Shown in pieces: positions 1 through 64,000 of a stretch of 64,000 nucleotides of DNA. Below the pieces are notes generated by a model that saw nothing but the letters and a program-made list of their open reading frames with translations, was not told the origin of the DNA and ran no database searches. How positions within the stretch are numbered: position 1 is the first letter of the stretch; the number at the start of each line of letters is the position of its first letter. The stretch covers positions 6,778,802-6,842,801 of the forward strand of contig NC_036445.1 in assembly GCF_002775205.1 (NCBI RefSeq), given 5' to 3'. The DNA comes from Xiphophorus maculatus (lineage: Eukaryota > Chordata > Actinopteri > Cyprinodontiformes > Poeciliidae). A program made the translations under genes and the position numbers.

Positions 1-119
1 GTTTATGTTTGTTAGATAACCTTAGAGAGCTAATAGCATAATTGTGTCAAAGAACACACAGGAAATTTATTTTAAAAATTTTATTTAAATTTATAAAAAT
101 GTCTCTTTAAAGTTTTCCT

Positions 120-480
120 ATGCCTGGTTAGGATAAGAGTTGTTAGAAGAAGGTACTCTGGTCAGATGAGACAAAAAATTAATGTATTGACCCATACAAG
201 TTGTGTAAGCAAACAGTCTTATGTGAAACGTTGGTGGCACCATCATGCCTTTCAAAACCAGACCTAAATCCAGTTGAGAATCTGTTGAAAAGACTATGTT
301 TGCATTGCAGATACTCAATCAAATCTCACTGAGTTTGAGATATTTTGCAAACAAGAATGAGCAAAAAAAATAAAATAGAGTTGCCCCCCAATGACCTGCA
401 GCTGTCATTGGAGAAAACGTTAGTTCTGCAAATTATTGACTCAAGTGGTTGAATGTAAATGCTTGAGTATTTTTATTTGC
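120..480 (+). mobile_element. Tc1-like transposase remnant (family 1)
   Basis: Decayed plus-strand piece of the abundant teleost Tc1-like transposon. The recognisable parts are the stretch meaning 'gtgctctggtcagatgagac', the 'agacctaaatccagttgagaatctg' block that encodes the DPNPIENLW-like motif near the third catalytic acid, and the region equivalent to 'ttttgcaaagaagaatgggcaaaaa'. It contains stops and gaps and has no intact frame. At least eight more fragments of this family occur in the window. Family assignment is from memory of the consensus. Confidence 0.75.
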
Positions 481-1924
481 AAGAAAATGTGATGCACATA
501 TCCTTTTTGTTTTTAATTAAATCCCAATAAACAGCCTGAAACCTGTTGAAGCTTTAACTGTGAAAAGGTTCAAGGAGTGTGCATGCTGTTGTAAAGCACT
601 GTTCAGGTGCTTGTCACTTCACAAAGGTAAAAGGTCACCTTTTCTCAGAATCGGGTCAACTTTATGGCAGTAACATTTTGTCAAAGAGCTCACACAGATC
701 AGTGTCAAAACTAGAAGGAACCATGCACAGATCAGAATGGATCTTTGTTTTAAAAGTAACAAAAACAAGTTAATTAGATTTTTAGGAAACTGTTCTGCCA
801 ACTACTACTTTCTTTATTAGAGTTAACAATAATTGTCTGAAGATAAATTAATGAAGCTTGGCTTGGCCAGCATCTGCTGCCAATCAGTTATATTCTTTAC
901 TATTGTAACAATTTCAATTATAGATCAAAGGAATTGCAAGAAAAGCACAATGGCAACCAGAGTCAAAAAATAGAGATACTAAAACAAAATAAATGGTAAC
1001 TGATCAAACCAGGAAATCATGAAAACACTAGAAACAAGAACAAAAACAATTCATGATTAATACAAAAAAGTACATGAAATAAATACAGAGTATAGAAACA
1101 ACCATAAAAAACAAGAATATTGCAAAATTTGCCATACTCACATGTTGCTATTTACCTCACCCTACTTCCATTTTTTTTACCCATGTAGATTAAAGAGAAT
1201 TTGGGGGATTTTAAGGCAATTGGGCAAACCAAAATACCTTAGATATTATATATTAGAATTACTGAACAGCACTCCACATACACTTGACCACAAGTAGATT
1301 ATGGGATATGGACAATTTTTCATAAAGCATCAGTGCTAGCAGCCCCTTGATTCAAGCAAATACTTAAAAATATTTAAATAAAATAAACACTAAGAGTGAA
1401 CCAAGAATGACATATCTGGCAGTGCTCAGCATGCCTCAAAAATAGAGTACTGCAAGAAGTGCAGGAGAAAGGTTTTTTTTTTTTTTTTTTCATGGTAGCA
1501 ATTGTTCCCTGACCCAAAGATTATTGAAAATCGGAGACAAACCTCAAAAGAACAGTGCATTAAAGGCTTGAGACTTTCACTGAACAGGAAAAGAAAAAGT
1601 GAAAATCCACTAAGTCAGAACTTGAAGTCTAATACTGCCTTTCAACAGCACCCATATTCCTGGAACATTTCCACAAAGTGTATTATACTGGGATGCTATG
1701 TGACAGAAAAAAATATGAGCAATTTTATGGTTGTTAAGTGGAAGAAAAATGATTCATGTTTTTCAGATTTTTTTAACTCGAAAATCTGAAAACTGTGTGA
1801 CACATTTCTATGCAGCCCTCCTTAGTCAAATCCTTATAAAGCCACATTTTGGTAAACAATTAAAGCTGAAAGACATTTGGGCTATGTCATCACCAGCTTT
1901 GCAAACTGAGAGGCAGAATAGTTT

Positions 1925-2425
1925 GCCAATTCTTTATTGCAAGCGCTCAGACAGATTGAATAGAAGGAGTCAAAGACACAGGTCTGAACTTTGACTGGGC
2001 CATTCTAAACTGATGTTTAAATCAAATTCTCCTTTTGCAGCTCTGGTTGTACAGTTGGAGTTGTTGCCCTGATGAAATATGAACTCTGCCCATGTCAGTT
2101 GATTTACAGACTGTAATTCCAGGATCGTTCTGCATTTATCTACCTTAATCTTGACTGTTTTTAAAAAAAATAACTCCCACAACATGGTACGCCCAACACC
2201 ATGTATTAGTTTCCTCCAAACAAAAAAATACATTAAAATAACTTCAATTTATCTGACCAAAGCACCTCCTTCCACACATTGCTCTGTCAGATTTGTGGAG
2301 GGCTAGCATTTGTCTTGCCAATGTGTAACTTAGGTTAATATTAGGTTAATGCACAAATAAACATGAAAAACATATATTTTCCTTTCACTTAACAATTATG
2401 CACTTCATTGTGTTGGTCTTCCTCT
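1925..2425 (-). mobile_element. Tc1-like transposase remnant (family 1)
   Basis: Minus-strand decayed copy of the same Tc1-like family. The segment near 1985-2010 is the complement of the 'rSPDLN' block (read on the plus strand as 'tgaactttgactgggccattct'), and 2265-2320 matches the complement of the region before it. The end near 2390-2420 resembles the subterminal part of the element, the complement of 'accaacacaaagtagtgcataa'. Broken by many changes and not functional. Confidence 0.7.
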
Positions 2426-5174
2426 GAAAATCTTTTCAAGTTTATTGAGGATATTTTTAAGTTGCCTGAAATTTTTACTTTAATAGAAACTGCTATCTGA
2501 GCTGAAATGTGACAGTTTAAACCTAGCGACTTTTGCAGTTAAAGCGATGTGTTTTATTTGTTACATTACTTTGATCTTATCAATTTAAGGGACTTATTTT
2601 TATTGCCTGTCCCCTCAAAGCATAACCATGCAATTAAACTCTAGAGACATTCTCTTTATAAACCGCAATACTTATCTGAACACCAGTAAAGCCATAAAGT
2701 GTGGTATGAAATACTCAGATTCCTCTCATATCCGCAGACATTCTGAGCTGGATTTTAAAGCACTGCCAAAAGCACAAAAAAGTTCCCTGGGGTCTGAAGG
2801 AGAGATAGCGAAAGGAAAGGATCAGAGAAGAAAAAGTTGGTGTTTAAAGAAGAGGAATGAGCAGGAGAAAAAAGCCTGCAGGAATGAAGAGCAGCTGTTG
2901 AGCGTTGCTCCCTCCTCTGAGAACTTCTATACATGCTACAGGCTCCTGCAACTGGCTGACGTTACATTACAGCAGCTGTCTGAACAAAAAACACACTGTA
3001 GTGTCTTTCTTGATTATCTACACTTTAAAACACATTATCCACACATAAAAAAACCCCACCTCTGCTCCTGTCTTTAACATATATGATAAATCAAGACGAA
3101 CAGAAATGGCGCCTGTAGCTGGGAGCGTGTTGAGCTCTGCAGCATAATGAAAGAGTATAGCACATTCTTCGCAGTTGACCTTTGTTTCCCAACTCTCACA
3201 CCACAAAAAAAAATAAAGAAAAAATACATTTTAAAACATGCCCAACTGCCTGAGGTTAGACACACACAGGTGCCAGAAAAAACATGTTTACATCAGCCGG
3301 TGATGCCTGCCTGTATCCCTCCTACGCCTCTATATGTCCCGTCTTTCTCTGTGCGCTCCCTCGTGTGTTGTAATAGTAATAGCGGTGGCAGTTAGAGCAA
3401 CTTAGAGATGTCCCAGGAGTGCACCTGACAATTATTATCTTATGCTCCACTGATTTACTAATAGGGCTTTTCCATTGTAGCTGAGCTTATCCTCCTTTTT
3501 CTCTTCCTCACACTCAGGTATTCACTCCTTTCTCTCCAGCTGGTGGAGTAAACAGAGTTTGAGGTGCATTTTCCTTGTTTTATTCAACAAGGATGAGCAC
3601 ACATGGAGAGATGTTTTTATTGTTTTTTTTACTTTTATTTTATGTCTCTTCTGAACTTCTTTTACAAAAAGAAATCCTTCTAGTGATGATTATTATGAGA
3701 CCAGATGGGTCTTCATATGCTGTAACGGAAAAAAAGAGCAATTGCAGCTTCCTCGCATATCAGCCTCCTGACTATTTATGTGTGAGTAAGGAGCTCTGGT
3801 ACTTCTCTCAGACGGATCCTTATCTGCTTATCAGGCCTGTCCACTTTATTTGATGCAAGATCTGAGAGCATAGCTCTGTAAAATATCTCTGTTACACATA
3901 TAGGATGAAAAATGTAACAGCATTCATGCATGAAAAAGAGCAAGTGTATCTTTCCGTATTCTCAGTTACTTAAATTATTTACCTCCATAACTCCCCTTCT
4001 GCTTCTCAGTGCTGCCTGGCTGCATTTTTCGAATACTGCAGAACAGTAGAATGACTTGCAAAAATAAGTAAATCCAGTATATTTTACTGTTGACGGTACA
4101 AAAGAATCATAGTTTTTTGATATTTTATTACAAATGAAAATAGAAATAGTTTGATGTATTCAGGCATTTCAGCACCTATTTGTGTCAATTAGGTCTGTCT
4201 ACTCTTCATTCCCTACCCTCCTAAGGAAAGAGCCTTTCTGTTTTTGCCAAAAAATCGTCTCCTTTAGTTGATAGCCACAACTCACCAAGTGTGGCCTCCA
4301 GCTAAAAACACCTGTGCTGAGAGAGCATTATTAACCAGACTCTAGAGATGGTGGTGAGGTTAGGAACAAGAGAAACTGAAGCCTCCTGCCACACAGCTGG
4401 GATTGTTTATGTTACTGACCACAGTATGATTCAAAGTCACAGGAAGTATGGTGATGGACCATAGTTTCTCTTTTTGCTTTCGGAATCAGAAAAGGCAAGG
4501 ATATCTTTCACACAGGGTTGAAGAAAAGTCAGAAAGGTCTCAGAGTTTTTATTGGCTAACTGATCAGTTATCAAAGGTCTTCTCATTGTTTTAGCCAAAC
4601 CACTTCAAATTCTGGTCAGCAGAATTAGATTGTGCTTTTCGTTTTTCATTGTTTGTCTTTGTTTTTCTTATTTCTATTTGTTGATTAAGTTTCCTGTCAG
4701 AAAATATCTCTCTATATTAATACATAATACAGTTAGATTTTGATTCAAGCCATAACTCCTAAGGATTTTGTTCCCGTCCCTTGGGTGACATGGCCTCATC
4801 TCTGATCGAAACAAGCTATAGTGAAAGAAACAGATTAAGTCCTGGTCTTTTAAATTCATAATAATTGATCATTTAATGAGAACTGAAAAAAAGTTAGGTC
4901 ATTACAATGAATCAACAATTCTAGTAATTATATTAAATAATTAATGGGGAAACACACAAAACTGAATTAGCAATTGAATTATATAGTAGTGTGATTTAAT
5001 CTACACACTGCACTTCAGTGTTCATTCCTATTTTAATTTGTACATAATTTGAAAAACCGTGTTTTTCTATCCCTCCTCCTTAGCTATGCGATGCTTTGTG
5101 ACTTCAGACAGAAGTTCCACTCAATATATTAAAGTTTCTGTTTGAATAAAAACCCCGCTATAAATACTCACACA

Positions 5175-5177
<3 letters not shown>

Positions 5178-5247
<70 letters not shown>
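5178..5247. repeat. (TA)35 microsatellite
   Basis: Uninterrupted TA dinucleotide run of about 70 bp, preceded by a short (CA)n and followed by another (CA)n stretch, so it is a compound CA-TA-CA microsatellite. Such runs are length-variable and prone to cruciform or slipped structures. Confidence 0.97.
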
Positions 5248-5254
<7 letters not shown>

Positions 5255-5889
5255 TTATTCAGGTCTGAACTGTAAAATGAAATGTCATTTTTAAAACTGA
5301 GATGATTGAGAAGTCAGAGAGGGGAGCTAGCATTCCTGACTAATTGTATGTGCCCTACATCCCACTCTTCTCCCAGCGTGTGCTTGTATGTTTGCGTCAT
5401 TGTGTTGAATAGTTTGGAAAACTGCCACCAAGACATGCATATGGGAAGCTGACCTTTGCCATGCAGAGGTCAGAACTGGGGTTATGTATTATGTTACAAA
5501 GTTTAGCTGTTAAGCTGCATCTACAGGCTCTCTGGATTCATATATAGCCAATACTGCAAATAATGAAGCTCAATACTGATTTAATCAATTTTCACATTAT
5601 GACAGATTTCACTTTTGTTTCCAAGCCTGCAGGAAATTAAGCCTTAGAGAGAAAACATCTTGCACAGAAAATGATCCATATCATGATTGTAGCAACAATA
5701 CCAGACGCTAAACTGATATTTTTTAGTTCAGAAACACAAGAAATGTCAGAAAAAAGTAATCCATGAATGCAAATATGATAAATATGATTTGTGCAAATAA
5801 CATAATAACATACATCAGAATAGTTTAGAGCTGAGTGTGAGATAGCCAGGCATGATTAAGCTCTCGACCTCTAAAAGGTACATTTCTCC

Positions 5890-6060
5890 CTCCAGGTCAG
5901 AGGTATGTCTTTGCTTCAAGCCAAGGAGTTCAAGTATCTAAGTTTCTTGTTCAGAAGGGATGGCTTAATGGAGCAGGACATCATTTGGGTCTCATCTGCA
6001 GTAATAGTATAAGTCATAGTGCTGCAGAGAGTGTAGGATGGGGAGCTACATAAGAGACTT
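5890..6060 (+). mobile_element. non-LTR reverse transcriptase remnant
   Basis: The plus strand reads in one frame through a segment containing 'LLQAKEFKYLSFLFRRDG' followed by 'MEQDI'. This resembles the conserved block after the reverse-transcriptase core of fish non-LTR elements, where the usual form is 'EFKYLGVLFTSDGRMEREIDRRI'. Stops follow within about 60 bp. Only a short, old, 5'- and 3'-truncated scrap remains, so the clade cannot be named. Confidence 0.55.
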
Positions 6061-8082
6061 TTAAGGTTTTTCCACCTAGGTTCAGATACTAGTCAGTTCT
6101 CCACTTCTGTCTTCTGAGTTTGTGAGGAGAGTCACACTGAAGTCAAAGTATTTATCTCACTTTCCCTACAATAAAATGTCCTACTATGTCTAGGTAAAGG
6201 TTTATTTATTGTGTTTCAAACAAGTGTTTGCGAATGCCTCACAACTCTGGCATGATCAGCAGTACTGCAACGGCTACAGCAGGATTTACCACAACCTGGC
6301 AACATTTAAAGGGCCAACAGTCTTTACGAACTGAGGTGGAATTTTTTTATGGATTCAGTTTTCGGTTTAAAATATAATCTGTAAGAGCAGTTTATGCAGC
6401 CCATAGAACAAATCAAACTCTGTGACGGGTGATATTGAAATAAACAGAGAGGAGCAGCAGAGAGCCTATAATATTCCACTGCTTATTGATTTTTATTTTT
6501 TTTTTAGTGCTGCTGAGGTGTGATGTTTTTAGATGTTATTCTCACCTTAAATTTGGAAGATGAAAGACTAAAATGACTCAACTTTAAACATGACTGTCAA
6601 AACATTTTGATGGGTTGTTGGCCTCCTTTCATCAGGAGCCTTTAGCAGCTCTTTCCTCTGGTCCATTTCCAGTTGGAGCCAGGGTAGCACCAATAGCCTG
6701 AGATTGCAGAAAAAGAACCAGAATGAACTGGCACTAAATAAGCACTTGCACCAGTTTAATACTGGAACCAATTTGAGGGGAAACCCCTCAATTTGTGGCC
6801 CAGGAAACACCTTGAGATCTTTCAGAAAGTGTGGGATAGAAGGATAACAATCATTTACAGAAAAACATTTAAGTTATTATTTTTTTTTACATGATTTGTT
6901 CTTCTTCCATTCAAACTGGATGTTTTTTGACGTTACAGTTGAAGTGATGGCACCTGCTGTTCAACATTCTTAGCTGTTTCATAGCTGCTCACTTTGTTAT
7001 CGTGGTTGTAATTCATTTGCCTCCTAACTGTCAGATTATAGACGTATCCCGCAGGTTTTCATTTATCCTCCCTGCTTTCCCATCCGAATTTTTTAGGATT
7101 AAGCTAAAAATGCTATAAAGTGAAGGCGGCAGCATGACCATGAAGGTGGACATGATTTTGGAGGCTTTTTCAGTAAATCAGCTGCTCCCTGCACAGACTG
7201 GATCAATTATTTTTAAGTGCTTTTTTGGTTATTTTCTGAGCAAGACGATCCAAAGTAATTCAATATTTATGCATCTGTGTCAAATCCTTTTTTTACAGCA
7301 GAATTGCTAAGATTAAATAAGCATTGACTGACTAAACATTCAACCAGAGTTGCTTTGGTTAGCTCTCAGATAAGTAAAACTGTTTGTGGTGTCATTTTCA
7401 ATCTTTTGTGGACAATTTTTCCCTGCAGGTGGGGACTTTTCAGGTTTGCTGTGATATATGAGTCGACTACTGTGTGACAGACCTATCAGTGAGTCGCAGC
7501 TTAGCTTTAGGGGAGTATGTCAGGCTCGCCTGGCGTTAGCTGTGGGACATCTCACTCTGAAACGAGCCGGAGACGTTTTTTGTGTCTGCGCGTGAAAGAC
7601 GTCCATCCGACTCTGTGTGATCACTGCGGTTAGAAACAGTGTTCTAGTGTGTTTAGATAGCATCATTGACTGTGGTCTTTTCTGTCTCTGAGGTATAAAG
7701 AATCCCCTCAAGGTAATGTTTTTACATGAAATTCTTTTTTCTCAAACTCATACATTTCAAGGATGCACAACACATTCTTTCATACAAGAAACAACCTGTT
7801 GTAGTGTGCAGAATGTTTGGTATCAAACTTTCCAGAGCAACATATCTGAATGGAAAGAATTTAAGCATAAAACTGGTGAGTTAATTCTCAAGCATGCACA
7901 GCAGTGGCATCTGTCAATAAAAACTGTGGTGGAGATTGTAAAGGAAACTAAATTGAATCCTGCTGGGGTCACAACTTTGATGCTGTAGCTAGAGTGAGCT
8001 TTACTATGAATAGTGCTTTTCAGGGTACATTGTAATTTCCCTTGATTCACCTGAAATAGTCAGATAGATGTATTCCAAGTAT

Positions 8083-8204
8083 TGCCCGTAAGTTTCAACT
8101 TACAAGTTTCAAACTGCCTCTTTTGGGAGTTATCGGAAAAACATGCCCGCAAGCTTCATCTTGCAAGTTTCAAACTGCCTCCTTTGGGGTTTATTGGAAA
8201 AACA
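8083..8204. repeat. 61-bp two-copy tandem duplication
   Basis: Two head-to-tail copies of a 61-bp unit beginning 'tgcccg' and ending 'ggaaaaaca'. The units at 8083-8143 and 8144-8204 differ at about ten positions, so the duplication is not recent. No open frame runs through it. Confidence 0.9.
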
Positions 8205-9024
8205 TTCTGTTTAGAAACTGTTTCTTCTTGATTGGAAAGATAAGTAACAGATTATGAAACAAAAGTCCCATGCGTGCGCTCATCCATGGAAAAGAGATCC
8301 CACAGATTGCCTTAACAATGATTCTCAATGGAAACAAATGACCACCAATTTTGCACCTTTGTCATTTGTAATCAGTTTGTGACTGTGACTTCGGATTATA
8401 GGTTGGTTTCGTAACCATTTTATTCTTCTTTTCGGGTTATTTGAACATATTTACATCTCTCTGATATCCTTCTTATCCATTTAGATGATAATTCTTTGTT
8501 GCCTCTGGTTCTTATGTGTTTTGGGGCCTTAGTTATTATTTCCATTTTCAGAAAGTCTCTTTATTGCTATTTTTCCTCCTTTGTTGATACAGAAATTAAG
8601 ATTGTCAAGGACTCTGTTAGACTAAGAAAACAAAATGTGCTTGCTTATTGATGTCTGGCTACCTATCAGGTAGAAGGTTGCCTGTCTCTTTTCTGTGTGG
8701 GGTTTTTTATATTCTCTCCTGCCTTAGTACAGTCTGGGAACTTGCTAGTCCATTATTAAGAGAAAATTGCTCTCTTGTCTAAATGCTCAGAAATAAATAA
8801 GAATATTTTATTTGGATATTTTGCACCAGGCCAACACAAAGTCATAGTTGGGTAGTGAACTCTTTAACCTCCATTTGTGTATAGACATTTGTTAGAGAAT
8901 ACTGAGCAGAAAGTATCATAAAGAACAATTCAACCAAGATTATTAAACTGTATTTCAAGCTTCAATTCTTTATATGGAAATGGTAAGAGCATGGAACAAC
9001 AGCAAATGCAATGAGAAAGAGGAA

Positions 9025-9200
9025 AGCCAAGTGGCTCTTAGGAGGCGCTGCAGAGATCCACAAGCTATGAGAATTTGTTGTACAACTTAATCAAGTTAAT
9101 CTGCGTTATTCTATAACATTGCCTCAAGCTTTTTAAAGAAGGTGCTCTGATTAGAGAAAACTAAAATTAAACATTTTGACTTCCACTGTGAATATTGTGG
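9025..9200 (+). mobile_element. Tc1-like transposase scrap (family 1)
   Basis: Contains 'ggaggcgctgcagagatcca' and, 90 bp later, 'aaagaaggtgctctgattag'. In the full-length family these lie farther apart in the same order, so this copy carries an internal deletion. No coding capacity is left. Confidence 0.6.
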
Positions 9201-9209
9201 TTGTAACCC

Positions 9210-11950
9210 GACAAAATGTGAAAACGTTTAATTGATGTGAACAGATTGCAGATTTCTGGCTGATCATTGATCGTCATAAAGCCTGATCTGCTGATTCTGA
9301 TTTTGTCTGATACTGATTTTTCTGTCAGAAATTTTGCTAAATATAGTAAGAAAGTTGCAACAGAGTTGGCAACAGTGAGGGTGACTATTCTTAAACTGAA
9401 AACGTGAAGATATGACCTGCTGGGTCTCAGTCAAGCCTCTGTTGTGGCAGAGCAAAGGAGGATATTGACTGATTTTTATGGAAGTGCATAAAAGTTCAAC
9501 CTACATGGTTGCCGATAGGTTGCAACTCTATGTATGAATTGATTTTACAGGACACTTCAGTTATGTATATAAAAAGGTTTGCATATATACAAACCTATAC
9601 ACGAATGAAATAAAATTAGTTGCTTTTTGCAGCCTCTAATTAGTCATTGCAAAGTATGCTTTTATAAAAACATTAATTTTACCTAATTTTTAGTAAGAAG
9701 GTCTGTCTAGCAGTCTTTGAGGGGATTATTTTTGTTCAGAATGAAGGTTATGGAGCTATCTGTTTCTTCAAGCCCCAGTCTTGATGCGAGATGAAGGCTT
9801 ATTGTAAATCCAGCCTGAATCCCTACTTAACATGATACATTTGAGGAGATATTTAGTGACTTTCTTCTACACTGATATTAGACTTGTTTGAAACATCTCC
9901 AAGATCTCTTTGCTTATTTATTTATAAACAACATTTTTAATTCAGAAGATTCAGTTTTATACGATTTGGAAAGTTTCATGAGAATATGAGATAATTATAA
10001 ATTTACAGTCTGAATGATTTTATTTGTTTTTCTTTTTTTTAATTATTTTTGTTGAATAAATTATAGTACCAAATGGAAAACATTTTACTATTTATTGGAT
10101 TCCACTTTGTGAAATTAGAATGTTGGGAAAGCATCTTAAAAATAATGAGAGAATGCATAAATGCCACTATTTTTTTGTTTCCAGGCTCAGAAACCAAAAT
10201 GAGCCAAGGCACTGCAGTGTGCTTTATAACCGTATTTACTAAACTGCTTGTCTCTAGCAAAGTGCACATGCTCATTTATATTCGCAACAATTTTCAATAT
10301 GCATAGATAATCCAATCCCCTGAACCTCGATATTTTTCTGTCTCTCCCGCTTGCTATGTTTCTTCGGTTTGTGTCAAGGTTACTCTGTGCAGGAGGCATC
10401 AACAAACGAAGAGCTCCCCGCTAACAAGGAGCCAGGGAGTAGCAAGACTCTTCCGAGTGTTTCTGCACATGTGTGGGTTGGAGCTTGATAGCCCCAGCAT
10501 TCATTATCTCATCAGTTTGAATATTATCACCCTCTGAATGCATGCACATTCACACATAAACGCATGTATTTACAAGCCGGGATTTTAATCACTTATTCGC
10601 TTACTCACCACCTTTCAGAGACCAATCCCACATCTGCGCTCTCTCCGCATCTCACATGGCGGTGTGCACATACACACTGCTGCCTCTCAGTGTGCTCTCG
10701 TAGCTATTAGGCAAGTATCATTAAAGCTCTTCAGACTAATTATCTCCCCTGATGAGCCGCAGGTCTCAATGGGACAACAGGGAGAGATCCAGCATGATTG
10801 ACTTGGCCTGTGCTACTCTCAGTGAGCCTAATGCAATGAAACACACACTTACAAACATGCATCAGCTTGAGCTAATGTACTGCAAGCCAACTCACCCTAT
10901 TAATTTTCATCTGTGTGAGAAAGACCTGTCAGTTTTTGGGGAAGTGAAAACATTTGACGGAGGGATGTTGGTGAAAAAGTCTATCTGCTTTGTGCACTTT
11001 TGCCTGGTTTGTGCACTTGTTTGCCACTTGTGAGCTAGGTGCCATGGGAATGCTGGGAATGTAAGCCGTCAGTGAGTGATGGTGACAGTTTGCCAGAGAA
11101 ATGGAGCAATGAAGGGAGATGGAATAATGGAAGAAGACGCCCTGCGTTTGCTTTGCAGAAATTGTACCCATGCACCACTGATAAGCTCTGTCACAACCTA
11201 AGAAAAATTTTTCCTCCTTTGGGTCATCATTCACTTTAATTCCCTCATTCATCAGTTGTTTTTTTTCCACCAAGGAGGTTTGGACAAATGAGGGTGATAT
11301 TTGTTTTCGCTGTAAGCCAGGCTTTTACGCCTGAGTTATGGCTGCCAAAAGACAGAGGAGGAGGTTGGGAGGACCTTTAGAAACTTAGCTACAATTTATA
11401 ATTTGTTTCTTTAAAGGGAGTGTAAAGGGAATGAAAAGAGCAAAAGTTAACCATTAGTAGAGGTCAACATGTTAAGTCTAACAAGACTGAAAGAGATTAG
11501 TGGAATATTTGTCACCCAGAAACATTATTATGCGTGAACAAACTGATTGTATTGAAGCAAATTTTTAATTAAAGTTCTAAAATGGAAAAGAAACATCCAT
11601 GTGTTGTTTCAATGACATCAGTATTGATACTTTTTGGTCAGTGGCCATCAACTGAGGATAGGAATCTCATTTTGGAAGTCATTGACATTTTGACACCAGT
11701 AAGGCATTTGAGACACTGAGCAAGGTTCATGAAGATGATAACTGTTGGCCCACATTTAGATTTGCTAGAGGTCAATGTCGACTCCTCAATGGATTAATTG
11801 AATGACTGAATGGGGCTTTCATGATTCCTACAGGCTCCATTTCAATGTTTAACTTTTAGTGACTTTTTATCTATGATCTCCATGAGTTAATTTTTAGTTG
11901 AGAAGAATGTTAAAACGTCTAAGAAGTTGTGACAAAGGCTTCCATAAAGA
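9210..11950. other. intergenic DNA, possible conserved noncoding stretch
   Basis: No gene is recognised. The part between about 10,440 and 10,900 is less AT-rich than its surroundings, non-repetitive to my eye, and contains homeodomain-type TAAT cores close together near 10,735-10,745. This composition is common in conserved noncoding elements, but conservation cannot be judged from one sequence. Confidence 0.3.
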
Positions 11951-11959
11951 ATGAGTGGT

Positions 11960-12370
11960 TTTAGCTACAGGGGCTCATTACTTTCTGCCTAATTTTTTTT
12001 GTGGATAATGTTTTTAAGTTGTTCGTTGACGTAGTTTGCTGTGGCAAAGAATGCAGATTTTCTGTTTTGGCTTTTGTCACACTTTAATGTTCCAGCTCAA
12101 ACACATTTTAATGACAAGATCAATGTAAGTGAATACAAAACCTAACCAGACTGTCGAACCTCTGAATGCACTTTGGAAGAAGAACCACAATTAGAACCCA
12201 TGTTAACAAATGGTGAAAATGTGGAACAATTTTGTTGACCGGCACACCTATTATATAATAATAACTACAAAACTTTTCCAGGAGGTCAGAAGAAAAGCCA
12301 GAATAACCTCTCATGCACTGCAACCCTCACTAGCCTGAGCCGTCTTACAAGTCACAACCCCGTTTTGGAA
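11960..12370. mobile_element. Tc1-like element remnant (family 2)
   Basis: The plus strand at 12,070-12,140 matches from memory the subterminal repeat of a second common fish Tc1-like family ('ttttgtcacactttaatgtt', then 'aagtaaatacaaaa'). The stretch at 12,255-12,330 matches the transposase start region ('ttcccaggaggtcagaa' and the following codons). The 11,985-12,005 segment fits the other terminal repeat. It is strongly decayed and rearranged. Confidence 0.55.
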
Positions 12371-13509
12371 ACACAACCGAAAGGTCAGAGATAAAGTTTA
12401 TCAAGGATTACTACAGTTATTAGTTAAAAAGTCCTTTCAGATTTCCGACCAGTTCTTTTTGGTTTATTGTTTAAGGGAATGATTATCTTATGATGCTAAT
12501 AAAAGTTATCAATTAATAATATATTAGCAATAGGATTCAGTTGAATATTTTAATTATTAAATGTGATATTTCAAATTGATAGAAAAAAAAGAAACACAAA
12601 AGTGCTTTAAACTATCACACCAATTAATACCACACTGATTTCTGAAGTGACATCCTACTTACCCCTCAGTTTGCTTTCTTTATCCCACTGAGGTGCAAAA
12701 ACAGGAAAAGGAGGGGGTGGGGGTGGATCAGGAGAGAAATGCTGAAAGCAGATGGTAGAGTTGTCCCTCTGTTTTGGGTGATTATGGACACAGCTGTCAT
12801 TCACTTTGCATGTATGTGTCTATTGGTGTGTTTGCATGTCAAACTGACTTACCCCATGTGTTCCCCCGGGTTCTTTGTTTCTTGGTAACATTAGATCACA
12901 TCCATGTGTTTATGGCTGTAACATTCTTTCGCAAATGGCTGGGCGTGTTTGTAGACTTCACAGAAAAACCTTAAAAATGTAGAATTTCCATCACCTGTTC
13001 ACTCTTTCTCTCAACTCGCTGTGCCTGAATCATTAGGCGTTACCGCCCTCTAGTTGTACCTTTTATTATTGCAGCATTTTCAAGCCTTGACATTAAAATT
13101 TCCAGGCGCAATTCATTGTGAAAGATAGAAATTACATTTGAGACACTTTATCAGATACAATGACATCCAGCAATCTATTAGAAAGCCCTATAATATCTCC
13201 TGCATAGTTATCTTTTATTTTATCCCTTTCAGCCACTAGAAGGATAAACTTTAAACAATTGGAGCAACTGTGGCTCAATGTGCAGAGTGGTTTTCTTGCA
13301 ATTGCAAGATGCCTTTTCATCTTTGTGTTACTATTTAAATGGATGCTTGTTTGTGAGTGCAAATGGATGAATGTGGCTCTAGTGTGAAATACTTAGAATG
13401 GTCAGTATGATTTGGCAAGAGTTAAATTAGTCCAGTTAATTTCTTGCTGCACTGCTTTTTTCTCAAGAATTTTTTTTGGCCTCTTATGATAAAAATAACA
13501 ACATTACCA

Positions 13510-14150
13510 CCTACCTATTACTATAATTTCCCTGCTTTTGCTGCCAAAACAGTCCAGACCCTTTGAGGTATTGATTCCACAATGCCATAGATCTTTTTAG
13601 TGAATAATTTCTATTTCCACAGTAGAATGATATTGATCGTGCCAGTTAGAACTTTTGTCTTGCCATTACATTGAAGTCTGTGCTTTTTCCACAATTATCA
13701 ACATACCATAGAATAAAATTTATCCTTAATTTTTCTTTAAAGTTGTATTATTTTCTGTATTTTGAAAGCTTAATAGTGGAAGTAAGATGGTTTTTAGTGT
13801 CTGGCAGTAAGATATTAGCAGCAGATCTTTCAATTATTTGCAATATGTATCCTTTGTGGATCAGATGTCTTTGTCTAGCACATTCCAAAGATGCACATTT
13901 AGACTGAAACCCTGGGAATTTGGATACCAAACCAACACATTAAGCTCATGGTGGTGCTCTTCAAACAATTCCCAAAACATTATTTTCTTTTTAGCAGGGC
14001 TCATTATTCTTCTAAAAGAGGCCAAAACCATCTAGAAAGGTTGTACACGATCATTAACCATTCTCCTTTTTAGGTGTTATAGTTCACAATAACATACACC
14101 TGGATGGCATTACTCAAGTTTTCCCAGTGGAACATTGTCCAAAATAAGAG
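13510..14150 (-). mobile_element. inverted C-terminal half of a Tc1-like transposon (family 3)
   Basis: The minus strand encodes recognisable parts of the transposase C-terminus and 3' region: 'SKFPGFQSKCASLECA', then 'SAANILLPDT'. In related intact copies these read 'SKFPRSQSNRASVG' and 'GSAANILVPDT'. The preceding coding block, containing the 'LGPAIHVDVTL' equivalent, lies near 14,060-14,130. Stops and frameshifts are frequent. The piece at 14,155-14,655 is the N-terminal part of the same family but on the opposite strand, so this half has been flipped. A 188-bp insertion flanked by a 9-bp repeat splits it at 13,603-13,790. Confidence 0.7.
13603..13790. other. 188-bp insertion inside the Tc1-like fossil
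   Basis: This block interrupts the otherwise continuous match to the Tc1-like 3' region and is bounded by the direct repeat 'tttttagtg' at 13,594-13,602 and 13,791-13,799. That arrangement fits an insertion with a 9-bp target duplication. The inserted sequence is AT-rich, has no obvious terminal repeats and was not recognised. Confidence 0.45.
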
Positions 14151-14154
14151 AGCT

Positions 14155-14655
14155 TTACAAGGGCCAGAGTGTGATAACTAGACCACTGGGTCAGAGCAGC
14201 TGTAGCATTATTAAAAGTGGTCCAAGGAAGAAGCAGTGGTGAGATGGCCAAGGTTCACCTATGCATGTTGGGAGTGAAATTCAATAGGTCCGCCACTATT
14301 ACTCAAACTGCAGAGAAAGTTAGTTCTTCTTCTGATATGAAAAGTGTCAAAATGCAGCTCTTTGGCTGGATATAGCCAAAAAGCAGCCAGGTTCCCCATT
14401 CTGACCCTGTCCAGTTCTGGAAACACCAACAATTAAAGCTTTAGTATCAGAACTAGACCTCAGTGAACTGAAAGAATGTAGCCTTGTCAGATGAATCTTG
14501 TTTTCCATCACTTAAAAAGGCAGATTTCACTGTGAGCATTTCTTCCCTGGAGAACATGCAACACTGGGATACACTATGCAAAGAAAACAAGGCAGAGGCA
14601 GCATCATGCTTTGGGAATTGTGGTCAATTGGTTGTTATTTGTCATATTAAGCTCA
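14155..14655 (+). mobile_element. Tc1-like transposase remnant, N-terminal and central part (family 3)
   Basis: The plus strand shows the degraded N-terminal helix-turn-helix region ('agtgtgataactagaccactgg'), the segment equivalent to 'agtggtccaaggaagga', the 'cagatgaatc' block around the second catalytic Asp, and 'cagaggcagcatcatgctttggg', which corresponds to the GGGSVMLW motif. The frame is broken repeatedly. It abuts the inverted second half of the same family at 13,510-14,150. Confidence 0.7.
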
Positions 14656-14915
14656 GAGTTACCTAACTTGTTGGTTTTCAGTTTGTGAGGCTAAACAAAA
14701 GTCTTTGAAACCTTTGTAGGAAGCAGCCAAAAGTGGTAAAACAAAATGGATAAAATCAAAACAACAGGAAACATTTAAGTGTCTTTTATTTACAGAGAAT
14801 CTCATTAAACCTCAACAAACCACATAGCAAGGAAATATATCCAGTTGTGAGGAGCGATCTTTTAAAAAAGCATAGTCTCCTCATATTAAATGCAGATGTG
14901 CGTGCCAATGCTGCG

Positions 14916-16955
14916 TTATGTTGTCCAGGGGAAAGCGGTTGTAGCCTCGGGAGAATATGTGGCCATCATTTCTTTAATCCAGTTGGTGTATTCACACATC
15001 TTGGTGTAAACTGTAGGGTGAGCTGGATCCTCGCAGCCATGATTGAACCACGTCAAACCCTGCAGTTTACCGGCACACACCATCACATTGCTGCGACCAG
15101 TCTGAAAAAGACACAACATAACGCTTTGTTAAAACTGAAGGTTATGTGATGGAAGACAGCTCTGGAGAGCGTGGGGTGGACGGGATCAGAAACAATCAGC
15201 ATCAGTATCTCTGCTTCGTGTTGATGCTCACCAGGCAGTTATCTGTGTTTGGTTGACCGGCGCAGACCATGACACCCCAGTACAGATATGAAGGGAAGGT
15301 ATTCAAACAAGTCATGTCATCCACAACAGGCACAGTAAGACACTTCAGGTGCGGGGAGGGGTCATCTGATTTAAGGAGAGGGAAGGGAAGTTGTTACTTA
15401 TTTTAAACTGTTTACTTCATTTCACACAGGTATCTTATCTTTGTTTTAAATAGTTTACAATCTGTGTTCCATTGCTTGTCAAATTGCTACCCAATGCAGT
15501 TATTTAACAAAACAATCTTTCATTCTACACAGTTTAACAGATTATATGGAGCATGAAGATCTAATCCTTCAGCAAATCCTGTGTTCAGAGTCTACCTCTT
15601 TTAATTAGTTCTGATCACTGACTGGGTGCTCTGGCAGGTAATTAGAAACTGATTAAAAATGGAAATGACTAAAAAAAACATTCTTTCCTCTTTGGAGACT
15701 CAAGTGACCAGAATAAAAATGAGCTCCCGATTAAAAACTTTTGTATATCCTGAGTTTGAATTTTAGCCATTCAAAATTAGATACCAACAAATTGAACCAA
15801 AGTCCACAGCCTTTCAGGCCCCAAGTAAACCTCTGGAGAACTGATGTTCCCCCTATCTGAGAGAAGAACAGAGATGATAATCCCAGAGCAGAAACTGAAG
15901 CAGGTTCTGAAAATATAAACTTATTATTGGGCAACAAAGTAGGTACTCTGTATTTCTGTTTTATCATTGTAGGTCTGGTATAAGAAACTAAACACCAAAT
16001 TTATGGTGTTTCCGAAACCTGGATTCTATCTTTCCTTTTGTCTCTTCTACATAACAAAGTTAGTTTCTCAATGCTACATTTAATATTGTGCTCCCTAAAT
16101 GCTAAGAAATTCAAATCAAAATCAACATGACTGCCTTTAAATCCACTTACACTGGTTTGGTTCTGTGGAGCCCCAGCCGCTGATGGAGCAGATCTCTCCG
16201 GTCTGTGGGCAGCGGGTTGGTAGTGGGATTTGTTTGACAAACTGGTTGAACCTGGCCGGTGCAGACAGACGCACCATGGTGAGGCTGTGGAGAGGCGAGC
16301 GGTAGGGGCTGTGTTTGATCACGTCAGAAACTAAGATGTGCTGCTCTGTGCCTTCCTCCACACTTGAGTCATGTTCCCCAAGAGAAGCAACAGTCTCATA
16401 GGATCTGCAAAGAACCAAGGAGAGGCGTATAATTTATCAAACTCAGACAGAAAAAGGACAATAAGAGAGAAACAGTATGTCTTTGTCAGACATGAACAAG
16501 AGGTTGAATAATGGTCTACAATTAAGCTGGAACCCAACTGAGATTTCCAAACAATCAGTTTGAGCTTTTCTGGGTCTGACTACCCTAGTGACTGAAACTA
16601 TATCTCCCTATTCTTCACAACGAAAGCCATGCAATATTTATTTTTAAACAGCTTTTTGTTTTGTTGCCATTACTTGCTGACACTTACATAGGTGCACACT
16701 CAAATGAAGTCACTATCCACCACTGGTCAATGAGCGCTCCGCTGCATGACACTCCTCCACCATGCAGCCTCACATGCCAGGGCCTTGAGTGAGGCTCACA
16801 CTCTCTCACATCTTCCAGGGGGTAGGCTCCTACAAACCACCAATGACAGCAAGAGGAAGCTATAAATAATGGTTAAAATCTTAGCATTTTTCTATAGCAT
16901 CCTGTAAAGGTTTACCTGAAAGCACAAAGGCAGCAGCCAGGAGGAGAAGATACAT
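14916..16955 (-). CDS. trypsin-family pseudoprotease, secreted
   Basis: Five coding exons, 16955-16916, 16829-16688, 16404-16151, 15365-15232 and 15101-14916, give a 251-residue protein. All junctions are GT-AG and in phase, and exon 3 is 254 bp as in vertebrate trypsins. Residues 1-14 are a hydrophobic signal peptide. All twelve trypsin cysteines are present. The catalytic positions are not: the His is Glu57, the Asp is Ser101 and the Ser195 equivalent is Arg193, with GDSGG replaced by TGRSN. The IVGG activation site is LEDV, so no zymogen cleavage is expected. The specificity-pocket Asp remains (Asp187). The open frame and clean splice sites argue for a kept, non-proteolytic product such as a binding or scavenging protein, rather than a dead gene. 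A polyadenylation signal (AATAAA on the minus strand) lies at 14790-14785. The function is unknown to me. Confidence 0.88.
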
Positions 16956-17022
16956 TGTGTTTCTCTGGGTTTCTTCCGATGGAGAGACAAAGCCTACAAC
17001 AAATCAATTTATTTGTGAGAAC

Positions 17023-17028
17023 TTTATA
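17023..17028 (-). promoter_or_regulatory. candidate TATA box of the pseudoprotease gene
   Basis: TATAAA reads on the minus strand 68 bp upstream of the start codon, within 'gctataaagt'. A second TATA-like stretch lies about 25 bp farther upstream. The intervening sequence allows a short 5' untranslated region. Confidence 0.45.
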
Positions 17029-17059
17029 GCACAGAGGGAGGAGCCGGTTTTCTTATAAA

Positions 17060-20000
17060 AATTCTGCGTAATTTCCCTGTCAGTCTTGTATCTTATCAGA
17101 GTAATATCCAACACCTTTATTAAGCAACACATCTCGTTTCCCATAAAGAGATTTGACAATCTCCTTTATCTAAAGGGAAGACTTTGTTCTTCCCCTATAA
17201 CAAGTGACCCAGGCCACCTCTGATTTGACGGAAACTGTTCACACCTGAACTGGAAACATGGACAGATATTAGCTCCAGGTGTGGGTTTGCAGGTGTCTGT
17301 TTAAAATCCATATGATACCAAAAAGATATAGTGTATCTTGTGAGAGGATTGGTGAGAGGATGATAACACAAAACGAGCTGACCTTGTTTCACCATTCAGT
17401 GTTAAACAAACCACTGCAGACATACAAAGGTTATGTTAAGGTTAAGGTTATGCCAAAACTCAAGGAGACAGAAGCAGGGAATGTAAATGTGAATTGCTGA
17501 AAGCTTTGTAATCTGGCACAATATGTTAAATTTTGTTTTCTATATTTATTAAATATTGTTCCTTTTTGAATAAAGTCAAAGATAAGCTTGTTTGTATTTT
17601 GGTACATTTTTAATAGTATGTGTTTATGGGATAAAAAAAAGTAGAAATTACTTAGTTTTGACTTAGAAATGATGTGTTTGTAAAATTACTTCAATATTAC
17701 TTTGAGAGTAACACATTTTATTGTGAAATAATATTACATGGGAAGATACATCTATTGTGCGAACCAATGTGAAGGATGCTGTGTAGGAGATAGATCAGAT
17801 CATTTAGCCAGTCACCAGTGCTGTTTCTGATCAGTTTGTGAGCTAATGTATTTTTGGATTACATAAAGATGAGTACAGACTATTCTCACCTTTTTTATGG
17901 TTCCTTTATCCCAACATCAGTGTGCTAGGTAAATAAACAAAGGTTTTGTGCAACTCCATGAAGTAATAAGAAGATAAGAGCTATGCCAAGATTGATATGT
18001 CTCTTTTCTAAAGTTAATATTTCACCATGTTAATAGTCATAATATGTTGCCTGTGTCTGAATGAAATTCTGAGATGCAAAAATAATAACATTTATGAATG
18101 ATTTAAAGCGATTAAGAGTGTGATCTGCTTGAGTAAAGAGAGACAGATTGTTCAAAAGGTTGGTGGCTGCTAACCCAAAGGCAAAAACAGAGATTACAAA
18201 ACCCTGTTTCCAGAAGTCAACTTATCGTTCCTATTCTCTCTTCCTTGAGGCAATTAAACAAATCAATGAAGGGAAGTATCACTGTGTAGGAGGTTATCTG
18301 TGTGTGTGCCTTCTGTAAAAGTCAGGTCAGTGTTTATTACCTCAACAGCCCTGGGCCGAGGTTGTATCTTCAAATAATGCAGAAAGTAAGAGACTCAAAG
18401 TTTATGTAAACCTTCTTGATGGACTTCTGATTGTGCAAGAATAAATGTGTGTTTTTTTAAAATAAAATAAGATTTTTTTTATAACTTATTTGACAGCTGC
18501 GACACAAATAGAATTAAAATGAGAACCGTTTTTAATGAACTGTTAAATATGTGTTTCAGATCGATGTGTTCCATTTCATTGGAGCTCAAATAAAGCCCAT
18601 GATTTAAATAATAATAATGAAGTGTTATATTCTTCTGTGCCACAATGGGGCACAATACAACCACACAAGGGCAAGAGCAGCTATCTGCTTTTGCCCTTGC
18701 CCCATTGAATAATTGGAGGTTTTAGCATTGTTGCCTTGCAGAAGATGGCCCTGAGTTTAAATCCTTTCCAACATCTTTCTGCAAGAGTTTGTATATTTTC
18801 GGTGCACGAGTGGGTTCTCACTGGGTGCTTTGTCTTCCTCCCAATGTGCAAAAACAAATACAATATATTCAATTAAAGGTAACACGGGACAAAAAATTAG
18901 TCTAAAAGAGGTCAGGGTCTGAATGCAAGAAATTTAAGCGAAAAAATATATTAAAATGCCAAAGAATAATACAATGAATAAAACGAAGTGTAAATAAATG
19001 AAATTTAAAAGGTCTAGGATGCACAAAAAAGCAAACAAAGCTGACAGGCACATAGCAGGCATAGAAAATGAATGAATGAACACAGAAATGACTGAGACAA
19101 AGCAGAGGAGATTCAAGAATCTGAAATTTAAGGCTGCATTTCTGAAACACATTCATTCGTGTGGAGAGTCTCCTCCATTGAATCATCACCTTAATGTGGT
19201 GGAGGGATTTGTGTATGAAATTATCTGTATCGCATCATAAAATACTGAATAAATAAATAAATAAATATTTCATAATCACACAGTCAGTTGGTAAAAAAGG
19301 AACAAATTTAACAAAAAAAATGTGTAATGTAAATATAGAATAAACATAACAAATCAAATAAAAGATATAAACATATATCCAGGAGGACATAAGTCCTCCA
19401 GGGCTTACAATAAGAACAAGCAAATAAAATAAAACAGCATGAATAAATAAATAATCAAACTGCTTTTTCAAGGTCTCATTAAAAAAGCAAAACCTGGAAC
19501 TTCTGGAATTGTAAAAGAATGTACTATTCCCTATTCTTTCCCAAAAGACAGAATCCAAAGAAGATGATATTTTTATAGACAAATGGAAATATTGACATCA
19601 TATTAGATTGAACCTGTCTATTGTGTTTACTAAAGTGTGAAAATTAAAATATAGATTTTTATCCAAAATACAGAAAGGCCTACAAAAAAACACCATACAC
19701 ATCTAAAACTCAATCAGTAAAACTTTTTGGTATTAAAAATTGCATCAATAAACTTTTTGTTCTCTCATTTGCTTTTTTGTGGTGCTGTTGCTTCAGAAGC
19801 GGTTGTGTCTTACAGATTTAGGCATCATTAAAAATCAAAACCATCTTACGTCAATAGTCTTCTGCACAGATGAAACAGCCTACATAGTCTGTTGTTGAGT
19901 CATCTGTGTTAGTTTCACTGCATTCATATTTGACTTATCTTTTCATTCATTATTAATTGGAGCAGAAACTTGTGTTCTGATTCTGCCGGAGCCCAGAAAA

Positions 20001-20500
20001 GACTTGTTTGTGACTGCAAGTTAATCAACACAGAAACGTGGGACGTTGTGAGATCAAAGGAGACACAAACAGGTGTAAAGAGTGTAAAAACATGAGTGTG
20101 TGTTCCTGTAAATAAACTGCAGATGCCTTTTTTGTATAAATACTTTATTTCAAGATATGACACAAACATTACACTCATCGAGGGGTGAAATGGCTGATTT
20201 AAGTAAATTAAGAGGGAATACAATACATCTAGGTGGACATGAGATTATCTGCAGGTCATTGAGTGCCCCATGTGCTCACCACATTTGGCCATCCATTTCC
20301 TCTAGGCAGGTTGTGTAGTCAGGATGTCTCCAATATGTGTTGTCATCAGTTCAGTGGTTTACAAAAGCACTATAAAAAGCACATTGTCCACTATTTCAGT
20401 TGTGAGGCTCCGTTTGGTGATGAGTACCAAACGTTAATGTGTCAAATGGTGTGTGGACATATTCATGTGCAGGATGAGCAGTGCGATGCTCTTGAAAAAG
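17060..20500. other. intergenic DNA between pseudoprotease and apoC-II
   Basis: AT-rich DNA with no gene recognised. Apart from the SINE-like relic at 18,690-18,865, it consists of unique sequence with many short A and T runs, particularly between 18,900 and 19,700. Confidence 0.5.
18690..18865 (+). repeat. degraded tRNA-like repeat
   Basis: The order 'ttagcattgttgccttgcag', 'gagtttaaatcc' (a decayed B-box), 'agtttgtatattttc' and 'gtgggttctcactgggtgct' followed by 'cttcctccca' follows, from memory, a widespread fish repeat whose intact form reads 'gggttcgattcccggcc ... ggagtttgcatgttctccc ... gtgggttctctccgggt'. It is too decayed to see end repeats. Confidence 0.55.
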
Positions 20501-20538
20501 TTTTGTTTTTTTATTTACTTATTTTGTACTTTCTTGTC

Positions 20539-21621
20539 CTAGTGGTGGAAAAAATGGTAAAGCTGGTCTTGGAATATGCCGGCGTAGGTGCTCACAACTG
20601 TACTGGTTTCGGTGTAAAGATTCCTGAAGACAAAACAAACGGAACAATTTGGTTTTTGAATTCGGGCCTCTGCTCAGGCTTTATCTATGAAGCTACTGAC
20701 ACACTCTTACTTTGCTTTCTCCTGGAGATTCAGGCCTTTAATGTTGTCCACATATCCATTGACGGTGTCCACGGCGCTGTTGTAGTAGGACTTGACAGCG
20801 CCTGAGATCTTGGTCAGCGTTCCCTCTTCCTCCTCCACTTGCCTTCTCAAACGAAAGCTATCGGCGCCTGCAAGAGCAGTGGTCCGAAGTGGTTTTGACT
20901 TTCGAAACAATTTTCATTAGCCTTGCTGAAGTATTCCTAGTCCTAGTCACATTGTAATGTGACATTTTGTCACATTACAATTACATATGTTTGTGTATTT
21001 TGTCAGAATTGTATGGGATAGACCGACACAAGTTAGAACATTGCTGAAAATATACATTTGCATTCAATCCTCTTCACAATGATATCTCAGTACAAGTTGG
21101 TGATTGTTACATGACAAAATGTGGAATAAGTTCCAATGATTTTCAAAGCCACATTATGCTTTTTCACCAGGTTTATTCTAGCTGGGTGACACTGTAAAAA
21201 ATGCAATGAGAATGGAAAATAATACAAGGAATTATGCTAAAAACATTAGCACAATTTTCCTTTTTCTTTTTGCCAAACTAAAATTTGTAGCTCAATTTTT
21301 AAAAATATTTTCTAATGTACATTTACTTTAATGCCAATAAAAATTGAAATATTTTAATGTAAATTATTCACCCTTGTAATTTCTAATCAATGCTTACTTG
21401 TCCTTTGTTTATTCTATTCTACATTTACACAAACAAACTTAAAGCAAAACACAGGAACACAGAAACACAACTTAGTTTTCCAACTTTATCAGTAGATTAA
21501 TATACATTGTTTTCTTTGGTCTACTAAAATCATTTTCAACCCATGTTTTAATATGGGTAAAAATACACTTACTGATAGCAAGAAGTGCAACCAGCACAGT
21601 AACGACCAGCAGTTTATTCAT
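20539..21621 (-). CDS. apoc2: apolipoprotein C-II
   Basis: Three coding exons, 21621-21573, 20867-20711 and 20623-20539, encode 96 residues with a signal peptide at 1-17. A 5' noncoding exon ends at 21909. ApoC-II is a secreted protein on chylomicrons and VLDL and is the obligate cofactor of lipoprotein lipase. Residues about 30-65 form an amphipathic lipid-binding helix. The C-terminal helix carries STYAGIFQDQ, matching the human activating segment STYTGIFTDQ; the residues important for lipase activation in human apoC-II are all kept (Tyr82, Ile85, Asp88, Gln89). The last exon lies beyond an 87-bp intron. A polyadenylation signal follows at 20515-20510 on the minus strand. It is the first gene of the apolipoprotein cluster, 3.6 kb from the pseudoprotease. 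Confidence 0.95.
20945..21180. mobile_element. Tc1-like terminal-repeat relic in apoC-II intron
   Basis: The stretch 'cattttgtcacattacaa' followed by 'ggatagaccgacacaa' resembles the subterminal repeat of the Tc1-like family. Its complement appears about 120 bp later ('tgacaaaatgtggaataagttc'). It is probably a short deletion derivative with inverted ends, lying in the large intron between the first two coding exons of apoC-II. Confidence 0.5.
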
Positions 21622-21970
21622 GGTGCTTTGGATCTGTGAACAGAGAGACAGCAAAGACAAACTGAAACCTTACACCTCTTCATCCACTAGGGTGAGACAT
21701 TATCAAAGATTTCCCCACTCATGCTTCTGACGCTTCAATAATACAGTAACAGTACACGTTGACTGTTTTCCATCTTCTAACTAAGAAATAAAATATGTTC
21801 CTATTTGAATATTCTGAAATACAAGCCAAACTCAAATAGATGCGCACTAACCGGTCTACCACAATGTAATTTTTTTCCCAGAAATGTGGCAAAATGTTCA
21901 GTACTCACTGTTTTCCTGTGCAGAAATGAGAAAAAGAAAACAAAGTCGGAGGCACCGCTGGCCTGAGCTG

Positions 21971-21978
21971 TTTATATA
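21971..21978 (-). promoter_or_regulatory. apoc2: TATA box of apoC-II
   Basis: TATATAAA on the minus strand, about 60-70 bp upstream of the splice donor that ends the noncoding first exon (21909). The spacing suits a transcription start near 21,947. Confidence 0.75.
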
Positions 21979-22013
21979 GGAGTGTAAATGTGTTGACTTG
22001 TTGCTCTCAGAGC

Positions 22014-22022
22014 CAAAGTGCA
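22014..22022 (+). promoter_or_regulatory. HNF4-like half of a DR1 site, apoC-II promoter
   Basis: CAAAGTGCA on the plus strand, 36 bp upstream of the apoC-II TATA box. It differs in one base from the HNF4-specific motif CAAAGTCCA that is found in the same orientation relative to the gene in both apoA-IV promoters of this window. Confidence 0.5.
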
Positions 22023-22059
22023 CTCCACCGGGGAGATAACCCAGAATTGTTTTCTGATA

Positions 22060-25027
22060 TGCGTTGTCCTGGTGAAGTGTGTCATTGCATTTTCATATAA
22101 GAGGAGATTGTGATTACATGTATATTAAAAAATGACTGTAAACGCCTTGACTAGACGATTACAGTCAGGTGGATGTAATGCGTAACTGCGAGGATATTTT
22201 ATTCTGCTGAATCTGTTCATGTAAACTCAAACTGAAATCAGCCTCAGTCAATAATCCTTCTTATTGATTAGGTCAGGAGCTTCTGCCACTCACATGTCTA
22301 TAGGAAGGTTCATTGTTACTTGCATAACAGGAATGATGTGTTCAGTCCTATGTACTATAAAACTGGTCCTAAGTCGACAGTGTGTTTAACACGTCATCAG
22401 TCCTGAGTCAGGTTGTTAGTCCCCACAGCTCACACTAGAAAAAAACCTTTTGACAACGCCACCTTAATGTGTTTCTGATCTTTTTCCTGCAGGTGAAGTT
22501 TGCATAAACTAATGCAGAGGCATGATCCTTAAGGATTTTCTGCTTGATAGAATTCATGTTTATATCAGTTATAGTAAGACACCCATGTCCTGAAGCAGAA
22601 CCTCTGCCCCTGCTGCCATATGATTGACTGATATTTTGATGTAGTTTTTCCTAAAAGGCTCTGTTAGTTTTAATGCCTGATTTAACATGATGCTCATCTT
22701 CAAAACGTTCCAGGTTTGTATCAACAGTCTAGAAAACATTCTCCCAAAAGTCTCGGGGAGAAAAAATAGGGAAAAAATCTACTCATTTATGAACTATGAT
22801 CAAATATTCGGTGTTTATCACACAAAAGTTCAAGCCTCTGTATAGTAAATTTTTTATGCTTATGTTGAAATTAAGCTTTTTTTTTTACACATAAGTCTGA
22901 GAACATTTGAGTGCCATTCGAAGAACCTTGAGCCATCTTGTCATTCTTTTTAAGATTCAAAAATAAAAATGTCAGAAAAGCAAATACATTACATTCCCAA
23001 TTTATTATTTTTATTCACATTTTACACATTCATTTTATTTTAAATAAACAGTAAGAACATGTATTTTTTTATTACAGAGAACACATTCATTGCCATTGTT
23101 TACTTTTGATTGTTTTTTCCTCTGCCGACCTTTAACCTGTGGTCATATATTGACTGTAAATATTTTGAATCTGGTTAATATGTACTAATACTAGCTATTG
23201 CTAAATTATTACCACAATCTTTTTCTAATCTCAGTTCATGGAATTTGCAGAACAACAATCCAACCATGTCTGAAAAAATAAATCTCAGCGATACCATCAA
23301 ACTACGTATGTAGCAACGTATGTGATAAGACAACAAATGTAATTAAATCTGGTTTTCCTTTTTAGTACAAGACCTTAACCATTTTTTAAGGATTTGTAAG
23401 AAGAGAAATACAGGATTTAACATTCTTACAAAATAAGATTTTAGTAGTTTAGTAGCTGAGTCAGAATTGATGGAAAAAATGATCAGGCTGGGTCAATACT
23501 GGAAAACAAACTGTTGCAGGTTGCAAATGATGGCAAAGCTCCACGGCACACATACAGTTTTGACTAGGCTTTAAGTATTTTGCAAAGAAGAATTTGTAAA
23601 AATTAGAATTTATAGATCTGAACAGCTGGTATGGACAAGCCACAAATGAATGAAATTTTAACTTAAGGAGCCTGCATGCAAAGCCATGCGATACCTAATT
23701 TTTTTTTGCTAAAGAAAATAACAATTAAAACCTATATTTAGTTCCTTTCATTTCAGAATTATGTGCTACTTTGAGCTGGCTTGTCAAATAAAATCCTTAT
23801 GAAACACATTGAAGTTTGTAATATGTTACCATCAGTGACTCAGATATTAAAACATTTCAGTTTTTGGTGCATGGTCAGAAAAATTTTGTCATATTAAATA
23901 AATAAGAATATGCATTCACATGAGGCCTGTTTCTCAGATAAAAATTGTATTTTGGAAATAAAAAGCAGTTTGTTATTTGGATATTATTCACACAGTATGA
24001 TGCTGATGTTAATACAATAATCAGGATGTGGATGAGCTTAAGGTTGCCAGGGACACGCATAGCAGGAGACGCTGTGCTGGAAGCTCCCATCATCAAGAGT
24101 CTCCGCCGTCGCTAAGCAACATTTCAAGCACTTTACTTTTGTACAAATCAGTTGTATAGTGTGTGTTCAACTGTTGGAGGTATTTCATGCTTTTATTGTG
24201 TTAAAACTACACATGTTGCAGCCGGCCCCTGTATCCTCATTTGGTAAAATGTAATTATACTTTGGAGCGCTTCTATTATGCCGCAATTTCGAATATTTTC
24301 TAAATCAAAATGCGTGTGCAGTAAGTCATCACACAAATATATGACATTACTGCAACCAACATCAGAAACATCCTTCTCTCTAATGACACCTGGTTTTTGA
24401 TTCTCATCCCTACTCACATCACGTTACTGTAAAACATTAATGTAGGATTTGTTTCTCAGTAAAACACTTTGAAGTGTTTTTTTTATTGAAATTTATTATA
24501 TCATAGAAATATCTAACAAAAATGTTTCAAAAACATTAAAATACTAAAGTTTGTCTGCCATGGCCACAACTGTATGCATAGAAATAACCTCCTTTAAAAC
24601 AGAAGACAGTGTTAAGAAAACGTAAACATTTGTTTAATTAAGGGAGATATGAGTCAGCTGAATTCTTCTCTTCATTTCAAGAGATAAAGGCAGCGAACAC
24701 AAGCTCAACACAAGGATCATTCCCAGGCAGGGAAAGGCAATACATTGAAACTCAAACTCAGTTTTATACAGAACAATGACGTGTCAACCAGATTACAATG
24801 GTGGGTCAGATACAGTTGTTTTCCTGTCCTGAATACTTACGTCACTGATGCGTTAGATATAATTTAATATGACTTAATTGGTCCTTGTCTCAAAGAGATA
24901 CTCCATTGACGCACTTTATTATCAATATAAACAATGTTTTGAAGAGAATCATACTCTGTTTATGCCTGTCTGTGAATGCCTTATCTGCTGAATGATATTC
25001 TTGTCAGGTCTGACCCAGCTGACTGCA
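22060..25027. other. intergenic DNA between apoC-II and the hAT element
   Basis: No gene recognised. Mostly AT-rich unique sequence. A short less AT-rich island at 24,020-24,120 lies inside a 73-residue minus-strand frame that lacks splice partners or similarity and is not called. Confidence 0.5.
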
Positions 25028-25035
25028 TCTAAAAC

Positions 25036-26221
25036 CAGTGTTGTATAGTAACAAAGTAAAAACACTTCACTACTTTACTTAAGTATATTTTGGAGTACTT
25101 CATACTTTCCTCGAGTATGAAAATTTTTGATAACTTTCACTTTTACTTCACTATATTTCCGAACTTAGTTGCATACTTTTACTCCGATACATTTTCAATG
25201 TGTGGTTTAGTTACAAATTACAAAAAAGCGAGAGAGAGAAACGCAAGTGTTTTGACCCCACCTACTGATTGACTGCAACAAAGTCGGTAGCCTCCTTGCC
25301 TGGGCTTGTTCATCACCACCAATAGGATACACCTGTTTCTCTTCTCCCGTTAAACACAAAGCAAGTCTCGCAATCAGCAGCAGCCACATGGAGGAGGAGA
25401 CGGAGACCACAACACGGCTCCAGGGGAACCACCAGCTGGTGATGAGAGCCCATGGCCTTATTTAAACACAATACACTCTTTCGTGGGTGTTAAAGATTTG
25501 TCGTACCGCATGAAGTGTATGTTATTCCTGCCCGAAGATGTGGAAATTCTATCTTACAAAAACTCCCCTTCCAACTTGGAAGAAACACATCGAGGTAACT
25601 TCTTATGAAATGGTTATAATCCTCCTGTTTCAGTAACTATAGCTTGGTCACTAGGCACTGTTGTGAAATCTTGAGCATAACGTTATCTGTATAAATGAAC
25701 TTTGTTTGGCATTGTTTCAGTTCCACACGTGGTGTATTTAGCTTAGGCCTAATGTTGACTGTATCAGGCTACCTAGACTCCTCTGTTCAAGGGGGACAGA
25801 AGCCATAGCGATAGCAATTTAGACTGAATTTAACAAAGGAAAGGCATGCAAGTTCAAAACCACAAACCATTAACATGTGCTACTCTTTAAAACTGGAACA
25901 ATCTATTAGCAGGTTTAATTTTGCCTGCACTTGGTTGTGTACATTATTTTAAGTGTATTTGACAAGTTTACCAAAATATAAAAAATGTCATTCAAACTGC
26001 ATTTGCCTTTTTACTTTTTACTTGTACTTTTCATTACATTACTTGAGTACATCCATTTTTACAGTAATTTCCATACTTAAGTACAAGAAGTTTCAGATAC
26101 TTTGAGACTTTAACTCAAGTAACATTTCAGTCAGTGACTTGGACTTTTACCAAAGTCATATTTTGGAGAGGTACCTATACTTTTACTTGACTCTGAGATT
26201 TCAGTACTTTATACAACACTG
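25036..26221 (+). mobile_element. non-autonomous hAT transposon with perfect target duplication
   Basis: The element begins CAGTGTTGTATAGTA and ends with the inverted form of CAGTGTTGTATAAAG. It is flanked by an identical 8-bp repeat, 'tctaaaac', at 25028-25035 and 26222-26229, the hallmark of hAT insertion. The subterminal regions are rich in 'acttttactt' motifs as in Tol2-like elements. At about 25,388-25,595 it retains a decayed first transposase exon: 'MEEETETTTRLQG', then, after a frame change, 'VGVKDLSYRMKCMLFLPEDV' and 'YKNSPSNLEETH', ending at a splice-donor-like gtaact. This resembles the BED-type zinc-finger start of hAT transposases. The catalytic domain is missing, so it could move only with help in trans. 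Confidence 0.92.
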
Positions 26222-26534
26222 TCTAAAACATTGGGTCACAGCTGATATTTTACACATTTCTGTCTCCTTAAACTGGCACTTTGAAAAGTATTCATATCGT
26301 TCTAACAGGCGTCTCAGACTCCACTGTGATTAATTGATTTACAACCTCAAGAGTAGAAATTCTGTGTGTATGTTTTGGAATTTAGATAGATCACAACAAA
26401 AGGTGGAGCATACGTTTAATATTCACGGTGTGTTACACTACTCACCCAAACACCTCCTACCACAGGCAATGCCCCCTACATGGATAGCAGAAAATTATGG
26501 AGGACGATTTTTTAGCTTTTCTTCAATAATCTAG

Positions 26535-26780
26535 CCAGTCTGTCACCACTTCCTTGACTTTATCCTCAACCTGTCTGCTGTTTTGCTTGATGTTCGTGAT
26601 GCCGCTTGTTCATTAATTCATTCATTCTCTGAGTTCTACACAAGACAGCTATACTGTGATTGTATCATACATGGGTAACTTTTGACTAATTATGTGACCT
26701 CTGATGGCAGTTGCTTGTTCAGGATATTATTTAGGCGGTTAAAAAGTGAAAATGTGCTGAATATAAATTTGTACTACTCT
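26535..26780 (-). mobile_element. Tc1-like 5' remnant (family 1)
   Basis: The segment 'cttgactttatcctcaacctgtctgctg', then 'gatgttcgtgatgccgcttgttcatta' and 'actaattatgtgacctctgatggca', follows the complement of the beginning of the Tc1-like family. It is decayed and lacks most of the transposase. Confidence 0.65.
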
Positions 26781-26789
26781 TTTTAGGTT

Positions 26790-27840
26790 TGAATTTTTAA
26801 AAAAATAAAGAATTGAAAACATGTATAATGTTCTTTCCACAATCATGTATGTTTTAGTCCATCAGAAAAATACATAAACACAAAGTGGGTTGAACTTAAG
26901 ATAAAGAGCATTTTCAACAAAGAAATGTGTGTTTTCACTATGAATACAGTTTTACTAAGTTTAAGGTGAAATTGTGACTTATTGTTAACAAGCTCAATGG
27001 CTCATAATAATTTTGTAACGTATTCTACAAGCTGAAGTTAACAGTTGAGTCCTTCTCTCTGTAACACCTACATGTTGATTGAAGTCTGAGCAAACAATGC
27101 AGCCGATCATGTGATTCAGACTCACATGTCATGTCGCTCAGGGCAGTTTGTGTCCAGCTGCAGGGTTCAAAATGTCAGCGAAGCTCTGGGTATGATCCAT
27201 TCCTGCTGAGGAGAAACACTAAAGCTGCATACTTGTGCTGTCACTATAAGCCTGCATCATGTTCCTTCCTGTCTGCTGTTAGTTTTTTTTTTTGCATGAA
27301 GTGTGCTGTGTAATTGGAAAACAAGAACTTTTTGCTTGTTTCATTTCAATTTAAAAGCTGTGTCGATCTGTTGTTTGTCCTAAATTAGGTAAAACGCCAC
27401 AAACCCTCCCCAGGCTGTTGCACCATATGCTATCATTGTAATGCTAGATGCATCACTAGATGCAAAAAGATATTTGAAGTGCTGGATCAGCACATGCAGC
27501 TTTTAAGCAGTCACTTGTAATATTTATACAATCTTATACATTGGAGGCTTAAATGTTCTGTGCGCAAAGTAAACCTGTAAATTTTCTTCCTGGAGTGTCA
27601 CTTAGCTAACAATTAGTACATCATGCTTACATTTAAAATACAAGAAAAGATACTCATTTTTGTAAAATAGGAATTAATTGGCTAAACTGAAGTGAGGACT
27701 GATAAGTATTGTCATAATGCAACATGACTTTAGATTATCTTTAGGTAGTAACCAAGTGAATGTAACAAAATAAATCTGCATCATTGTTTCTGTTCAAGTG
27801 ATTCTTTAATGAAGGGATTTCTGGACACGTTTCATAGTTT
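26790..27840. other. intergenic DNA upstream of apoA-II 3' end
   Basis: AT-rich unique sequence with no gene or clear repeat seen. It includes a moderately GC patch at 27,120-27,300 containing a 60-codon open frame that has no recognisable product. Confidence 0.5.
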
Positions 27841-28146
27841 TCAGTACGTTTTATTGAACACGCACACACATACGTACACAGTCACACAGACACTGTTAGT
27901 GTATCAAACATATAGTACTATACATGCAGAACTTGCGCACATGGTGACATGTTTGCCATGCTTGTAACTCTGCATGATCTGGCAAAGACATTGATTTAAA
28001 AACAGGCAAAAGAATCGTGTTTGCATTGAGTATTGCTCCTCTCTGGCTAAACCGGTGGAATTCTATCAGCTATCATCTATTACAGGCATCTGACACGCAC
28101 TTCCGCTTTAGCTGGTTCTTTTTGAATTATTATTATTGTTATTGTT

Positions 28147-28970
28147 TTACTCAGCGGGCATGTATTGATCCAGGTAGACCTTGATCTGGTCGATGGCTTC
28201 GCTCAAGCTGTTTCCGACATGGGGACGCAGGTATTGTTCGTACAAACCGAGCAGAGATGCGCGAGCCCTGTCCACCACTGGAGTTGCTTCTGCGCCCAGA
28301 CCACTGCAGGAAGATAAAAAAAAAGTGTACTTTTTGAAACATGTCACATAGAAAAACCTTTATTTGCTGTTGTCAGCAAAAATTGACAGATGCTTCTGAT
28401 TTTTAAACAAGGAATAATGGTTGAACTAAGCACAAGAACAATTCAATATCAATGCCTTCTTCAAATGGAAACTCTTAGAGACCACTGACCTTGCAACTTT
28501 GGCAATTGCTTGCAGTTCAGGTTTGTCTCTCAGAGACTCGATGAACTCCCTGGTGGTCTGTGCGTGGTCAGTCTCTCCAACGGCACCATGCAGCTTGCCA
28601 TAAGCATTGACCAGTCTCCTGTAGAAAGTAGCTTTCATGTTCTCATACTTGTCGACAAGTTCCTGGCTTGGTGCAGGAACCTGACTCAGGCTCATGGAGA
28701 CTAAAATAAAGCAAAGAGTTGAACTATGATTTGACAATGAATAAAAGAAGTAAATCCCAAATTTTTCAAAGAAACGTTTCAATGTTTCTGTGTATAAATC
28801 TTGCAAAGCAACGTTTTCAGCATGCTACGGCAATATCAGGGAACATTTGTAGTTCTTTGATCATTATGTTTTACTTTTCATTTACTTCATGCATAATTAT
28901 TCAGATGTAGTTTGCATGTTGCCTTACCCTGAAGAGCGAAGACAAGTGCGAGGATCAATTTTGTGTTCAT
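28147..28970 (-). CDS. apoa2: apolipoprotein A-II (fish 14 kDa apolipoprotein)
   Basis: Three coding exons, 28970-28928, 28700-28490 and 28303-28147, encode 136 residues. A likely noncoding first exon ends at 29128. Residues 1-19 form a signal peptide ending near SMSLSQ. The mature part matches the fish 14 kDa apolipoprotein: 'YENMKATFYRRLVNAYGKL', 'EFIESLRDKPELQAIAKVA', then 'YLRPHVGNSLSEAIDQIKVY' and the terminal YMPAE. Fish apoA-II is a major HDL structural protein secreted by the liver; it is longer than the mammalian form. A polyadenylation signal lies at 27855-27850. The neighbours on both sides are apoC genes in the same orientation. Confidence 0.93.
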
Positions 28971-29215
28971 CTCTGAAACGAGAGAGACAAAAGGAAAACA
29001 AACCTTTAAACAAATATAAAGATACAAATATATTTTCTGAAAAGTTTTGCTCACTTCTTTTGCGCAAAAGTGAAATATGCTTCAAAGAAGTGAGAGTTAT
29101 GCTCGTTAACAAGAGCTGAGCACCTACTGTGGTTGCTGGATGTACAGATCCAAGACGTGACAGTCTTCTCTGGAGGCGAGTTGTCTGTAAACCCCAGCAC
29201 ACATCTGGACGAGAT

Positions 29216-29237
29216 GATATAGGGGGGACTGCAAACA
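29216..29237 (-). promoter_or_regulatory. weak TATA-like and forkhead-like motifs, apoA-II promoter
   Basis: TATATC reads on the minus strand at 29221-29216, about 90 bp upstream of the first-exon donor. A TGTTTGC motif (forkhead/FoxA core) reads on the minus strand at 29237-29231. Both are short and could be chance, but this is the position expected for a liver-gene promoter. Confidence 0.35.
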
Positions 29238-29239
29238 AA

Positions 29240-30470
29240 CGTCATCTGGTGATATTACACACACACTTGTATCCGCTCACGCAAACACACACACACACTC
29301 AAAGGCATCCACCTACAAAGTCCAGTGTACATGGCCATCCAGGGTGCATCTGGAACTGTGGTTGTGCAATGTTTCTGAGATGTAGGTTTATCTGCATTCA
29401 GATGGTAAGATGCAAAGGGAGCGCTGCTGATATTGAAGAAATTGTGTCTTTAGAAAAAAGACGGTGCTTTGTTGAAAAAAACAAGCAGAAATCTTTAAAT
29501 TGGCCCATTACCTTCAGTGAAAGAAGATAATGCTGATTAGATCAGCATTTTCCAGTCAGCAAGTCTGTCGGTTCGGTAAGATTGGAGTAAAAGTGGTCTG
29601 TCATTCCTGACCTGTCTGGACAAATTGTGTTGAACCCCAAGACCTCACCTTTGAACCTGTTAATTTAAAACAAACAGCTTGGAAGGTGATATGTGATGTG
29701 TCCATGATTATTTTTTTTTTACCTCTTTGTGCATCCTTTCTAGCATTTGGATGGCCATCTGAGTAAGACTCAATCACTCACCATCTATTAGCAAATCAAT
29801 GGATTCCTTAAAATGTTTTTATGTTTTAAGTATGGTTTAATAGGGCAGGTGTGTGCAGTCAGTATCTTGCAGAAGGTAAGTTTTTCTTTTGTTTTTTTGT
29901 TTTTTATTTCAGTAGAATCTTAAAATAGCCAAAAGTAGGGGTTTTGTCCCTTTCTGTGTTACAGGAACTCTCCAAGTTACTTCCCTGGCTGAGATTCAGT
30001 AACTCAAAGTTTCAGTTCTCTCCATCAGTTATACTAAGTCTGCCACTCTTCTTTAGACACTACTTTGTTGCTTTGACATTATATTTTGAGTCCAAGTAAT
30101 TTATGCTGAAATGAAATTGCACAGAAGTGGACTTATTTTTGCAGTCTGCACTTGCTTTTATTTTGGAATAGAAAAAAATTAATGAAATTGTATTGCTTAT
30201 TTATTTATTTTTTGTTAAACGTGTGAATCATTTCCTTCTGCTTCACAATTATGTATCATTTAGGTCAAATAAAATCCCATTAAGTCATTTAAATTCAGCA
30301 CTTTCTCCAATTTTCCACAATAGAGTTCACTTAAGAGGCAAAGTTGTTTTAATTAAGTTTTGTTTAATAATGCCATCATTCCTTACAGTCATCAACAGTT
30401 GGGAGAACAGCAGGAAATTGAAAGTAAAGTAGTGAAATTAAAAACTGATAATAAAGCAATTATTTTTTTC
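29240..30470. other. intergenic DNA between apoA-II and apoC-IV
   Basis: Short (CA)n at about 29,280-29,300, then AT-rich unique sequence. No gene is recognised. A TTTATTTATTTATT run near 30,200 gives several minus-strand AATAAA copies and may serve as the apoC-IV polyadenylation signal. Confidence 0.45.
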
Positions 30471-30477
30471 AGTTTTT

Positions 30478-31534
30478 CTAATTTTCAGGTGCTTGATGAG
30501 TAGGTGGCATGTAGTTGTCGGAGGCTTTCTGAAACTTCTCCCACAGCGAACTTCTTACTTTAGAGGCCCACTCAACATAACCTCCAGCCACTGGTTGGAT
30601 GTGGTCTTCATAATAAGCGCTAGCGAAGCCAAACACGGTCTCTCCAATGGACTGGATTTTAGCTTTGGCTTGCCTGTACACAGATCAAAATGTAAATTTT
30701 TAAATCCACACAGAAATATACCAGTAAAGATTATCTAATACTTTGTCAAAACACCAAAGTTTTTTTTGTTTATTTTTCTTAAACACTTCTTCCATTTTTT
30801 TTTGTCACACTTAAAGAAACTGATATTGGACAAAGATGAAATGAGTGAATATAAAAGACTACTCAAGTAAAAATGTTATTTATGCAAAGATAAAAACATT
30901 GCAAGCAACTTGGTTCTATGTAACACCCTCCACCCATTCTTAAATATGAATCAGCTGTGATTCATTTAAGAGTGACAAAAGCAGAAGAAATCTGTAATGA
31001 AATATATGATCTTTTCAAGCCACTGTGACTTAAACTGAACCACTCAAAAATAGGATTTATATTCTTCTGTGAGTAAAGTGCTTCAGATTTCCTCCACAAA
31101 TTAAAACAAGCAAAAACATCAATAAATCACCCAGCTCTGTCTGCTAGCCTCTCCAGTAGTCCTCTGGAGTCTGGTTGATCAGGGGCAGTTGTCTGTGCCG
31201 AAGTTGGCTTCCATGCTGCAGGTGAATCAATTCAAGTGAAGTAAATTAACTCAAACTCAATGTCATAAATGAAAAACCTTGATAATGACAATTTTGTGTG
31301 ATTTATTTTTCAAGTTGTACCTTGCAGAAGAAACAAGAGAAGGAAGATTGCCTGAAGTAGCAAGTGCTGAAAAAAAAGAGAAACACATCCAGCAGTCAGT
31401 TTGTCTTCTGCTAAAACCATCAGAACATCACAGTAACTTTTACTGACTGGTTCAACAACAAAAGAAGGTTTTACATGTCTTACTTAGCTACTAACACAAT
31501 TAGAAAAAAAAACAGTTTTTACCATTTTCCCCAT
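30478..31534 (-). CDS. apoc4: apolipoprotein C-IV
   Basis: Four coding exons, 31534-31523 (only four codons), 31366-31321, 31215-31131 and 30673-30478, give 112 residues with all phases agreeing. The start is MGKM, followed across a splice by a hydrophobic signal peptide rich in Leu. A mature helix at about 44-75 ends in 'FGFASAYYEDHIQPV', which corresponds to the human apoC-IV block around 'YYDDHLRDL'. The downstream 'YVEWASKVRSSLWEK' also matches. ApoC-IV is a minor VLDL protein tied to triglyceride handling. I chose ATG 31534 because it alone is in frame and has A at -3 and G at +4. Another ATG 7 bp upstream opens an overlapping reading frame. No clear TATA box was seen. Confidence 0.85.
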
Positions 31535-31541
31535 GTTTCAT
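31430..31541 (-). other. possible overlapping upstream ORF start of apoC-IV
   Basis: An ATG at 31541-31539 lies 7 bp upstream of the chosen apoC-IV start, in another frame. On the spliced message it would run 33 codons across the exon junctions and stop within coding exon 3. Its context is weaker than that of the main start. If the transcript begins upstream of it, ribosomes would need leaky scanning to reach the apoC-IV frame. Confidence 0.35.
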
Positions 31542-32776
31542 CAACAGAGAAATTAAGCGAATCGAATCTTATCAGGCTGCTGTATTTGATTTAGGTTGGT
31601 GCAAGAGTGCGAACATTGGTCCTTACCGCACGATCATTGATCCTGTGCTTGTTTTCTTTTTTTCTGTGCTTCAATATTTTATTGCCAAATCACAGAGTGA
31701 CAGCAAAGCAACATGTCTGAACCTGTTCCAGTGAGTGGGTTTATTTTTCCAGTCTGACTCCTACTGTTTGTTCCCTCATAAAAACAAAGACTACAAACAC
31801 GTGCAATGCAAAGACATTTGAAGTAGCTGCCAGTCCTTGGGATTTAAAAAGCTTAAAACTCAAAATACTTTTGGAACCATCTAGTTTAATCTTTCAAGTA
31901 TCACATTTTGTGTTAATTTAGTGTAGTTATATTACACTGCAGATTGTTGTGTCAGCAAAGATTTGCAAAATGTTTCTTTTGTAAATTTACGGGTTCTGAA
32001 CTGCTGCCATCTTCTTTAGGACCTACGTTAGATGTCGATGCACCCTTTGGCTTGCATATCTCACCCCATTTGGCAAGTGCTGAAATGTGTACAAACCAGG
32101 CAAAGTCTCCAAAGAAGAGATACGTGTTTTAGTGAAGACGGGTACAAAAAGATCGGTCAGGGGCCAGAGTCCACCTCATATTGATTTGAGTTTTTAGTAG
32201 ATACATGGGCTTTTCACCTCACTTGTTCTAAATGGAAGCAATTCTGTCTGAAACATTATTTTCTAGTAGACCAGAATACTTAAAAATCTAGTATCTCAGC
32301 CATCTAGCACAATTAAGAATTTTAAACCCTTTCACCTGGAACTCCATCATTAGGCCCAGCATCCCTTCAGATCAGGTAAGAGAGATGCTGGATAAAACTA
32401 GAAATGTATTAGCTTATGCCTTTGTGTACAAGCGACTGACCTCTGTCACTGTTCTCTTCAGCGAAAAAGATTTCATTGAACCTGGATAACTGGTGAATTA
32501 TTAACACATCATAAACAGTGACTTTATACCAGGGGCATTATGAAATGCCCAAAAAGCTACCATGTTGGCGTTTGACCTTTGGTCCTTACAACCAACAGAA
32601 ATAAACCGTTATCTATTAGATATGTTTGATATCAGAGGTGTTTGATATGGCAGTATGTTGTGCATTATTTATTACTAGATTTGAAGCACAGCTGGTACCA
32701 TCTTGGTGATACATATTTTCAATTAAATTTAGACTTAGACTAGGCTGCTGTAACACACAGCGAGGCCTTAATATTC

Positions 32777-32847
32777 TTAGGACCAAGACACAATTTAATT
32801 TGTGGGACCAAGACTGGAAACCAGTGGTTTCCAGTCTTGGTCCTAAG
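32777..32847. repeat. nested inverted repeats (hairpin)
   Basis: An 18-bp perfect inverted repeat, 32805-32822 against 32826-32843, has a 3-bp loop. In addition 'cttaggaccaagac' at 32777-32790 is the exact complement of 32834-32847, so the right arm can pair with two different left partners. The right arm overlaps the end of a hAT-like MITE. Confidence 0.9.
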
Positions 32848-33005
32848 GATCCAGTGGCTTTTGAATGTCTTTGTGCTCTATCACACCTGATTCAAATAAC
32901 TGTATTACCTCCTCAGCATGCCATTAATTACTGCATTACTATGTTATTCACTGCAGCAAGGAAACACCTGAAACATGCAGGACAGTGAATCCTGAGAACC
33001 ACAAT
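32822..33005 (+). mobile_element. short hAT-like MITE, decayed
   Basis: Starts CAGTGGTTTCCAGTCTTGGTCCT and carries 'cacacctgattcaaata' and 'acacctgaaacatgcaggacagtg', then a decayed 'tgagaaccac' end. This matches from memory a common short teleost hAT MITE whose ends read CAGTGGTT. No target duplication remains visible. Confidence 0.6.
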
Positions 33006-33917
33006 TATTGGTCTAAACTATCCAGTTGTAACTTTGGCTGTATGATGAGGGTAGTTACTGGAAGGTGCCTCCCCCAGCCATCCTGCTCCCCAAGCCATCT
33101 ACCCATGATCTTTGACTATGCTGTTGTACTGCTGAAAAAATGCATTGCATGGTGAGGATGTTACACTCTGGGTGTTCGGACTTGTATCGTTTTACATGTA
33201 GTTAAAAAAATTACATTTGAATTTGCTTATTTTCCAGTGGCCAATAGCAAAATGCAAATGGACATCAGAATGCCAGAATTAGAATGTGGCTTTCTTTCAC
33301 AAATTCAGAAATGTTGTTATTCCTCTGGAGAATTCACACTGAGCGATTATCAGCAAAATCTTCAGCTCCGGGAATAAATATTTGGTCACTGTTTCTTATC
33401 ACCTTATTAAGTGTTTTTATATGTGTCTCTTTCTCATCTTAGAACTAGGTTTTTTAAAACTAAACTCTTTAAATGTGTCCTTTTTTATATTTCACTGCAG
33501 CAATGCAGAAGCAACCAATCTGCTTATTTTAGTTCAAAGTGTCATTTGTCTACTGACATTATCTGAACTTTTGTTATCAGGCGTCTTGGATAGCTCAGTT
33601 TGTTCTGTCTGCTCTTAATCATTGAGTTAAATGTGAAGAAATGAAATCTACAAGGGCCTTGTTTGTTTAGAAGTTCTCCTTTTATTTATACAGAAATATA
33701 ATGATATAACAGAACATTTTATGCCATTCCATGTATTTTATTGCACTTTCACACAGTTTTCCCAAAGAAAGATTACAGGCTAAAAATTGGCAGAAATAGG
33801 TTAGTTTCATCCATTTTGTTGAGCAACGTGACTTCAGCCTTGAGATGGTGTAGAAGCAAGTCATCTGTCAGCGTGGGCGTTGGGAACAGCGGGCAGGTCA
33901 TTGACTGGACCACCAGT

Positions 33918-34347
33918 TCATTGAGCCATTTCATTTACCTTGCTCTTAATCTTCTGGAACTGCTCTGTGAACCAATTCCTGTGAAGGTTCAAAATGAAAT
34001 TTGAGTCATGCACTTAACAAGAAAGAACTTACATGCATTTTATGTGTATTGGTCTACCTGGTGTTCTCTGCAAATTCACTGGTTGTAATGGTGTCAAAAT
34101 GGGTCTTGGCTTTTTCAGCTACGTTCTTGCTGAACTCAGTGATCTGATCCCCAAAGTTTGAGAACCGTTCTGCAAATGAGTCATCCTGAGCCTCTGAAAG
34201 TCAGTGAAAAAAACAAGGACAATAAGAATCTTCATACAAGATGATAGCAGAAAGAAACATGCAAGACTTTTCTGTATGAAAACACTAAGGACCTGTGTAT
34301 GCAACGAGAGCCAGCAACAGCACGGCAGCTGCAAGATACAGTCTCAT
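33918..34347 (-). CDS. apoc1: apolipoprotein C-I
   Basis: Three coding exons, 34347-34293, 34193-34058 and 33978-33918, encode 83 residues. A noncoding exon ends at 34633. Residues 1-18 are the signal peptide (MRLYLAAAVLLLALVAYT). The mature 65-residue part is almost entirely amphipathic helix, with 'AEKAKTHFDTITTSEFAENT' and 'NWFTEQFQKIKSKV', the standard apoC-I pattern with its conserved helix break before NWF. ApoC-I is a VLDL and HDL protein; in mammals it modulates CETP and LCAT and slows receptor uptake of remnants. A polyadenylation signal lies at 33742-33737. It sits directly downstream of apoE in the same orientation, as in mammals. Confidence 0.93.
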
Positions 34348-34693
34348 CTTGACTTTTTTCCTAAGGATAGAAAGCAGAAGAGTCATGTTATGAATTTGCA
34401 TTAAATTGCAAGCACAGATGTTCTTTGAAAAACATTAAAATAGATTGTTTTTCTCCTGCAAGAACTTTATTTAATACACAATTAAAGTTCAGCTTTCAAA
34501 GAAGTGCAGAATTTTCCAAAAAACAAAAGATTCATTATTTAGTTGTTTTTTTCCTTGCCTTATTTACTTATTGTTTGTTCAGCACAAAGTTACAAAAACA
34601 TAATTTTTTAAGTGATAAAGTGTAAAGCATACCTCTTTTCCGTCTCTGTGCAGAAAAAAAATGGTGTGTCTTGGATGGTCAGAGTGTCCCTGC

Positions 34694-34701
34694 TTTTTAT
34701 A
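34694..34701 (-). promoter_or_regulatory. apoc1: TATA box of apoC-I
   Basis: TATAAAAA on the minus strand, about 60 bp upstream of the donor that ends the noncoding first exon (34633), which puts the transcription start near 34,670. Confidence 0.75.
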
Positions 34702-34719
34702 ACCCTTCCCCGTTTCAGC

Positions 34720-37110
34720 AGTGTTATGCAAAACACCAGATTTAGGTCAACACGTAGGCGCGACGGCCTTGAGGAATCCCTGCCCATTTCATTGATCTGC
34801 ACTCATCTAATTGCATTAAAGAAGCTCACTGATGAAACAGGCCTACTGTAAGTAAAAGGTTGCACAACTGGTGCATATTGATGAAATGTTGAGCATAATT
34901 CTCAAATAATGTCTTGTGATTAAGGGAAAAACGAGAAGAAAAGGGAGTAAAATTCTCATCTGAACCTTCAGCAAAAAAGTGGTTTGAACAGATAAGAAGG
35001 GAGGTGATATAGACAGACAGCAGAGTTCACAGCTGACAGAAATACAGACATGAGCTATGTGTAAGCTACTTTGGACCTGGATAGTTGGCCAAGAGTTAAT
35101 TCTGTGTCAAAAAAACTCCACGTAATGACTTGATAAGACCGTGTTGGAAGGTAACTGGACTTTAATAGTTTGTTATATTACACGATCCCACTGTTTGTGC
35201 CTTTTGTGCACCTTCAAACTGACAACCTAAAAGCACTATGCTGATTCCCAGAGTGATTCTTTTTAATATGAGAGATTGTTTAGACCCACAGCTCAATATA
35301 AGAGGACATGGGTCCCTGTGATAGAGCTGAGAAAAGTTTGTTTTACACATGCAAATTGCAATCGACAAAAAGTTAAGTATGAACTCAAAGGTTCTAGGGT
35401 GACGTCCAAGTAAAAATAGTTATTTTGAAACTAACTTAGTATTTGTTCTTTCATTACAAACATCAAAACATTTAGAAAGGCTGGCATCCATACAAAAAGT
35501 GTTGCAGTTGCTGTGGTAGACCTGTGTGTGGTGACGTCATGCAGTAAAAACTGAACTGCACCATAAACAAATTAGTTCAGAATGCATTTAGTGCTTGCTT
35601 TTGGTACATTTGGCAATTTTGTGATAAATCCTTAGGCTTGTGTTTGTGAAATTATCCTTTTCAAGAAGCATCTATACAAAAATCCAACAAATTAAACTAT
35701 ATCAAATGTACAGATTGCATGAAATGATAATACTATACAGCTAAATAAAATTACTTGTGATTGGGTATTTTGTATGGCCATTTATCTCCATAATTTATGA
35801 AAATGCTTAATTTAGTATATGAATACAAACTTTCTCTCACGTTTATGAAGTTGGAAGTGTCTAAATTGTTACGTATATCTATGAAATGGGCTTATAAATT
35901 GGTGAAGGGGCAAGATGACCCAGAACCCATTTTTTGTTGCTTTGTTATTTTTTCATTTGCCTCTCGAATTAGAAATGTCAATGCAACACTCACTGTCTGG
36001 TTTGTGTACACCTTCCTTTTTTTAAAAAAGGAAATGACCAAGACAGAACCACGTGGCTGATTCTTCCAGCCAGCTTGTGACGGCAAAGAGACGCACAGTC
36101 AATGCACTGCAGTAACCCACAATTAAAGCTTTTTATCTTACATGGCAAATCAAATGGACAATCTTGACTTAGGCGACAATGGTCGATCTATTGTTAATCA
36201 CTGCAACCAGACAGTCCTATTGTTATGATAAAAAGCCCACAATTTAGGCATTAGCATTACGGTTAGGGTCTTGAAACCCCCCAATTCTCGTCTTTTGTTC
36301 AGAAGAGGCCAATTAGGTTAAAGTATGGGTCCTGACCTTGCGTGCATACGAGCCCCTCTTGAATAATTGTAGGAGGCATTGGGTGTTAAAGTGGATGTCT
36401 ACCGTGCTTCTAATTTGCAATAACGAGCCTGTTTTTGTGTTTTGCCCAGGCCCCCGTGGAGACCATTGTAGTGTGCCAGCACTAGAGAGCACTGAAAAAT
36501 GAAGTGAAGAAAGAGATTTCACCATGGGGATGTTTTAGGAGAGGTTACTAGCAGTCATGGGCTAGTTACCACCTGCTTATTTTTTGCTGTTTTTTTTTCC
36601 CGGATTGTTGCTGGGCAGTTCTCAAAATGCAGACACCCTATAGGAACAGACCGAGCAGAAGTGCTGAACAAGCAGACCAATTGTGGTTTTCCTGTTTTTA
36701 CCTTTCATGAGTAATCCTCAAAACAACTGGCAGCTTACTCTTGAAGTTTCACTCTGCCAGAAAATAAACACAGCTTCCCTAAAGAGAGTTATTTCATGAG
36801 TGATAAACAGCTGCTCATTGTGTTAGTCATTCTTTCACTTTGAACAAAGTGCCCCTTCACACAGAAAGAAACTGTAAACATGTTTTTCATGATGTTGTGA
36901 AATGATTTTTCTTAGAAGAATCTATGAAAAATATCCACTTTTTTAAATCTGCCAAAAGTTTGTAGTGTTATATCAGCAGTTCCCCTTATTGATTTTGATA
37001 TAGAACAAATACAACTTTTTCTTGTGTAACAGCACACATAACTTTTGAAGTTCTGAACAACAAAAGGTTTGTATCCTATTTACAAAAATATCCTATTTTG
37101 TAAATAGGAT
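34720..37110. other. intergenic DNA between apoC-I and the Tc1 fossil
   Basis: AT-rich sequence without a recognised gene; all open frames are short and lack similarity. A perfect 17-bp inverted repeat lies at its right end (37,071-37,112). Confidence 0.5.
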
Positions 37111-37112
37111 AC
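37071..37112. repeat. 17-bp perfect inverted repeat
   Basis: The arms 37071-37087 and 37096-37112 are perfect complements of 'gtatcctatttacaaaa' around an 8-bp spacer. The spacer itself repeats 'atccta', so slipped pairing is also possible. It lies just outside the Tc1-like fossil. Confidence 0.92.
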
Positions 37113-37114
37113 TA

Positions 37115-38111
37115 TTCACAAAAGCATCCCGCAAAAGTATTCTGAAATTTGAAACTTTTCACACTTTGTCAATGTCAATAATATTTTCAGACAGTATTTT
37201 TATCTGATACACAAAAATGAGTACATTATTGCAAAGCAGAAGATGACTGGTTTCAAAACTTTTGATAAAAATTTAAAAAGTGTTAAATTGATTTTTTTTT
37301 TAAGAACAACCTTTTATTGTAAATACAACTTCTTCTTGCAATCTATACAAACTGATCTCAGTCATATTGGATTCACCATCAATTTTTAGATTAGAATCTC
37401 AATTAAAATTTTGTCTGACAATTCTAATATCTTGATATGATTTGATCTGAACCATTCCCCTTGTCGCTGTTGCTGCATGTCCCGGGTCACTGTCCATCTG
37501 GAGAATGAACCTGTGCCCTGCTTCAAGTCTTTCACAACCTCTAACAGATTTTTTAGTTGCCCTGCATTTAACTTCCCATTATTTCACCAGCTTCCTTGTC
37601 TCTCATGATGAAAGTGTCTCCACTACACTGACACAAGATGGTTCATTTTGGAGTGTTTAAGATGATGGTTTTAGTTTTCCTCCTCACATCAGATGATGTG
37701 TTTGGACCTAAAGGTTTAAATGTGTCCCTTCTGGCCAAAGTACTTCCTTCTCCATGTTTGTTTAAGCTTTTTGCAACATTTCAACAATCTCACCACTCTT
37801 GCACAATAAGCTGAAAATCATGTTGCTAGAGCCTCCAACCTGAACCAGAGAACTCTGGCCCTCCTGCAGAGTTATCAAGGCTAGTGTGTGTAAAAGCTGC
37901 CCTGCAAATAGAATCTTCCACCAGATCTTGTCTTGTGTTGCAGTGGTACCATACTTTTTGGGTGATATATGTTACAATGCTCTGTGAGATGTCCAGTGTT
38001 TAGTATTATTTATGTTTTACAAACTATCCATGTTTCAAATTCCTCAACAACTTCATCCTTGACTCATTTGCTGTGTTCTTTGGTCTCTGGGGGTTTCACA
38101 GAACAGATTTA
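37115..38111 (-). mobile_element. Tc1-like transposon fossil, main part (family 1)
   Basis: A long minus-strand copy of the main Tc1-like family. It begins with the terminal part 'cgcaaaagtattc' and includes the complement of 'tccatctggagaatgaacctgtgccc' at 37,490, 'tctttcacaacctctaacag' at 37,530 and the segment ending 'gtttcacagaacagattta' at 38,111. Every coding block is broken. The right part continues after a Harbinger MITE inserted at 38,112-38,649. Confidence 0.8.
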
Positions 38112-38649
38112 GGGTGCATTCACACCAGCCATGTTTAGTCTGCTTTAATTTAACTCCAGTTTGTTTATGCAGCTAATGCAGATTTTAAAAAAGCTAACTC
38201 TGGTAAGCCTACTTCTCAATTTGGTTGAAGTGAACTCTTGTGATTTGAATGCATATGTGAATGCTAAGGGGACCAGAGACAGCTTCAAAAACAGCAAGTG
38301 GATGAAAGAGTTCTGGGTAAACACAACCAAAACAAGCAGGTAAGTCTAGCGTTAGCAGAAGAAATGGGTCATGGTCTTTTACCAACTACAAAAGAGAAAT
38401 GTTACAATTGCTATTTTCTGATGCCATTTCATATTTTATTTTGCATTTTGTGAAGAAGAAATTTTAGCTCATTGTCTTCTTCAGACAATGCTCATGTTTT
38501 TCAAAGGGTTTGGTTCGTTTGACACAGTGCAGGTAAATGTGAATGGTACCCGCTGAAAATGAAACAAATATTGCAATTTTGGTCCTCAATCTTGTCCTAA
38601 TAGTTTTCACACTTGGTAGCGTACCTAACTATCAGGTGTGAAAACACCC
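38112..38649. mobile_element. PIF/Harbinger MITE inserted in Tc1 fossil
   Basis: 538 bp with imperfect terminal inverted repeats GGGTGCATTCACACC and, inverted at the right end, GGGTGTTTTCACACC. It is flanked by the 3-bp duplication TTA (38109-38111 and 38650-38652), as expected of PIF/Harbinger elements. Removing it joins two parts of the Tc1-like family exactly, which proves insertion. No transposase frame was found. Confidence 0.85.
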
Positions 38650-38800
38650 TTACACTGAGGTTAAACTACACATGTATAAACTGTTTATTATTTAAACAAG
38701 TTTGAAAAGGAACTCGGTTTTTATTTTCTAAGGAATGTCATAATAAAAGGGTCCAAATATATGCAAAAACATGAAAACTGTCTGCTAGAAAATGTAAATG
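38650..38800 (-). mobile_element. Tc1-like fossil, continuation beyond the MITE
   Basis: 'ttacactgaggttaaactacacatgtataaactg', then 'aaaagggtccaaatatatgc', continues the family's terminal region directly after the MITE. The right end is too decayed to place exactly. Confidence 0.65.
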
Positions 38801-38809
38801 CCCACTCTA

Positions 38810-40260
38810 GATATTTTAAGCCAATTTGTTGAAACCATGTTTGGACATTTCTGCAAAACTCAGACACAATGCATTCATTTCAGTCTTATAAATCAAATAT
38901 TGTTTAAATCAAGTATTTCCCTTTCATGAAGTCTCATTTTCACATCTTTTTTTCATGAGGCATATAGTTTATCTAACTCTCCAACTAAGAAAACACAGCT
39001 GCAAGTTTGTGCAGCACGGATCCGTACACAGGGGGGTCAGAGGACGGATGTTGGTCAGTGAAGGGGGTGAATGGTGTCCCCTACTGGCCTCTGCTCTGAA
39101 CTTCAAAGGAAAAGTCCTGCTGAGTTTGACGGACATAAAGAGGTTATCAAACTCAGCAGGTGCAAATGCTTATTTTGATGTTATAGACATTCAGCACAGC
39201 AGAAACCAGTGAATAGGCTTGAATATGTGGCAAGACTTTTTCAACACATCCTCTTATGTAACAAATGATCATGTTCAGGCACAGAAACTTAACGGAAATG
39301 TGAAATGGCATGACATGCAGCCATCGATCTCATCCCAAAAATGAATGAGAGCATGCATGAGGTCTGTGTGTTTGTTGATCTGAGTGGCACATCTGTCCAA
39401 ACCTGCATAAGTGCAGATAAAGCTGGAACTGGTACAATGTCACTGTAAATGGCACAGCTTGTTCCCAAATACCTGCTGGGATCAAGAGAAAGGAATCTGC
39501 AAGCAAATATGAACAAGTCTGAACTGGACACAAAAAAGTGGGCTTGAGGATGCAGGGGTGGCATTTAGTGCAAATACAATTGATTTGTGATTAGATGCAG
39601 AAACAGCAGAGAAGAAAAGCCTTCATTTTGGGCTTTATCCTTGTATTTCATGTCAGGATGGCAATATATATCATGTATCCTTCTCTCATGCAGTAAATGT
39701 TAAGCAAGAGGTTGACTAAAATGTGGTAGTTCATTTTTTGGAAGGTCCTCATTGAACTCTAAAATGAGACATTCACCCAGAAAAAAAGGCTTTGTTTGAT
39801 TGTGTTAAAGTTAATGCAATCGCCACAAACTGAGAAAACAAACAGTTGAGGTTGCCTTGTTTTATAGTCAAAATACTTTGAAAGTGAAAAGATCATTTGA
39901 CACCCCTCTGAGGTGAGCGTGTAACTGGATCTATGTCATTTTAAATAATACATCAGTCTTAAATGTTTGATGAGAGAAACAACCCATGCAAGTGAAAACA
40001 TCTTTTCTGAATTCTTTATTTACTCAAACTTGGAGGTTACATTGACAGAGAGCAGCATTGTGGGCTTACATCATGAAAAAACAACAAAGAATGCTTTCGT
40101 AGAAAGTTGTTGCAAAAAGACTGTCAGCTATGCATGAAGTCAGTTTATTGTCCACTCTTCTATGAAGTACAGCAAGAACTAACAGACAATATGAAGTTAG
40201 ATTTTAACAGTTCTGCCCATGTGCAAAGGAATTAGCAGATACCTTGCTGTATATGAATCC
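38810..40260. other. intergenic DNA downstream of apoE
   Basis: No gene recognised. It contains a 14-bp perfect inverted repeat with a 17-bp loop at 39,116-39,160, lying inside an 85-codon open frame that has no similarity. Confidence 0.5.
39116..39160. repeat. 14-bp inverted repeat hairpin
   Basis: The arms 39116-39129 and 39147-39160 ('cctgctgagtttga' and its complement) are perfect, separated by 17 bp. The surrounding 39,010-39,130 is less AT-rich than its neighbourhood. Confidence 0.92.
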
Positions 40261-40611
40261 ATCTTTTATTCAGTGCATGTATTGAAATGAAAGACAGTTT
40301 TGTGTGTTGCATCTAAACCCAGCAACAAAATGTAAAAAAAAAAAAAAAAATCGGGAAAAACTAATGAGGATTAACAGTAGTAAAGTAGAAAAAGCAAAAC
40401 AGAAAAATATATTTGTTGTTTTCTGAAAGATATACTGTTGTTGACTGAAATACTTGCATAAAGGGAGTGTAAAGAAAATAAAGAAAGCAGATGATCTACC
40501 TTCCCTCTGTTTAAACCCCTGAACATAAGAGCAAAACATCATCAGTAACTTTCATCTTCATTCCTTCCTCTGGTACCACCAATCATTTACAACCTTAATA
40601 ACCACTTTTCT

Positions 40612-41660
40612 TTATTTAGTGGCAGTCTCCTTGACCTTCTGCATGACATTGTCAAGGTGCTCGCGGACCTGGGTGGCGTATGGGGAGAGCAGCTCTGTTA
40701 GCTCCTCCAGCTTGCTGTCCATGGAGGTGCTCAGCTCCTTCATGCTGCTTTCCAGCTGGGTCCTGATGGTCTCAGCCTGGGTCTCCAGGATGGTGGAGAT
40801 GTCCTTCAGCTTCTGAGCGGCGGAATCTCTGGCCTGCTCGATGTAGGGCTCAACGTTCTCCTTCACGGTATCTAGGTTCTGGTTGGTGCGGGACTGGATC
40901 TCACTCATGTAGGTGGACACGGTGCTTAGGGAGAGAAAAAAAAGGGGGAACGTTTAGGTTACACAGAAATGAAAGCTTGATTCAGACAGATTGCCAAAAC
41001 CCAACTTACTCTCTGATGTCTTCAGTGTCTTTGGTCAGGCGCTTCCTCAGCTTTGTTGTGTAGGCGGTGATGCGGCCGCGGACGTCATCTGTGTTCTGCT
41101 CAACCATGGTCTTGAGCTCATTCAGGTACTCAGTGCTGCGCTCCTTGGCATCTGTCATGTCTTTCTGCAGTCTGTTAGCCAGAAGCTGGAGATCCTCAGG
41201 GATCTGATCTGGGGAACCTGCGGTGTAAGTGGCCAGCCTGCTCTGGATGCCATCTCTGTATGTTGTAAGCTCACTCATGGTGTCAGTGATGAGAGTTCTG
41301 GAGAAATCAGACCAAACATCAGACTACTGTGGTCCAAAAGCAGAGAAGAACATGCAATCAGAAGACATCACTCACTCCAACTCCTTGCTGAGCTCAGGGA
41401 CTTTGAGGTTCTCCAGGACTCCATCGGCTTGTTGGTTCAGGTCTGTGATGTACTGCAGGAATCGTTCCACACTGTTCTCCACGCGGGTCAAAGAGGTCTC
41501 AGCCTGTCGCACAACACGACCATTGCAGCCTACAGTGGACATAAACACAAAGCATTAATAATAATAAAAAAAAAATGTTGCAACATATGTTATGTGGCAA
41601 AGCAACTCAAAACCTACCAGTGATGACTGCCAGAGCGAGGATCAGAGCTACAGCCTTCAT
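40612..41660 (-). CDS. apoe: apolipoprotein E
   Basis: Four coding exons, 41660-41618, 41529-41376, 41297-41010 and 40924-40612, give 265 residues with all phases agreeing; a noncoding exon ends at 41829. The signal peptide is MKAVALILALAVITG. The protein is nearly all amphipathic helix in 11- and 22-residue units. The basic segment LRKRLTKDTEDIR at 149-161 corresponds to the LDL-receptor and heparin binding helix (human LRKRLLRDADDLQ). 'ERSTEYLNELKTMVEQN' and 'YMSEIQSRTNQN' match fish apoE. The protein ends in VMQKVKETATK without the longer tail seen in some fish. ApoE directs uptake of lipoprotein remnants and is deposited in the yolk syncytial layer of fish embryos. A polyadenylation signal lies at 40270-40265. 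The two fish apoE types (a or b) cannot be told apart here. Confidence 0.94.
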
Positions 41661-41874
41661 GGTTGCTGAACAGAAAGATACACCTGGAATATAAACAAAA
41701 AGTATTCAGAAATTGCAGAAAGCAGCAGCTAAATTCAACAATTCAGAATCAGATCAAGGCGAACAGCCATTTAAGTTTTTTTAAAATTATTATTTTATTT
41801 TATTTTATTTCTTCCTTGCATCACTCACCTGAGAGGTTGAGCTTCCTTCGTGCTCCCAGGATTGTGGCGGAGGG

Positions 41875-41882
41875 TTTTTATA
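41875..41882 (-). promoter_or_regulatory. apoe: TATA box of apoE
   Basis: TATAAAAA on the minus strand, about 50 bp upstream of the first-exon donor at 41829. A GC- and purine-rich region follows upstream (41,885-42,170), unlike the AT-rich surroundings. Confidence 0.8.
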
Positions 41883-41889
41883 GTCCCAG

Positions 41890-43834
41890 GGTGCCGCTGC
41901 TGTTCCGCGTGAAACGGGTGGGGTGAGAGGAGGAGGAGGATGGGGAGGTTGATGGGGTGAGTGATTGCTCACGCTCTCGCTCACGCGTGCGTTCATGGCG
42001 TGATGGTGATTTGTCTGCACAGATCCGCGTGTCCTTGCACGCAACGTGCCACCACCGACACTGCGTCCGAAGTTCTCAGCAGTTTGCAAGGCTGGTTAGA
42101 GGCGCTGACCGCGCTGCGTGGCTCTGACACGAAAGCAACAAGGTGAAAGTTAAAACCTGCGGCGCGATGATTCCTACTATCTGCAGCAGAATTTTCTGCG
42201 TCGCATTTTGTCCTCATAAAATCGACAAGGCGTTAATTCATTAGATTAGAGTACATCGAGAGACACTGTATTAATCCCAGAAGGTAGATTATTTTGTTAC
42301 AATAACATATAACACGAATGATTGTAAAGGTTTAGAAATCAGGGGCGAAACCAGAGCTGGATGGGGGGGGGGATCTTCCAGAAATCTCCCAGAGACTAGA
42401 AATTGCCCTTTTTATTTTATTGAGTATTTTGGAAAAATAGGAATAAACACAAGCTAGACTAATGAGATAGACATTTGAAATGCATTGTCTAAGAGTAGTA
42501 AATCAAACAGCAAACAAACATTACTTACATATTTACAGGTGAAGTGAAATGTTATTAGCTGCATTTATTGTACAGTGAATAATTTAGTCAAATAAATCGT
42601 AATGTAGTTGTCATGTGAAATGTAAAAAAGATGAGAAGCTGAAAAAAGGACAAAGCTACAGCTTTTTGGCATTTATGAGTTGAATAAACAGAGTGATCTA
42701 AGTTTAAAAAATATCTGAGTTGTTTTTTTTTTTCTTGTTTTGCACAAACATGATTTATTTATTTTATATTTGTATGTCTCTGCATTTTACCCAGAAAGTC
42801 AGTCTGAACACTTTCTTTGCTGCTCTTTATTGCAGGTTTTTGTTAACTGGGTTTTCTTACTCTGTTGACAAATCAGTTCTCAACCAAAAGCATCGTCTAA
42901 CACCAGGATGTAAAGCAGCTTTTCACATCCACATTTTCATTCAAATGACCTGCATTAGCATTTATCGCCACAAAGAGATTACACAACCATCTCCATCACA
43001 AATAGCTCCCTTTTTTATGCCAGTCTCATGTTTCAAACAGTAGATATGTGATTCTCAAACAAATAGGATGTCCTGATGGCATGATGTGCATGTATAGGCT
43101 TGTGGGATGGAAATCCCACTGTACAAAAAAAGGATTAAAATGAGTAAATAAGGGAACATTAAGTGTGGATGCCATGGAATAAAAGAAATGCTACAAAATT
43201 GGCTTTACGTCAGAGAGTGTAGGAGAAAAGTAAATTGCAAAGTAAAATGAGGTTTGTGGTTAAAAGAAAGTACTTATTACAACTTGCTAAGCAGTAAATA
43301 TTTGTGTTGCTGCACAAATGTGTCATGGACTGTGTTGCTACTTTGATTATAGACATGCTTGGTCTTTCAGTCAGACAAGTCTATTATTTTATCGCTCTAA
43401 TTAGAGCCTTAGAACATTGTTGTTGCTTTTGCTGCCAGATACAAGAAAAGACTCAAAATCTATAAACAAGAATTAAATCTTTAACGCATAGCTGAAGTGA
43501 TCTGTTACACATTTTGAAAGAGAAACCAAATTAATCTGTGGTGCTTTGCAGTCATAACTTCATAATCAGAGAAGCAATAAATGGTTTTGTGTCTGTGGAA
43601 CCCAGACTGCGTATGTGGCCACGTTTAAACATCTTTGCCCTTTAGAACTTGACCGCTTTGTTGTTAGATTGTTAAGTTTCTGTTTAGTGTTATTTTCACA
43701 GACATCCAATTTACATAGGAACAAAGTTTAAATATGTTGTGCATGTAATTGGTGTGAGGTCATGGTAACAGGACCGTGTGATAACCGAGTGACGTCACTG
43801 TAAATATCTATTGATTGGTTAAGTGTAATAAATT
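41890..43834. other. apoE upstream region and intergenic DNA
   Basis: The first 300 bp are GC-rich with several CpG sites (around 41,940-42,130) and probably belong to the apoE control region. The rest is AT-rich with no gene recognised. Confidence 0.45.
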
Positions 43835-43847
43835 GCCTGACTGTATT

Positions 43848-44041
43848 TTTTTTAAAAGAGGTTTTATTGGTTCTAGTGGACTTTATTTGATAGTTAATTA
43901 ACAGAAAGTGAATAATGAGAGAAGGGGAAGACATGTAGCAAAGGTTGCCAGACTGGGAATTGAACCTGCGACAGCCACGTCGAGGACTAAGGCCTCCATA
44001 TGTGGGTTGTGCTTAACCCCTGTGCCTCCACAGCACACCCG
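43848..44041 (-). mobile_element. tRNA-derived SINE with 13-bp target duplication
   Basis: Minus-strand 194-bp element. Its 5' end is tRNA-like, with an A-box-like 'ggcacaggggttaagca' region and a B-box GGTTCAATTCC. It then has a unique body and ends in an A-rich tail. Identical 13-bp repeats 'gcctgactgtatt' flank it at 43835-43847 and 44042-44054. The intact flanks suggest a fairly young insertion by LINE machinery. Confidence 0.9.
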
Positions 44042-44059
44042 GCCTGACTGTATTCTAAT

Positions 44060-45470
44060 GACAAAACTTATTTACTTTCCTTGAAATGTGATAACAGCAA
44101 ACATAGCTAAAGCTCTTTGATCCTAATGTTCCAACACAGTAGTGATTAATGAGGGTTTGGAATGAGGAGTTGTGTCACACAGAAATCATGATGATAACCA
44201 ATCTATTCCAAAGAGGGAACACATTGAAAAAAATCTTGTTTTTAATCTCTTTTGAACACATTAAATGTGGTAACAACAGCACCAGAAAAAGACAATGTTT
44301 TCTGAGAAACGTTCTTACAGTCAAAACCTGCTTCAACACAAAAAATCTAATAAAAATGGTGCCTGTATTGTGTAGATGGAATGTGCTACCTCTAGCACAC
44401 AACACACAAAGAAGTCAGAGTTTACTCAGGCAGATCATTTAGGGTTGACTGCTCAGTTTTGTTTTTCAGGGGCTTTCAGGACAAAAGGCAGTACATAAAG
44501 GGAAGTGAAAGGGACAGATTCAAGAAGACATATGAGGTAATACAGTGAAAATCTGACAGAGTCATCCAATCTGCAGATGCTTCTTCTTTTGCTCCAGGAA
44601 AACACCAAATGTCTGATGTCAGGGGTCGGCAGGCAGAGCACTGAATGAATGTAACCCCGATGAATGTGGTTTTTGGCTGATGGGATTTTAATCACTGAAC
44701 AAAAGGGAACTTGTTTGAATGTGTTAGTAATGTTATTACAGGTTAATTAGAAGCACATGTTCACTGTAATGTAGACAAACATGTTTTGTTTTCTGCACAG
44801 AAAGCTGCACACACTTTGTTTGATGTGGCAAAAATGAACTCAAAAAACTTCTTACCATCTGATTCTGACTCAGAGGTATTAGCTGATGGGAGTAGAAGGA
44901 AATCTTAGGAATTGCTGAGTTTGTCATTGTCATATTCCTCCTGACATGAGCTCAGCTAATGTCAGGAAGAATATGTAATCAACAAGACTGAAGTGGAAAA
45001 ACACCATATAATGTGTGAAAGGTTGCATTTATTTGGATATGCATCTTGGTGCAAGACGAGGGAAAATGTTTCTGTAAGTTAGTGCTAAGGTATCTATAAA
45101 AGGTTTTCTGTCCCTTTTAAAGTATATATGAATTGTTCTGAAAAATATAGGGATAAAAAGTGGGAATTATTTGCATCCTTTGTTTCCACTATTCAAAAAC
45201 GAAACATTAAAAGTAAGGAAACACAGTTGTGCTAATCCCATTTCTTTTATTTTTGCAATAAATTCATATCTCTTAATTTCTTTTCATTTTATGTCATTAA
45301 AACCTGCAACTTTATTTTACTTGTTGTCTTATTTGATAGATCAACTCAAATCAGCACATAATTATAAAACAAAAGGAAAATTATGATTTTTTAAACATTT
45401 TTAGAAATAAAGACTTGAGTTTTGAGTGCAGTTATAGCAAGTCTTTTGGGCTTTCTCTATCTACCAACTT
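44060..45470. other. intergenic DNA
   Basis: AT-rich unique sequence without a recognised gene. Confidence 0.5.
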
Positions 45471-45479
45471 TGCACACAA

Positions 45480-45890
45480 TTTTTTTACTCATTCTTTGCA
45501 AAATAGGTCAAGTTAAGTCAAATTAGAAGATGAACATCTGCAAACATGAATTTAAAAGCCTTGCAGAACATTCTTGATTGGATCTGATCTGAACTTTGAT
45601 TGGGACATTCAAACACATGAATATGCTTTGATCTGTTGTAGCCTAAGAATTTCTTTGCCATCCATTTAGCTACATCCTTCTTCCCATCAACTATAACCGG
45701 CTTCTTGTCCCTGCTGGAGAAAAGTGTTCACACAACATGATGCCATAAACTTGGCATGTTCACAAAGCTTTGCAGTTAGATTTCCAACAAACATTATGTT
45801 TAAAATATAAGAAAAAACATTGATTTTGGTCTCATTTTAACAAAGTACTTTCTTCCACATGCTTACTCTATCCATGCATTTGTGACATTA
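45480..45890 (-). mobile_element. Tc1-like transposase remnant (family 1)
   Basis: Shows the complement of the region 'attgggacattcaaacacatgaatatgctttgatc' and 'ttcccatcaactataaccggcttcttgtccctgctgg', then 'ttttggtctcattttaacaaagtactttcttccacat', in the order expected for the minus-strand transposase. Several internal deletions are evident. Confidence 0.75.
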
Positions 45891-45899
45891 ATGTGTGTG

Positions 45900-46660
45900 A
45901 CCCAGAACCCAACCGTGTGTCCCCTTGTTAGGTTTTCAACCTAAACGAGCGTCTTAAAAATACCTATATGGAATGTCAGTGCTGCCTAAAATTGGCTGAA
46001 ATGAAAACCCCATAACCTGGGTTTCCAAACAAGTGTTATTTGAGTTAAAACGTATTGTCTTATTTCTTGTTTAGTCTGTGGAGGGTTAACAGTGTTTTTC
46101 GGTCTTGTAGCAGCTGGGGGCAGAACAGAGGAATGTTGTTTGCCACTGGGTAAGTCACCGTGGGAGTAATCTTGCTGAAAGGTTTGGAGGCACGAAAAGA
46201 GAAGTGATTTAGAACAAAAAAACAAGGAAGGATCAGGATGTGTTTACGAACATCCAGACTTGCAGGTGAAAACAAATTTGAACATGCCCTCCACAGTACC
46301 CACAAGAGAATCACACGAGGGCGTGGAGAAGGGTGTTGGGGGAGCTTTTGTAAATCGAACATAGAAAAGACGTGTTACTCAATTCTTTCTCAGTATTCAT
46401 TAATGTCTTTACTTATCATCGATGTCTAGTGTTAAAGTCAAGCTGTTTTATTTTATTAAATTTTTAATTTTTTTAGATGTTAAAGCAGGTTTTATTTAAG
46501 GATTCAAAGTATCACTGACTAAACTGAATACTTCAGTTTGAAAACACTTTATTTTATGCTAAGACCTCATTCTCCTTACCCTGCTTTAATTACAGATTCT
46601 CTAATGATAAAAAAGGTTTTGATAAAAAATATATTTTGCATGAAATCTATATATCTGCCA
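45900..46660. other. intergenic DNA
   Basis: Unique AT-rich sequence; no gene or clear repeat seen. Confidence 0.45.
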
Positions 46661-46667
46661 CTGCAGC

Positions 46668-47110
46668 ACCTACAGTGCCTGGCAAAAGTATTGAGCATTT
46701 TAACCTGTACATATAAAGAACCATACAGAGTAGTATCACTTCAGCCTTTGCAAAAGGGGAGAGTCTCAGTTGTGCCTCAGGACAACTCCAACTTGTCCCC
46801 CTGCAGCAGCCTGGTTTTATTGAAAGCGGGCTGGGGGTCAGTCATAAAACAGAAGCTTAAAGATAAGCAGTAGAGGGGTCTCTGAACCAGCTGAAACCGG
46901 TTTCTCCAAGAATAGCATGGTCCACCTCACCTTGTCTCCAGCTTAGAGTAGAGAGGCAAACTTATTCATGAGATAACTATTTGCAAAACTCTGACAAAAA
47001 GTATTGGCAAAAGGACCATGGTAACTTTGGAGGAGCAGTACTAATCCACAGCTAATATTGACAGGAAAACTACTAGTAATTAGGAAGAGTTGTCTGCAAT
47101 AAGACACGTT
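46668..47110 (+). mobile_element. Tc1-like remnant with start and transposase scrap
   Basis: 'acagtgcctggcaaaagtattgagc' at 46,671 is the terminal-repeat start of the family. 'aaaaggaccatggtaactttggaggagcagta' near 47,010 is the start of the transposase catalytic region. The 300 bp between are unrelated or strongly diverged. Confidence 0.55.
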
Positions 47111-47710
47111 ACAGTCTAAACCTCATCACACATTTATGTTCTTTTAAAACCCTTCCCTATAATGGAACATAATAATTAAATAAACATCAATATGTAAGAT
47201 TAAATATAAAGGTTTTCTTTACCTTTAATTTCCCATAAAACCCTAAGCATTAGCAGCTGATCTTGAAAAAATGTGTAATTCCTGTAAAATCTCACCTTTA
47301 TGCATAATTTTTACAGAATATTTGCTTGTTTATAAAGGCAACAGTTGCTGTTGTTTTAATTTTGTTTGTTTCTTGTAACCTTTAAACATATTCTGTATTT
47401 GTAGGCTGGAAAATAAAATATTACAAAGAAATTTTACACTTCAACCCATTTCATAAAAAAATACACAAGGATCTCAAATTTCTTTTGCTTTTGTTTTATT
47501 TTTCATAAATTAGGGAGCGGACACCTTGTGGTCACAGACCAACATGCATTTGTTATGTATCACCTTTTTGACACTATTACATGAACTAACAACTGTAGCT
47601 TTTCCAAAACAGGTAAATTAAAGTTGTACTGCCATGTTTCTGGCATCCGGGAGAAAATTCTGTTTTATTTGATGCAGTTTCTTTTGGTTCAGAGTCAGCT
47701 GGAGTTTGAC

Positions 47711-48673
47711 TTAGTTGGCCTTGATGTAGGATTCATAGAGGGAGGTGAGACGAGTCTGGAGGTCCTGGGCATAGGGGTCCAGCCTCTCCCTCAGGTTGTC
47801 TACGTATGGGGCAGCGATTTCCTTCACCTGCTGGGCTCTCTGTGTGAGGTGATCCTGTACTCTCTCGGTCACGGGAGCGACTCTCTGCTTGAAGTCTTCC
47901 AGGTGCTGGTCAACCTTCTGCTTCAGGTCGTCGGTGTAGGGCCCCAGGTGAGTCTGCAGCTCCTGCACACTCTGCTCCAGCTGAGCCTTCAGCTCCTCGC
48001 TTTTCTGGATGACGGTGGTCCTCAGGGTCTCAGTATCCAAACTCTCGGTGTAGGGGGCCAGCTCCTGCTTGAGCTGCTCCACTCTCTCTCTGATCTGGAC
48101 CTTCAGGTTCTCAGTGTAGGGCTCCAGCTTCTCCCGGGCGTTGTTCAGGTCGGTGTTCAAGCGATCTCTCAGATCTTCTGCCTCTTGGGTGACTCTGGTG
48201 ATCAGTTCCTGGGCTCTGGGTGGGAGCTGCTCCTGCAGGGTGACTGCATACTGGCTGGCTGCTTCAGCGCCGTCGGTGAGACGGGAACTGAACAAAGTGA
48301 CAGGAGACAGTGAGTTTACACTCTGCAAAATCTAAATAAAAGCCATGCTTCATGTGACGGTGTATGTCATACCTGATATCCTGGCCAAACTGGGACTTTC
48401 TGATCATCTGAAGGGTGTCATCAGCTGTCTGGGTGGCTTTGCCGACATAGTCCCAGAAAGCATCAGTCATTACCTCCAGCTGTGGCTTGGGAGCGTCAGC
48501 GTAGAAGAGGTTGGCATTGCAGCCTGTTGGACGGATAGAAGGATAACTTGAAACTACGGCAGTTGTCTGAAGATACAATTCAGTCATTAACAAGACTTTA
48601 AGCTTCATTTTGATTTGCCCCCAGCTTACTTACCGGTGAAAACGGCCAGGACGAGCACAGCAAGGACCTTCAT
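47711..48673 (-). CDS. apoa4: apolipoprotein A-IV, minus-strand copy
   Basis: Three coding exons, 48673-48634 (40 bp), 48523-48373 (151 bp) and 48287-47711 (577 bp), encode 255 residues; a noncoding exon ends at 48774. The signal peptide is MKVLAVLVLAVFTG, followed by CNANLFYADAPKP. The last exon encodes amphipathic 22-residue helical repeats punctuated by proline: LEPYTENL, LAPYTESL, LGPYTDDL, VAPVTERV, AAPYVDNL and LDPYAQDL. This is the apoA-IV pattern of a secreted HDL and chylomicron protein made mainly in intestine and liver. The ending is LYESYIKAN. Polyadenylation signals lie at 47669-47664 and 47500-47495. It faces away from a second copy on the plus strand. Fish often carry several apoA-IV genes, so the copy number suffix is left open. 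Confidence 0.94.
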
Positions 48674-48840
48674 GGCTCTTTGAAGCTACAACAAGAAAAA
48701 AAAAATAAGTCACAAAAGCATTTTCCTTCAGTAAGCTTAGATGAAAAGAGCTTCCTCCATTTCTTCTTCTTACCTGAGTTTACAAGAGTGTCTGTAAATC
48801 CGCTCAATTGTGCTGGTGTCGAAGTAATGAAGCTCTGCAG

Positions 48841-48848
48841 CTTATATA
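48841..48848 (-). promoter_or_regulatory. apoa4: TATA box, minus-strand apoA-IV
   Basis: TATATAAG on the minus strand, about 70 bp upstream of the first-exon donor at 48774. Confidence 0.78.
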
Positions 48849-48871
48849 GTGAATTCGGACAGTAATGATCC

Positions 48872-48880
48872 CAAAGTCCA
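48872..48880 (+). promoter_or_regulatory. HNF4-type site, minus-strand apoA-IV promoter
   Basis: CAAAGTCCA on the plus strand is an exact match to the HNF4-specific motif. It lies 24 bp upstream of the TATA box. In the gene's own orientation it reads TGGACTTTGG, the same as in the paralogue's promoter. Confidence 0.65.
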
Positions 48881-48889
48881 AGAGGTAGT

Positions 48890-50110
48890 GCTTTGCTGTC
48901 ACCTTGCCTCACCCTTCTTTCCCTGCTGATATTTTGTAGCAGACAATCTATGTAACAAGTAAGTACAGACCCCTTCTGTCCCAGAAATGTCATTTAAGTA
49001 TTGGTTTGATCCTGTACAATTACCACTTTAAGAGGAAATGATCAATGTAAAATCAAGATTACACTGTTATTGCCTAAAAATGTGTTTGTGCTTCATGATT
49101 ACAGTGCAGTGAAGCTAAATCCATAGTGTTAACTCTATTTGACCTTATGCTCATCTGAAAACCTTCAGCTCTTTACTACAGACAGAATCCACAACATTAC
49201 TGTCACTGAATTCGAACTTTAAGCAGACATACAGTATATTTCTATAATCTTTATATTATGCCAACAACTTTCAGGGTAATTAATAGTTGTTGCTTTTGTG
49301 TCATGCCAATGTTCAGCAGTCTTGCATATCTGTCTGACCAAAGGTTAGTACATTCAGGCATCGTCAGCCTCTGAGGGACAAAGTAGCTTCTGCTTCAGTT
49401 AGATGTGTCAGAGGTCAATTCTCATAAACGCATTTTAGAGTTTTCTTGAATTATGAATCTTTCACTCAAAGAACAATATTAGGCCATTTATAGTGTTAAA
49501 AGTAGTAAAAGTGCACCCGTCCCTTGAACTTTCTAATGTGTTGTAAAATTGCTACAAGAAACTTGAGTGCATTTTATCTTTCATTGGGGTTTTATGCAAG
49601 AAACCAATGAGAAGTAGCACATGATTTTGAAGCAAAAGGAAGTGGACTGAAGCTTCTCTAAGGAGTCTTTTCTGTACTTTCTTGTAGACGGCATCATTAG
49701 TGGTGTTCCCATTACATACGTGCGCAAAACTTTGTCGATATTCTGCTAAGAGTAGAAAATCACAATTTGTAACTGTGGTGTTTTCATTAACAAAGTAACA
49801 CAATTAAAATCACACGTGAATACGTTTGTCCACGAGATAAGTTGTTAAAAAATATGCATCGCCATCATCCTCCTGCCACTTCCTGTTGTCTTCTTCATTT
49901 CTTCTGCCCATAGTAACAGCCAGTTGTTGATCACATTGTGTGATGCAAAAAAATGTGTTTTCATTTAAGTTTTGAAAAATACACTAATTTTGATACAGCC
50001 AAAAAAACACCTCATCCACGCACAAACACTTTTTAGAAAAAATTAGATTTATTTTATTTTTTTTTATTAATTGCCATTAACAAATTTATTTTTGTGATTC
50101 CAATTGATCA
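48890..50110. other. intergenic DNA between the divergent apoA-IV genes, left part
   Basis: AT-rich unique sequence without a recognised gene; it would hold shared upstream elements of the head-to-head pair if any exist. Confidence 0.45.
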
Positions 50111-50114
50111 ATGG

Positions 50115-50820
50115 AAACACATCTACTGTTGAGTATTTGCCCAGGTGTTAAACAAGTTACTTATACTCCTCCACCATCTCCACTTCTTTTCCACAAATGG
50201 AAGTACTTTTTGACTCTATCTCAAAAACAGTATCCAGAGAGTTTAATATATCCCATAGCACAGTTCAAGATGTCATCCAAGAATGGAAAGAATATATCAC
50301 AGCTGCAAACCAACCAAGATATGGCGATCAGCCAAGAAATCCATACACTGATTTAAAACACAATTAGAAGAATCAATCATCAGGTGTGCTCTCCACAAAT
50401 CTGTGCTCTCAGATTTGTGGAGAGAAGAGAGCCATTGTTGAAATAAAGCCAAACAAGTCCAGTTTGCAGTTTGTAATAAGCTATGTAGGTTGCACAGCTA
50501 ACATGTGGAAGAAATACTCTCGTCAGGTGAGACCGAAAACTAGCTTTTTGTCTAACATGGACAGAGAAGCTGTTTAGATCTGACAAGTAAATAAAATTTT
50601 ACTTATAACACCTTGTAAGATCACATAGTTTTGTCAAGAAAGCTAAAGGAGAAGGAGACTGAGAGGAAATCTTGCTAGAGGCTACAGAAGACATAAAACT
50701 GGGGCGGAGCATTATGTTCCAGCAGGGCACTAACCTAAATATTTTTGGGACAAAGCTGTCCTGGACTGCTTTGTATTTCCCTGACACTCATTTAAAAATA
50801 TCTCCTTTAGTAGTCAACTC
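50115..50820 (+). mobile_element. Tc1-like transposon remnant (family 1)
   Basis: Plus-strand copy with degraded versions of 'cagcacagttcaagatgtcatccaagaatgg' at 50,258, 'aaccaaccaagatatggcgatcagccaag' near 50,308, 'tctgtgctctcagatttgtggaga' at 50,399 and 'aacatgtggaagaaatactctcgtcaggtgagac' at 50,500. It then has 'gggcggagcattatgttccagcagggcac' at 50,701. Broken throughout and internally deleted. It lies between the two apoA-IV genes. Confidence 0.78.
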
Positions 50821-51284
50821 ATAAAACCATTCCAAATAGAAATGTCCAACAGGTACCTCCTGAATAAATAAAAGAAAACCCTTAAATGAGATAAAATTCT
50901 TTAATATTTAGTGAAAACTTAATTCCATTTAGAAAATATCCACCATGGATTCAAGTGGCTAAAATTAAGAAATTAACAATTTAAGTGGATCCATCTTGAT
51001 AGCGCTTAATTCGTGAAGCTTGACCTGAAGACAAAGTCCACAAGTCTAACAGGGTCATCTTAAGTTATCTAGTGACTGGTAGTGCAGGACTATGTTGACA
51101 CCTTAAAAGCTGGACACTTTTAAAGCTTTGTGCAAACAGTTTAGGGAGGAAGTGACACTACTGAAAATTAAAGCAGATTTTTCTGTATATATTTTCCATC
51201 ATTCAGGTATTCAGTGAAAATATATCTTACAAAAAACAGCAGATATAGGAAAAAGAGCTGTTGTGACAGCATGGCAGGGACTCC

Positions 51285-51293
51285 TGGACTTTG
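51285..51293 (-). promoter_or_regulatory. HNF4-type site, plus-strand apoA-IV promoter
   Basis: CAAAGTCCA on the minus strand (TGGACTTTG on the plus strand), 31 bp upstream of the TATA box. Orientation, flanking GGG and position match the other apoA-IV promoter. Confidence 0.65.
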
Positions 51294-51323
51294 GGCTCTT
51301 GACTACAACAGTCATCTGACTTC

Positions 51324-51333
51324 TATATATATA
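51324..51333 (+). promoter_or_regulatory. apoa4: TATA box, plus-strand apoA-IV
   Basis: TATATATATA, about 35-45 bp upstream of a short noncoding exon that ends at a gtaagc donor (exon end 51368). Confidence 0.75.
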
Positions 51334-51519
51334 CACGAAAGCAACACTGAGACACAGTTACTAACACGGTAAGCCCTGAAAGATACACACGCCCCAAAGC
51401 AGGTGAGACAAGCACTGCGCTTCAGACTACATATTTACAGAAAAATCTAAAAGTGTTGATGTCGCCTTATTAGTAGGAATTGCTTATTAAATATTAATGT
51501 CTTTCAGCAGGTTGCAGTC

Positions 51520-52536
51520 ATGAAGGTGTTTGTGTTGCTAATCGCTGCAGTGCTCTCTGGTAAGATGCTCTTATTTAAACACAGAAATTCAAAGAGTAAG
51601 AATAAAATAAACAAGGACTGATAACAATAACAACAAATAAATAAATAGTAATAAAATAAATTAGGTCTGAAAATAACCTTTATTGACATCTTTATTTTGG
51701 AAGGTTGCAATGCCAACCTCTTCTATGCTGATGCTCCAAAGCCAAAGTTAGAAGTGTTGACTGATGCTTTCTGGGACTACATTGCCAAGGCCACACAAAC
51801 AGCTGATGATACTCTGGAGATGATTAGGAGCTCACCAATTGGACAGGAAGTTAAGTAAGTTGCGTGAGGGACAGTTGGAGGGGGGAGGCTTATATTCTGC
51901 AGCATGTTACACAATCGTAGATTTCCTGACAGTCATTTTGTTTTGTTTTGGTCATCTAGTGCCCGCTTGACAGAGAGTGCTGACTTAGCCAGCAAGTATG
52001 CTGTGACCCTGCAGCAGCAACTTTCCCCCGCAGCCGAGGACCTGATGAACAAGATCACCACAGAGGCTGACATGCTGAAAAGCGTGCTGACCCAAGAGCT
52101 CAGCTCCGTCAGAGGCAAACTGGAGCCCTACACAGAGAACATGAAGGCCCAGATCCAGCAGAGAGTTGAGCAGCTCAAGCAGGAGCTGGCTCCCTACGCA
52201 GACTCGCTGGACTCTGAGGCGCTGAGGTCCACTTTGATTCAAAAGAGCGAAGAGCTGAAGACCAACCTGGAGCAGAGCGTGAAGGACCTGCAGGCTCAAC
52301 TGGGGCCCTACACAGATGACCTGAAGCAAAAGGTTGACCTGCACCTGGAAGCGTTCCAGAAAAGCGTAGCCCCCATGACCGAGAAGGTCCAGGTAGAACT
52401 GACCCAGAGAGCCAGTCTGGTGAAGCAAATTGTGGCTCCCTATGCTGAGGACCTGAGAGAGAAACTGGACCCCTACGCTCAGGACCTCCAGTCCCAGCTC
52501 ATGTCTCTCTACCAGTCATTTGTCGAAGCCAACTAA
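51520..52536 (+). CDS. apoa4: apolipoprotein A-IV, plus-strand copy
   Basis: Three coding exons, 51520-51559, 51704-51854 and 51960-52536, have lengths of 40, 151 and 577 bp, identical to those of the minus-strand copy, and also encode 255 residues. The start is MKVFVLLIAAVLSG, then the same CNANLFYADAPKP. The helical repeat exon keeps LEPYTENM, LAPYADSL, LGPYTDDL, VAPMTEKV, VAPYAEDL and LDPYAQDL, and ends LYQSFVEAN. Most residues agree with the other copy but the signal peptide and C-terminus differ, so the duplication is not recent. The introns are much shorter (144 and 105 bp). The polyadenylation signal is at 52797-52802. It is arranged head-to-head with its paralogue, about 2.5 kb between TATA boxes. 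It could be named apoa4a or apoa4b in a species with full annotation. Confidence 0.94.
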
Positions 52537-52829
52537 GTCATCTTCAGCCTCTGCAGACATAGTTTAACACAATCCTGAAAAAGCGTTCCACCACCAACCA
52601 TATGGAGGATGAACATCGAGATACCAATGTTGTACTGTAAATGAAACCAAACTGTCTGAATATCCACGTTATATTTATTGCTGAGTACTGAAAAAGAAGC
52701 AAGACCCTGCACTTGACCACATGTATATATATGCTGTTTATTCTGTGTTGTGGAAAAAAATTGTGAGCATTTTTGTAATTTCTTTAAGTTATCTAAAATA
52801 AAATACTACGTAAAAATGTCTGAACTTTG

Positions 52830-55640
52830 TCCATCTGTGTATAAATGCAATTATATAAGAGACTGTAGTGGGAAGATATTTGCTCTTTCATAAATCACAC
52901 ACCTCTCATTAACTACCACAAAGACATGTGCTGTGTTTTTCCCAAGAGGCAACAAGTATTTTGACTTTATACTCTTTGCCTCAACATGTTTTGGCTTGTA
53001 TCACAGTTTCGCCTTGGAGTTTCTCCACAGGCTCCCTATTGTTTTTGCCATGAAAGCGTTAGTGTGTTATCACTAAAGAAATCTTACTCAAAAAGACGTG
53101 ATGGACCAACACGATTGTGAGAGAAAGTAAGATAAGCAGATGTCTTCACATATAAAATATTTTGGTAAAAATACATGCCTAACTTTCACACTACATGCTT
53201 GTTTTGATGCTGTTTTAGATTGTGTAATCTACCTTTTTCTCCTTTCAGTCCACCCCCTCACCTCCATGCTGACAGTGCCAGCATCCAACGTGGAGGGTTA
53301 GAGTCCAGCAATGATAGAGCAAACATGCACGCGCACACAACACGTTTGTACTCCACTAGCATCAAAAAACACATTACAAAATATATTTCACAATGTTGTT
53401 AAAATGTTGTCTTGTTAACAGTTTTGACAGAAGGTTTTACACATTTAAAAAAAAAATTTTTTTACATTTTTTCACACAAAAAGCTGTAATACTTGATTCC
53501 AGGCTGAGAGCACAAACATTTTAACCAAACACACCCATTTGTATGAGGTAAAGATAAAGTTTGTGTTTTTGTTATCTCTTTAAACAGTGTAATTATCCGA
53601 AAATGTTAGCTCCAGGGAAATTCTAAGAAGAAAGAAGCTAACTGAAACCCTGTGAGGCTCTGCAATGGCAAATCTTATCTTCCATTTTCATGTTCCAGCC
53701 TGTTTTATTGCTGATTAGAGCTGTTCGTGGTGCCTTATCAGTCAGTGTGAGGCATTAAGAACTTGGTCCAAATGGCCACGGTAAAGGCAGCTGTTGGTAC
53801 AATGAGAAGTTAAAAAATCTGGGGCATGATGTGAGTTTTCTAGAACATGACGTGGCACGCAAATAAGAAACTTGGTTTTGTTTCAATGGTGGTAAGAAGT
53901 CATTACTTGTGAATTAGTTCCAGTTTTAAAGAGACCCAGTGCCAATAAAGACCAGAAAGGGTTGTAGATCAGTGGTTTGTAGCAGACCCTCAAACATTTT
54001 CCCCTTTGTGGTTTTACAAGACTTACAAGCAAATAACAAAACCTGAAAATTTGAGAAGAGAGAAAACAGAAACTCAACTGTGCACCCTAGTGGCAGTAAA
54101 ATATATTACCGTTTCACATTTATGAAGCATTAATGAGAATTTACAAGAGATTACACAAATGAGAACAAAAGCAGGTGTGAAATAATAATTTGAAAGAAAT
54201 GTTAGAATTAGACAAATGCTGTTTTTGATACAAAATGTTCCAACAACCCAGTGAAAAGGGACGGCAAAAAAAGGGGAATTCAGTCTTATATGCCACGTCA
54301 CCTTTGCTGTGGATTTCATTAAAAAGAGAACGCCAATTTAAAGAAAAACATTTGAAAAGATGGACACTAAAAAGAGGATAATAGTAATTTAGGTTTAAAA
54401 GACATATATCATCAATTCTAAAGATTTGTTTCTTTCAGTTGTGGTCAGGCTAGCTATGATGACTTTCCTGACCAAAATCAAGAAATGTGTATAAAAGCAT
54501 CAAAGACAAAAAAAAATAAGCACAGCAGAGAATGCAAATGAAGGTCGTCGAAAGGTGATGTATCTGCATAAACCAATGACCAACAAGGCAAAAGTAACTT
54601 TAGATTTATACAGTGACAAGGAGTTCTAGAGAAATGCCAACTGAGTGCAGCAGCTTGGAGACTTAACAAACTGGCACCATACTCAGGGATTTAAAAGCAC
54701 TCTCCAACACACAGGCCGCTTGTGCTTCACCATAGTTTTAAATAACTGCTTGCAATACAAACTAATTCAAAGGAATGACATTTTGGCAACATTCAGGTTA
54801 AATGTTGTACTCTAAAGCCAGTTGTTGTTAGTACCTTCATTTTCCTTGATAACTGTGTAGCTTTGTATGAGGTAGTTTTGTTATGGTTCTGTAAATCTCA
54901 TTTTCTCCACTTAGTCAGTCTATGTGTGGGAAAGCTGTCAAAACTTTCTCTTGATGTCTCAACATTTGACACACCACCTGAGTACCTGTGTTAATTGCTA
55001 AGGTTGCTGTTGTAGATCTATTAACTCAAAATGAATAAAAGCATTTAAAGTTATATTTTCTCTGTTTATTCATGAACCAGCCCAACAAGTTCGAATTTGG
55101 TTTTGCTCTTTAATGCACTTTTTCCTGTTATATTGTACTATATTTATTGAACAATTGAGACTGTTTCTACAGTTTAACTTAGCATTTGACTGCAGAACTG
55201 GATTCCCATGATTAAGGGGGAACCTTTCAAATCGATAGAAGGTGTTACACTGCCACCCCGTGTTGAAATTGTGGCACAGCAGCTTAACCTAATCAACTCT
55301 AACTTTAATCTGAAGTTACTATTAAGTAGATTAAGTTCAATTGTTAACAAATTTGTCAGCCACATTTGTCAGAATAGTGTTATTGCACTCTCAACCTGAT
55401 GTCACATTTGTGGCTCTAAGGCCTGATTTAAAAGATAGCCATCTTCAAACACATGACCCGCTGTGCCTTATGGATGTTATTGGATGATTATTGGATGAGA
55501 ACCTTGCAATCAAAACCAAAGTCAAAGGATAGTGGTTATCATCTCTCAATTTACGTATTCATGTTATTTGCGGAAATTTGTAAATATATTATAGTGGCAC
55601 ATGTTGCAATGCTGACCAGTAATGAGAAACAGCATGTTAT
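52830..55640. other. intergenic DNA after the apolipoprotein cluster
   Basis: AT-rich unique sequence without a recognised gene or complete repeat. Confidence 0.5.
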
Positions 55641-55717
55641 TTATTACATTACCTACGGTGGCCGACAGGTGCAAATGCGCAGCAAAAGAGAAAACATGCA
55701 AACAAAAAAGAAGACAC

Positions 55718-55830
55718 CCCCGAATGAAATGCAGCAAACAAAAAGAGAGACGCAAACACCCCCGAATGAAATGCAGCAAACAAAAAGAGAGACGCAAACA
55801 CCCCCGAATGAAATGCAGCAAACAAAAAGT
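55718..55830. repeat. 42-bp minisatellite, left arm (about 2.7 copies)
   Basis: Unit core 'gaatgaaatgcagcaaacaa' followed by 'aaagagagacgcaaacaccccc', total 42 bp. Three core copies are present. It is the complement of the right-arm array. Confidence 0.92.
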
Positions 55831-55911
55831 GTTGAAAACGGAAGTGCTCCAGACCACTAGGGGGAGTCAAAGAAAATAGCATTCATTTCTATGGGACCAG
55901 ATGCAAGATTC

Positions 55912-56372
55912 TTCTTCTTCTTCTTCTTGGTATTTATTGGCGGTTGGCAACAAACTTACAGTAGCATTACCGCCACTTACCAGTATGGAGTGTGGTTCGA
56001 GATGGTCTATAAACTTTCACTTTCTACCTTTTCCCTCCATTAACTCCTGATTAAACATACCCCCACACATACACACCTGCTTATATTATCCAACTTGCTT
56101 ATAACTTTATATACCCCTCTTTGATATTCTTTACACATTCACACCCAACTTGCTCTACTCATATCCTATGAAATAGCTTTGTTTTTTTAAGATACCGAAT
56201 AATTATTTGAATATGTCTACTCCCGAAATCTCTCCTCAAAAATTCTATTAAATTAAACCTTTCTTTAATACCTACACACTCTCTCAGCATGCATCTTCTC
56301 TCTTCTTCATACTTACAACACTCTAAAATAACATGCTCTATTGTTTCAGACTTCTCACAATAATCACACTTT
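55912..56372 (-). mobile_element. 5'-truncated LINE fragment inserted in the foldback element
   Basis: About 461 bp, minus strand, flanked by the 15-bp duplication 'ccagatgcaagattc' (55897-55911 and 56373-56387). Its coding part is the C-terminal end of a LINE open reading frame with a Cys-Cys-His-Cys knuckle, 'CDYCEKSETIEHVILECCKY', then 'RECVGIKERFNLIEFLRRDF'. The 3' end on the minus strand carries '...ccaataaataccaag' and a (GAA)n tail, as in I/Nimb-like fish LINEs. The open frame is short and contiguous and the flanking duplication is perfect, so the insertion is young. Confidence 0.85.
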
Positions 56373-56504
56373 CCAGATGCAAGATTCAGAGAGATACCTT
56401 TACTTTCTTTCAAATTTCTTTCTCTGAATCTTGCATCTGGTCCCATAGAAATGAATACTATTTTCTTTGACTCCCCCTAGTGGTCTGGAGCACTTCCGTT
56501 TTCA

Positions 56505-56835
56505 ACACTTTTTGTTTGCTGCATTTCATTCGGGGGTGTTTGCGTCTCTCTTTTTGTTTGCTGCATTTCATTCGGGGGTGTTTGCGTCTCTCTTTTTGTT
56601 TGCTGCATTTCATTCGGGGGTGTTTGCGTCTCTCTTTTTGTTTGCTGCATTTCATTCGGGGTGTTTGCGTCTCTCTTTTTGTTTGCTGCATTTCATTCGG
56701 GGGTGTTTGCGTCTCTCTTTTTGTTTGCTGCATTTCATTCGGGGGTGTTTGCGTCTCTCTTTTTGTTTGCTGCATTTCATTCGGGGGTGTTTGCGTCTCT
56801 CTTTTTGTTTGCTGCATTTCATTCGGGGGTGTCTT
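56505..56835. repeat. 42-bp minisatellite, right arm (about 7.5 copies)
   Basis: Eight cores 'gcatttcattcgggg' begin at 56521, 56563, 56605, 56647, 56688, 56730, 56772 and 56814. The spacing is 42 bp except once, 41 bp, where one G is missing. Because 42 is divisible by three, several reading frames stay open for more than 140 codons; these frames are repeat artefacts. Confidence 0.95.
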
Positions 56836-56939
56836 CTGTTTTGTTTGCATGTTTTCTCTTTTGCTACGCATTTGCACCTGTCGGCCACCGTACATTACAG
56901 AGCTGAAACATTTTAACATGAAAAATTAGTAGAAATACA

Positions 56940-58390
56940 AAACCAATAGTTTAAAGGGAATCAACAAAACTGAAACAGTTATATTGTGCTCAGAGGTCAG
57001 TTTTTGAGATGGTCACTGTTTGTTTTTTCATGCCGCCGTATCGCTCTTCGGGAGGTTTTCATGTAGTTCTTCAGCCCAGTAAAGGTGAGTTTATCCAACA
57101 TTTTTTTACTTGTAAAGTCTCTGGTAATGAATATGTCCTTCTGAAACCGGTGGGAGATGGATGAAGATAGAGAAGAACCTCACCTCAGAGTGTGCTCTCA
57201 TTCATGAATCCAATCAATCACATTTATTTTATAGTCTCAGTCACCTCTTTAATCGTTTATTACACCCGTAATGTAAGTAATCAGTTTCCATAAAAGATGT
57301 GCTATGTTTTACCTTCTTGCATAATATATTGAACCGTGCTAATAAAACTGTCACAAAACTGTAGGGAAGCAGCCAGAGCTGAGCTGTGCAGTACCTCTAC
57401 TGCCCTCTTCTGTACAGAGACTGCAAGCACCAAACACTGGCTAAAAATTAGATTGTCAGATGTTGTGGAGTATGAATTGATTTCTTTGATCAGACAAAAT
57501 AAAACTGGAAACTCAAAACAGGACTTTCCATCTAAAAATGAAGAAAAATAAAGGGAACAGAGACGTCCAGGGATGTCATCTCTGGATTGTATAATCTCTC
57601 TAAGGAAGCAGTACTGTCTGTCCACCCATTGCTAAAACAAACAAAGGAGACCATTTCAAATAATTGAAAACATTTTTCCACCTCTAATTTTGCAGCATGC
57701 TGTTTACCTCAATTCTGGGGGGAAAAACTAGTTTCTAAGATTGAAAATATGTTTAAACATGGGTACTTGGTGGCTTAAGGTAAAGGACATATTTTTATTA
57801 GATATGTGTGATCTTTTGCTTTGCAAAGGTTGAACAGTTAGTCGTATGCCGTTTCTTTTTATCAAATACATTTGAGATGTTATTTTCACTGCACACACAC
57901 AAAAAAAATCTAATAATTTCTTCACCAGAGTTGGTGATGCTGCCACCATCTTTGAGATTATGTATTATTTCAAATAATAACACATTTTCCTTTGGGATTT
58001 TGGTAGAGTTAACCAAACTTGGATGTTTTATTTGAAAGAAAAATTCTCAATAGTTCATATATATGGAAAAAAGGTGAAGTTGTGGTCATATGAACATAAC
58101 CAGCACAGGTCAGCTTCTTTGAACACTTTATGCCTTGTCTATTCACTGGTGTTAGAGAAATATACACTTTTCTTTTCTGTTGGTAAAGTTTATTTACAAT
58201 GCTGTGTTTTTTTTGTATTTTTGTCCTCATTGATACTTTTGTACAGTGAGTTAATTTGATTTTATTTGAAGGATACAAATAAGCAAATATCAATAAACAC
58301 CTACTAAAACAACTTAATTTTATTCATAGTTCATCACATTCTCTATAACAAGTGTCACATGTGAACTCAAGAAGACTGAATGTACAAACT
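56940..58390. other. intergenic DNA between foldback and hAT elements
   Basis: No gene recognised. A 107-codon minus-strand frame at 57,302-57,625 begins MDRQYCFLREIIQSRDDI; it shows no domain known to me and no splice partner. The rest is AT-rich. Confidence 0.4.
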
Positions 58391-58402
58391 ATTAGTTTAA
58401 GG

Positions 58403-59659
58403 CAGGGGTGTCCAAACCTTTTGCAAAGAGGGCCAGATTTGATAAAGTGAAGATGCCCGGGGGCCAATAGTTTGTTCGGACATTTTTTAACTGCAAAAGT
58501 GTCATGCAAATACACACTGTTATAAAACAATTTTCATTGTCACAATTATCTTTATTTTTCAAATGACAAAATAACCAAATATAAGCCACTCAGGCAGATG
58601 AGAACAACTCTAAAAACACAAATTTTGCCTTTCATTCATATCTGGAGAGTCAGATAACATTGAACAAACTGTATGAAATACCTTAAATTTGCATGAGTTT
58701 AAAAATATCTTTGCCTCAAGAACATTTTAAACAGGAGTTATAAGTAATGCAAAGTTGTCTGTTATTATTAAATCTTAAAACAAGTGAATTTTGCTCTTGT
58801 CATTTACAATATCTTTCAGAAAGTAATAGTTTGTGTCACATCTACAAGTTCATAACCAAATCTTACTCAAGAGTTTAATAAAAATAAGTGCCATAATTCC
58901 AGGTGCATAAATGTTCGATTGGCTCTTCACTGTTGATAGTGACAGATGTTACCGTTCAAAATAATCAATTTCATGTCCTCAACTCTCAGTGCCACACTGT
59001 TACGTGCCAGGCAAACATTCGCAAATTCTTGCTTCTTCTCAGGGCAAAATGTTCTCCACCATTTTCATAACACAGTTTTGATAAATGTACCTTCAGTAAA
59101 AGGTTTGCCATGTTTAGCTATTAACATTAACATCGTAGCTTTCTTTGGTGGTATTTTCTTTTGACTCACAGGCCCGCGTGAAGAATTGCCGTTGTGATTA
59201 CAGTGCAGCTTGGAGCTGCTTCACTTTTTCAGCACGGTCACTTCCTGTTAGCTTGTTGTATGTGTTAGCATGTTTAGTCTGGTAGTGTCTCTTTACGTTG
59301 AAATCCTTAAACAAGGCAACCGTCTCATTACAAATTAGACGAGCACAATTGCCTTGATTTTCAGTGAAGAAGTATTGTAATTCCCATCTCTCTTGAAAGC
59401 GGCAGCCCTCACTGTCAACTTGTTTTCTTTGCAGTGGCCATGGCAGAAATGAGCGGAGAGGGGTTCGCTGCACTATTAAAGTGGTGCTGCCACCATTTGG
59501 TGAAAGGAGGAATTACAGTTTCAAGTTTTATGATTTATTTATTCTGTTTGACAGTGCAGTCGGGCCATAAATAATACATTGTAAGACCGAAGCTGCTGGC
59601 CGTATGAAATCTGACCGCGGGCCGTGATTGGCCCTCGGGCCGGACTTTGGACATACCTG
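58403..59659 (-). mobile_element. non-autonomous hAT transposon with N-terminal transposase exon
   Basis: 1,257 bp with ends CAGGGGTGTCCAAA and (inverted) CAGGTATGTCCAAA and a perfect 8-bp target duplication 'gtttaagg' (58395-58402 and 59660-59667). On the minus strand, 59473-59198 encodes a 91-residue frame with 'FQERWELQYFFTENQGNCA', 'NVKRHYQTKHANTYNKLTG' and 'DRAEKVKQLQAAL'. It resembles the BED-type N-terminus of hAT transposases related to GTF2IRD2/Charlie-like proteins. The catalytic and dimerisation domains are absent. It is a deletion derivative, and the open frame and perfect duplication suggest modest age. Confidence 0.9.
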
Positions 59660-59679
59660 GTTTAAGGTCATGCACATTG

Positions 59680-60820
59680 AGTATATGCAGCCAGTTCAAT
59701 AAAACTCTATAGTTTCCCTTTAATGCCTTTGATATGAATGTACAATTCAAAAAGGAAAACCTGGCATGTTAGCAGAAGTACACTTTGGCACTGTATTTAG
59801 GGTTACTTGCTTTGCAGATCATTTTAAGTAGTACAGATCTTTGAATCTGAACTCCAAATCTAAATAGAAACAGTTTCATTGTATCAATTAACCATTTAAT
59901 AAGATATAACTGAATTACCTTACTAGGAATAGAATTTCTGTGCAAAACAAAAACAGATTGAGAACACAATGTAAATGCCAGCAAGTATTCCAATAATTCA
60001 TAAAGAGTATTGGGAAAAATATATAACTGCAGAGCTCTGCTAAAACTGTAAGCTTTAGCAAAAGAAAAGATCGAAACCTAATTTTAATATTAATACAGTG
60101 TCCCATTACATCTGACAAAATAAATGCCAACAGACACTGGTTTCCGATATACTGTATGTTAATAATTTGCTTTGAGTGCAATGACATTAAATAAATATGA
60201 TGAAATGCACATAAAAATGTAAAAGAAATTGGTTTATTGTACATAGGCTATCAGGTCTATTCTGATTTTAGACACAGCTCTAAAATTATTTTTCCTTGAA
60301 CATTCTGCAATAATCAGAACACAAGCTGCTGCAACATCCACAATCTTGTGCAAACGTCTTGAACCATTTCTCATTGTATTATAATTCCCTTTTAAAGGAG
60401 TCATATCCTTGTGATCTCTATCAATACCTCTCCAGTCTTCCTGAAGGTTTTTCTTTCAACCATGACTGTTTTTTAACTTCTTTCCAAAAGAAAACTACAG
60501 AAAGAGTGGAAGACTGTGGACTATGACCATTTCATAAGATTACAAGAAAGTCTAGTTGATTAGAAGAAAAATATAGAAAAACTTTAGAAAGGAAGTGGGA
60601 TTCATCCCAAAAAATATTTACAACAATGTCTCCCTGCATAATAGGAAAAGCCTAAAGTGAAAAAGTAGTAAAGAATGTCTCTGAGGAGTAACATGGCTGT
60701 TAAACACTGATTAATAACAAGATGTCCAAGATATTTTTTTTATTTTCTTGACTCAACCAGTGTATCTTGCACATGGCTGATTTGAGTCCTGTCCTCTTGT
60801 ATTTCACTGCCTGCTTCTCT
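59680..60820. other. intergenic DNA downstream of the Notch-like gene
   Basis: Probably contains the 3' untranslated region of the Notch-like gene near 60,700-60,820. Between 60,330 and 60,470 there is a weak resemblance to a mariner-type terminal region ('gtgcaaacgtcttgaaccatt'), not strong enough to call. The rest is AT-rich. Confidence 0.35.
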
Positions 60821-60823
60821 TTC

Positions 60824-63800
60824 CTACAAGACTGTTTGCGTGGAGTCAGTGGTGCTGTTTGTGTTGGGTTTCTGCTCAGTATTCACTGAACTCACTGCGG
60901 CCTGATTCACTCTGCTGGTATTTTCAACGTTCATCGCTGGTTGGCGATCTGGTTGGGCGGCAGTGGTCGGTGGGGGTGAAACCACCACCCTTTCAATGGG
61001 CTCATTGGCTGTTCTGTCTGTCACAATGAGGTAATTCGGCTCAGGCTGGAGAGCGCTGGAGCGGCGCTGCAGTGCATGCTGGGTACAAGAGAAAGAGCGC
61101 TGCCGAGGGGCTGGCTGGGGAGAGAGGAAGTGAGGTGTAGTGGCTCGGGGGTTTTCGTGATGCCTGTCACGATCCTCGTCTTCTGATGTCACCTCCTGTA
61201 AGGTACTGATTGGCCGAGGGGAACGACCCATGACTCTTGGAGGAACGAGTGCCGTGGCTGATTGATTGAGCTGGGGTCTCCAGTTCTGGGGCGGTGGGTA
61301 CTGCATTCGGCCCATTGACCAATCACTGGCAACGAAGAAAAGTCATGAAAACATGATCAAATTGATGAAGGCATCAAAGAATTATGGTGAACAACTTAAA
61401 TTAAGAAAAAGAGGATGCTTAATTTATCTCCATTGTATGGCTGAAAACATATCAGTCGATATTTTTGATTGGTTTTTTGTTTTTCCTCTTGAGCTGTTGT
61501 AATCATTCTCTCCTTTCACTCCACCTCGTTCTTTTTATTTTTAAACAGTTATGAGGCAGCGAAACATGTAACCGCTGCTGAGGCAACAGGTTGTTGCTAG
61601 GTAACCAAAGAGAGAGCAAGTTAGTCAAGTTACCAACCTGAACTTTGCTTTGCTGACCAAAATTAGACGTCTATAGCTTTTCCTCTACCTACGTCCCCCA
61701 GAATGCTGTGCAGTTCTGAACTGGAGTTCACTGAAATTATTGAACATTGGATTGTACGTACCAGCTCTACATCAAACTGACCACAGCACCCCCACAACCA
61801 TTTTCTGAAATAGTTTGATCATTTTTGATCATTTGTAATCGCTAAAATTATTTGGTTAGTCTGACAAAATAATTATGATGTGTGTTTGAGTCAAATTTCT
61901 GAAAGCTTACTTCTGAGGTGTTGAGGTCATGTCTCGATGGGCTATCATCCCAGAGAATGAGGCGCTTCTTCCAGGGAGACCCTGAGAACTGACCCAGGGT
62001 GAGTACATTAGAGCACGCTCCTCCCACATCACATCGCTGGCCGTGTTAACAGGAACAGGCCCTCTCTGGATCTGGTGAGCCAGCAAGAGCTCCAGGACCT
62101 GATGGTGCATGGCCTCTCTGGCCACATCGATTGGACGACGGCCCCTCCGGTCATGCAGCTCCAGGTTGGCACCATGAAGCAGGAGAAGCCTGGAAGTGTC
62201 ATAACAGCCATGGAGGGAGGAGAGGAAGAGCGCTGTCTCACCCTAACAGAAAAAAATAATTGTGTAAGCAACTGTACCGGTACTCAAAATCATTTATTAC
62301 ATATAATCTTTTGATGATAAAATTCTAAACTGATACAGTGCCTTTCAAAAAGATTTATACCCCTTCAGCTTTCAGACATTCTGCCAACTTACAGCCACAA
62401 ACTTCCCAGCCACAAACCAAAGGAAACTGTTTGCACTGAATTTGTTTTAGGGGTAGCCAACTAAAGGGGGATAGAATTAAAATCAATATTGTGCTGACTC
62501 CATCGTTATGTTTTGTTTAGTTTTCCGATGGTAAATTGTAAGTTAAATTATAGAACCTTATCGACACCTAGTGGACAATGTTTATGTATTTAATTTGGTC
62601 AGTCAAGCAGAACTCGTCCAGCTGTAGCTACGCTTGGTGTTTTCGACTGTCCTTCAGACATGTTTGTTTCTTGGACACTATTTGTCTGTAAGTTAATTTT
62701 ATTAATTGCCATTTCAGTATTGTGTAATGTTTTATAGAAAAGTTTTACGTTTCCCAACCAACATTTAAAGCTACATTGTTAGCTAATTGGTGATAATTGG
62801 GAGTCATTCATTTGCTGTAGTCTAGTTGTTTTCTTTACCTTGTCTGTGGTTGATGTGTACTTTTGTGCTTTGTTACAGTTTTACAAAAGAAAAAACAAAC
62901 CAAAAAAAAGTTACAAAATAAAACTAGAAAACTATCACGGACTGGTTTATTTTCAACTCAAGGTTAGCTAGCTGTCTAGTTTTGTAAGAGCAACACATCG
63001 TGAGGGCAGCATAAATATTGAAACACATTTTCAAAAGAATTTGCACAAAAATGCTCAAATGTTTGTACAATTTCTCATTTGTCCCCTAATTTAAATTGGT
63101 GTGAAACAAATCCCCCCAAAAATATATTGAAGTTTGCAGCTATCACATAAAAAATGTGCAAAGGTTTAACAGGTGGGAATTCTTTCCTGGACAATGTCTG
63201 GATAATAAAGCTTAGTCACATACCTTGTTGTCTTGAAGGTCCACAGCAGCTCCATAGCGAATGAGGGTCCTTGCTAGGGAGAGGTGATTTACTGAGCATG
63301 CCCAGTGTAGGGCTGATCTCCCTGAGAGACAAGTGTGAGTGGAGGGGAGGTGAGGGAGTAAGTCAGCCAGTGAACAACCATTACACAACAGAGTTAAGCC
63401 CAGATGGTAAGGAGATGGGGGATGAAGAGGGAGAACACCTCTAATTAGGGGAGGATGGGATGATGACACAGGAGGACAGAGGGTTGAAGACAAAGAAAAG
63501 GACAGAAGAGCTGAAGCAAGGAGAAAGATTAAACACAAAGCTAATATATCCATCAACACAAGAATATTAACTTTGCTCTGAGTCAGAAGAAGAGAGTAGG
63601 GGAGCTGGAGAAGGACAGGTAGGAGGGACAGAAGGGACACAAAAAGAGGATGTGAGAGAGACGGGGTAAGTCACAAGTTACTCGACCCCCTCAGTGTCAG
63701 AAAAAGATGATTGTGAATTACACCCGTTTGACATAAACTCTCTACATGAAGACTGGGGGCTGAGGTACATTATCATGTCCCAGACTAACTAGTGATGTTG

Positions 63801-63938
63801 TCAAGAAGCATTACCAGTATGATCTGTGTTGTTTACTGGAACTCCAGCTTGCAACAGTTCCAGGACCACTCTGTCCAGCCCACTGCGCACAGCTCGGATC
63901 AGAACCACAGACCCATCGGGACCACACCACTCTGCTGA
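60824..63938 (-). CDS. Notch-like receptor, C-terminal ankyrin region (partial)
   Basis: Four in-phase exons, 63938-63815, 63321-63224, 62242-61911 and 61325-60824, give about 352 codons including stop. The gene continues beyond the window. The first exons encode Notch-type ankyrin repeats: 'DGSVVLIRAVRSGLDRVVLE', 'HTGRSALHWACSVNHLSLA', 'GETALFLSSLHGCYDTSRLL' and 'RRPIDVAREAMHHQVLELLL'. The last matches the Notch-specific block around 'DIAQERMHHDIVRLLDEY'. In Notch this domain binds CSL and Mastermind in the nucleus after cleavage. After it come only about 230 residues, rich in Pro, Ser and Gln, beginning near SSQGLPGRSASFSG and including DWSMGRMQ, ending TDSTQTVL; I do not see the canonical WSSSSP-type PEST box. 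The sequence is divergent from Notch1-3, so it may be the fish Notch-like gene or a fast-evolving relative. Confidence 0.8.
61593..61606 (+). promoter_or_regulatory. X-box-like RFX motif in Notch-like intron
   Basis: GTTGCTAGGTAACC resembles an RFX X-box (two inverted GTTGC half-sites, spacing slightly altered). It lies in the intron between the last two coding exons. Such short sites can occur by chance or come from a repeat. Confidence 0.25.
62333..62475 (+). mobile_element. Tc1-like terminal-repeat scrap in Notch-like intron
   Basis: 'acagtgcctttcaaaaagatttataccccttcagctttcagacattctgccaacttacagccacaaactt' follows the start of the Tc1-like family from its terminal repeat into the subterminal region. 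No transposase is present. Confidence 0.6.
62480..63223. other. intron of the Notch-like gene
   Basis: Intron between ankyrin exons; AT-rich with no other feature seen. The whole intron spans 62,243-63,223, including the Tc1-like scrap. Confidence 0.6.
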
Positions 63939-64000
63939 CTGCCAACAGAACATTACTAAGATAAACGTTTGACTACACCCACAATACACATTTGGTTTTC

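Follow-up and report, generated by a model that had tools for sequence, protein, structure and literature searches.

A trypsin-type gene beside an apolipoprotein cluster in Xiphophorus maculatus: catalytic machinery lost, scaffold kept, and a probable role as a secreted pseudoprotease

The window examined in this work, that is, the whole stretch of 64,000 nucleotides at C3:6778802-6842801 of the Xiphophorus maculatus genome (704 Mb), contains a trypsin-type gene on the minus strand (16955-14916, hereafter the window gene) and a cluster of apolipoprotein exons. The adjoining cluster had been claimed in a preliminary description of this DNA, and its presence is confirmed by four exons at 40.6-52.5 kb that match PF01442, three of them above the cut-off. 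Further ApoC-like exons, recognised by eye only, lie nearer to the window gene at 20.7-21.7 and 28.2-30.7 kb; a sub-threshold match to Pfam APOC4 was obtained at 30.5 kb (14.8 bits versus a cut-off of 27), and the ApoC-like exon at 28.4 kb has no Pfam match. Two apolipoprotein A1/A4/E exons (47711-48331, minus strand, and 51868-52536, plus strand) are similar to each other and opposed, as in an inverted duplication.

The window gene consists of five exons with intron phases 1, 2, 1 and 0 and GT-AG borders at all four introns. Its reading frame starts with the ATG at 16955 and ends with the TAA at 14916, which gives 252 codons including the stop and a protein of 251 amino acids. The features of the gene, all of them on the minus strand, are the following:

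17024..17028 (-): TATAA box, 73 bases upstream of the ATG, with a second TATAA 102 bases upstream; consensus match only
16916..16955 (-): exon 1, ATG and hydrophobic start of the signal peptide (MYLLLLAAAFVLS), phase-1 donor GTAAAC; layout and phase as in the trypsin models of the same genome
16688..16829 (-): exon 2, N-terminal LEDV replacing IVGG; Cys22, Cys42 and Cys58; Glu replacing His57
16151..16404 (-): exon 3, insertion of two residues after Cys58 (also in try_3455k and try_3457k); Ser replacing Asp102; Cys128, Cys136 and the GWG motif
15232..15365 (-): exon 4, Cys157, Cys168, Cys182, Asp189 and Cys191; 184-188 loop two residues shorter
14916..15101 (-): exon 5 and stop, TGRSN replacing GDSGG (Arg195); W214/F215/N216 and T226; Cys201, Cys220 and Cys232; C-terminal tail of 12 residues
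14785..14790 (-): AATAAA polyadenylation signal, about 126 bases downstream of the stop, read from the sequence

The spliced protein matches a single Pfam family, PF00089 (Trypsin), with 128.8 bits against a curated cut-off of 20.6; the match covers residues 22-232 of the protein and 5-220 of the 220 profile positions. The top PDB match is salmon trypsin 1utj (163.6 bits; best 60 of 442 distinct matching sequences). No family of NCBIfam was matched, Rfam gave no match on the 64-kb window, and the protein contains no N-glycosylation sequon. For the mature chain (from residue 16) a net charge of -10 and a pI of 5.4 were calculated; intact trypsins range from -5 to -18 and from 4.5 to 5.3. The coordinates, phases and clean frame of the five-exon gene previously described are thus exact, and the 12 trypsin cysteines attributed to it are all present (22, 42, 58, 128, 136, 157, 168, 182, 191, 201, 220 and 232). 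A search of the own genome returned 74 matches; the best one beyond the four exon matches of the gene itself reaches only 58.7 bits, so no recent duplicate was found there. Related to this, exon-3 relatives were sought in collections of prokaryotic and viral contigs, where none of 104 and none of seven pattern stretches, respectively, was confirmed.

The protein was aligned with seven references: the intact-triad trypsins of the same genome at C3:3443k, 3447k, 3455k, 3457k, 13668k and 13772k, and salmon trypsin. Its identity to each of them is 36.7-39.0% over 229-233 positions. In chymotrypsin numbering, for which residues 16-21 were placed manually relative to Cys22, the triad of an active trypsin is missing (H57E, D102S, S195R) and residues 193-197 read TGRSN (T193, G194, R195, S196, N197) instead of GDSGG, which includes the changes G193T and D194G. 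Residues 16-19 are LEDV, preceded by Pro; there is neither a K/R15-I16 activation site nor an activation peptide, and the Asp194 partner is G194. The replacements of the triad, of GDSGG and of residues 16-19 had been listed from the sequence beforehand and the alignment to intact trypsins bears them out. The S1 aspartate, also noted earlier, is indeed present as Asp189, but the pocket around it is altered by S214W, W215F, G216N, G226T and a deletion of two residues in the 184-188 loop. Asp189 is therefore no evidence for a retained specificity. Two other readings of the locus were rejected. A misread intact protease is at odds with the change of all three triad residues in a clean frame, and an alternative exon with GDSGG would not help, since exons 2 and 3 also come without their triad residues.

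A list of 22 positions involved in activation, triad, oxyanion hole and substrate binding was compiled from textbook roles, although it was drawn up after the alignment had been seen. Of the 81 columns that are invariant in the seven references, 18 belong to this machinery and 63 do not. The window gene retains two of the 18 (D189 and Y228) versus 49 of the 63 (Fisher p 4.2e-7). With the cysteines left out, 37 of 51 other invariant positions are still retained (Fisher p 1.0e-5), and leaving out one reference at a time gives p values from 4.2e-7 to 2.4e-6. When each reference was held out as the test gene, six of the seven kept 18/18 machinery positions and the remaining one 18/20. The window gene has lost 14 of the 63 invariant positions outside the machinery; of these, G43, S54, D100, I103, G187 and G188A are near the active site and K107R, Y172F and I176L are conservative.

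This contrast has to be weighed against the idea that the window gene is a duplicated trypsin turning into a pseudogene, under relaxed selection and with a frame left open by luck. The very long branch of the gene (2.59 changes per column) and the fact that the evidence comes from one genome agree with decay. Nevertheless, drift should strike scaffold and machinery equally, and the retention of 49/63 versus 2/18 is far from that pattern. The chance of finding 251 open codons is 1.7e-8 for intron composition and 2.9e-5 for the composition of coding sequence, and in a neutral simulation with substitutions only, started from try_3457k, none of 400 frames was open at about 36% identity. Base composition also departs from that of the introns: third codon positions are G or C in 143 of 252 codons (0.57), far off the intron GC of 0.361 (p 4e-11), and fourfold sites show a GC of 64/128 (p 0.002).

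The branch of the window gene was analysed by means of a codon model, written as an own script and applied to 213 codon columns of seven genes. On the tree joining it to try_3455k and try_3457k, the log likelihood is -4006.6 with omega fixed at 1, versus -3997.9 in the free fit and a profile optimum of -3997.6, the optimiser of the free fit having ended 0.3 log units below the latter. Neutrality is thus 8.7-9.0 log units worse, and 13.6 log units worse on an alternative tree with the 13.7-Mb pair. Point estimates of dN/dS (0.08-0.25) are not reliable because synonymous sites are saturated, so only a bound can be used: values of omega up to about 0.4 lie within two log units of the best, on a branch that also spans time preceding the catalytic loss. 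Decay itself can be observed in two broken trypsin copies which adjoin intact trypsins. The first one (L030:2631-3983) retains IVGG, the SAHC motif and NDIM, and it has a stop and shifted frames; motifs kept and frame broken is the reverse of what is found in the window gene. The second one (L032:5686-5889) is a fragment that offers no contrast, since GDSGG is lost there too. Taken together, the contrast between machinery and scaffold, the rejection of a neutral branch and the distance between GC3 and intron GC make a young pseudogene unlikely, indeed improbable in our judgement, and favour a conserved secreted protein without catalysis. The selection on a non-enzymatic trypsin scaffold that the preliminary description proposed is in this way supported, within the scope of one genome. 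Judging from its sequence, the window gene probably encodes a secreted pseudoprotease of the S1A type and arose by duplication of a trypsinogen gene; the scaffold residues and the cysteines of the six disulphides have been kept whereas catalysis and zymogen activation have been lost.

As for the origin of the gene, four intact trypsin models are located at C3:3.443-3.459 Mb, on the same chromosome and 3.3 Mb from the window gene. They are flanked by two genes:

C3:3.357-3.361 Mb: HSL (PF06350), with a second HSL locus on C13
C3:3.511-3.513 Mb: TOMM40, among several Porin_3 loci (17 matches); recognised by eye as TOMM40 from its first exon

Two minor observations concern this block. In the model try_3457k, the third coding exon is interrupted by an additional intron of about 440 bases (GTGAAT...GTAG, L030:9746 to L031:189, C3:3457746-3458189) that is absent from the five other trypsin models, and exons which look meprin-like by eye (MAM domain) lie near TOMM40 (L056:4895-5998, minus strand).

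The notothenioid locus of the antifreeze glycoprotein (AFGP) and the trypsinogen-like protease comprises tlp, tryp1, tryp3, tomm40 and hsl, tryp1 and tryp3 being homologues of prss59 (PMC10256766). The block of HSL, trypsins and TOMM40 described here has the gene set of that locus, a match made by gene content, and try_3455k and try_3457k are possibly of the tryp3 type. These two models share with the window gene the intron phases, the 12 cysteines and the insertion after Cys58, which leaves 10 residues instead of eight before LGE (13772k has one extra); they keep, however, the triad, GDSG and IVGG/IIGG, all of which the window gene has lost. Overall identity to them is 38-39%, about equal to that of the other trypsins (36.7-39.0%). 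In the codon model, with eight of nine placements tried (the 3447k tip was omitted), those among try_3455k and try_3457k beat five placements outside by 15.5-37.9 log units. The protein tree is not decisive (support 36/0; AU p 0.07-0.33 for five alternatives). Private residues found in the window gene amount to 5/26 for try_3455k and try_3457k, 2/24 for the tryp1-like group of 3443k, 3447k and salmon trypsin, and 2/10 for the 13.7-Mb pair, and such counts do not discriminate among sources. The insertion and the codon model hint that the trypsin array between HSL and TOMM40 is the likeliest source of the window gene.

The position of the gene at the edge of the apolipoprotein cluster invites a different interpretation, namely that its product is a binding protein found in plasma or associated with lipoproteins, and that it shares its regulation with the neighbouring apolipoprotein genes. 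The PF01442 exons at 40.6-52.5 kb speak for it. Nevertheless, this link comes solely from the neighbourhood, and the history of the chromosome explains the position at least as well. One study infers that LIPE, TOMM40 and APOE were neighbours in the most recent ancestor shared by teleosts and tetrapods (PMC3628338), a linkage that also accounts for the place where the gene is found. In zebrafish, tomm40 is about 2 Mb from apoc1 (PMC8822359), and here it is 3.3 Mb from the window. When the ancestral LIPE/TOMM40/APOE neighbourhood split, the window gene may have stayed behind as a trypsin on the apolipoprotein side; its address would in that case be explained without any role in lipid metabolism. 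The promoter adds a weak negative, as neither an HNF1 half-site nor an HNF4 site occurs in its 500 bases. An apolipoprotein-related function is consequently considered unlikely.

The promoter scan covered 500 bases upstream of the ATG in seven genes, with PTF1-like, HNF1 and HNF4 motifs and no chance control. HNF1 half-sites were found only in the promoters of 3443k, 3447k and 3457k, and HNF4 sites in none of the seven. The only PTF1-like pair of E-box and TTTCC lies 292 bases upstream of the ATG of the window gene; none of the six intact trypsin promoters has one. At first sight this pair, together with the retained trypsin scaffold and Asp189 and with kin that are digestive-type trypsins, would suit a protein of pancreas or gut that regulates trypsins or their inhibitors or serves as their decoy, or even one with an activity exerted via other residues. 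The PTF1-like match says little because of the missing chance control and its absence from all six intact trypsins, and the scan is not informative on tissue. Besides, S214W, W215F, G216N, G226T, G193T and D194G alter the substrate strand, the walls of S1 and the oxyanion hole, and there is no evident alternative nucleophile at 195. We therefore give such a function in gut or pancreas only a small chance of being correct.

A conserved pseudoprotease with an extracellular, non-cutting role is most likely what the window gene has been kept for, as far as its sequence can tell. A block of genes of the kind behind the notothenioid antifreeze glycoprotein, with the trypsin array between HSL and TOMM40, would have supplied the original copy. 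Cleavage of the signal near Ala15 would release a finished protein that needs no further activation. Glu57 and Arg195 stand where an active trypsin has its hydrogen-bonded His and Ser, and they may form a salt bridge filling the old catalytic cleft. The remodelled face of the former active site, or surface loops, could then bind a protein or a ligand, by analogy with pseudoproteases of haptoglobin type.

Pseudoproteases of the S1A family are already a known kind of protein (haptoglobin, PRSS37 and others). Haptoglobin is a secreted protein whose S1A domain, without His57 and Ser195, is used for binding and is preceded by CCP domains. The window gene is similar in that it also encodes a predicted secreted S1A domain devoid of His57 and Ser195, and it differs in the absence of a CCP domain, as the signal peptide leads straight into the S1A domain. 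PRSS37, PRSS54 and PRSS58/TRYX3 are mammalian inactive members of the trypsin family that have lost triad residues and kept the secreted fold; they belong to other lineages and loci than the window gene, and the likeness concerns the loss of the triad, with no claim of orthology. Not many vertebrate S1A pseudoproteases are known in which the triad, the oxyanion hole, the zymogen switch and the S1 walls have been replaced jointly and all the disulphide cysteines retained. Among the titles and abstract openings listed from an open-access library there was no report of a catalytically dead fish trypsin beside apolipoproteins. The window gene is probably a new S1A pseudoprotease; its machinery has been lost to an unusual extent, and its genomic origin may be of interest.

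Closest in genomic setting are the trypsinogen-like protease and AFGP of notothenioids, where trypsinogen duplicates of an HSL/TOMM40 block are involved and one was recruited to a new role (PMC10256766); AFGP is a repeat polymer without protease fold, whereas the window gene appears to keep the fold and discards catalysis. Related to this, a bolder and tentative proposal, possible rather than probable, is that the teleost block of trypsins, HSL and TOMM40 gave rise to a second non-digestive secreted protein besides AFGP: its active site would have been welded shut, it would have been stranded beside the apolipoproteins when the TOMM40-APOE neighbourhood broke up, and it would act as a haptoglobin-like binder in plasma or mucosa. 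If orthologues confirm the constraint, the window gene would be a clean case in which to ask how an enzyme scaffold comes to be re-used in binding, and the apolipoprotein region would be tied to the kind of trypsin block that yielded the antifreeze glycoproteins.

Some other features of the window and its flanks were recorded. A unit of 61 bases is present in two tandem copies with 87% match at 8083-8205, and one minisatellite unit of 42 bases forms two arrays in opposite orientation at 55714-55829 and 56508-56832, with 2.8 and 7.8 copies. On the left of the window there is an adhesion gene of the Ig superfamily with a terminal transmembrane segment (L037:7571 to L034:8480, C3:6756372-6767281), which may be BCAM-like; its PDB matches are generic Ig proteins. 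On the right flank, ankyrin-repeat exons identified by Pfam (window 61907-63670, minus strand) and a Notch-like LNR exon recognised by eye (L036:3815-4222, minus strand) probably belong to a notch gene.
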